The notes beneath the pieces were generated by a model. The model was not told the origin of the DNA, ran no database searches, and was given only the letters and a program-made list of their open reading frames with translations. DNA of 32,297 nt. Origin: Archangiaceae bacterium (GTDB lineage: Bacteria; Myxococcota; Myxococcia; Myxococcales; Myxococcaceae). Shown piece after piece: positions 1-32,297 of this stretch. A program made the position numbers and the translations under genes. The stretch covers positions 1-32,297 of the forward strand of contig JAACJQ010000080.1 in NCBI GenBank assembly GCA_016879935.1, in the 5' to 3' direction. The stretch's first letter is position 1. Each line of letters begins with the position of its first letter.

Positions 1-87
1 AGGGTTGGTCGAGTTTCCCAGCTGCGCGAACGCAGGCGCGGCCACCAGGGCAACCGCTGCTGAGAAGAGGGCGAGGGTGCGATTCAT
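1..87 (-). CDS. Secreted protein, N-terminus only (runs off window)
   Basis: Only the first 29 codons lie in the window. They encode a classic Sec signal peptide: a short basic start (MNRT), a hydrophobic core of Leu/Ala/Val, and an APAFA-Q cleavage site after about residue 21. The ATG is preceded by GGAG eight bases upstream on the minus strand, which fixes the start. The mature part seen is only QLGNSTNP, so no family can be named. The protein is exported and its gene is transcribed away from the small lipoprotein gene that follows on the plus strand. Confidence 0.75.
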   Translation of the reverse strand, partial: MNRTLALFSAAVALVAAPAFAQLGNSTNP

Positions 88-289
88 GTCATCTCCGAGG
101 GGGCTGCGGGTCGAGTCCGGGACGACGCATGTTCAAGCATCGATCCAACGCGTTTCCAGCTTTCGACCGCACGAATTCCGGCAGGTTGGGAGCACGACGC
201 CACCTGGCACTGCCTGCAGTGGGGCCCGCGCTCTACACCGTGATCGGGGTCATCGCTCCACAGCACGAGCGACTTGCTATGAAGCCGCC

Positions 290-634
290 ATGCTTCGACT
301 TCTGGTGACACTGTCGGTGGTGGTGGGTCTCTTCTCGTCGTGTGGAACGCCGTGCTCGCGGGTCGCTGCGGCAGAGTCGAACGCCGACGACAAGGGCAAG
401 CCGTGCAACTCGAGCCGCAACGCGTGGAGCACCTCGAAGGTGCAGAGCTGCGAATCGAACCTGCCGAACTGCAGCGAGAACGACAAGAAGCAGATCGAGC
501 TCTACGCGAACTGCCTCAACGCGCTGCCCGTGTGCGCCGAAGGCCAGAGCACCTCGTGGGGTGTCTCTCGCGCGGCCTGTGCCTTCGAGAACGTGGCGTT
601 CAAGCTCAGCGCGAAGTGCGCGTCGGGCTTCTGA
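290..634 (+). CDS. Small Cys-rich lipoprotein or secreted protein
   Basis: The product is 114 residues. Residues 1-17 form a hydrophobic export signal ending in LFSSC, so Cys18 could be lipidated, although Phe at -3 makes the lipobox imperfect. The mature part carries eight more cysteines (22, 39, 54, 61, 75, 82, 97, 110), suggesting disulfides in an oxidising compartment. The open frame reaches back to position 5, but the upstream part is Arg-rich and unlike a protein, and the hydrophobic stretch directly follows the ATG at 290. There is no clear Shine-Dalgarno; TATGAA lies 6 nt before the ATG, so the mRNA may be leaderless. Function is unknown. Its paired-Cys helical look resembles the small protein at 3421. 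Confidence 0.65.
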   Translation: MLRLLVTLSVVVGLFSSCGTPCSRVAAAESNADDKGKPCNSSRNAWSTSKVQSCESNLPNCSENDKKQIELYANCLNALPVCAEGQSTSWGVSRAACAFENVAFKLSAKCASGF

Positions 635-714
635 GTCGCAGCACTCGCACCGACATTCGGGGAGCGCGATTCTTGGTGTCCCCGTGAGCGCGGCGTGTAG
701 GGTGCCGCCCGCTC

Positions 715-3360
715 ATGAATGACCAGTCAGCCTTCATCACCCGCGCGACCACTGCCTACGCCCGCCTCATCACCAAGCACCCGGCCCGCGTGCTCACCGT
801 GCTGCTCGTGCTCGGTGTCATCAGCGGCTACCTGACCTCGACGCTCACCATCGAGTCGGACCAGCTCTCGCTCATCTCGCAAGACCTGCCCGAGGTGAAG
901 GCGGTTCGCCGCGTCGTCGACATGGTCGGTGGCGCCGGCTACCTGCAGCTCGCCCTTCGCGCCGACGACGTGCCGACGCTCAAGAAGCTGTCCGACGAGA
1001 TGTACACGAAGCTGCTCGCCGCGAAGCAGCCCGACGGCACGCCGTGGGTTCGCTTCATCACCTACAAGGTGCCGGTCGATTTCATTCAAGAGAACATGGT
1101 GCTGTTCATTCGCACCGAAGATCTCGCCGAGGGCAAGAAGCGCATCAACGCGTACATCAAAGATCAGCTGCGCCGGAACAACCCGTTCTTCATCGAGATC
1201 AAGAAGACCGAGCCGGTGAAGCTCGAGATGGACGACCTCGTGCAGAAGTACTCTTCGGTCGGCAAGAAGAGCATTCGCGACGACTACTACATCAGCGACG
1301 ACAAGAAGATGCTGATGATGCTCATCAAACCGATGTGGAACTCGACGGATCTGCAGAAGACCGAAAAGTTCGTCGAGTACCTCACGGGCCGGAAGTACAG
1401 CGCGATTCCTCCGCCGAAGCAGAAGACCGATGGCTTCCTCGGAGACATCGCCAGGGGCCAGGGCGTCGAGCTCGTCGAAGACTACGAGACGATGGGTGAC
1501 GCGAAGACCGTCTATTTTGGCTTTGCCGGCTCGTACAAGACTGGCCTCGACGACAGCTATGCCATTCAGCAGTCACTCGACGAAGTGACGCTGCTCTCGC
1601 TCGTCAGCATTGCCATCGTCACCATGCTGTTCTTCCGCAAGTGGTTCCCGACGGTGCTCGTGCTCTCGGGCACCATTCTCGGCACCATCTACTCGATGGG
1701 GTTCGCCAAGCTCGCGCTCGGTGAGCTGAACATGGTCACGTCGATCATCGCGGCCATCATTCTCGGCTTCGGTATCGACTTCGGCCTGCACTTCACCTTC
1801 CGCACGCGCATCGAGCTCGGCATGGGCAAGACGTACGAGCAGGCCATCTTCGACGCGTTGATCAACGCAGGGCGCCCGGCGCTCGTGGCTGCCGTGGTCA
1901 CCGCGGGCAGCTTCTTCGTGCTGCTCGTCTCCGAGTTCCGCGGCTTCTCTCAGTTCGGTCTGCTCTCTGGCGTGGCGACGTTCTTCACGGGCTTCTGCCT
2001 GTTCGCGTGGTGCCCCTCGATTCTGATGCTGCTGGGCCGCAAGAACCCCACCTGGCCAGAGAAGCTCATCGGCAAGATGACGCCGCCGAGCGACGCGATG
2101 ATGACGGGCGCGACGCGCATTCCCGCGCCGAAGCTGACGCTGGCCATCATGACGCTCGTCGTGCTGGGCGTGAGCGCGTTCGCGATTCCGTGGACCGACG
2201 AGGTGCCGCCGAACGACCACAAGCTGACGATTCTCGAGCGACTCAAGTACGGCATGAGCTTCAACTACAACACGCGCGCGCTCGTGCCTCCGAACCAGCC
2301 GGCCATTCGCCTGCAAGACGAGATCAGCGCGCGCTTCAAGATCAGCTCCGACCCCATCGCGGTGCCGACGCAGACCATCGAAGAGGCGAAGGACATCTGG
2401 CTGGCGATGACGAAGAACCCGCAGACCGAGTTCAACGTCGACCGCGAGAAGTTCCCCACGGTCGATCAGGTCGTGAGCATCTACAGCTTCGTGCCGCCTC
2501 CCGAGACGGCCGCGGCGAACGCGAAGATTCTCGAAGAGTGGCGCGAAGAGCTCAAAGAGGTCGACCCGAAGTCACTGCCGCCCGAGATGCAGGACAAGGC
2601 CGCGTTCTTCATGCGCGTGCTCGAGAAGAAGCCGTTCGGCGTCGACGGGGTGCCCGCCATCTACGCGTCGAACTTCGACAGCCTGCCGCAGACGAAGCCC
2701 GAGAACCGCGGCGTGCTCACGTTCGTGTACCCGAAGATCGATCTCTGGGACGGCAAGAACCTGATCAAGTTCGCCAACCAGACGAGCGTCATCAAGGGCG
2801 TCAGCGGCAAGGAGTACCGCGGCGCCGGCCTCGCGATTCTCTACGCGAAGCTCGCCGAGATCGTTCTGAAGGACGGGAAGATCACCGTCATTCTCGCGGC
2901 CATCTGGATTCTGATGATGCACTACCTCGACTTCCGCTCGGTGAAGCTGGCGGCGGCGTCGGTGATTCCGCTGGGTGTCGGTCTGGTGATGATGCTCGGC
3001 GTGATGAACCTCATCGGTGAGCGGCTCAACTTCATGAACCTGGTGATGATGCCGATTCTGCTCGGCTTCGGCGTGAGCCACGGCTTGTACCTGCTGCACC
3101 GGTTCCTCGAAGGCACGCCGCCGCTCGTGGCCCTGCGCAGCGTCGGCTCGGCGGTCGCCGCCTCCACCCTCACCACGGTGGCCGGCTTCGCGGCCCTCAT
3201 CTTCGCGCAGCACTACGGCCTGCAGAGCATCGGCATCGTCGCGTGCATCGGTCTGGGCACGACCCTGCTGGTCTCGTTCACGGTGCTCGGCGCGGTGCTG
3301 CAAGTCATCTACGACGGCCAGGGAGTCCAGAAGCTCGAGCAGAAGGCCGAAGCGAAGTAG
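715..3360 (+). CDS. RND/MMPL-family transporter
   Basis: An 881-residue inner-membrane exporter of the RND superfamily (MMPL/HAE3 type). It has the two-fold layout of the family: TM1 at about 27-45, a large periplasmic loop to about 288, then a five-helix bundle to about 445. The second half repeats this, with TM7 near 475-493, a second loop, and five helices from about 720 to 865. The first bundle holds GFGIDFGLHF (351-360), the conserved Asp-containing helix that relays protons. The matching place in the second half reads GFGVSHGLYL, so the acidic residue is missing. Members of this family export lipids, hopanoids or other hydrophobic compounds; the substrate here cannot be told. No membrane-fusion or outer-membrane partner adjoins it. 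TAGGGT lies 11 nt before the ATG and no Shine-Dalgarno is seen. Confidence 0.9.
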   Translation: MNDQSAFITRATTAYARLITKHPARVLTVLLVLGVISGYLTSTLTIESDQLSLISQDLPEVKAVRRVVDMVGGAGYLQLALRADDVPTLKKLSDEMYTKLLAAKQPDGTPWVRFITYKVPVDFIQENMVLFIRTEDLAEGKKRINAYIKDQLRRNNPFFIEIKKTEPVKLEMDDLVQKYSSVGKKSIRDDYYISDDKKMLMMLIKPMWNSTDLQKTEKFVEYLTGRKYSAIPPPKQKTDGFLGDIARGQGVELVEDYETMGDAKTVYFGFAGSYKTGLDDSYAIQQSLDEVTLLSLVSIAIVTMLFFRKWFPTVLVLSGTILGTIYSMGFAKLALGELNMVTSIIAAIILGFGIDFGLHFTFRTRIELGMGKTYEQAIFDALINAGRPALVAAVVTAGSFFVLLVSEFRGFSQFGLLSGVATFFTGFCLFAWCPSILMLLGRKNPTWPEKLIGKMTPPSDAMMTGATRIPAPKLTLAIMTLVVLGVSAFAIPWTDEVPPNDHKLTILERLKYGMSFNYNTRALVPPNQPAIRLQDEISARFKISSDPIAVPTQTIEEAKDIWLAMTKNPQTEFNVDREKFPTVDQVVSIYSFVPPPETAAANAKILEEWREELKEVDPKSLPPEMQDKAAFFMRVLEKKPFGVDGVPAIYASNFDSLPQTKPENRGVLTFVYPKIDLWDGKNLIKFANQTSVIKGVSGKEYRGAGLAILYAKLAEIVLKDGKITVILAAIWILMMHYLDFRSVKLAAASVIPLGVGLVMMLGVMNLIGERLNFMNLVMMPILLGFGVSHGLYLLHRFLEGTPPLVALRSVGSAVAASTLTTVAGFAALIFAQHYGLQSIGIVACIGLGTTLLVSFTVLGAVLQVIYDGQGVQKLEQKAEAK

Positions 3361-3379
3361 CGCAAAACGCCTGCGTGCG

Positions 3380-3418
3380 GCGGCGTCTCTCCAGGTGAAC
3401 CCTCACCTGGAGCGCCGC
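3380..3418 (+). promoter_or_regulatory. Hairpin enclosing the ribosome binding site of the 3421 gene
   Basis: A 9-bp perfect stem (CTCCAGGTG at 3389-3397 with CACCTGGAG at 3404-3412) closes a 6-nt loop. A second 6-bp stem (GCGGCG at 3380-3385 with CGCCGC at 3413-3418) extends it below a 3-nt bulge. The only Shine-Dalgarno of the downstream gene, GGAG at 3409-3412, lies inside the stem, and its ATG starts 2 nt after the hairpin. There is no T-run, so it is not a usual terminator. It could block translation, but no regulatory role is shown by sequence alone. Confidence 0.5.
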
Positions 3419-3420
3419 AC

Positions 3421-3678
3421 ATGAAACGCCTCACCCTCGCCGCCGTCGTCGCCTTCGCCCTGCCCTCGTTCGCCGCCTCGCCTGCGGTCTGCGACAAGTT
3501 CGTCAAAGCCTTCGAGAAGGCCGGCAAGGCCGTGGGCAAAGCGCCCGACGCCGAAGGCCTGTCGTTCTGGAAGGGTGCCTGCCTGAAGGACAAAGAGACC
3601 GACGCGAACATCACGAAGCAGACGAAGTGCCTCGACGGCGTGAAGGCCGCCGCCGACCTGAACGCCTGCTTCAAGTGA
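3421..3678 (+). CDS. Small secreted protein with four cysteines
   Basis: The product is 85 residues with a clean Sec signal peptide (MKRLTLAAVVAFALPSFAAS, cleavage near residue 19). The mature chain of about 66 residues is Lys/Asp/Ala-rich, likely helical, and has four cysteines (24, 54, 70, 83) that could form two disulfides linking helices. GGAG sits 8 nt before the ATG but inside a strong hairpin. No family is recognised. The gene stands alone: the transporter ends 60 nt upstream and the DUF4395 gene begins 133 nt downstream. Confidence 0.7.
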   Translation: MKRLTLAAVVAFALPSFAASPAVCDKFVKAFEKAGKAVGKAPDAEGLSFWKGACLKDKETDANITKQTKCLDGVKAAADLNACFK

Positions 3679-3811
3679 CGGCAGCTCCGCCCAGACGGAC
3701 GGTCAGCAGGCTCGCTTCCCTGCGGGCCGGGGCATCATCCGTCCGAACAGTTGCGATTCCGCCACAGCGGATGCTATCTGTCATGTCGGAATCTCATCCG
3801 TCGAGGCAGAC

Positions 3812-4522
3812 ATGGCAAACGCAGGCGCACTTCCCTTCCAGCGCATCGACAACCAGGACTTGAGCGTCGTCGACGCGCGGGCTCCGCGGTTCAACCAGAC
3901 CGTCGTCGCGCTGGGAGCGACCGTCGCCGTGCTCACGGGCGCGTGGCCGATTCTGACGGTGCTGGGCGTGCAGCTCGCGGTGTCGGTGCTCTTCGGCCGC
4001 AAGTACTGCCTGCCGTGCGTCTTCTACTTCGAGGTCGTGCAGCCGCGCTTCGGAGCAGGCCCACTGGAGGACTCACGTGCTCCGCGGTTCGCGAACATCA
4101 TCGGCGCCATCGTGCTGCTCTCGGCGACGCTCGCGTACGTGGCCGGCTTCACGACGGTGGGTCTGGCGCTTGGGGCGATGGTGGCAGTGCTCGCCACGTT
4201 GGCGGCGACGACGGGGCTCTGCGTCGGCTGCGAGCTGTACCGAATCATCGCGAAGCTGCGCGGTGTGCGGGGTGGAGCCATCGAGCAGGTCGACTTCGAC
4301 GCCCTCGGTGGGCAGCCGAAGGCGGGCACGGTGGTGCTCTTCACGCACCCGCTGTGCAGCGACTGTCAGACGCTGTCGCGCGAGCTCGACGAGCGCGGCA
4401 CGCCGGTCGTGAAGGTCGACGTGAAGCAGCGCCGTGACCTCGCGAAGAAGTATGGCGTGTCGGTCGTTCCCCTCGCGGTGACGGTCGATGCTTCGGGTCG
4501 GGTCACCGGCCGCGTTCGCTGA
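3812..4522 (+). CDS. DUF4395 membrane protein fused to a thioredoxin-like domain
   Basis: The 236-residue product joins two modules. Residues about 18-150 match the DUF4395 pattern: an N-terminal D-x-R-x-x-RFNQ-like segment, four membrane helices (about 30-45, 47-62, 96-113, 115-135), a CLPC pair at 66-69 and a CVGC pair at 137-140. Residues about 160-236 form a short thioredoxin/glutaredoxin-like domain with a CSDC redox pair (182-185) at the start of a helix and the expected cis-proline in VVP (218-220). The protein therefore carries three CxxC pairs. This suggests thiol-disulfide exchange across or at the membrane, but that is inferred. GAGG lies 6 nt before the ATG. Low similarity in the last 30 residues leaves the thioredoxin fold likely rather than certain. 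Confidence 0.8.
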   Translation: MANAGALPFQRIDNQDLSVVDARAPRFNQTVVALGATVAVLTGAWPILTVLGVQLAVSVLFGRKYCLPCVFYFEVVQPRFGAGPLEDSRAPRFANIIGAIVLLSATLAYVAGFTTVGLALGAMVAVLATLAATTGLCVGCELYRIIAKLRGVRGGAIEQVDFDALGGQPKAGTVVLFTHPLCSDCQTLSRELDERGTPVVKVDVKQRRDLAKKYGVSVVPLAVTVDASGRVTGRVR

Positions 4523-4573
4523 GGAGAGCCGTCGAGCCGAAGCACCGACTGATTCGGTCTAAGACGCGAGCTG

Positions 4574-5035
4574 ATGACCTCGCCCATCGAGCTCTACTGC
4601 GACGGCTCGGGCGAGGAGCGCGTCGAGCGCCCAGGAGGCTGGGCCTTCGTCATCGTGCGTGACGGTGAGGTGCTGCATGAAGGTCACGGCTTCGAAGAAG
4701 CGACCACCAGCCTGATCATGGAGCTCGAAGCGGCGCGCGCCGGCCTCGAAGCCATCATCGAGCACGGGCTCGTTGGTGAGGTCACGGTGATCAGCGACTG
4801 CCGAATCGCCCTCGAGGTCGCGGCTGGCACGTTCAGGCCGAAGCCCACGAGGTACCACGCGCTCTGCGATGCCCTCCGAGCGGCGGCTGTGCGCGCCAAC
4901 GCGAAGACGAGGTGGATTCGCGGACACGTGGGACATCGGCTGAACGAGCTCGTCGATGCGCGCGCACACGAAGCGAAGCTCCAAGGTGTCGCGAGACGGG
5001 CTGCGCGAAAGTCTCGACGACGGGCACCGCGCTGA
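4574..5035 (+). CDS. rnhA: Ribonuclease H (RNase HI family)
   Basis: The 153-residue product has the RNase H fold with its acidic metal-binding residues in order: Asp10 in YCDGSG, Glu50 in MELEAAR, Asp75 in ISDCRIA and Asp128 in ELVDARAHEA. PGGWAFVIV (20-28) is the usual second strand. The enzyme cuts the RNA strand of RNA-DNA hybrids. The tail from about 138 is very basic (RRAARKSRRR), a plausible nucleic-acid-binding extension. There is no Shine-Dalgarno; TAAGAC lies 8 nt before the ATG. It follows the DUF4395 gene by 51 nt on the same strand. It could be a second RNase H of the cell rather than the housekeeping copy, so the symbol is by family only. Confidence 0.85.
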   Translation: MTSPIELYCDGSGEERVERPGGWAFVIVRDGEVLHEGHGFEEATTSLIMELEAARAGLEAIIEHGLVGEVTVISDCRIALEVAAGTFRPKPTRYHALCDALRAAAVRANAKTRWIRGHVGHRLNELVDARAHEAKLQGVARRAARKSRRRAPR

Positions 5036-5191
5036 CTCCCTCGACACAACGTTCGCAACCACCCGCCGAGGACGCCGAGGACGCGGAGGTCACCGACCCT
5101 CCGCAGCTACGCCCGAACACTCCGAGCCGACCTCACTCGCACGACGCGACGAGACCCACCACCGACGTGCGAGTCGGGATCGCGTGACTGA

Positions 5192-5674
5192 TCAGTTGAC
5201 CGGGCGTGGCTCCGAGACCTGCCGCACCGTGATGGCCTTGAGCTCACCAGCCGCCGGCACGACCTCGGCCTCGACGACGTACCCGACCGAGTACGTCTCT
5301 TTGCCGTTGCTGATCACCGCCGCGGCGGGGTCATCAGGCTGAGCGACCGCGGTGTAGATGACCTTGCCGTCGACCAGCTCGAGCTTCGCCGCCGCGCGCG
5401 CGTTCACATCGAACTTCGAGGGCTGCAGCTCGTTCGCGGTCGTCGCCTTGGGCTGCGTCAGCGCCCGCACGAGTCCGCGCACCGTCATGCCCTTCTGCTC
5501 GATGTACCGCTCGAACACGGTCATGCGGAACCGCTCCTTCGCCGCCTCAGCCGCTGCCGCAGACCGGGCTTCGACCGACACGTCGAGGGTCTGAACGCGT
5601 GCCTTCTTCGGCTCCTCACGGGTGCAGCCAACGACGAGCACGAGGGCAACGGTGAGGGCAGAAACTCGAATCAT
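5192..5674 (-). CDS. Small lipoprotein of unknown function
   Basis: The 160-residue product starts MIRVSALTVALVLVVGC, a signal peptide with a proper lipobox (VVGC), so Cys17 should be lipidated. The mature part begins with a charged stretch, has an Ala/Glu/Arg-rich helix (about residues 30-50), and ends with a region likely to be beta-rich (about 90-160). A TTG 60 nt further upstream is open in frame, but it would bury the signal peptide, so ATG at 5674 was chosen. No family is recognised. A divergent region of about 210 bp separates it from the small plus-strand gene at 5888. Confidence 0.7.
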   Translation of the reverse strand: MIRVSALTVALVLVVGCTREEPKKARVQTLDVSVEARSAAAAEAAKERFRMTVFERYIEQKGMTVRGLVRALTQPKATTANELQPSKFDVNARAAAKLELVDGKVIYTAVAQPDDPAAAVISNGKETYSVGYVVEAEVVPAAGELKAITVRQVSEPRPVN

Positions 5675-5887
5675 GGCGGCCGCCCGAAGCACGAGCAGTG
5701 CCACTCGATTCTGTCGTCGATTCAAGCACTTCAACTTCGAGTCCTGTCGCGGGTTCGGTCACCTGGTGTCAGGCCGCCCTGACCTGTCGCACATTTGTGT
5801 AAACCTTCGATCTCTTTGGCTTGAGGTTGATCAGGCAGATGGCCTTCAGCGCCAGCGGTACGAAGCGGCGCTACACTCCCGACCGCG

Positions 5888-6088
5888 ATGGCAGCCTACC
5901 GAGAAGACCGACGAGCGACCGCCGTTCCGCGGCTGACCGCCATCACCAAGAACGAGGCGACGGAGGGCACCGACGTCGACCGCCAGCGCACCTACGAGCG
6001 AGCGCGCGAAGAGATCGCCGACGACCTGCGCCGTCAGAAGGAAGGCACGAAGAAGAAGTCGTTCGCCGACCTCGTGAAGAAGAAGTGA
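5888..6088 (+). CDS. Small basic protein, unknown
   Basis: The 66-residue product is highly charged and probably helical, ending KKKSFADLVKKK. Codons end in G or C almost throughout, as in neighbouring real genes, and the frame stops 1 nt before the stop codon of the convergent glycosylase gene. TACACT lies 10 nt before the ATG with no Shine-Dalgarno, so the start is tentative. A second open frame (5821-6120) overlaps it but is rich in Arg/His and looks like a shadow. No function can be given. Confidence 0.5.
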   Translation: MAAYREDRRATAVPRLTAITKNEATEGTDVDRQRTYERAREEIADDLRRQKEGTKKKSFADLVKKK

Positions 6089-6089
6089 C

Positions 6090-6707
6090 TCACCGCACGG
6101 CCGCGCGCAGCACCTCGTGACGTGACAGCAGCTGCAGCGCCTTCGCCAGCAGCGCCTTGCCCGGCTGCACCCGATGCCACGTCGACGCACCCGACGGATG
6201 CGGCAGCGGAATCACGTCGACCTTCACGCCGTGCCACGTCGTCTCGTGCGCGGTGCCGATGACCTCGGCGAGCGGGCCGGTGTGACCGAGCACCTGGGTG
6301 ATGGCGAGCGCTCCGACGGGCAGCACGAGCTTCGGCTTCAGCAGCTGCACCTCGGCCTCGAGCCATGGCCGACACGCGAGCACTTCGCCTTCGTCGGGTT
6401 TGCGGTCGCCTCCGCCGGTCTTCGCCTTGCCGGGAAAACACCGCGCCACGGCCGCGAAGTACACGCGCTCCCGAATGACTGCTTCGTCGACGCCGACGGC
6501 TTCGTGAAACCAACCGAACAACGTCTTGCCCGCCGTCCACGCGAACGGTTTGCCCGCGGGGCCTTCACGAATGCCCGGCGCCTGGCCCAGCAGGAACACC
6601 TTCGAGTCGACGGCCGCGCCGTGCACGACGGGCCGAATCATCTTCGGGCATCGACGACACGCCTCCAGCCGCGCATGGAGCGCGCGCAGTTTCGAGAGCG
6701 TCGTCAC
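6090..6707 (-). CDS. Uracil-DNA glycosylase family protein, [4Fe-4S] type
   Basis: The 205-residue product removes uracil or a related damaged base from DNA, by family. Motif A reads GQAPGIREGPAGKPFAW (41-57) and the catalytic-loop motif reads PHPSG (169-173). Four cysteines (17, 20, 90, 112) are spaced as iron-sulfur cluster ligands of family 4/5 enzymes. The Gln-Ala-Pro-Gly form differs from the usual GE(A/G)PG of family 4, so the exact subfamily is open. I chose the GTG at 6707 because GGGAGG lies 5 nt upstream; a TTG at 6758 is open but has no such site. It converges with the small gene at 5888, stop codons nearly touching. Confidence 0.85.
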   Translation of the reverse strand: MTTLSKLRALHARLEACRRCPKMIRPVVHGAAVDSKVFLLGQAPGIREGPAGKPFAWTAGKTLFGWFHEAVGVDEAVIRERVYFAAVARCFPGKAKTGGGDRKPDEGEVLACRPWLEAEVQLLKPKLVLPVGALAITQVLGHTGPLAEVIGTAHETTWHGVKVDVIPLPHPSGASTWHRVQPGKALLAKALQLLSRHEVLRAAVR

Positions 6708-6849
6708 CGGGCCTCCCGGAAACGCACCATCGAAAGGCGGCCAGAGGCCCGAAGCCAATCGACCTCGGGCCTCCAGCCACGGTCACGCGACGGGGATGGG
6801 ATGACGGCGCGTGACGTGCTCTCCACGACGCTCGACGAAGGCAGCGATT

Positions 6850-8196
6850 TCATCGTCGCTTGAGCGTCGCCGCCGAGAGACCGAGCCGCTTCATCATCAC
6901 GCGCAGCGTTCCGCCCGGGTCCTTCGCGGTGCCGCGGCCGACTTCACCGAGCATGCGTGCCGCTTCTGCCGCCGAACCACCCGCGCGCTTGAGCGCCGCT
7001 TCGACGGCCACCCGCTCGAGCGTTTCAATCTCGGCCTTCAGGTTCATCGAGCCCTCGGCGAGCTTCTGCTCGACGGCCTGCTTCGAGACGATGCCATTCT
7101 CGGAGCCCGCGTCAGGGCGCGACTCCTGCCAGAGCCGCCGCGGCAGGTCTGACGGGAGCAACGACGAGCCGCTGCGTTTGTGCACGAGCGCCGCGAAGAT
7201 GACGTTGCGCAGCTCACGCACGTTGCCCGGCCACGAGTACGCCTTGAGCACCTCGAGCGCTTCGGGCGTCACGTCCTTCACCTGGCCGCGCTTCGCAGCG
7301 ACGGTGTCTTCCCGGTAGTAGCGCTCGATGAGCTGCGTCGTCATCACGGGCAAGTCGTCGAGGCGTTCCCGCAGCGGAGGCAGCTCGATGAGCACGGTGG
7401 CGAGGCGCTCGTAGAAGTCGGCGCCGAACTGGCCCTCGTGAATGAGCGGGCGCAGGTCGCGGTTGGTGGCGGCGATGATGCGGAAGTCGACCGCGCGCCA
7501 CTTCGACTCACCGAACCGCGAGACCACGTGGTCTTCGAGCACGCGCAGCAGCTTCACCTGCAGGGGGAAAGGCGTGTCGTCGACCTCGTCGAGGAAGACG
7601 GTGCCGCCCTCGGCCGCCACCATGAGGCCGTCGTAGTCCTTCACGGCGCCAGAGAACGCGCCCTTCGTGTAGCCGAAGAGTTCGCCCTCCATCAGCTCGT
7701 TGGGAATCGCGGCGCAGGTGATGGGCACGAAGGTGCGGCTCCCGCGAGGCGACCATTGGTGAATGAGCCGCGCGGCGAGCTCCTTGCCGCTGCCGGTCTC
7801 TCCCGTGAGCAAGACGGGCATCGACGTCTGCGCCGCCTGCTTCAGTTGACGAAGCATGCGTTTGGCGGCGGCTGACTCGGCCACGACGTTCGGAGGCGGC
7901 GTGACCGCAATCTCGGGCACCGACAACTCGGCGAGGCGGGCCAACAGGCGGCTCTCCCACTCGCCTTCGAGCGGGAAGACGTCGACGGCGCCACGCTCCA
8001 CCGCCTGCTTCACCTGCGCGGCGTTGGGTGGAGCGGCCGTCAACCAGATGAGCGGCGTCGTCGAGGCAGCGGGCATGGAGCGGCCGTGATGCACGATGGC
8101 CTGCGCGCCACTCTCGGCGAGCTTCCAGCCGGCACGACCGAGGGCATCGACCGTCGCGGGCTTCGGCGCCTCTCCCTTCCACGTCAGAACAGGCAT
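6850..8196 (-). CDS. Sigma-54-dependent activator (AAA+ and Fis-type HTH)
   Basis: The 448-residue product is a bacterial enhancer-binding protein. Residues 1-95 look like a receiver-type fold (ending [12 protein letters not shown]) but show no clear phospho-acceptor Asp pocket. The AAA+ domain (about 104-340) has Walker A GETGSGKE (132-139), Walker [12 protein letters not shown] (197-207) and the sensor-region motif [11 protein letters not shown] (321-331). The sigma-54 contact loop reads GAFSGA (179-184) instead of GAFTGA, a conservative change. The C-terminal Fis-like helix-turn-helix (about 390-440) has extra residues, [11 protein letters not shown], between its last two helices. It should activate RpoN promoters; the signal and targets are unknown. 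The next upstream gene, the hydrolase, ends 103 nt before this start. Confidence 0.88.
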
Positions 8197-8299
8197 GGCC
8201 TGAGTTGAGCACCAGCCTCGATTCGAGTCGCGTTACCAGTTCGACTTCGCCGTCGCGAGTCGGTCGTGATTCAGGAGCCACCGCTCCTCCCCGTTCGGC

Positions 8300-9244
8300 T
8301 CACTTCGTCTGCCAGACGTCTTTCTCTTCGAGCACCGAGCGCGCGTCCTTCGTGAGCCACGCCTTCGCGGCGGCGTCGTTGCGCAGCGTCGCGTCGAAGA
8401 AGGCGGTGGTGAGCGCGAGAATGGCGCGGTGGTGGTTCGGGTTTCGCGGCTTCGAGTCCCCAGGCAGCGCGCGGTCGGAGAAGGCCGAGTGCTCGGCGCC
8501 ATCGAAGACGACCTGGTACTTGTCGCCCGGCGGGAGCAACGGAAACACCTCGAGCCGGCTCTGCGCGGTCTGTTTGCCGATGGGCGCTTCGTCGTGCGTG
8601 CCCGTCATCAGCAGCCACGGAATGGCGACGCTCGCGAACGCCTTCTTCGGGTCTCCTCGTCTGGGCATGCTCGGGCTCATCATCACTGCGGCTGAGATTC
8701 GGCGCTCCCGCGGGTCGATGGGCGAGAAGGGAAATGACTGCCCGCTCACGGCCTGCGTGGTGACGGCACCGAACGAGTGCCCCGACATGCCGACATGCGC
8801 GAGGTCGAGCCGCTTCTCGAGCGTGTGGCCCGCAGTGGCGTTCCACGTCGTCAGCGCATCGAGCACCACGCTCACGTCTTTGATGCGCAGCAGCGCGTTG
8901 TCGACGCTGGCGGCGTCCTTCATCGCGGAGAGCCGTTCGGCCTGCGGCACGTTCTTCCACACCGACTCGTCACTGCCCGGGTGCTGCAGGAACACCGCGA
9001 CGTAGCCACGCGAGGCCCAGTGTTCGCCGAGGTACACGCTGTTGGTGCGCGCTCCGCCGAGGCCGTGGCTGAAGAGAATGACGGGCGCCGGCGCCTTCGA
9101 CGCAGGCAGGTAGACGCGCACGGGAAGTTCTCTCGAGCGCGAGGCGTCGGTGAACGAGCCGTCCCACGAAGCGGGCACGGCGTCGGGCCGTGTGAGGGGA
9201 GAGTACGGAGTCGCCGCCAGCGCGATGAGAACGAGTGCGGTCAT
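8300..9244 (-). CDS. Secreted alpha/beta hydrolase (PAF-acetylhydrolase or chlorophyllase-like)
   Basis: The 314-residue product begins with a short hydrophobic export signal (MTALVLIALAATPYS). The fold is a serine alpha/beta hydrolase: oxyanion segment FSHGLGG (58-64), nucleophile elbow GHSFGA (155-160, Ser157), acid in TGTHDE (Asp218) and His252 in EHSAFS. Such enzymes (the dienelactone hydrolase, chlorophyllase and PAF-acetylhydrolase group) cleave esters of lipids or small molecules; the substrate here is unknown. The gene lies 35 nt after the DAG lipoprotein gene on the same strand, so the two may be co-transcribed and both act outside the inner membrane. Confidence 0.85.
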   Translation of the reverse strand: MTALVLIALAATPYSPLTRPDAVPASWDGSFTDASRSRELPVRVYLPASKAPAPVILFSHGLGGARTNSVYLGEHWASRGYVAVFLQHPGSDESVWKNVPQAERLSAMKDAASVDNALLRIKDVSVVLDALTTWNATAGHTLEKRLDLAHVGMSGHSFGAVTTQAVSGQSFPFSPIDPRERRISAAVMMSPSMPRRGDPKKAFASVAIPWLLMTGTHDEAPIGKQTAQSRLEVFPLLPPGDKYQVVFDGAEHSAFSDRALPGDSKPRNPNHHRAILALTTAFFDATLRNDAAAKAWLTKDARSVLEEKDVWQTK

Positions 9245-9279
9245 GCTCGTGCAAACCCTTCAGTGGGCGAAAGGTTGCG

Positions 9280-10236
9280 TCAGGGCAGCGTGCCCATGGT
9301 GACGCGTCGAAAGCCGTACTTGTTGAGCGTGGCTCCGGGGCGAACGAAGGCCGCGATGCCGATGCCCGAGCCTTTGGCGACCCGCGCCGGGTTCGAGCCG
9401 TCGTAGCCCGCGACCAGCACGCCGTTGATGTACAGCGAGAGCACGTTGCCCACCCGCGTGGCGCGCACCACGTCACCATCGGCGGGAATCGGTGCGGCCG
9501 ACGCGTTCACGTTCGCGATGCCAGTGAAGTCAGACGGGCCTCCGCTCAAATAGAGAATGTCGACGCCGCCGCCCGAGTTGAAGAGAAACTCGTTCCACGT
9601 GCGCACGCCCGCGTCGCTGGAGCAGCCAAGCAACAACTCGAGCTCGTGGTTCGAGCCGCTCGCGTTCGGGTTGTAGCCGGGCTCCTTGTAGATGACGGCT
9701 TCGATGAACTGGTCGCCGGTGAAGCCGGGCACGAAGGCGAAGCTGTCATCGTAGTCGATGCCGCCGTGCGTGCCGAAGGCAATGACGGTCTGGCCATCGG
9801 AGGCGAGCCCCACGCGCATGCTCGTGAGGTTTCCCGGAGGTGCGTTGCCTCCCGTGCCCTGCGTGTTGTTCGTCCACACGCCGCCGCCAGAGAGCGGGTT
9901 CTCGGCGGACGCGCTGCCGAAGTCGATGGAGTAGCGGCCTCCGTCGGCGGAGCGACCTGCGTCGAGTGGTGGGCCGGCGTCGATTCGCGCGCCCGCGTCC
10001 ACCGCAGCGCCGGCGTCGACCAGCGCTCCCGCGTCCACGCCGCCAGCGTCGACCGTTCCGGCATCGATGATCAGACCCGCGTCGATGATCAGCCCCGCGT
10101 CTGCGCCCGCGTCGCCGAGCAAGCCCGCGTCCGCGTCGGTCGAGCCGGCGTCGAGCGGAACGGCCGCGTCGTTGTTCGTCGCGACGCCTTCGCAGCCCAT
10201 CATCGCCACCACGAGCAGCCCGAGAACGCGATGCAT
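9280..10236 (-). CDS. Surface lipoprotein with Asp-Ala-Gly tract and a jelly-roll-like domain
   Basis: The 318-residue product starts MHRVLGLLVVAMMGC; the lipobox makes Cys15 the lipid anchor. Residues 29-94 hold twelve DAG triplets separated by one to three residues, a flexible acidic linker common in myxobacterial lipoproteins. Residues about 100-318 look beta-rich and resemble lectin/LamG-type sandwiches (for example SLYINGVLVAGYD near 285), so a carbohydrate-binding role is possible but unproven. An in-frame GTG 39 nt upstream exists, but the signal peptide fits the ATG at 10236. CAGAGT lies 7 nt before the ATG and there is no Shine-Dalgarno. Confidence 0.8.
   Translation of the reverse strand: MHRVLGLLVVAMMGCEGVATNNDAAVPLDAGSTDADAGLLGDAGADAGLIIDAGLIIDAGTVDAGGVDAGALVDAGAAVDAGARIDAGPPLDAGRSADGGRYSIDFGSASAENPLSGGGVWTNNTQGTGGNAPPGNLTSMRVGLASDGQTVIAFGTHGGIDYDDSFAFVPGFTGDQFIEAVIYKEPGYNPNASGSNHELELLLGCSSDAGVRTWNEFLFNSGGGVDILYLSGGPSDFTGIANVNASAAPIPADGDVVRATRVGNVLSLYINGVLVAGYDGSNPARVAKGSGIGIAAFVRPGATLNKYGFRRVTMGTLP
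9955..10152 (-). repeat. DAG codon tandem repeat
   Basis: Imperfect 9-15 bp units encoding (x)x-Asp-Ala-Gly, repeated twelve times inside the lipoprotein gene. Units vary at the codon before GAC, giving Val, Ile, Leu, Gly or Ala. This is a coding low-complexity linker and likely to change length between strains. Confidence 0.8.
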
Positions 10237-10443
10237 GAAGGGGACTCTGGCCCAGAACGCGCTGTGCGGGCCCACACGACTTCACTCACGTAGATACGCG
10301 ATTCAGTTCACGCACACCTTCCCGCGAACCCGACGTCACGCCCGTTTGGTCAGTGGCCCTGTGGCTGCACAGCACTGCCCTCGTGGCCTCACCGTCATGC
10401 GAGCGGCCTTCCTGCGCTCGCCACGATTGCAACGGAGTTCGTC

Positions 10444-12315
10444 ATGGAAGCGATTCTCTTTCACTGGGCAACCTGGGTGGCGCTGGCGGCGGTGATGTTC
10501 ATCGTCGTCGTGCTGCTCTCGAGCCTGCAGGTCATCGGCGCGAACCAGTCGGGTCTGGTCGTTCGCCGCTTCGGCAAGTCGTTGCCGTCGGGTCGGCTCA
10601 TCGCGATGGAAGGAGAGGCCGGCTACCAGGCCGACCTGCTCCCGCCCGGCTGGCACTTCGGCTACTGGCCGTGGAGCTACAAGGTCGTGCGCACGCCGCT
10701 CGTGGTGATTCCGCCGGGAGAGATTGGCCTCGTCGTGGCCGCCGATGGTGAGGCGACTCCGGCCGAGAACATTCTCGGGCACGAGGTCGACTGCGACGAC
10801 TTTCAGAACGCGCGCTCGTTCCTCTCGAACGGTGGCGAGCGTGGCCGTCAGCTCGGCTTCCTGCGCGCGGGCACGTACCGCATCAACCCGGCGCTCTTTC
10901 AGGTCGTCACCGCCGACAACGCTGATCAGTTCGGCATGCGCGCGCACGACCTGCAGGTGTTCTCGGTGCCCAGCGACAAGGTGGGCATCGTCAGCACCAA
11001 CGACGGCCGTCCCATCGCGACCGGTGACCTCGCCGCGTCGGTCGTCGAGGGCCACGACAACTTCCAGCGCGCGCAGGCCTTCATCGATGGTGGTGGTGGC
11101 CGCGGTCTGCAGGAGCAGGTGCTGCTCGCGGGTTCGTGGAACCTGAACCCCTGGTTCGTGCGCGTCGAGCTCGTGCCGATGACCGAGATTCCCATCGGCT
11201 TCGTCGGCGTCGTCGTCAGCTACGTCGGCAAGGAGCACCTCGACCTCTCGGGTGAAGACTTCACGCACGGCGACCTCGTCGAGAAGGGCCGCAAGGGTGT
11301 GTGGATCGACGCGCTCCTGCCCGGCCGTCACCCCATCAACACCCGCGTGATGAAGGTCGAGCTCGTGCCGACGACGAACATCGTCCTCAACTGGTCGCAG
11401 CGCATCGAGCAGCACCAGTACGACGCGAAGCTCGGGCCGGTGACGGTGCGCTCGAAAGACGGCTTCAGCTTCACCATCGACGTCTCACAGATCATTCACA
11501 TCGGCATGCGCCAGGCACCGCGGGTCATCTCGCGCGTCGGGTCCATGCAGAACCTGGTCGACCACGTGCTCCAGCCGACGGTGGCGAACTACTTCCGCAA
11601 CTCGGCGCAGCAGGTCACGGTGCTCGAGTTCCTCTCGGCGCGCAGCCAGCGGCAGAACGAGGCGTTCGATGCCATCAAGCAGGCGCTGGGCGCGTACGAC
11701 ATCGAGTGCATCGACACGCTCATCGGTGACATCCAGCCGCCGGCCGAGCTGATGAAGACGCAGACCGACCGGAAGATCGCCGAAGAGCTGCAGCGCACGT
11801 ACGAGGTGCAGCGTGAGGCGCAGCTGCGGCGCCAGCTGCTCGAGCGTGAGACGTCGGTGGCGAACATGCAGGCCGAGGTCGTGCGCAGCGAGCAGATGGT
11901 CGCCATCAGCCAGAAGAACGCGATGGCCATGGAGGAGACGGCCCGTGGTGACGCGGCGCGCGTGAAGCTGGCCGCCGAAGCAGAAGCGCAGTCGATGCGG
12001 TTCAAGGCGATTGCGCAGGCCGAAGGCACGAAGCTCGCGGGTGATGCCGAAGCGCACGCGACGAAAGCGACGGGCATCGCGCGGGCCGAGGCGTACCGTG
12101 AAGGCGTCGCGGCGATGGGCAGCGAGGCCTACGTCGCGGTGCAGCTGGCGAGCGTGCTGGGCGAGCACCAGGTGAAGCTGGTGCCCGACATCGCGGTCGG
12201 TGGTGGCGAAGGGGGCCTCGCGCAGGCCCTGGTGTCGACGATGCTGAAGACCAGCGTGGCGCCGAAGAATGGCGTGCACCCGGTCGTGAAGCCGAACGGC
12301 GCTGCTGGCGCCTGA
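10444..12315 (+). CDS. SPFH/band-7 (flotillin-like) membrane protein with N-terminal beta-repeats
   Basis: The 623-residue product has a membrane helix at about 9-29 and then four related beta-rich units: about 29-87, 88-157, 174-247 and 248-311. Units 2 and 3 are plainly duplicated: each has FQ-x-A-x-x-F, GG-x-RG-x-Q, then L-x-AG and INP or LNP. The SPFH (band 7) domain spans about 312-460 (TIDVSQIIHIGM near 345). From about 435 to 565 an Ala/Glu/Gln-rich coiled coil follows, with VKLAAEAEAQ and later Ala-Glu repeats typical of flotillins. SPFH proteins form ring or cage assemblies that order membranes. GGAG lies 8 nt before the ATG. It is divergent from the DAG lipoprotein gene; no NfeD-type partner adjoins it. 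Confidence 0.9.
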   Translation: MEAILFHWATWVALAAVMFIVVVLLSSLQVIGANQSGLVVRRFGKSLPSGRLIAMEGEAGYQADLLPPGWHFGYWPWSYKVVRTPLVVIPPGEIGLVVAADGEATPAENILGHEVDCDDFQNARSFLSNGGERGRQLGFLRAGTYRINPALFQVVTADNADQFGMRAHDLQVFSVPSDKVGIVSTNDGRPIATGDLAASVVEGHDNFQRAQAFIDGGGGRGLQEQVLLAGSWNLNPWFVRVELVPMTEIPIGFVGVVVSYVGKEHLDLSGEDFTHGDLVEKGRKGVWIDALLPGRHPINTRVMKVELVPTTNIVLNWSQRIEQHQYDAKLGPVTVRSKDGFSFTIDVSQIIHIGMRQAPRVISRVGSMQNLVDHVLQPTVANYFRNSAQQVTVLEFLSARSQRQNEAFDAIKQALGAYDIECIDTLIGDIQPPAELMKTQTDRKIAEELQRTYEVQREAQLRRQLLERETSVANMQAEVVRSEQMVAISQKNAMAMEETARGDAARVKLAAEAEAQSMRFKAIAQAEGTKLAGDAEAHATKATGIARAEAYREGVAAMGSEAYVAVQLASVLGEHQVKLVPDIAVGGGEGGLAQALVSTMLKTSVAPKNGVHPVVKPNGAAGA

Positions 12316-12385
12316 GGAAGGGGAGTGACGAACTTCGCCCCGACCGGCCACTCAGCTACAAGGCCGGAGCGGGGTGGAGGTCGGC

Positions 12386-13078
12386 ATGAACCGGTTCCTG
12401 TTCGGAGTCGTGGTGGCGTTGGGAATGGCGGCCGCTGCCGAGGAGAAGGCCAGCGCCCTGGTGGTGGGCGGGCGCACGGTGGCTCGCCAGCGCGATGCGC
12501 TCGAGGTCGCCATCGGTCACGGCGACATGCTGTCCGTCGCGTGGCGGCACGGCGTCACCGACCGCTTCGAAGCCGGGCTCGCCGGAGCTGGAACCCTCGG
12601 CTACCGCGGGCTGCTCTTCGTCGGCGGTGGTTCGTACTCGGGCTCGTCGCTCGGAGCCCGAATCGAAGGGCGACTCAAGGTCACGCTGCTCGACACCAGC
12701 GTCGTCTCGCTCGCCGTCACGGTGAGACCGGGCTTCTCGTACTCGACGTGGCACCAGGTCGGGCCCTTCTCGAATCAGGTCGACACGTTCGGCGTCGAGC
12801 TCCCGGTCGACGGGCGCCTGGGGTTCGCGCTGTCTCCGCACACCACCCTCGGCGTGAAGCTCGAAGTTCCCCTCTTCCTCGAGCTCTGGTCGACCGATGG
12901 CTCGAGGGCCACGGTGAGAACGAGCGACCCCGCCTGGGCGCTGGTGCCCAGAGCCTCGCTCGGCGTGGAGTACGCGTTGTCCGAACGATGGCTGCTGTTC
13001 CTCTCGGCTGGCTCGCGGCTCTCGTCGCTGTGGACGCTCGACGTTCAGCTCGGCGTCGTGTGCACGCTGCCCGGCTGA
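12386..13078 (+). CDS. Exported beta-rich protein, outer-membrane barrel-like
   Basis: The 230-residue product has a signal peptide (MNRFLFGVVVALGMAAAAEE, cleavage near 18). The mature part alternates hydrophobic and polar residues and holds repeated amphipathic strands (for example ALEVAIGHGDMLSVAWRHG). It ends in a strand-like LDVQLGVVCTLPG, which suggests a small outer-membrane barrel. The ATG at 12386 has GGAGG 7 nt upstream; an in-frame GTG 12 nt earlier overlaps that site and is unlikely. It begins 70 nt after the SPFH gene on the same strand. No family is recognised. Confidence 0.7.
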   Translation: MNRFLFGVVVALGMAAAAEEKASALVVGGRTVARQRDALEVAIGHGDMLSVAWRHGVTDRFEAGLAGAGTLGYRGLLFVGGGSYSGSSLGARIEGRLKVTLLDTSVVSLAVTVRPGFSYSTWHQVGPFSNQVDTFGVELPVDGRLGFALSPHTTLGVKLEVPLFLELWSTDGSRATVRTSDPAWALVPRASLGVEYALSERWLLFLSAGSRLSSLWTLDVQLGVVCTLPG

Positions 13079-13119
13079 CCTTCATCGCGCGTCTGCTGAC
13101 GGCCCCACCAGGCGTCGTG

Positions 13120-13125
13120 TAGGCA
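13120..13125 (+). promoter_or_regulatory. Probable -10 element of a leaderless mRNA (DUF1697 gene)
   Basis: TAGGCA lies 7 nt before the ATG at 13133, and there is no Shine-Dalgarno. CTGACG at 13096-13101, 18 bp upstream, could serve as a -35 box. Transcription would begin at or next to the start codon. The call is by position and pattern only. Confidence 0.4.
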
Positions 13126-13132
13126 CCCGCTC

Positions 13133-13678
13133 ATGCGTTACCTGGCGCTGCTGCGCGGCATCAATGTCGGCGGGAACAACGTCATTCCCATGGCGAAGCT
13201 GCGCACGGCCTTCGAGTCGCTCGGCTTCGACGACGTGCAGACGTACATCGCGAGCGGCAACGTGTTGTTCTCGTCAGCGAAGGCGCCGAAGCGTGAGGCC
13301 ATCGAGGCGATGCTCGCGAAGCAGTTCTCGTACGCCGCGAAGATTGCCCTGCTGAAAGTGAACGAGCTGAAGAAGGTCGTCGCCGAAGCGCCGGGTGGTT
13401 TCGGCGAAGACCCCGCGACCTACCGCTACGACGTGCTCTTCGTGCGCGCTCCCGTGAAGGCAAAGACGGTGCTGCCGCAGCTGGACGTGAGAGAAGGCGT
13501 CGACGCCATCGCGGCGGGCTCGCACGCGCTCTACTTTCGCCGGCTCATCGCGAGGGCCTCACAGAGCAAGCTGGTGAAGCTGATGAGCCTGCCCGTCTAC
13601 AAGGAGCTCACCGTGCGCAACTGGAACACCACGAGCGCGCTGCTCGAGCTCGCGGCGGCCCCGCCGAAGCGCTCCTGA
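13133..13678 (+). CDS. DUF1697 family protein
   Basis: The 181-residue product matches DUF1697 along its whole length. The N-terminal signature is YLALLRGINVGGNN (3-16), followed by MAKLRTAFESLGF, the strand TYIASGNVLF (37-46), and the C-terminal KLMSLPVYKELTVRNWNT region. Family members are cytoplasmic, about 180 residues and common in bacteria, with no established reaction. The start is set by the conserved N-terminus. Nothing in the context ties it to a pathway. Confidence 0.88.
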   Translation: MRYLALLRGINVGGNNVIPMAKLRTAFESLGFDDVQTYIASGNVLFSSAKAPKREAIEAMLAKQFSYAAKIALLKVNELKKVVAEAPGGFGEDPATYRYDVLFVRAPVKAKTVLPQLDVREGVDAIAAGSHALYFRRLIARASQSKLVKLMSLPVYKELTVRNWNTTSALLELAAAPPKRS

Positions 13679-13686
13679 CGCGGGAG

Positions 13687-14122
13687 TCAGACGCCAGCCA
13701 TCACGCGGGCGACGCGCTCGAGCAGGGGCTCCGGCAGAATCGGCTTGTCGAGCAGCTCGACGCCTTCACCCAGCGCCCGCTGGCGCAGCACCCCGTCGTC
13801 GGCGTAGCCCGACATGTAGAGCTCGGGCCGGGTCTTGCGCAAGGTGTCTGCCAGCTCGCGGCCGCTGATGCCCGGCATCACCACGTCGGCGAGGAGCAGG
13901 TCGAGCCGGCCCAGCTGCGTGGCCTCCTGCACGGCCTCGGCTCCAGACGAGGCGCGTTCGACCTCGTACCCCGCACCCGAGAGAATGGTGCACACGAGCG
14001 CAAGCACGGCGGGCTCGTCGTCGACGACCCTGCAAACCCTGGTCGATGGTGTCGAGCGTCGACACGAGCCGGTCCAGCCGCTCCTGGGTCGTTTCTCCCA
14101 GCAGGTAGGTCGCGTTCTTCAT
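13687..14122 (-). pseudogene. Broken receiver-domain gene, probable hybrid histidine kinase remnant
   Basis: The C-terminal frame (stop at 13687) encodes a receiver domain: VVDDEPAVLALV, phospho-acceptor Asp in LLLADVVMPGISG, LYMSGYADD and LLDKPILPE. This style is typical of the last domain of hybrid histidine kinases. Its first in-frame start (GTG at 14007) falls after the acidic DDE, so it would lose the active-site pocket. Upstream, an ATG at 14122 with GGGGGA before it opens MKNATYLLGETTQERLDRL in another frame, which then runs into the receiver DNA out of frame near 14035-14060. Compared with usual receivers, about three residues are also missing before LYMSGY. The simplest reading is a kinase gene reduced by an internal deletion plus a frameshift. 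A sequencing error could explain the shift but not the missing kinase core. Confidence 0.6.
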
Positions 14123-14228
14123 GGTTCCCCCGAATGCGACGAATGCTGAAGGTGCCCTAACCCACTTGCTTCGCCCCCGCACCGCAACGTCGCCCCGCTC
14201 CGTCGTTCGCCAACACCGGGACGTCGGC

Positions 14229-15467
14229 TCAGCGGTGCAGCGTGACCGAGAGCGGCACCCACTCCGAGGTCTTCGGCACGAGCGACACCACCCCGTCGCG
14301 CTCCTTCACGTCGATGAAGCGCGTGACCGGGCTCTCGCCACGCTTGAGCGCGATGGTGGTGAGCAGCAGCTCGACCGACGTCGGCAGCACCTCGTGGCTG
14401 CCCGCGTACATCTGGTAGCGCACGTCGAGTGGCGGCACGCGCACGAGCGAGAGCCAGCGCGACTCGAAGTCCTTCTGGGCGACGTTGATGGCGCGCGTGC
14501 GGGCAGGCTCCTCGAGGTCGGCGGCGGCGATGACGCCCTTGAAGGCGCGGTCGCTCGACGACCACCAGTTCGCCAGCCCCACCCGCTCCTGCCGCCCACG
14601 TGAGAGCGACGCCGACGTCGCCACCATCGAGCGCGCGCCGATGGGCAAACGCCCCGTCTGCTCGCCGGTGAAGAAGGTGCCGAACATGCGCAGCTCCTGA
14701 GCGACCCGCTCGAGCTGCATGACGCGCGAGTACGGCGGCGTGTTCTGTTGCACCTGGCGCAGCTGCCGTTCGAACGAGGTGACGAGCGAAGCGTCTGCGC
14801 TCCACACGGCGTCAGCGCACGGGCGCACGAGGCCGGTGGACTCGCCCAACGCTCCCAGCGACGCATCGGGCCCTTCGAGCCACAGCAGGTCGGCGATCAG
14901 CGAGAGCCCATCACTGCAGACCTCGAGCGCTTCACGAAGCTGCTGGTGCTGCACGAGCAACCGAACCCGTAACGGAGCGAGCGAGGCGGTCGCCTCCTGC
15001 AGCTTCGGGAGCGCCTGCCGACGAGCGTGGAGCGGCTCCGCCAGGGGACCCAGCCCCGCGATGGGCTCGAGCGTCGTGAAGTGGGTGCACGCCAGCGTCT
15101 CGCGGAGCCACGGGTCGTTGCGCGTCATCGAGTCGAGCGCCGTCGCGGGCAACGTCTCGAGCGGCTCGAGGCCGAAGCGAACGTTCATCACCTGCGGCGA
15201 CATCCACGGTGCGTCGCGGCTGACGTCGGGCGCGGTGTCGAGCGCGCGGGCGAGACAGTCGGTCACCGAGCCCTCCTTCGCTTCGCGATGCGGCGGTCTC
15301 TGCTTCGAGAAGCTCGCGAGGGCGTTCGCGTCGACGATGAGCGACTCGGCGAGCCGCCGTGCGCGCAGCTCAGCCGAGACGACGACGCCGCCGAGCAACA
15401 GCACCGGCAACAGCGCGAGCGCGCCGAGCAGCAGACGAAGGCCCCAGCGGGGAGCAGCGGGAGTCAC
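14229..15467 (-). CDS. Membrane-anchored protein of unknown function
   Basis: The 412-residue product has one N-terminal membrane helix (about 10-32) and a long, mostly helical exported part with Leu/Ala/Arg-rich segments. Cysteines are few (for example in SVTDCLARA, TLACTHF and EVCSDGL). A beta-rich end follows. No family or catalytic motif is seen. The GTG start at 15467 has TAGACT exactly 7 nt upstream and no Shine-Dalgarno, as for a leaderless message. The small membrane protein gene ends 24 nt upstream on the same strand, so the two may also share a transcript. Confidence 0.65.
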   Translation of the reverse strand: MTPAAPRWGLRLLLGALALLPVLLLGGVVVSAELRARRLAESLIVDANALASFSKQRPPHREAKEGSVTDCLARALDTAPDVSRDAPWMSPQVMNVRFGLEPLETLPATALDSMTRNDPWLRETLACTHFTTLEPIAGLGPLAEPLHARRQALPKLQEATASLAPLRVRLLVQHQQLREALEVCSDGLSLIADLLWLEGPDASLGALGESTGLVRPCADAVWSADASLVTSFERQLRQVQQNTPPYSRVMQLERVAQELRMFGTFFTGEQTGRLPIGARSMVATSASLSRGRQERVGLANWWSSSDRAFKGVIAAADLEEPARTRAINVAQKDFESRWLSLVRVPPLDVRYQMYAGSHEVLPTSVELLLTTIALKRGESPVTRFIDVKERDGVVSLVPKTSEWVPLSVTLHR

Positions 15468-15474
15468 GTCGACC

Positions 15475-15480
15475 AGTCTA
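15475..15480 (-). promoter_or_regulatory. Probable -10 element before the 15467 start
   Basis: TAGACT on the minus strand ends 7 nt before the GTG start. It fits the TAnnnT pattern seen before several other starts in this window. No clear -35 box is seen. Confidence 0.4.
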
Positions 15481-15491
15481 TGGCGTCGCGT

Positions 15492-15806
15492 TCACCGGCC
15501 GGCTCGGAAAGCCGAGACGAGACCCATCACGAACACACCACCGACCCACACCGCGTAGACCATCGCCGCGACCACCACGGCCCCCATCACGAACGCGACG
15601 GCGCGCAGCCCCCGGCTGTTCGCCACCCGGCTCATCAGGTCGAGCGGCTTCTGCGTCGGGTCGGGCTGCGGCTGGGGCCCGTCACCGAGACTGCCCAGCA
15701 CGACCTGCACGTCTTCTTCGCTCGCGCCCTCCGCGAGGAGCGCGCGTCGAATCTCGGCCGATGACGCGCCACCGCTCTTGAGCTGCCGCGCGCGTTCGTA
15801 GAGCAC
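15492..15806 (-). CDS. Small membrane protein with helical N-terminal domain
   Basis: The 104-residue product has a soluble helical part (about 1-45; ALLAEGASEEDVQVVL resembles small UBA-like or SHOCT-like helical motifs), a Pro/Gln linker (about 43-55) and two closely spaced membrane helices (about 68-100). The GTG start has TAGCGA 6 nt upstream. The same frame stays open above that TAG stop back to an ATG at 15872 (MDFADLFEGPWAGSREEW), so an older, longer gene is conceivable. It lies 24 nt upstream of the 412-residue membrane protein on the same strand. Function is unknown. Confidence 0.55.
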   Translation of the reverse strand: MLYERARQLKSGGASSAEIRRALLAEGASEEDVQVVLGSLGDGPQPQPDPTQKPLDLMSRVANSRGLRAVAFVMGAVVVAAMVYAVWVGGVFVMGLVSAFRAGR

Positions 15807-15903
15807 GACCGCTCGCTACCACTCCTCGCGGCTGCCCGCCCACGGGCCTTCGAACAAGTCAGCGAAGTCCATCGTTGGCACGACGCGTGGATTCGCGAGC
15901 GTC

Positions 15904-16551
15904 ATGGCCAATCTGCTTCGAGCGGCGTTGGGGCTCTCGCTCATCGGCATCATCGTCAGCGTCTGCCTGTGGCTGCCGCACCCGACGCATGAAGCCGACA
16001 CGCCCACGGTGCTGACGCAGATGCGTGAGGTCGCGCGGCTCGAGACGCTCGAGGTCTCCGTCTACCGCAAGGTCTCGTACGAGCCCGAGGTGCCTCCCTC
16101 GACCTCGCTGGCGGGTGACGTGCTCGCGTGGGCGAAACACTCGGTGGCGCCGAGGCGTGGGCGAGCCATCGTCTTCGCGACCGTTCACGTCGGCCTCGAC
16201 CTCTCACGCCTCGGGCCCGAAGACGTGCACATCACCGGTGACGCCATCGAGGTCGTGCTGCCGCCGCCAGAGGTGCGGGTCGAGCTGCTGCCGCGCGAGA
16301 CCGAGGTCATCGCGTCGAACCTCGACTCCGCCCAGACCGCAACCATGCTCGAGCAGGGTCGCGTCACGCTGGAGCATGACGTGCGCACCGACGCAGCCCT
16401 CCGCCAGCGGGCACGCGCGTCGTCGGAGCGCGCGCTGAAGGCCCTGCTCACGACATTCGGCTTTCGCGACGTTCGGTTCGTCGAGCGAGCAGCTCATTCT
16501 CCCGCGGCGGCGATGGTGACCGCATACGGCGACGGCCACGTCAGCGGCTGA
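15904..16551 (+). CDS. DUF4230 family membrane-anchored protein
   Basis: The 215-residue product has one N-terminal membrane helix (about 6-24) and an exported domain with the DUF4230 pattern: LETLEVSVYRKVSYEP, IVFATVHVGLDLSRL, then IEVVLPPPEVRVELLPRE and a helical tail with ALKALLTTFGF. The reaction is not known for this family. The ATG follows directly from the helix; no strong Shine-Dalgarno is seen. Its 3' end overlaps the 3' end of the convergent gene at 16494 by 58 bp, so both transcripts must read through the overlap. Confidence 0.75.
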   Translation: MANLLRAALGLSLIGIIVSVCLWLPHPTHEADTPTVLTQMREVARLETLEVSVYRKVSYEPEVPPSTSLAGDVLAWAKHSVAPRRGRAIVFATVHVGLDLSRLGPEDVHITGDAIEVVLPPPEVRVELLPRETEVIASNLDSAQTATMLEQGRVTLEHDVRTDAALRQRARASSERALKALLTTFGFRDVRFVERAAHSPAAAMVTAYGDGHVSG

Positions 16552-17396
16552 ACGGCGTCTGCAGTCATACCGAGCAGCGTGGCGATGGCCTTGCCGTCCT
16601 CCTCGAAGCCCTTCATCACGAAGACCTGGGTCTTCTCGCGCTTCGCCTTCGCTTTGGCCTGATGCGCTGGTTCCCAGCCGGCGGCCTTCAGGGTTGAGAC
16701 CAGCGCCGCGCTCTTCGCGCCGATGCCGGCGTCGAGCAGGTCGACCTTCGCGATGCCCGGCACCACGAACGGGCGCGGCAAACGAAGTGGTCCCGCCAGG
16801 CTCTGGGCTGCCACCCATTGCTCGTCGGGAGACCAGAAGACCGCCACGTCGGGTGCTCCTTCGGCAGGGAGCGGAACCTCGTGCACCGGCCGCTTCGGCG
16901 CCGCGATTCGCAGCCGAAACGACGTGCCCTTGGCGCCGTAGAAGAAGGCCGAAGTCGCATCGTCGCGCGTGGGTGTCAGCGGCCCTTCGCTGCTCCACAC
17001 CTCGGCGACGACCCTGCTCGTCGGGGCCTCACGCTTCACCACGGCGTTGGTCAGGGCTCCCGCCTTGCGAAAAGGCGCGAGCGCCCGCGCGTAGGCTGCG
17101 GCCTCGGCTGCGACCCTCGCCTGGCAACCGGGCGTGGTGGGTTGGTTGCCCATCGGGCCGTTGCACATCTCTTCCATTCGGTGGAACTGCTCCACGTTGC
17201 CGGTCGACGGGTCGAGCACGGCCGCGAAGGTGGCGGGCTGCGCCGGCAACGTCTTGTCGTAGTTCGGCGCGTACGCGAACGACGACAGAATGAAGTACCT
17301 GCTGCCCCCGACCCATTGGCTCGGCTCCGAGTGCTCCTCGTCTTGAGCCAGGGCGGGAACCGAGAGCACCGACAGCACGATGAGCCAGCGCGTCAT
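16494..17396 (-). CDS. Secreted protein with LytR_C-like C-terminal domain
   Basis: The 300-residue product has a signal peptide (MTRWLIVLSVLSVPALAQ) and GGAGG 7 nt before the ATG. Residues about 25-205 have no recognised family and contain a single likely disulfide pair (in EEMCNGP and PGCQARV). From about 215 to 295 the pattern is VDLLDAGIGAKSAALVSTL, a Lys-rich linker, then QVFVMKGFEEDGKAIATLLG. This resembles the LytR C-terminal domain (strand, GxGxxAxxxxxxL helix, strand, helix). That likeness is by eye only. Such domains occur at the ends of envelope proteins. The gene is divergent from the hybrid kinase gene. Confidence 0.7.
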   Translation of the reverse strand: MTRWLIVLSVLSVPALAQDEEHSEPSQWVGGSRYFILSSFAYAPNYDKTLPAQPATFAAVLDPSTGNVEQFHRMEEMCNGPMGNQPTTPGCQARVAAEAAAYARALAPFRKAGALTNAVVKREAPTSRVVAEVWSSEGPLTPTRDDATSAFFYGAKGTSFRLRIAAPKRPVHEVPLPAEGAPDVAVFWSPDEQWVAAQSLAGPLRLPRPFVVPGIAKVDLLDAGIGAKSAALVSTLKAAGWEPAHQAKAKAKREKTQVFVMKGFEEDGKAIATLLGMTADAVQPLTWPSPYAVTIAAAGE

Positions 17397-17495
17397 TCGT
17401 CACCTCCAGAGAGGACGCCAGCTTGCCAGACCTCGGACAGGGGCCGGGTCACCCCTGAACCAGACGCCATGGGAGCGCCATCGGAAGGATCGCGG

Positions 17496-17511
17496 AGCCC
17501 ACCCGTGGGCT
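17496..17511. promoter_or_regulatory. Perfect inverted repeat upstream of the hybrid kinase gene
   Basis: AGCCCAC and GTGGGCT form a 7-bp inverted repeat around CC. It is followed by GTTAGGAATTTT and then GGAGGG and the ATG at 17536. TAGGAA at 17513-17518 could be a -10 box, so the repeat would sit in the promoter spacer, a natural operator place. The T-run after it also allows a weak hairpin attenuator. Neither is proven. Confidence 0.4.
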
Positions 17512-17535
17512 GTTAGGAATTTTGGAGGGAACTGC

Positions 17536-19446
17536 ATGCAACTGAAGAAGTCCCTTCAGCGCACGGCCGGGCGGCTGCTCTCGATTGGCGAACTGCCAGA
17601 CGAGAGTTCGAACCATCGCCACGGTCGGCAGCTCCTCATCCTTGGCGGCGTGTTGATGAGCGGCGGCGGCCTGCTGTGGGGCGGGCTCGCCTTCATTTTC
17701 GGGCAGTGGGCCGCAGCGGCGGTGCCCCTGGGCTACGTGCTGCTCACCGTCGTCAACCTCGCGGCGTTCGCGCGGTTCAAGCGGTTCCCCGTCGCGCGCA
17801 CGGTTCAGATCGCCGGGAGTCTGCTCCTGCCCTTCCTCTTTCAGTGGACGCTGGGCGGCTTCGTGTCGAGCGGCGGGGTGATGCTCTGGGCGATGCTGGC
17901 GTTGGTGGGCTCGCTGAGCTTCACCTCGGCGCGCTCGAGCGTCGTCTGGCTGGTGCTCTATTGCGTGCTCACCGTCATCAGCGGGCTGGCAGACGCCTGG
18001 CTCGCGTCGGCGTCGAACCTGAACCCGTCGTCGACCGTGGTGCGGCTGTTCTTCGTCATCAACATCGTCGTCATCTCGAGCATCGTCTTCGGCCTCTCGC
18101 TGGCACTCACGGTCAGGCAGCGTGACGCCATCGCGGCGCTCGAGCTCGGTGAAGCCAAGACGCGCGAGCTCGCCAACCAACTGAGAACGGCCATCGTGGC
18201 CCGCGAGAATGACATTGCCCGGCTTCAGGCGGCCGAGCGCGCCCTGCGCGACCTGACGGCGAGCCTCGAGCGGCAGGTGCAGGAGCGCACGACCGAGCTC
18301 GCGACGGCCCTCGAGGTGGCGAAGACCGGCACCCGAGCCAAGAGCGAGTTCCTGGCAGTGATGAGTCACGAGATTCGCACGCCGCTCAACGGCATTCTGG
18401 GCACCGTCGAGCTGCTCTCCGACTCGCGGCTCGACGAGGCACAGCAGACGCAGGTCGGCGTGATTCGGCGCAGCGGAGAGCTGCTGCTGTCGATCATCAA
18501 CGACGTGCTCGACTTCTCGAAGATCGAAGCGGGGAAGATCGAGCTCGAGCACCAGCCCTTCGACGTGCAAGCCGCCATCGAGACCGTCGCGGCGCTGCAC
18601 CGGCCCCTCGCGAACGAACGGAGCGTCGCCCTCGAGGTCGACTGCTCTGGCGTGCGGCACCGCTCCATCTCGGGCGACCCTCACCGGCTCGCGCAGGTGC
18701 TCGGCAACCTGCTGGCGAACGCCGTCAAGTTCACCCCTGCGGGCACCATTCGAGTGCACGCCACCACGCAGCTCGAGAACGATGAGGTTCGGGTCGACGT
18801 CTCGGTCACCGACACCGGCATCGGCATGGGGCCCGAGGTGCTCGGCCGGCTCTTCAACCCCTTCTCGCAAGCCGACAGCAGCATCACGCGCCGGTATGGC
18901 GGCACGGGCCTCGGCCTCGCCATCTGCGCGCGGCTCGTCGAGCGCATGCGCGGCGCCATCGCGGTCAACAGCACACCGGGCGAGGGCACGACCTTCAGCT
19001 TCCACATTCTCGCGCCCGAGGCGCGCGAGGTGGCGCAGCTCACTCGGGCGCCGTTGAGCACGACGAAGGTGGCCGGCCTCAAGGTGCTGCTCGCCGAGGA
19101 CAACCACGTGAACCAGACCATCGGCGCCGAGCTGCTGCGACGGGTCGGGTGCACCGTCGTCGTCTGCTCCAACGGGGTCGAGGCGCTCGCCTGTCTCCGC
19201 GCAGAACGGTTCGACCTCGTGCTGATGGACCTGCAGATGCCCGAGCTCGATGGCCTCGAGACGACCCGCGCGATTCGAAGTGACCCGTCGTTGGCGCACC
19301 TGCGGGTCGTCGCGCTCACCGCCAACGCGTTCGAGAGCGACCGCCGGGCGTGCGAACAGGCGGGCATGAACGACTTCCTCACCAAGCCGCTCCGACCTGC
19401 CCAGCTCGAGGCTGTGCTCCTCGCGGCCCTTCCACAGGCAGCGTGA
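17536..19446 (+). CDS. Membrane hybrid histidine kinase
   Basis: The 636-residue product has six predicted membrane helices (about 32-54, 59-80, 90-108, 113-130, 134-152, 168-192) and a coiled coil (195-265). HisKA carries the H box SHEIRTPLNG (277-286, His278). The ATPase domain has N box NLLANAVKF (391-399), G1 DTGIGMG (426-432), F box LFNPFSQ and G2 GGTGLGL. The C-terminal receiver (about 515-636) has EDN (521-523), Asp565 in LMDLQMPELDG, the Thr of ALTANAF and Lys617. All catalytic residues are present. No periplasmic sensor loop is large, so a signal within the membrane is likely. The ATG at 17536 has GGAGG 8 nt upstream; longer in-frame options lack this. No output regulator adjoins it. 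Confidence 0.92.
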   Translation: MQLKKSLQRTAGRLLSIGELPDESSNHRHGRQLLILGGVLMSGGGLLWGGLAFIFGQWAAAAVPLGYVLLTVVNLAAFARFKRFPVARTVQIAGSLLLPFLFQWTLGGFVSSGGVMLWAMLALVGSLSFTSARSSVVWLVLYCVLTVISGLADAWLASASNLNPSSTVVRLFFVINIVVISSIVFGLSLALTVRQRDAIAALELGEAKTRELANQLRTAIVARENDIARLQAAERALRDLTASLERQVQERTTELATALEVAKTGTRAKSEFLAVMSHEIRTPLNGILGTVELLSDSRLDEAQQTQVGVIRRSGELLLSIINDVLDFSKIEAGKIELEHQPFDVQAAIETVAALHRPLANERSVALEVDCSGVRHRSISGDPHRLAQVLGNLLANAVKFTPAGTIRVHATTQLENDEVRVDVSVTDTGIGMGPEVLGRLFNPFSQADSSITRRYGGTGLGLAICARLVERMRGAIAVNSTPGEGTTFSFHILAPEAREVAQLTRAPLSTTKVAGLKVLLAEDNHVNQTIGAELLRRVGCTVVVCSNGVEALACLRAERFDLVLMDLQMPELDGLETTRAIRSDPSLAHLRVVALTANAFESDRRACEQAGMNDFLTKPLRPAQLEAVLLAALPQAA

Positions 19447-19490
19447 CGGGCACCGTCGAGTGTGGCGGCCCGCCATGAGAACATGGCCTC

Positions 19491-20102
19491 GTGCGTGACT
19501 GGTTCCCCGTGGGGCTCGGCGTGGGCGTGGGTGCATTCACCATCGCGGCGTGGGCGCTCGGGCGCCGCGCTCGAGCGCAGAAGTACGTCGCGCTGGAGCA
19601 ACTCGGGGCAGCGCTCGGGCTCGAACCACTGGGGCCGCGCTCGTTCGCGCCTACCGTCGCGGGTGTTCGTGACGGGCTGGGAGTGCTGGTGCAACGGGTC
19701 GAACGTCGCGACGCGTTCCTGCCCCAACGAATCGACGTGCTCCTGCAGTCGAAGCTCGCGCTCGTGCCTTCGGGTGGCGTGTTGCTGAGGCCAGGCGCCG
19801 AGCCACACCTCGAAGGTTCGACCGAACACCGGGCTGCACTCGACGCGGTGCTCCCGGCGCTCGTCACCGCCGCAGCGGCGCTCGACGGCCGCGTCGGCTT
19901 TCGCTCGATGGACAACCAGCTCGCCCAGGGAGCGTTCGACACGCTCGTTCGCCTGAAGTGGCCCGAGGGCTGGCGCCACATGCTGCTGCGAACGTGGCTC
20001 CCGCTCGACGCGGCGCCAGACGACCTTCGGCACGCCCTCGAAGGGCTCCTCGCGGTGCGGCGGGCGCTCGTCGCACTGCCAGCCGTGACGGACTGCAGCT
20101 GA
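19491..20102 (+). CDS. Membrane-anchored protein of unknown function
   Basis: The 203-residue product has an N-terminal membrane helix (about 5-23) followed by a soluble alpha/beta part with strands such as GVLVQRVERRD and KLALVPSGGVLLRP. No motif or family is recognised. The GTG start has GAACAT 6 nt upstream and no Shine-Dalgarno. It follows the hybrid kinase by 44 nt on the same strand. The soluble part probably faces the cytoplasm, since the short N-terminus MRDW carries little positive charge and RRARAQK follows the helix. Confidence 0.65.
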   Translation: MRDWFPVGLGVGVGAFTIAAWALGRRARAQKYVALEQLGAALGLEPLGPRSFAPTVAGVRDGLGVLVQRVERRDAFLPQRIDVLLQSKLALVPSGGVLLRPGAEPHLEGSTEHRAALDAVLPALVTAAAALDGRVGFRSMDNQLAQGAFDTLVRLKWPEGWRHMLLRTWLPLDAAPDDLRHALEGLLAVRRALVALPAVTDCS

Positions 20103-20159
20103 CGACCCGCGTCGACGACGGAATCCGCCATCGCGTCGGAAGAGGTCGCACGCGTGGAG

Positions 20160-20165
20160 TACGCT
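20160..20165 (+). promoter_or_regulatory. Probable -10 element before the 20172 start
   Basis: TACGCT ends 6 nt before a GTG that begins VPLTADELARR. This spacing recurs at other starts here and supports 20172 over the GTG at 20154. Confidence 0.4.
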
Positions 20166-20171
20166 TGCGCA

Positions 20172-20774
20172 GTGCCTCTCACCGCCGACGAGCTCGCGCG
20201 CCGCAAGCCGCTGTGGAGCGCGATGACCGACCTCTTCCTCGACACCGAGACGCGCTGGTATCCGCCCTTCGTCGGCCATGCCTGCGTGAGGTCGGGCTTC
20301 GATGACGAGACGCTCGAGCGGGTCTTCTGGGCCGAGCTGTTTCCGCTCGCGCTCTTCAACCTGCACGACATCGCCGGTGAGTGGGCCATGCTCGAGATCT
20401 CCGAGGTGCTGCTCACCGAGCGCGCCGAGAAGGGCGAACGCGACCGCGCCCTCGAGCTCACCGACGCGTGGATGGTGAAGCACACGTGGGACGCGTCGGT
20501 GCTCGTCTGCCGAAGGTTACGAACCGAGCCCGAAGCGCGCTGGCAGCCGCTCACCAACGCGTGGCACCTCTTGGGCAAACGGTTCTTCGAAGACCTCGGC
20601 CGCCAGCTGCTCAGCGACCCGACGAAGCAGCTCGCCGACGCCCGCGCCCAGGGGCTCGACTGGCAGGCCGAGTGGGCCTTCTACCGGGCGGTGCTCGAGC
20701 ACACGTTGTTCAAGGGCGCCCGCAACGAGCTCGAGGCACGCATCGCCGAGGTCGACGCGCTGCTGGCCAGCTAG
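20172..20774 (+). CDS. DUF7079-like protein
   Basis: The 200-residue product has no signal peptide or membrane helix. Residues about 10-75 (RRKPLWSAMTDLFLDTE, then LERVFWAELFPLALFNLHD and GEWAMLE) recall the DUF7079 domain, a small helical domain with a conserved DLFLDTE segment; I recognise this by memory only. The rest (about 80-200) is helical with many Trp and Leu and no known motif. The function is unknown. The start could also be GTG at 20154. Its stop codon TAG is 9 nt before the DNA ligase start and doubles as part of that gene's -10-like hexamer. Confidence 0.65.
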   Translation: MPLTADELARRKPLWSAMTDLFLDTETRWYPPFVGHACVRSGFDDETLERVFWAELFPLALFNLHDIAGEWAMLEISEVLLTERAEKGERDRALELTDAWMVKHTWDASVLVCRRLRTEPEARWQPLTNAWHLLGKRFFEDLGRQLLSDPTKQLADARAQGLDWQAEWAFYRAVLEHTLFKGARNELEARIAEVDALLAS

Positions 20775-20777
20775 AGT
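20772..20777 (+). promoter_or_regulatory. Probable -10 element of the ligase gene, overlapping the previous stop codon
   Basis: TAGAGT begins with the TAG stop of the DUF7079-like gene and ends 6 nt before the GTG start of the ligase. There is no Shine-Dalgarno for the ligase. A separate leaderless message is therefore possible inside what looks like an operon. Confidence 0.4.
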
Positions 20778-20783
20778 CGGGCC

Positions 20784-21932
20784 GTGCGACTCAAAGAGGT
20801 GAAGCTGTTCTTCCAGGAAGGCAGCTCGGACAAGGTCTACTACGCGCGCATCGTGCCGGCCGGAGCGAACGGCTTCGACGTGGTGGTGCAGTGGGGCCGC
20901 CGCGGCAGCACGCTGCAGCAGGGCAAGAAGGCGCTCAAGGTCTCGCTCGAGAAGGCCGAGGCCACGCTCGAGCGGCTCAAGCGCGAGAAGATGAACAAGG
21001 GCTACGAAGAGCTCACCGACGGCACGCGCCCCGCCGAGGTCGCGCCGCCCATGGGTCAGGGCTCGGGCAGCAAGGCCACCGGCGTTCGAAAGCGCGTGGG
21101 TCGCGTCGCGCAGCTGCTCAACCCCGTCGACCAGCACGACGTCGAAGGGTTGCTCTCGAACGACGCCGTCGTCGCGCAGCAGAAGCTCGATGGCACGCGT
21201 GTGCTCTGTCACGTCGTCGACGGTGAGGTGCTGCCGACGAACCGCAACGGGCAGAAGACGGCGCTCGCCGACGACATCGTGCACGGCCTCATTCACCTGC
21301 CCAACGGCACCGTCGTCGACGGCGAGGTGATGCGACACGGCGGCGAGACCATCTACTGGCTCTTCGACGTGCTCGAGTTCGCAGGCGAAGACGTGTCGGC
21401 CGAGCCGTACGTGCGGCGCTTCGAGCGGCTCACCGATGAAATCGAGCCGGGCCTCTCCGAGCCTGCGCGCGTGCTCGAGACCGCGTGGACGACGAAACAG
21501 AAACGGGCGCTGTACGAGCGGCTGCAGCAGGCGGGCGCCGAGGGCATCGTCTTCAAGCGCAAGGACGCCGCCTGGAGCGCGGGCCGGCCTTCGTCGGGTG
21601 GCACGCAGCTCAAGTGCAAGTTCATCGCGTCGGCCGACGTGGTGCTCGTCGAGAACGCCGGCAACGCGTACCGCATGCAGGTGTACGAGAACGGCAAGGC
21701 GCGCGACGTGGGCAACGTCTTCAGCGGCACCACGAACGAGTCACGCGCGATGCTCGACGCACAGCTCGCGAAGGGCCGCTCCGTCGTCGCAGAGGTGCGC
21801 TACCTCTACGCCACCGACAACCTGAACCTGTTTCAGCCTGTGTTCGTGCGCGCGCGTGACGACAAGGCGCCGAAGGACTGCTCCATCGAGCAGCTCAAGC
21901 GCACGAACAAGGACGTCGTCGACCACGACTGA
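20784..21932 (+). CDS. ATP-dependent DNA ligase with N-terminal WGR domain
   Basis: The 382-residue product seals DNA nicks using ATP, by family. Residues 1-80 are a WGR domain (KVYYARI, then QWGRRGS at 36-42), a nucleic-acid end-binding module best known from PARP enzymes. The ligase core follows, with the adenylated lysine in KLDGTR (Lys134, motif I), NRNGQ (153-157), DGE (179-181, motif III), FDVLEF (194-199, IIIa), EGIVFKRK (253-260, IV) and KCK (277-279, V). A short OB domain ends with SIEQLK. All nucleotide-transfer motifs are intact. No Ku, polymerase or nuclease gene is adjacent, so a link to end joining is not supported by context. GTG start, no Shine-Dalgarno. Confidence 0.9.
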   Translation: MRLKEVKLFFQEGSSDKVYYARIVPAGANGFDVVVQWGRRGSTLQQGKKALKVSLEKAEATLERLKREKMNKGYEELTDGTRPAEVAPPMGQGSGSKATGVRKRVGRVAQLLNPVDQHDVEGLLSNDAVVAQQKLDGTRVLCHVVDGEVLPTNRNGQKTALADDIVHGLIHLPNGTVVDGEVMRHGGETIYWLFDVLEFAGEDVSAEPYVRRFERLTDEIEPGLSEPARVLETAWTTKQKRALYERLQQAGAEGIVFKRKDAAWSAGRPSSGGTQLKCKFIASADVVLVENAGNAYRMQVYENGKARDVGNVFSGTTNESRAMLDAQLAKGRSVVAEVRYLYATDNLNLFQPVFVRARDDKAPKDCSIEQLKRTNKDVVDHD

Positions 21933-22099
21933 CGACATGCCACTTCCCATCGCGCCACCGCTCCAGACGTTCGTGGTGGTGCGGCGTTCCCCCTCGAGCG
22001 GGCGCTGCGGGCCCGATTCCACTCTTCGATGACAGGTGCAGCCGCGCGTTGGTGAAGACACCGCGAGACATGCGGCACCACTCATCCATGTCTACTTGC

Positions 22100-22141
22100 C
22101 TATATAGCGAACCGGCTATATAGCCTTTGCGCTATGGATAG
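22100..22141. promoter_or_regulatory. ArsR operator/promoter: three boxes at 16-bp period
   Basis: CTATATAG occurs at 22100-22107 and again at 22116-22123. A degenerate third copy, CTATGGATAG, starts at 22132 and contains the ATG of the regulator gene. The starts are exactly 16 bp apart. The second box is the centre of a perfect 12-bp palindrome, GGCTATATAGCC (22114-22125). The AT-rich boxes are unusual in this GC-rich DNA and could also supply the -10 (TATATA). With TTGCCT at 22096 as a -35, the message would start near the ATG. Binding by the downstream ArsR protein is inferred from position. Confidence 0.6.
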
Positions 22142-22478
22142 CGAACGCATGAACCTGGTCTTCGCGGCGCTGGCCGACCCGACGAGGCGCGCCATCTTGC
22201 AGCGGCTGGCGACCGGTGAAGCGACGGTGGCCGAGCTGGCCGAGCCCTTCGACGTCGCGCAACCCACCATCTCCCGGCACCTTCGAGTGCTCGAAGAGGC
22301 GGGGCTCATTCGTGCGGGCCAGGACGCCCAGCGCCGGCCTCGCACGCTCGTGGTGGGCGGCCCACTCGAGGCGGTCGACGACTGGCTCGCGCCCTTCCGC
22401 GCGCAGTGGGAGCGCCGCTTCGACCGCCTCGAACACTTCCTCGCAGGAAAGAAGCAGAAGAAGGGAAAGTCGCCGTGA
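22134..22478 (+). CDS. ArsR-family transcriptional regulator
   Basis: The 114-residue product is a winged-helix repressor: FAALADPTRRAILQRLATGE (9-28), the helix-turn-helix TVAELAEPFDVAQPTISRHL (31-50) and the wing RVLEEAGLIRAGQDAQRR. It lacks metal-binding cysteines, and the ending (WLAPFRAQWERRFDRLEHFL) is that of the ArsR subgroup paired with SRPBCC proteins. Its last codons overlap the next gene (GTGA), so the two are translated together. No Shine-Dalgarno is seen; the operator boxes run into the start codon, which fits a leaderless, self-repressed gene. Confidence 0.9.
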   Translation: MDSERMNLVFAALADPTRRAILQRLATGEATVAELAEPFDVAQPTISRHLRVLEEAGLIRAGQDAQRRPRTLVVGGPLEAVDDWLAPFRAQWERRFDRLEHFLAGKKQKKGKSP

Positions 22479-22906
22479 CTGACACCATCGACAGGGCCGA
22501 ACGCACCTTTCACTTCGAGCGTCTGCTCGACGCCTCACGCAACGACGTCTTCGACGCGTGGACGAAGCCCGATCAGCTCTCGCACTGGTGGGACCCGACC
22601 GGGAAGAAGCTCACGGCCTGCACCATCGACCTGAAGGTGAACGGCCTCTTCCGCTTCGTGAGTGACGGCCACGCGCCGCCGTTCGAGGGCGTCTACCGCG
22701 TCGTCGAACGCCCCAGCAGGCTCGAGTTCGAGGCGATGGGTGCGCTCGGGAAGATCGTGCTCGAAGACGCGGCCGGCAAGACGCGCATGCGGGTCTCCAT
22801 TCGTTCTCCCTCGGCCGAGCACTTCGACATGTTCTTGAAGCTGGGCGTCAACGTCGGCACCAGCACCACGTTCGACAACCTGGCGGCGTTCGTTCGCCGA
22901 AAGTGA
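22475..22906 (+). CDS. SRPBCC (AHSA1-like) domain protein
   Basis: The 143-residue product is a START/Bet v1-like single-domain protein of the AHSA1 group: FERLLDASRNDVFDAWTKPD (15-34), LSHWWDP, CTIDLKVNGLFRF and FEGVYRVVERPSRLEF. Such proteins bind a hydrophobic ligand in a deep cavity and are often encoded with an ArsR repressor, as here. The GTG start overlaps the ArsR stop codon. The convergent cydB gene ends 2 nt away. Confidence 0.85.
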   Translation: MTDTIDRAERTFHFERLLDASRNDVFDAWTKPDQLSHWWDPTGKKLTACTIDLKVNGLFRFVSDGHAPPFEGVYRVVERPSRLEFEAMGALGKIVLEDAAGKTRMRVSIRSPSAEHFDMFLKLGVNVGTSTTFDNLAAFVRRK

Positions 22907-22908
22907 CG

Positions 22909-23868
22909 TCACGCGCCTCGCGCGGCACGACGACCGAAGACCGAGAAGAGCAGCGCGAGGCTCGGCAACACCACCGCCGCGGCCACCACGCTCGCGACGA
23001 GCAACACCTGCAACGTCGCCGGGTGCGCGCGGCTCGAAGCCAACGTGTGCTCTCCCCACACGAGCACCTCGCCCTTCGCCACGGCCCACCCGATGACGAC
23101 GGTGGCGGTCAGCGCTCCGACGACGAGCCTCGCGGCGCGGTAGCGACGCATCACCAGCATCGCGACGGCGACCGAACCGAAGAGCGTGCCCGCCACGGCC
23201 GGGAGCCCACGACCGACGCGCGCGACGAGCTGTGGAGCAACGTCTGAGGCAGCCGCGAGCGCCAGCCACGAAGCGACACCTGCCACCACGAGACTCACGA
23301 TGCCGCGCCGACGAAACGACTCGCGCAGCACCGGCTCCTGCGCGGCGAGCGCGAGATAGGTCGCCGCCAGCGCCGCGACGAGCGCCAGCATGAAGGCGCC
23401 ACCCGCGACGACGAAGAGGTCGAGCGAGAGTGACAGCGGCTGCTCCCGCACCAGCGCCGCGCCCATCGCGCCGAGCAGGAAGGGGCACAGAATGCTGGCA
23501 GCCGAGAAGAGCGCGCCGAAGCGGCGCCTGCGCACCGGGTCGCTGTCGTAGTGCCGGAACGTGAAGGCCGAGCCACGCATCACCAGGCCCAGCGCGTAGA
23601 GCGTCAGCGGCGTGAAGAGCGCCGTCGTCAACGACGCGAACGCCGGAGGGAACGCGCTGAACAGCATGACGAAGACGAAGATGAACCAGACGTGGTTCGC
23701 CTCCCAGATGGGCCCGATGCTGGCTTCGATGAGCGCACGCTGTTCGTGTCTCCGAGGCCCCGAGGCCAACAGGTCCCACACGCCGCCGCCGAAGTCGGCA
23801 CCACCGCCGAGCACGTAGAACACCAGGCCACCCACGATGACCGCGGCGATGGCGACCTCAGGCGCCAT
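22909..23868 (-). CDS. cydB: Cytochrome bd-type quinol oxidase subunit II
   Basis: The 319-residue product has eight to nine membrane helices and the family's N-terminal signature: GADFGGGVWDLLA (23-35), then IEASIGPIWEANHVWFIF (47-64), which holds the conserved Glu and Trp. It is shorter than E. coli CydB, like many subunits of the cyanide-insensitive (CIO) group. It pairs with subunit I to make the membrane oxidase that reduces O2 with quinol without pumping protons. Its start overlaps the end of cydA by 11 bp, so the two are translationally coupled. No CydX-like small gene follows, because the next gene converges 2 nt away. Confidence 0.9.
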   Translation of the reverse strand: MAPEVAIAAVIVGGLVFYVLGGGADFGGGVWDLLASGPRRHEQRALIEASIGPIWEANHVWFIFVFVMLFSAFPPAFASLTTALFTPLTLYALGLVMRGSAFTFRHYDSDPVRRRRFGALFSAASILCPFLLGAMGAALVREQPLSLSLDLFVVAGGAFMLALVAALAATYLALAAQEPVLRESFRRRGIVSLVVAGVASWLALAAASDVAPQLVARVGRGLPAVAGTLFGSVAVAMLVMRRYRAARLVVGALTATVVIGWAVAKGEVLVWGEHTLASSRAHPATLQVLLVASVVAAAVVLPSLALLFSVFGRRAARGA

Positions 23869-25186
23869 GGGGCACCACCTTCGCCGAGAGGGTCGGCTCG
23901 GGCTCGCGGAACAGGCCGCGCAGCAAGCCCACGACCGTCACGCCGAGGAAGACATAGAGCCCACTGAAGACGGCGAGCCGGGCCTCGAGGCCCTCGACCC
24001 GAGTCGCGGCGTCGGCGGTGAGCAGCAACCCTCGCACCACGTACGGCTGCCGGCCCCACTCCGTCACCAACCAGCCGGCCTCCATCGCCAGCGGAGCCGC
24101 CACGCCCGCGGCCACCAGCGCAAAGAGGAACCAGCGCTGCGTCGGCCACTGCTTCTTCCGCCACCGAACCGCGAGCGCGAAGAGCGACAGCGCGGCGAGG
24201 AAGCTGCCGGCGCCGACCATCACCTGGAAGGCGAGGTGCATGCGCGTGACGGGAGGGCGCTCCGCGACCGGCACCTCGTCGAGCCCCGTGATGACCGCGG
24301 CCGGGTCGCCTTTGCCGAGCACCGACAACCCACACGGCACCTCGAGGCCGAAGCGCACCGCGCCTGTCGCTTCGTCGGGGAGCCCACCGATGAGCAGCGG
24401 CGCGCAGGCCTTCGTCGTGAAGTGCGCCTCCATGGCCGCCAACTTCCACGGCTGGTGCGCCGTCACCTGCTTCGCCGAGAAGTCACCCGAGAGCGGGAGC
24501 AGCAGCGCCGCGCTGGCTCCGATGGGGAGCGCGACGTCGAGGGCGAGGCGGTGAAAGCCCGGCTCCCGACCGCGCAGCAGCGCCGCACCGTGCACGGCGG
24601 CCATCACGAAGCCCGTCACCGCGTAACTCGAGAGCAACACGTGAACGACCTGCGTCGCTGCCGACGGTGCCGTGAACACGAGCCACGGCTGGTCGAGGAA
24701 CGCACGCTCCCCGTCCCACTGCACCGGCACCGGCACGTTCATGAACGCATTCACGACGGTCACGAAGCCGGCCGACGCCGCGCCCGACAGCGCCACCATC
24801 ACGCCCGAGAACCGGTACACGCGCCGCGACACCAGCGCGCGGCCGTAGAGCACGATGCCCAGGAAGATGGCCTCGAGGAAGAACGCCACCCCTTCGAGCG
24901 CGAACAACGGGCCGATGACTTCTCCGAAGCGCCGCATGAACGCTGGCCACAGCAGCCCGAGCTCGAGTGACAGCACCGTGCCCGAGACGGCCCCGACGGC
25001 GAAGAGAATCGCCGTGCCCTTCGCCATTCGTTGGGCCAGCAGCCGGTAGCGCGGGTCGTTCGTGCGGTCGGCCAGCGCCTCGGCGACGACGAGCAGCAAC
25101 GGCAGGCCGACGCCGAACGCAGCGAAGACGATGTGAAACGCCAGCGAGAGCCCCATCTGCGCGCGCGCCAGCGTGGCGGTCTCCAT
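23858..25186 (-). CDS. cydA: Cytochrome bd-type quinol oxidase subunit I
   Basis: The 442-residue product carries all expected haem ligands: His18 (AFHIVFAAFG; b595), His182 (VVHVLLSSYA; b558) and Met323 (AFQVMVGAG; b558). The Glu residues in ALEGVAFFLEA and the GRQPY signature (378-382) are also present. The region after QPWKLAAMEAHF (about 245-256), where quinol binds, is short, as in the CIO subgroup rather than the long-loop E. coli type. ATG at 25186 has GGAGG 4 nt upstream; the 16-codon longer frame lacks such a site. It lies 93 nt after the marR stop on the same strand, and one promoter before marR may serve all three genes. Confidence 0.92.
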   Translation of the reverse strand: METATLARAQMGLSLAFHIVFAAFGVGLPLLLVVAEALADRTNDPRYRLLAQRMAKGTAILFAVGAVSGTVLSLELGLLWPAFMRRFGEVIGPLFALEGVAFFLEAIFLGIVLYGRALVSRRVYRFSGVMVALSGAASAGFVTVVNAFMNVPVPVQWDGERAFLDQPWLVFTAPSAATQVVHVLLSSYAVTGFVMAAVHGAALLRGREPGFHRLALDVALPIGASAALLLPLSGDFSAKQVTAHQPWKLAAMEAHFTTKACAPLLIGGLPDEATGAVRFGLEVPCGLSVLGKGDPAAVITGLDEVPVAERPPVTRMHLAFQVMVGAGSFLAALSLFALAVRWRKKQWPTQRWFLFALVAAGVAAPLAMEAGWLVTEWGRQPYVVRGLLLTADAATRVEGLEARLAVFSGLYVFLGVTVVGLLRGLFREPEPTLSAKVVPHGA

Positions 25187-25279
25187 GGTGCCTCCAGTGG
25201 TGGGCAGGTAGTGACCTCGGGCAGCCGTCGCCATCTCGACGAGCGGCCGGGCCGATGGGCGCGAGAAGCCCTGTGCATG

Positions 25280-25738
25280 TCACTCGAGCACGGCCAACAG
25301 GCGTCGAAGCGAGCGCTTGAGTGCCTCGAGCTCTGCCTTCCCGAGCGCCGGAGCCACGTCTCGTTCGATGCGCTCGAGCACGCCCGTTCCGTGCAGCATC
25401 GCCTCGACGCCTGCCGCCGTGAGCGCGACCCGTCTGGCCCGCGCGTCATCGGGGTCGGGCTCGACGCGCACCAGGCCCTGCCGGGCGAGCTCGGCGACGA
25501 GCGGCTGCACGGCCTGCTTCGTCACTCCAACGTGCTCGGCCAGCGCGGTGATGCGAATACCCGTGGGCGCCTGCAGGTAGGGCAGCAGCTTCGTGTGCGC
25601 CTCACGCAACACCGGCCGGCCCGCCTCGGCGTTCACCTGACTGATGCCCCGCTCGTTCCACAGCTGCCCACAGCGAATCAGCAAGAACCCCAGGCTGTCC
25701 GCCTGCCGCTTTCGGAGCCGTTCGAGTCGCCTCTGCAT
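25280..25738 (-). CDS. MarR-family transcriptional regulator
   Basis: The 152-residue product is a dimeric winged-helix regulator. Helices at about 1-55 and 120-152 would form the dimer interface. The DNA-binding part is GIRITALAEHVGVTKQAVQP (60-79), LVAELARQGLVRVEPDPDD and the wing ARRVALT. No redox-active cysteine pair is evident (one Cys, in IRCGQLW), so a small ligand is more likely than a thiol switch. The ATG has TATCAT 6 nt upstream and no Shine-Dalgarno, and an operator-like dyad covers that hexamer. The gene heads the cydAB cluster. Confidence 0.9.
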   Translation of the reverse strand: MQRRLERLRKRQADSLGFLLIRCGQLWNERGISQVNAEAGRPVLREAHTKLLPYLQAPTGIRITALAEHVGVTKQAVQPLVAELARQGLVRVEPDPDDARARRVALTAAGVEAMLHGTGVLERIERDVAPALGKAELEALKRSLRRLLAVLE

Positions 25739-25739
25739 T

Positions 25740-25774
25740 GGTCAATGATACTTGACGATGATTCACCAGGCACG
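25740..25774. promoter_or_regulatory. Probable MarR operator, copy 1 (marR-cydAB promoter)
   Basis: The element starts GGTCAATGA, then CTTGACGAT and ATTC. It contains the dyad TCAA-N6-TTGA (25742-25755). On the minus strand the dyad covers TATCAT (25745-25750), the likely -10 box, 6 nt before the marR ATG. A bound repressor would block the polymerase. A matching element lies at 26228. No other stretch of this pattern was noticed in the window. Confidence 0.6.
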
Positions 25775-25934
25775 TCTCGACCGAAGACGAATCGTGGGAG
25801 TCGCCGACCTCGAGCGCCGCCCAGCACGCGCCGCGCAGGAGGCGAGCCGGTCGGAACGCCTCAGAAGGCCGCGATCGCGCGTCGACGTCGCACCCGCCAT
25901 GATGTCGCCCCCTTCTTCACCCTCGAGGAATGCC

Positions 25935-26183
25935 ATGACGAAGCTCGCGCAGGTGATGGTGTTGATGTGCTCGCTGTCGGCGTTCGCCGGCGACAAGGAG
26001 AAACCAGGCGCGTCACCGGCACCGAAGCAGGCCTCGGTGCTCCCGGGGTGCGCGTGCTCGACGGGCCTGACGCTGACGTCGGTGGTGGTGCACAACTGCA
26101 CGTGTCCCGGCGATGACGGCAAACCGCTCCAGTGCGTGGTGGCGGCCGGCGGCGTGGGCGTCTCGGTTTCGTGCTCACGCTGA
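25935..26183 (+). CDS. Small secreted Cys-rich protein
   Basis: The 82-residue product has a signal peptide (MTKLAQVMVLMCSLSAFAG, cleavage after FA). The mature chain has a Pro/Ala/Lys linker and then six cysteines arranged as CAC, CTC, C and C between about 39 and 80, suggesting disulfides or metal binding. GAGGAA lies 6 nt before the ATG, which fixes the start; the frame is open back to 25752 but the upstream residues are unlike protein. It sits between two copies of the MarR-type element, but nothing shows that it belongs to that regulon. The family is unknown. Confidence 0.6.
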   Translation: MTKLAQVMVLMCSLSAFAGDKEKPGASPAPKQASVLPGCACSTGLTLTSVVVHNCTCPGDDGKPLQCVVAAGGVGVSVSCSR

Positions 26184-26227
26184 CGGCGCGTTCCTGAGAC
26201 ACGTCGAGAAGACCGGTCGAGCCAGAC

Positions 26228-26262
26228 GGTCAATGACCCTTGACGATTATTCGTCAAGCGCG
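26228..26262. promoter_or_regulatory. Probable MarR operator, copy 2 (dehalogenase-like gene)
   Basis: Twenty-eight of 35 bases match copy 1 at 25740, in the same orientation. Here a second, perfect dyad is present: CTTGACGA and TCGTCAAG with a 4-bp spacer (26239-26258). The TCAA-N6-TTGA dyad is also kept. The hydrolase ATG lies 13 nt beyond the element. A shared regulator is the natural explanation. Confidence 0.6.
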
Positions 26263-26275
26263 ATTGACTATCTTG

Positions 26276-27142
26276 ATGACCACCACGCCAGCGTTTCCGT
26301 TCTCGTCGAAGCTCGTCGATCTGGGCGATGGCGAGGCCCTCTCGGTCACCGACGTCGGCAGCGGCCCGACTGTCGTCTTCGCCCACGGCACGCCGACGTG
26401 GTCGTACGAGTGGCGTCATCTGCTCCGCGCGCTCGAGCCCCGCTTTCGGTGCATCGCCGTCGACCACCTCGGCTTCGGGCGCTCGGCGCGCCCCTCGCAC
26501 GCCGACTACTCACCCGAAGCGCACGCGCGCCGGTTCTCGAAGGTGCTCGAAGTGCTGGGCGTCGGCAGCCATCACCTCGTGGTGCACGACTTCGGCGGGC
26601 CCATCGCGCTCGATGGTGCGCTCGCCCACCCCGAACGCGTCGCCTCGGTCACGCTCTTCAACACCTTCGCGTGGCCGTTCACGGGCGACCCGGCTTCGCG
26701 GCGGAGAGCACGGCTCGCGGGCACGTCGTTGTTCCGCTGGGCGTATGGCGCGCTCAACCTGTCGTTCGTCATCTCACGCTCGGCGTGGGGCGACCGCAAG
26801 ACGGTGACCGACGAGACGTGGCCGCCCTACCTCTCGGTCTTTCCCGACGCGGCGTCACGGCGTCTCGTGCTCTGGGCGCTCGCGAAGAGCCTGCTCGGCT
26901 CGACCGCGTTCTTCGAGTCACTGTGGGCGCGCCGTGAGCGCCTGGCGTCGACCCCCATGCACGTCGTCTGGGGAATGAAGGACTCGGCGTTTCCACCCTC
27001 GGCGCTTGTGAAGCTTCGCGAAGCCTGGCCTCACGCGTCGGTGCACGAGCTGGCCGCGGCCGGGCATTGGCCCCACGAGGAGCAGCCCGAGGTCTGCGCC
27101 CGCTCGCTCCTGCAGTTCCTCGACGGGCTCACTTCCCCTTGA
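26276..27142 (+). CDS. Alpha/beta hydrolase, haloalkane dehalogenase-like
   Basis: The 288-residue product has an Asp nucleophile in VVHDFGGPI (Asp105), unlike the Ser of esterases, with the acid Asp236 in WGMKDSAFPP and His264 in AAGHWPHEEQP. HGTPTWSYEWRHLL (38-51) matches the oxyanion region of haloalkane dehalogenases. Yet the usual halide-holding residues differ: Thr39 stands where Glu or Asn is usual, and Phe106 replaces the Trp after the nucleophile. An epoxide hydrolase-like or other C-X hydrolysis is possible, and dehalogenation is not certain. The start is the ATG after the operator; a TTG inside the operator is open but unlikely. It overlaps the convergent lipoprotein gene by 14 bp. 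Confidence 0.82.
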   Translation: MTTTPAFPFSSKLVDLGDGEALSVTDVGSGPTVVFAHGTPTWSYEWRHLLRALEPRFRCIAVDHLGFGRSARPSHADYSPEAHARRFSKVLEVLGVGSHHLVVHDFGGPIALDGALAHPERVASVTLFNTFAWPFTGDPASRRRARLAGTSLFRWAYGALNLSFVISRSAWGDRKTVTDETWPPYLSVFPDAASRRLVLWALAKSLLGSTAFFESLWARRERLASTPMHVVWGMKDSAFPPSALVKLREAWPHASVHELAAAGHWPHEEQPEVCARSLLQFLDGLTSP

Positions 27143-27977
27143 GCTCGAAGAGCTGCTTCTTCTCCTGGTCGACGCCGACGCGCAGGCCGATGAGCTCGGC
27201 GTGCACGAGCCGGCCGGCGCCCCAGTCCTCCATGCCGCCGCCGTAGCCCACGGTCTCGCCTGCGGCCTTCTCCTGCACCTTGCCCACCTTGCGCAGCTTC
27301 TTGTCGACCTCGCCCTTGCCGAAGGTGAAGACGACGCGCGCCGTCAGCCCGAGCGCGTTGGTCTGCTGAAACGTCTTCGCCTCACTCATGGACTTGATGG
27401 GCAGCGAGAAGGCGACGGGCGAGGCGAGCCACATGTTCTGCGAGAACTCCGAGCCCTCCTTGGCCGCCGACGCGTTCGGAGACCCGGCTTTCGCCTCGGT
27501 CCACGCGATGGCGATGCGGCCGATGGAGTCGGTGCAGTCGACGGTTCCCAGCACCTCGATGGGCAGCACGCCCGCAGCAGCGTCGTGCGGCTTGAGCGTC
27601 ACCTGATTCGGCGCGCGCAGCCGGTACATGAACCGCTTGCCTTCGAACGACTTCGCGACGTCGGCGCGGCGGGCGGCGTTGGCCTTCTTCTCTTCGGGCG
27701 TCGCCCCGGGCGCTTCACCGGGGAAGAGGGCCCACAGGCCTTCGGGGCACGGGCCATCGGGCACCAGCCGCTCGCTCGAGGCGTCGTCGTAGGGCGGGTC
27801 GAGCTTCACCGTGTCGACCGGAGCGACCAGCTTGTCTTCCTTCTTCGCGGCCTTCTCGGCCTCCTGCTTCTCTTTGAGCTCGGCGAGCTGCTTCTCGGCG
27901 CGCTTCGCCCGGTTCTCGGGGCACGCCAGCAGGAACATCGCCACCAGACTCACGGCCACCGCGCGAAGGCTCGTCAT
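27129..27977 (-). CDS. Lipoprotein with Lys/Glu-rich coiled-coil start
   Basis: The 282-residue product starts MTSLRAVAVSLVAMFLLAC with a good lipobox (LLAC), so Cys19 is lipidated. Residues about 23-50 are a charged coiled coil (RAEKQLAELKEKQEAEKAAK), then a Pro/Asp linker. A domain of about 200 residues follows with strands such as FMYRLRAPNQVTLKP and LTARVVFTFGKGEV. No family is recognised. TACGGT lies 9 nt before the ATG. The Gly-rich lipoprotein gene ends 76 nt upstream on the same strand. Confidence 0.75.
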   Translation of the reverse strand: MTSLRAVAVSLVAMFLLACPENRAKRAEKQLAELKEKQEAEKAAKKEDKLVAPVDTVKLDPPYDDASSERLVPDGPCPEGLWALFPGEAPGATPEEKKANAARRADVAKSFEGKRFMYRLRAPNQVTLKPHDAAAGVLPIEVLGTVDCTDSIGRIAIAWTEAKAGSPNASAAKEGSEFSQNMWLASPVAFSLPIKSMSEAKTFQQTNALGLTARVVFTFGKGEVDKKLRKVGKVQEKAAGETVGYGGGMEDWGAGRLVHAELIGLRVGVDQEKKQLFELKGK

Positions 27978-28053
27978 GGGTCGCGCACCGTACACCAGCT
28001 GCGCGAAGGCTCAGCACTGATGGTCTTGCGCGGTGAAGGCGCCCGCCTGCGGC

Positions 28054-30714
28054 TCAGAACGAGCGGAGCTGGAACGACTGACCCGCCGGGCCGACGTTGG
28101 CACCCGTCTCGGCAGGCCCACCGTTTCCTGCGGTGCCCGGCTGCGAGTAGGTGATCTGCGTCGTCGTGATGGAAGACGCCGACGTGGTCGCGACGCCGAT
28201 GACCGCGCCACCTGCCCCACCTGCGCCGTGCCCGCCACGCCCGCCGCGGCCGCCATCTCCACCACGCCCACCGATGCGCGAGACACCCTGCGAGCCGACG
28301 TCGTGCGTCGACCCTCGGCCGAAGCCCTTGAGACCGCCGTCACCACCACGGCCTCCGCGCCCGCCAGTGCCGCCGCTGCCGGTCGTGACAGTCACCTGTC
28401 GCGCGGTCACCTGCGAGCTCCAGAGAACGAGGCCGATGCTCGCACCACCCGCGCCACCCGTGAGGCCGCGCGTGCCGAGACAGCCGCCCGAGCCACCACC
28501 GCCACCAGCGCTGCCGTACGTGTAGCACTTGCAGTAGCAGACGATGGAGATGCACTCGCGAGTGCAGCCGCCGCCGCCGCCGCCACCACCGCCGCCACCT
28601 TCGCCAGACGTTCCGCTCGTGCCGAAGGTCAGCGCGGGCGCGAGATAGCCAGCGACCGTGAGGGTTCCGAGGCTGGCAGGAGCGGCTGCGTTCGTTCCGT
28701 CAGTGCCATCAGCTCCAGTGGCGCCGAGCTGCTGCGCGGTCGCCGTGTCGTAGCTCGCGCCAGGGTCGCTGTTGCCGCCGCTGCCCGTACCACCCGACGA
28801 GCCGCTGACGCCGCTGCCGCCGCTGCGCCCACCGGGGAACGGGTTCCCGTCGCTCGCGGTGCCGCTGTAGTTGTGGCTCCAGCCGGGAATGCCGCCGTTG
28901 CCGCCGCGCTTGCCGCAGGTGCTGGAGCCGCCCGCGCCGCCGTTGGGCCACGCAGCCGTTCCGCCGCAGATGCCGAAGCCGAGCACGTTGGTGGTGTCGT
29001 AGATGTTGCCCGCGACGCCGACGGAGCCGTTGTTGCCATTGTCGCCCGTCGTGCCCGGAGCACCATCGCGGCCGTTGGCGCCGTTGCCCGCGCGCACCTG
29101 AACGAGCTCGAGCCGCACACCGACCGAGTTCGAGATGCGCGCGCCATATGCCACCGCACCGTTGCCGTTCGAGTCGACGCCGGTCGCGTTGTCCGAGCGG
29201 AACTGGAGGAACTGCAGCATCACGCCCGCGTCGACCGCCACGCCGGCGTCGCCGATGACGAGAGCCGGGTTCCCTCCGGCGATGACGGTCGCGTTGGTCG
29301 ACGCGCGCGTCCACCTCAGGGTCGTCGGCTGGTAGCCGCCCGCGATGTTCTTCCCCGAGACGCTGGCGACGACGAGCGGGCCGGTGAAGGCGCCCGACGA
29401 GACGTAGACGTCGCGCTTGTTCTGCGCGACCGCCTTGCGCAGGCCCTCTTCGATGGTGAGCACCGGCTCGTCACGCGTGCCGATGTTGGTGTCGTCACCG
29501 GTGAGCGAGACGAAGATGCCGTTGTTCACCTCGCCGTCCATGCCGTCGCAGTTCGCGTCGGTGAAGGCGACGTCGGGCAGGTCGACCGCGCTCGTGAAGG
29601 TGCACTGGTACTCGCAACCGTTGGCCGGGTCGGTGTCGAGGTCGAAGAAGCCGGTGTTGCAGGTGAAGGCGCACTGCCCAGCGGCGCACGACGAGGTCGC
29701 GTTCGTGGCCACACAGCGGCGGCCGCACATGCCGCAGTGGTTCACGCTCGTCTGGGTGTTCTCTTCGCAGCCGTCGGTGAGCCGGCCGTTGCAGTCGTCG
29801 AACGGCGCCGTGCACATGCCGATGTCGCACTGGCCCGCGAGACAACGCGGCGTCGCGTTCTGCACCATGCAGGCGTTGCCGCAGCGGCCGCAGTTGGCCA
29901 CGTCGGTCTGCAGGCTGATGCCGTTGTCGGGCGTGCCGTCACAGTCGTCGTCGAGGCCGTTGCAGAGCTCGATGCCGGCGTCTCCGGGCTTGCAGACGAA
30001 GGTGCCGCCGTCGGCGCATGACGGCACGGTGCGCTGGCAGACGCCCAGCCCGCAGGTGACGGTGGGCAGGTCTTCGTCGGTGCGGCCGTCACAGTCGTCG
30101 TCGCGGCCATTGCAGCTCTCGACGACCGGGGTCTCGGCGGTGCAGGCGGAGTAGCCACTGACGCCGTCGCAGGTGCGCGTGCCGCTGCAGGTGCCGAAGC
30201 CATTCGCGTTCATGCACGAAACCATCTGGCCCTGGTTCGCGGCGGTGCAGTCGCAGCTCGCCGAGCTCGGCGTGCACTGCTGCGACTTCGGCCGGCCGTC
30301 GGTGCCCACGCCGTTGAGGCAGCGGTACGAGGTCGGGCACGTCTGGTCGAACGCACAGTCGCGGCCGCACACGCCTTCGCCGTTCACCACGATGCACTTG
30401 TCGGACGGGTACGGGCAGTCGCTGTCGAGCTGGCAGGCCTGGCAGAGCCCACCGCGGTCGGGAACACACGCGTAGCGCAGCGGCGTCAGCTGCGTGCAGA
30501 CCTCGGTCGCCATGCAGCCGTCGGCGCACTTGCGGCGGCAGACGGGCTGCGTGCCCGGCGCGCCTTCGCACAGGCCCGTCGCGCACTGCTCGTCACGCAG
30601 ACAGTCTTCACCTTCCTGCTTCAGCGTCATCTGCGCCGGCGGCTCGCGGTTGCACGTGCACCCGGCAACAGAGAGGGTGAGCGCGAAGGCAACGAGGGCT
30701 GAGCGGCTGAACAT
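28054..30714 (-). CDS. Large Cys-rich and Gly-rich surface lipoprotein with MopE-type motifs
   Basis: The 886-residue product starts MFSRSALVAFALTLSVAGC, a lipobox with Cys19. GGGAG lies 9 nt before the ATG. Residues 30-370 hold about fifty cysteines in EGF-like or dickkopf-like spacings, and two MopE-type metal-binding motifs, CNGRDDDCDG (201-210) and CNGLDDDCDG (251-260). Residues 405-545 read like a right-handed beta-helix (DUF1565 style: GTRDEPVLTIEEGLRKA). Residues 545-860 are Gly-rich, collagen- and PGRS-like (GGRGGRGGDGG), and include a cluster of five cysteines (717-730) between two Gly runs. Proteins of this make are common on myxobacterial cells. Function is unknown; surface adhesion or metal binding is plausible. 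Confidence 0.85.
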   Translation of the reverse strand: MFSRSALVAFALTLSVAGCTCNREPPAQMTLKQEGEDCLRDEQCATGLCEGAPGTQPVCRRKCADGCMATEVCTQLTPLRYACVPDRGGLCQACQLDSDCPYPSDKCIVVNGEGVCGRDCAFDQTCPTSYRCLNGVGTDGRPKSQQCTPSSASCDCTAANQGQMVSCMNANGFGTCSGTRTCDGVSGYSACTAETPVVESCNGRDDDCDGRTDEDLPTVTCGLGVCQRTVPSCADGGTFVCKPGDAGIELCNGLDDDCDGTPDNGISLQTDVANCGRCGNACMVQNATPRCLAGQCDIGMCTAPFDDCNGRLTDGCEENTQTSVNHCGMCGRRCVATNATSSCAAGQCAFTCNTGFFDLDTDPANGCEYQCTFTSAVDLPDVAFTDANCDGMDGEVNNGIFVSLTGDDTNIGTRDEPVLTIEEGLRKAVAQNKRDVYVSSGAFTGPLVVASVSGKNIAGGYQPTTLRWTRASTNATVIAGGNPALVIGDAGVAVDAGVMLQFLQFRSDNATGVDSNGNGAVAYGARISNSVGVRLELVQVRAGNGANGRDGAPGTTGDNGNNGSVGVAGNIYDTTNVLGFGICGGTAAWPNGGAGGSSTCGKRGGNGGIPGWSHNYSGTASDGNPFPGGRSGGSGVSGSSGGTGSGGNSDPGASYDTATAQQLGATGADGTDGTNAAAPASLGTLTVAGYLAPALTFGTSGTSGEGGGGGGGGGGGCTRECISIVCYCKCYTYGSAGGGGGSGGCLGTRGLTGGAGGASIGLVLWSSQVTARQVTVTTGSGGTGGRGGRGGDGGLKGFGRGSTHDVGSQGVSRIGGRGGDGGRGGRGGHGAGGAGGAVIGVATTSASSITTTQITYSQPGTAGNGGPAETGANVGPAGQSFQLRSF
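28567..28599 (-). repeat. GGC/GGT codon run (poly-Gly)
   Basis: Eleven consecutive glycine codons, GGC with a few GGT, lie inside the large lipoprotein gene. This is a trinucleotide tract liable to slip in steps of one codon, without frameshift. Confidence 0.75.
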
Positions 30715-30743
30715 GCGGTGACTCCCAGAGCGGCCCGAATCAG

Positions 30744-30765
30744 CTGGTGGAGAAGCCTCCACCAG
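30744..30765. terminator. Hairpin without T-run, possible terminator
   Basis: CTGGTGGAG and CTCCACCAG form a perfect 9-bp stem with a 4-nt loop. It lies 30 nt before the start of the large lipoprotein gene and after the upstream open frame. With no T-run on either strand it could equally be an mRNA leader structure. Confidence 0.35.
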
Positions 30766-30797
30766 AGCACGGGCCGGGCGCCATCGCACATTTCCCT

Positions 30798-30947
30798 TCA
30801 GGGCGACAAGAGGCTGGCCAGAACCCGAGGGGTGCCTCTGCATCGTGCACGGAACTCCATCGGAGCCAGCTCATCGAACGCCACGCACGGAAACGAGCCT
30901 CCGACGCGCGCGACATCGAAGGGCACCTCACCCGAGAGCGCGTACAC
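30798..30947 (-). pseudogene. Possible gene remnant or very small ORF
   Basis: A 49-codon frame from GTG at 30947 reads like a real protein end: VYALSGEVPFDVARVGGSFP, then CVAFDELAPMEF and VLASLLSP. The same frame is open further upstream (ASSIGECVY), but with no start codon and with rising Arg content, so the beginning seems lost. No Shine-Dalgarno is seen. It may be the tail of a decayed gene. Evidence is only amino-acid composition. Confidence 0.3.
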
Positions 30948-31088
30948 GCACTCGCCGATGCTCGACGCGGACCTCGAGGCCGCAACGACACCGCCTTTGC
31001 GACGGCGAATTCGAGCTGGAAACGCGCCAACGCCGCGTCACCGCAAGAGACGGTGCGCGGCGTTGCGTGCGCCCAGCGAGCTGCGACT

Positions 31089-32297
31089 TCAGTTGCGCCA
31101 GACGCCGTTCAACGTTCCCGAGCCAGCATCAGGCGACGACCAGCGGAGCGTCGCGCGCTGTGGCGTGGGACCCGACCAGAGGAAGTTCGCCGGCTGCAGG
31201 TAGCAGCTGTGACGACCGAAGGCGCGGTCTGCGATGCCCTTGGTGCGGGAGAACTCGGGGTACGGGCAGAGGTAGCTCTGGTAGTTGAAGTCGGGCGTGC
31301 CCGAGGGAATCTCGCTCTCCGTGTCTTCGTTCACGCAGCCACCGGCGTAGGCCGCGCGCGGGTAGTTGAAGGGCGCGAGCGTGTTGCCGTACGGGCGGTA
31401 GCCCACCGCCGCGAAGCCCACCGAGCCGGCCTGCGGCGCGTAGTTGGCGGTGCAGTTGATGACGGGCTGCGCGGTCTGCGCGCCAGCACCCGGCGTGCTG
31501 CGGCAGTTGGAGCCCGTGCCGTTGCAGGCCACCGCGACGCAGGTGTTGAACGCGTACCCGTCGACGCCGGCGTCGAAGGCGTTGGTGTTGAGCTGCTCGC
31601 GCGTCGGCGTCGGCGAGCTGACGACCTCGACGCACTTGAACTGGCTGTGGTGGCCAAAGCCACGCCACCGCATGTCGACCGGGAGCGCTCCGCCCAGGTT
31701 GCAGCGACCGAAGTCACGGAAGAACGTGGTGCGTGGGCTGGTGGGGCCGACCTGCGTCGCCGACGGGAAGTCGCGGAAGGTGCAGGTGCCGCTGGTGGCG
31801 GGGCACGTCCACTGCGCGAAGTCGTAGCCAGGGGCCGGAATGCCCTCGTTGTAGCTCGGGTCGCGACGACGCTCGCACGACCGCCAGTACCGCGAGCCTC
31901 CGTCGAGACGCAGGAACTCGTCGTTCGCGCCGCCGTCAGCCGTCCGCACGGCGCTCGGGTCGTAGCGGAGCGGGAACCCGGGGTCGCACCGCGAGCGCTC
32001 CTTGATGACGAGCACGCCGAGGTCGGTCGCCGAGGCCTCGTAATACGAGGTGTAGAGCTCGGTGTAGTACGCGAACGACTGCAGACGAACCTGGTCGTCG
32101 GGGCTCGCGCCCGAGGGCTGAACCTCACGAATGTCGTCGACGTTGTTGTCGTTGAGGTCGGTCACGCCGGTGATGCAGCCCTTGGTGAGCGCGTTGAGCT
32201 CGTTCGCCTCGAGGGCGCGGCCGCCGTCGCCCCACACCGGCACCTGGTTCGGCTCGGTGAGCGGCTCCGTGGGGCGGTCGTTGCGCGGAGACTCGAG
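31089..32297 (-). CDS. Secreted Cys-containing protein, C-terminal part (start outside window)
   Basis: The frame is open to the window edge, giving 402 residues of a longer protein; a GTG at 32243 is not needed as a start because Pro/Glu-rich coding sequence continues above it. The part seen holds DLNDNNVDDIRE (near residue 47), a Ca-binding-loop-like D/N cluster as in thrombospondin type 3 repeats. It also has some fourteen cysteines (for example RCDPGF, YWRSCERR, CTFRDF), many aromatic residues and a C-terminus rich in Ser/Pro. Such features suit an exported protein. No family is recognised. It is upstream of, and on the same strand as, the large Cys/Gly-rich lipoprotein gene. Confidence 0.7.
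   Translation of the reverse strand, partial: LESPRNDRPTEPLTEPNQVPVWGDGGRALEANELNALTKGCITGVTDLNDNNVDDIREVQPSGASPDDQVRLQSFAYYTELYTSYYEASATDLGVLVIKERSRCDPGFPLRYDPSAVRTADGGANDEFLRLDGGSRYWRSCERRRDPSYNEGIPAPGYDFAQWTCPATSGTCTFRDFPSATQVGPTSPRTTFFRDFGRCNLGGALPVDMRWRGFGHHSQFKCVEVVSSPTPTREQLNTNAFDAGVDGYAFNTCVAVACNGTGSNCRSTPGAGAQTAQPVINCTANYAPQAGSVGFAAVGYRPYGNTLAPFNYPRAAYAGGCVNEDTESEIPSGTPDFNYQSYLCPYPEFSRTKGIADRAFGRHSCYLQPANFLWSGPTPQRATLRWSSPDAGSGTLNGVWRN

Follow-up and report, generated by a model that had tools for sequence, protein, structure and literature searches.

RESULTS

Genes at the marR-hydrolase locus

In the window (the whole stretch of 32,297 nucleotides that was analyzed), the marR gene (25280 to 25738, minus strand) encodes a 152-amino-acid MarR-family winged-helix regulator, which we propose to be a repressor. 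Two family profiles scored above their curated cutoffs (PF12802, MarR_2, 39.4 bits against 27; PF01047, MarR, 31 bits against 24.6), and the structure model (pLDDT of 95.3) has a fold that agrees with those of MepR, MarR, and further MarR-type regulators. Following marR on its strand are cydA (23858 to 25186) and cydB (22909 to 23868), which encode subunits I and II of a cytochrome bd-type oxidase (PF01654 at 405.8 bits and PF02322 at 183 bits); regulon membership is not established for either gene. Convergent with cydB, an ArsR-family regulator gene overlaps that of an AHSA1-domain protein (22134 to 22906). On the other side of marR, a segment at 25775 to 26227 carries the gene for an orphan 82-amino-acid, Cys-rich, signal-peptide-like protein with no Pfam match (25935 to 26183, plus strand). 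Beyond it is the gene for an alpha/beta hydrolase resembling subfamily III haloalkane dehalogenases (26276 to 27142, plus strand).

The hydrolase carries a catalytic triad of D105 (nucleophile), H264 (base), and D236 (acid) that is invariant in its family. In the subfamily III enzyme DhmeA, the pentad consists of N63, W130, D129, D258, and H286 (PMC10503415). The halide-binding Asn and Trp of this pentad, N63 and W130, aligned in our hydrolase to T39, which is invariant, and to F106, where aligned relatives have F or Y, and the NCBIfam haloalkane dehalogenase profile PRK03204 scored 151.9 bits, below its curated cutoff of 466. The initial annotation had called this protein a C-X bond hydrolase, a reading that we do not retain since the whole family has other residues at both positions where subfamily III haloalkane dehalogenases bind halide. 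Members of subfamily III have themselves been described as dehalogenase-like and of low activity, and one of them, OleB, is a beta-lactone decarboxylase (PMC10503415).

A repeated element with a dyad core

Two 35-bp sequences at 25740 to 25774 (copy 1) and 26228 to 26262 (copy 2) match at 28 of 35 positions in the same orientation, confirming the repeat first reported. Dinucleotide shuffling left 29 of 30 sequences without any 28/35 pair within 1 kb, and a search with the first 25 bases (3 positions free, at most 3 mismatches) returned two matches genome-wide, both at the marR-hydrolase locus. The 35-bp element is real and far above chance. The sole further same-strand pairs of at least 28/35 within 1 kb in the window are two, starting near 9968 and 29922 (9968 to 10040 and 29922 to 30110).

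The core of the element is a 16-bp dyad, GTCAA-N6-TTGAC. Exactly three exact copies occur in the window, within 530 bp of one another, compared to a mean of 0.024 and a maximum of 1 per shuffled window. Across the 9.5-Mb genome there are six, three of them at this locus, and the reversed control occurs once. Of the other three exact dyads, one falls within a coding frame (L049), a second follows the 3′ end of a frame resembling a kinase gene (L050), and a third precedes a lipoprotein-like frame (L048); being single sites near chance level, they were rejected as regulon members.

Copy 1 holds one dyad, GTCAATGATACTTGAC (25741 to 25756), which is 2 nt from the marR ATG (25738) and for which orthologous dyads are known. 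At its center is TATCAT (25745 to 25750, minus strand), a −10-like hexamer correctly placed by the earlier reading 6 nt before the marR ATG, which may belong to the marR promoter. Copy 2 holds a putative tandem operator of two dyads 24 nt apart, GTCAATGACCCTTGAC (26229 to 26244) and GTCAAGCGCGATTGAC (26253 to 26268), with the second 7 nt from the hydrolase ATG (26276). The initial annotation overlooked this third dyad at 26253 to 26268. The palindrome that it described in copy 2, CTTGACGA-N4-TCGTCAAG, does lie 13 nt before the hydrolase ATG and consists of the inner arms of the two adjacent dyads. Copy 1 keeps TATCAT at the dyad center, and ACCAGG stands at the expected start of a second dyad; what appears to be a decayed second dyad may span 25764 to 25780, the counterpart of GTCAAGCGCGATTGAC in copy 2. 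Both dyads are intact in copy 2, and GGTCAT replaces TATCAT. Among 14 marR-proximal copies of the dyad, positions 11 to 16 are invariant, and TA-N3-T stands at the center in 7. Since a promoter scan found no consensus sigma-70 promoter at the locus, the overlap between dyad and promoter is one that we infer.

The dyads are conserved with marR

The element had been expected to recur in related genomes with the same genes. We found its dyad core with marR and the hydrolase gene, not beside cydA. Every marR orthologue examined with 58% identity or more has a short gap to its divergent partner that is filled by two exact or near-exact dyads, and the same layout precedes the divergent partner in three orthologues of 36 to 45% identity. 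The dyads are spaced 22 to 24 nt apart (38 in L057), and the marR-proximal dyad is 2 to 4 nt from the marR start in most orthologous loci. The marR orthologues of G010, G006, G004, G007, G050, and G040 (43 to 77% identity) are divergent to a hydrolase orthologue with two dyads between, and the same is true in Myxococcus qinghaiensis and M. eversor (L059, L062) and in L110 to L113. In Myxococcales, marR is paired with this hydrolase in nearly all cases; the 11 of 145 genomes that hold a close orthologue of one also hold a close orthologue of the other, as a divergent neighbor, and no further genome holds either. A 40-bp tandem operator (at most 2 mismatches) was found once each in 5 of the 145 Myxococcales genomes (controls, 0), separating marR from the hydrolase gene in every case except the genome studied here, where it lies at the hydrolase gene. 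The hydrolase orthologue of G040 (L044, 4676 to 5575) is frameshifted, representing a pseudogene or a sequencing error, and the marR and dyad alongside are intact.

Some loci have exchanged the partner gene. L057 and L060 (the latter from Sandaracinaceae) keep the dyads and MarR, and the other partner is a 265-amino-acid protein without a Pfam match that may be methyltransferase-like judging by a glycine-rich motif. In L063 the dyads stand with marR and the partner is a DUF4336 protein; in L114 the partner is a CMD-family protein. Because the dyads stay with marR in L057, L060, and L063 while the partner changes, MarR is their likely binder. The arms TTGAC/GTCAA are not unique to MarR operators, and another regulator could bind the dyads with the adjacency of marR being incidental. 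We consider this very improbable, as the dyads accompany this MarR subfamily in different lineages, in several genomes stand 2 to 4 nt from the start of marR, and occur in tandem form nowhere else in the 145 genomes.

Among MarR homologues of 32 to 46% identity beside DUF4336 or other genes, the dyad is often missing, and it is absent at the more distant MarR genes beside DUF4336 in L116, L017, L117, and L118. Upstream of 24 nonorthologous MarR genes, no exact dyad was found, and one site reaches 9/10. A MarR-DUF4336 linkage of its own is seen in L043, L047, L017, L118, and L063 (40 to 46% identity), where the genes are divergent and usually lack the dyad. EstR/OhrR redox sensors have a conserved sensing cysteine near the N terminus. 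Residue C23 of MarR is invariant in the hydrolase-linked orthologues and absent in L057, L060, L063, and L114, so that several dyad-bearing orthologues do not share this candidate redox cysteine.

Taken together, the repeated element is very probably the predicted binding site of the MarR-type repressor, through which it would control marR and the neighboring hydrolase gene, and co-repression of the two genes via paired putative operators is strongly supported by this conservation. Of the small regulon first proposed, comparative genomics strongly supports the predicted marR autoregulation and control of the hydrolase; the parts on cydAB and on C-X bond chemistry are not supported.

cydAB as a neighbor of marR

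The initial annotation envisaged a MarR responsive to a toxic or lipophilic ligand, which would induce both a CIO-like oxidase, encoded by cydAB, and a carbon-halogen bond hydrolase. The sole link between cydAB and marR here is their arrangement: cydAB lies downstream on the same strand, 93 bp separate the marR stop from cydA, and no terminator was found between them, so that read-through upon derepression is possible. However, relatives carry cydAB elsewhere. We looked at 29 cydA relatives in other genomes, three of them of 79 to 86% identity and from the same genus, and neither marR nor TCAA-N6-TTGA lies within the 1.5-kb flanks of any. In G004, marR and cydA are both present but on different contigs. 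In the stretch leading up to the cydA ATG, 53 of the final 74 alignment columns match G003, where another gene lies upstream. Because this leader matches G003 despite the different upstream gene, it appears that cydAB came to lie behind marR together with its leader. The halide-binding pair is also replaced throughout the hydrolase family, and we judge a joint oxidase-dehalogenase response to be quite improbable. Rather, cydAB appears to be a recent neighbor of marR and no established part of the switch; lying behind marR only in this genome, it might receive read-through.

A local insertion and proposed division of the operator

The segment between the operator copies is absent from orthologous marR-hydrolase regions. 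The Cys-rich gene does lie between the two sites, as previously noted, but it belongs to a local insertion of about 450 bp and is not a shared component of the locus. Among 98 other genomes searched, the Cys-rich protein has one homologue, on contig 393 of G004; marR of that genome is on contig 456 and so lies apart from it. The hydrolase gene and the next gene (27129 to 27995) keep their synteny in G004 and partly in G006, which makes the hydrolase side the conserved side.

We propose that this insertion separated marR from the hydrolase gene in this genome, with each gene retaining an operator at the ancestral distance from its start. Copy 1 would have retained the marR-proximal dyad and TATCAT and lost the second dyad, while copy 2 would have retained both dyads and had TATCAT replaced. 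From the comparison of the copies, complementary degeneration of the two operators is a reasonable reading. A more far-reaching version is that a bidirectional MarR operator-promoter was duplicated around the inserted gene and degenerated complementarily (copy 1 losing the hydrolase-proximal dyad and copy 2 the marR −10-like hexamer). In that case, a single ligand-released repressor would govern the orphan secreted Cys-rich protein as well as cydAB, the latter through relocation. We regard this version as unlikely. The 35-bp copies also flank the inserted segment like a target duplication, as would a dispersed repeat or mobile-element ends with no regulatory role. With only two copies genome-wide, and with uninterrupted single-locus orthologues carrying the same dyads equally far from the start codons, this origin is extremely improbable.

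DISCUSSION

Our model, which as a whole we hold to be highly probable, is that GTCAA-N6-TTGAC serves as the operator of the local MarR, that an ancestral divergent pair was later split, and that release of MarR by a ligand switches on both genes. In the ancestral layout, marR and the hydrolase gene would have been divergent neighbors whose start codons stood a few dozen bases apart, a gap taken up by two dyads. A pair of MarR dimers bound there would occupy both promoters and keep RNA polymerase from either start. Binding of a ligand to MarR, probably of the hydrolase substrate or of a compound related to it, would then free the DNA and turn both genes on. The proposed two-gene marR-hydrolase switch is conserved and rather ordinary in myxobacteria; the split of the operator is the unusual part, and the interrupted form could show how a shared bidirectional operator divides once its two genes separate.

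This analysis gives an apparently undescribed myxobacterial MarR subfamily, whose main target would be a dehalogenase-like hydrolase, a defined candidate operator that experiments can test: GTCAA-N6-TTGAC, most often as two sites 22 to 24 nt apart. A literature search, with most subscription papers outside its reach, found no description of the marR-hydrolase pair or its operator. The intact two-gene form is present in isolated Myxococcus species, and therefore a ligand screen would be practical.

Both proteins have relatives of known structure. MepR and other ligand-responsive MarR regulators share the winged-helix MarR fold with our MarR but differ in operator and target, with about 20% identity in the structural alignment. 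The nearest solved structure to the hydrolase is that of DhmeA (E value of 1.3e-47, TM score of 0.85, 33% identity; PMC10503415). Its Asp-His-Asp triad occupies the same positions, whereas T39 and F106 take the place of its halide-binding N63 and W130 (T and F/Y in aligned relatives).

As a regulatory system, EstR/EstC of Agrobacterium tumefaciens is the closest precedent. EstR represses estR and the divergent estC through two footprinted operators that overlap the promoters (PMC5201249). As at our locus, a MarR-family gene is paired divergently with an alpha/beta hydrolase gene, and the hydrolase-type orthologous loci likewise have two operators, here predicted from sequence, in the shared region, through which both genes would be repressed. 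The systems differ in the operator, which is GTTATCGCGATAAC for EstR and GTCAA-N6-TTGAC here, and in the signal, as EstR is an OhrR paralogue that senses organic hydroperoxides, a signal that we do not carry over to this MarR. Finally, estR and estC share one undivided region, whereas in the window the pair is interrupted and the region appears to have been split by an insertion.
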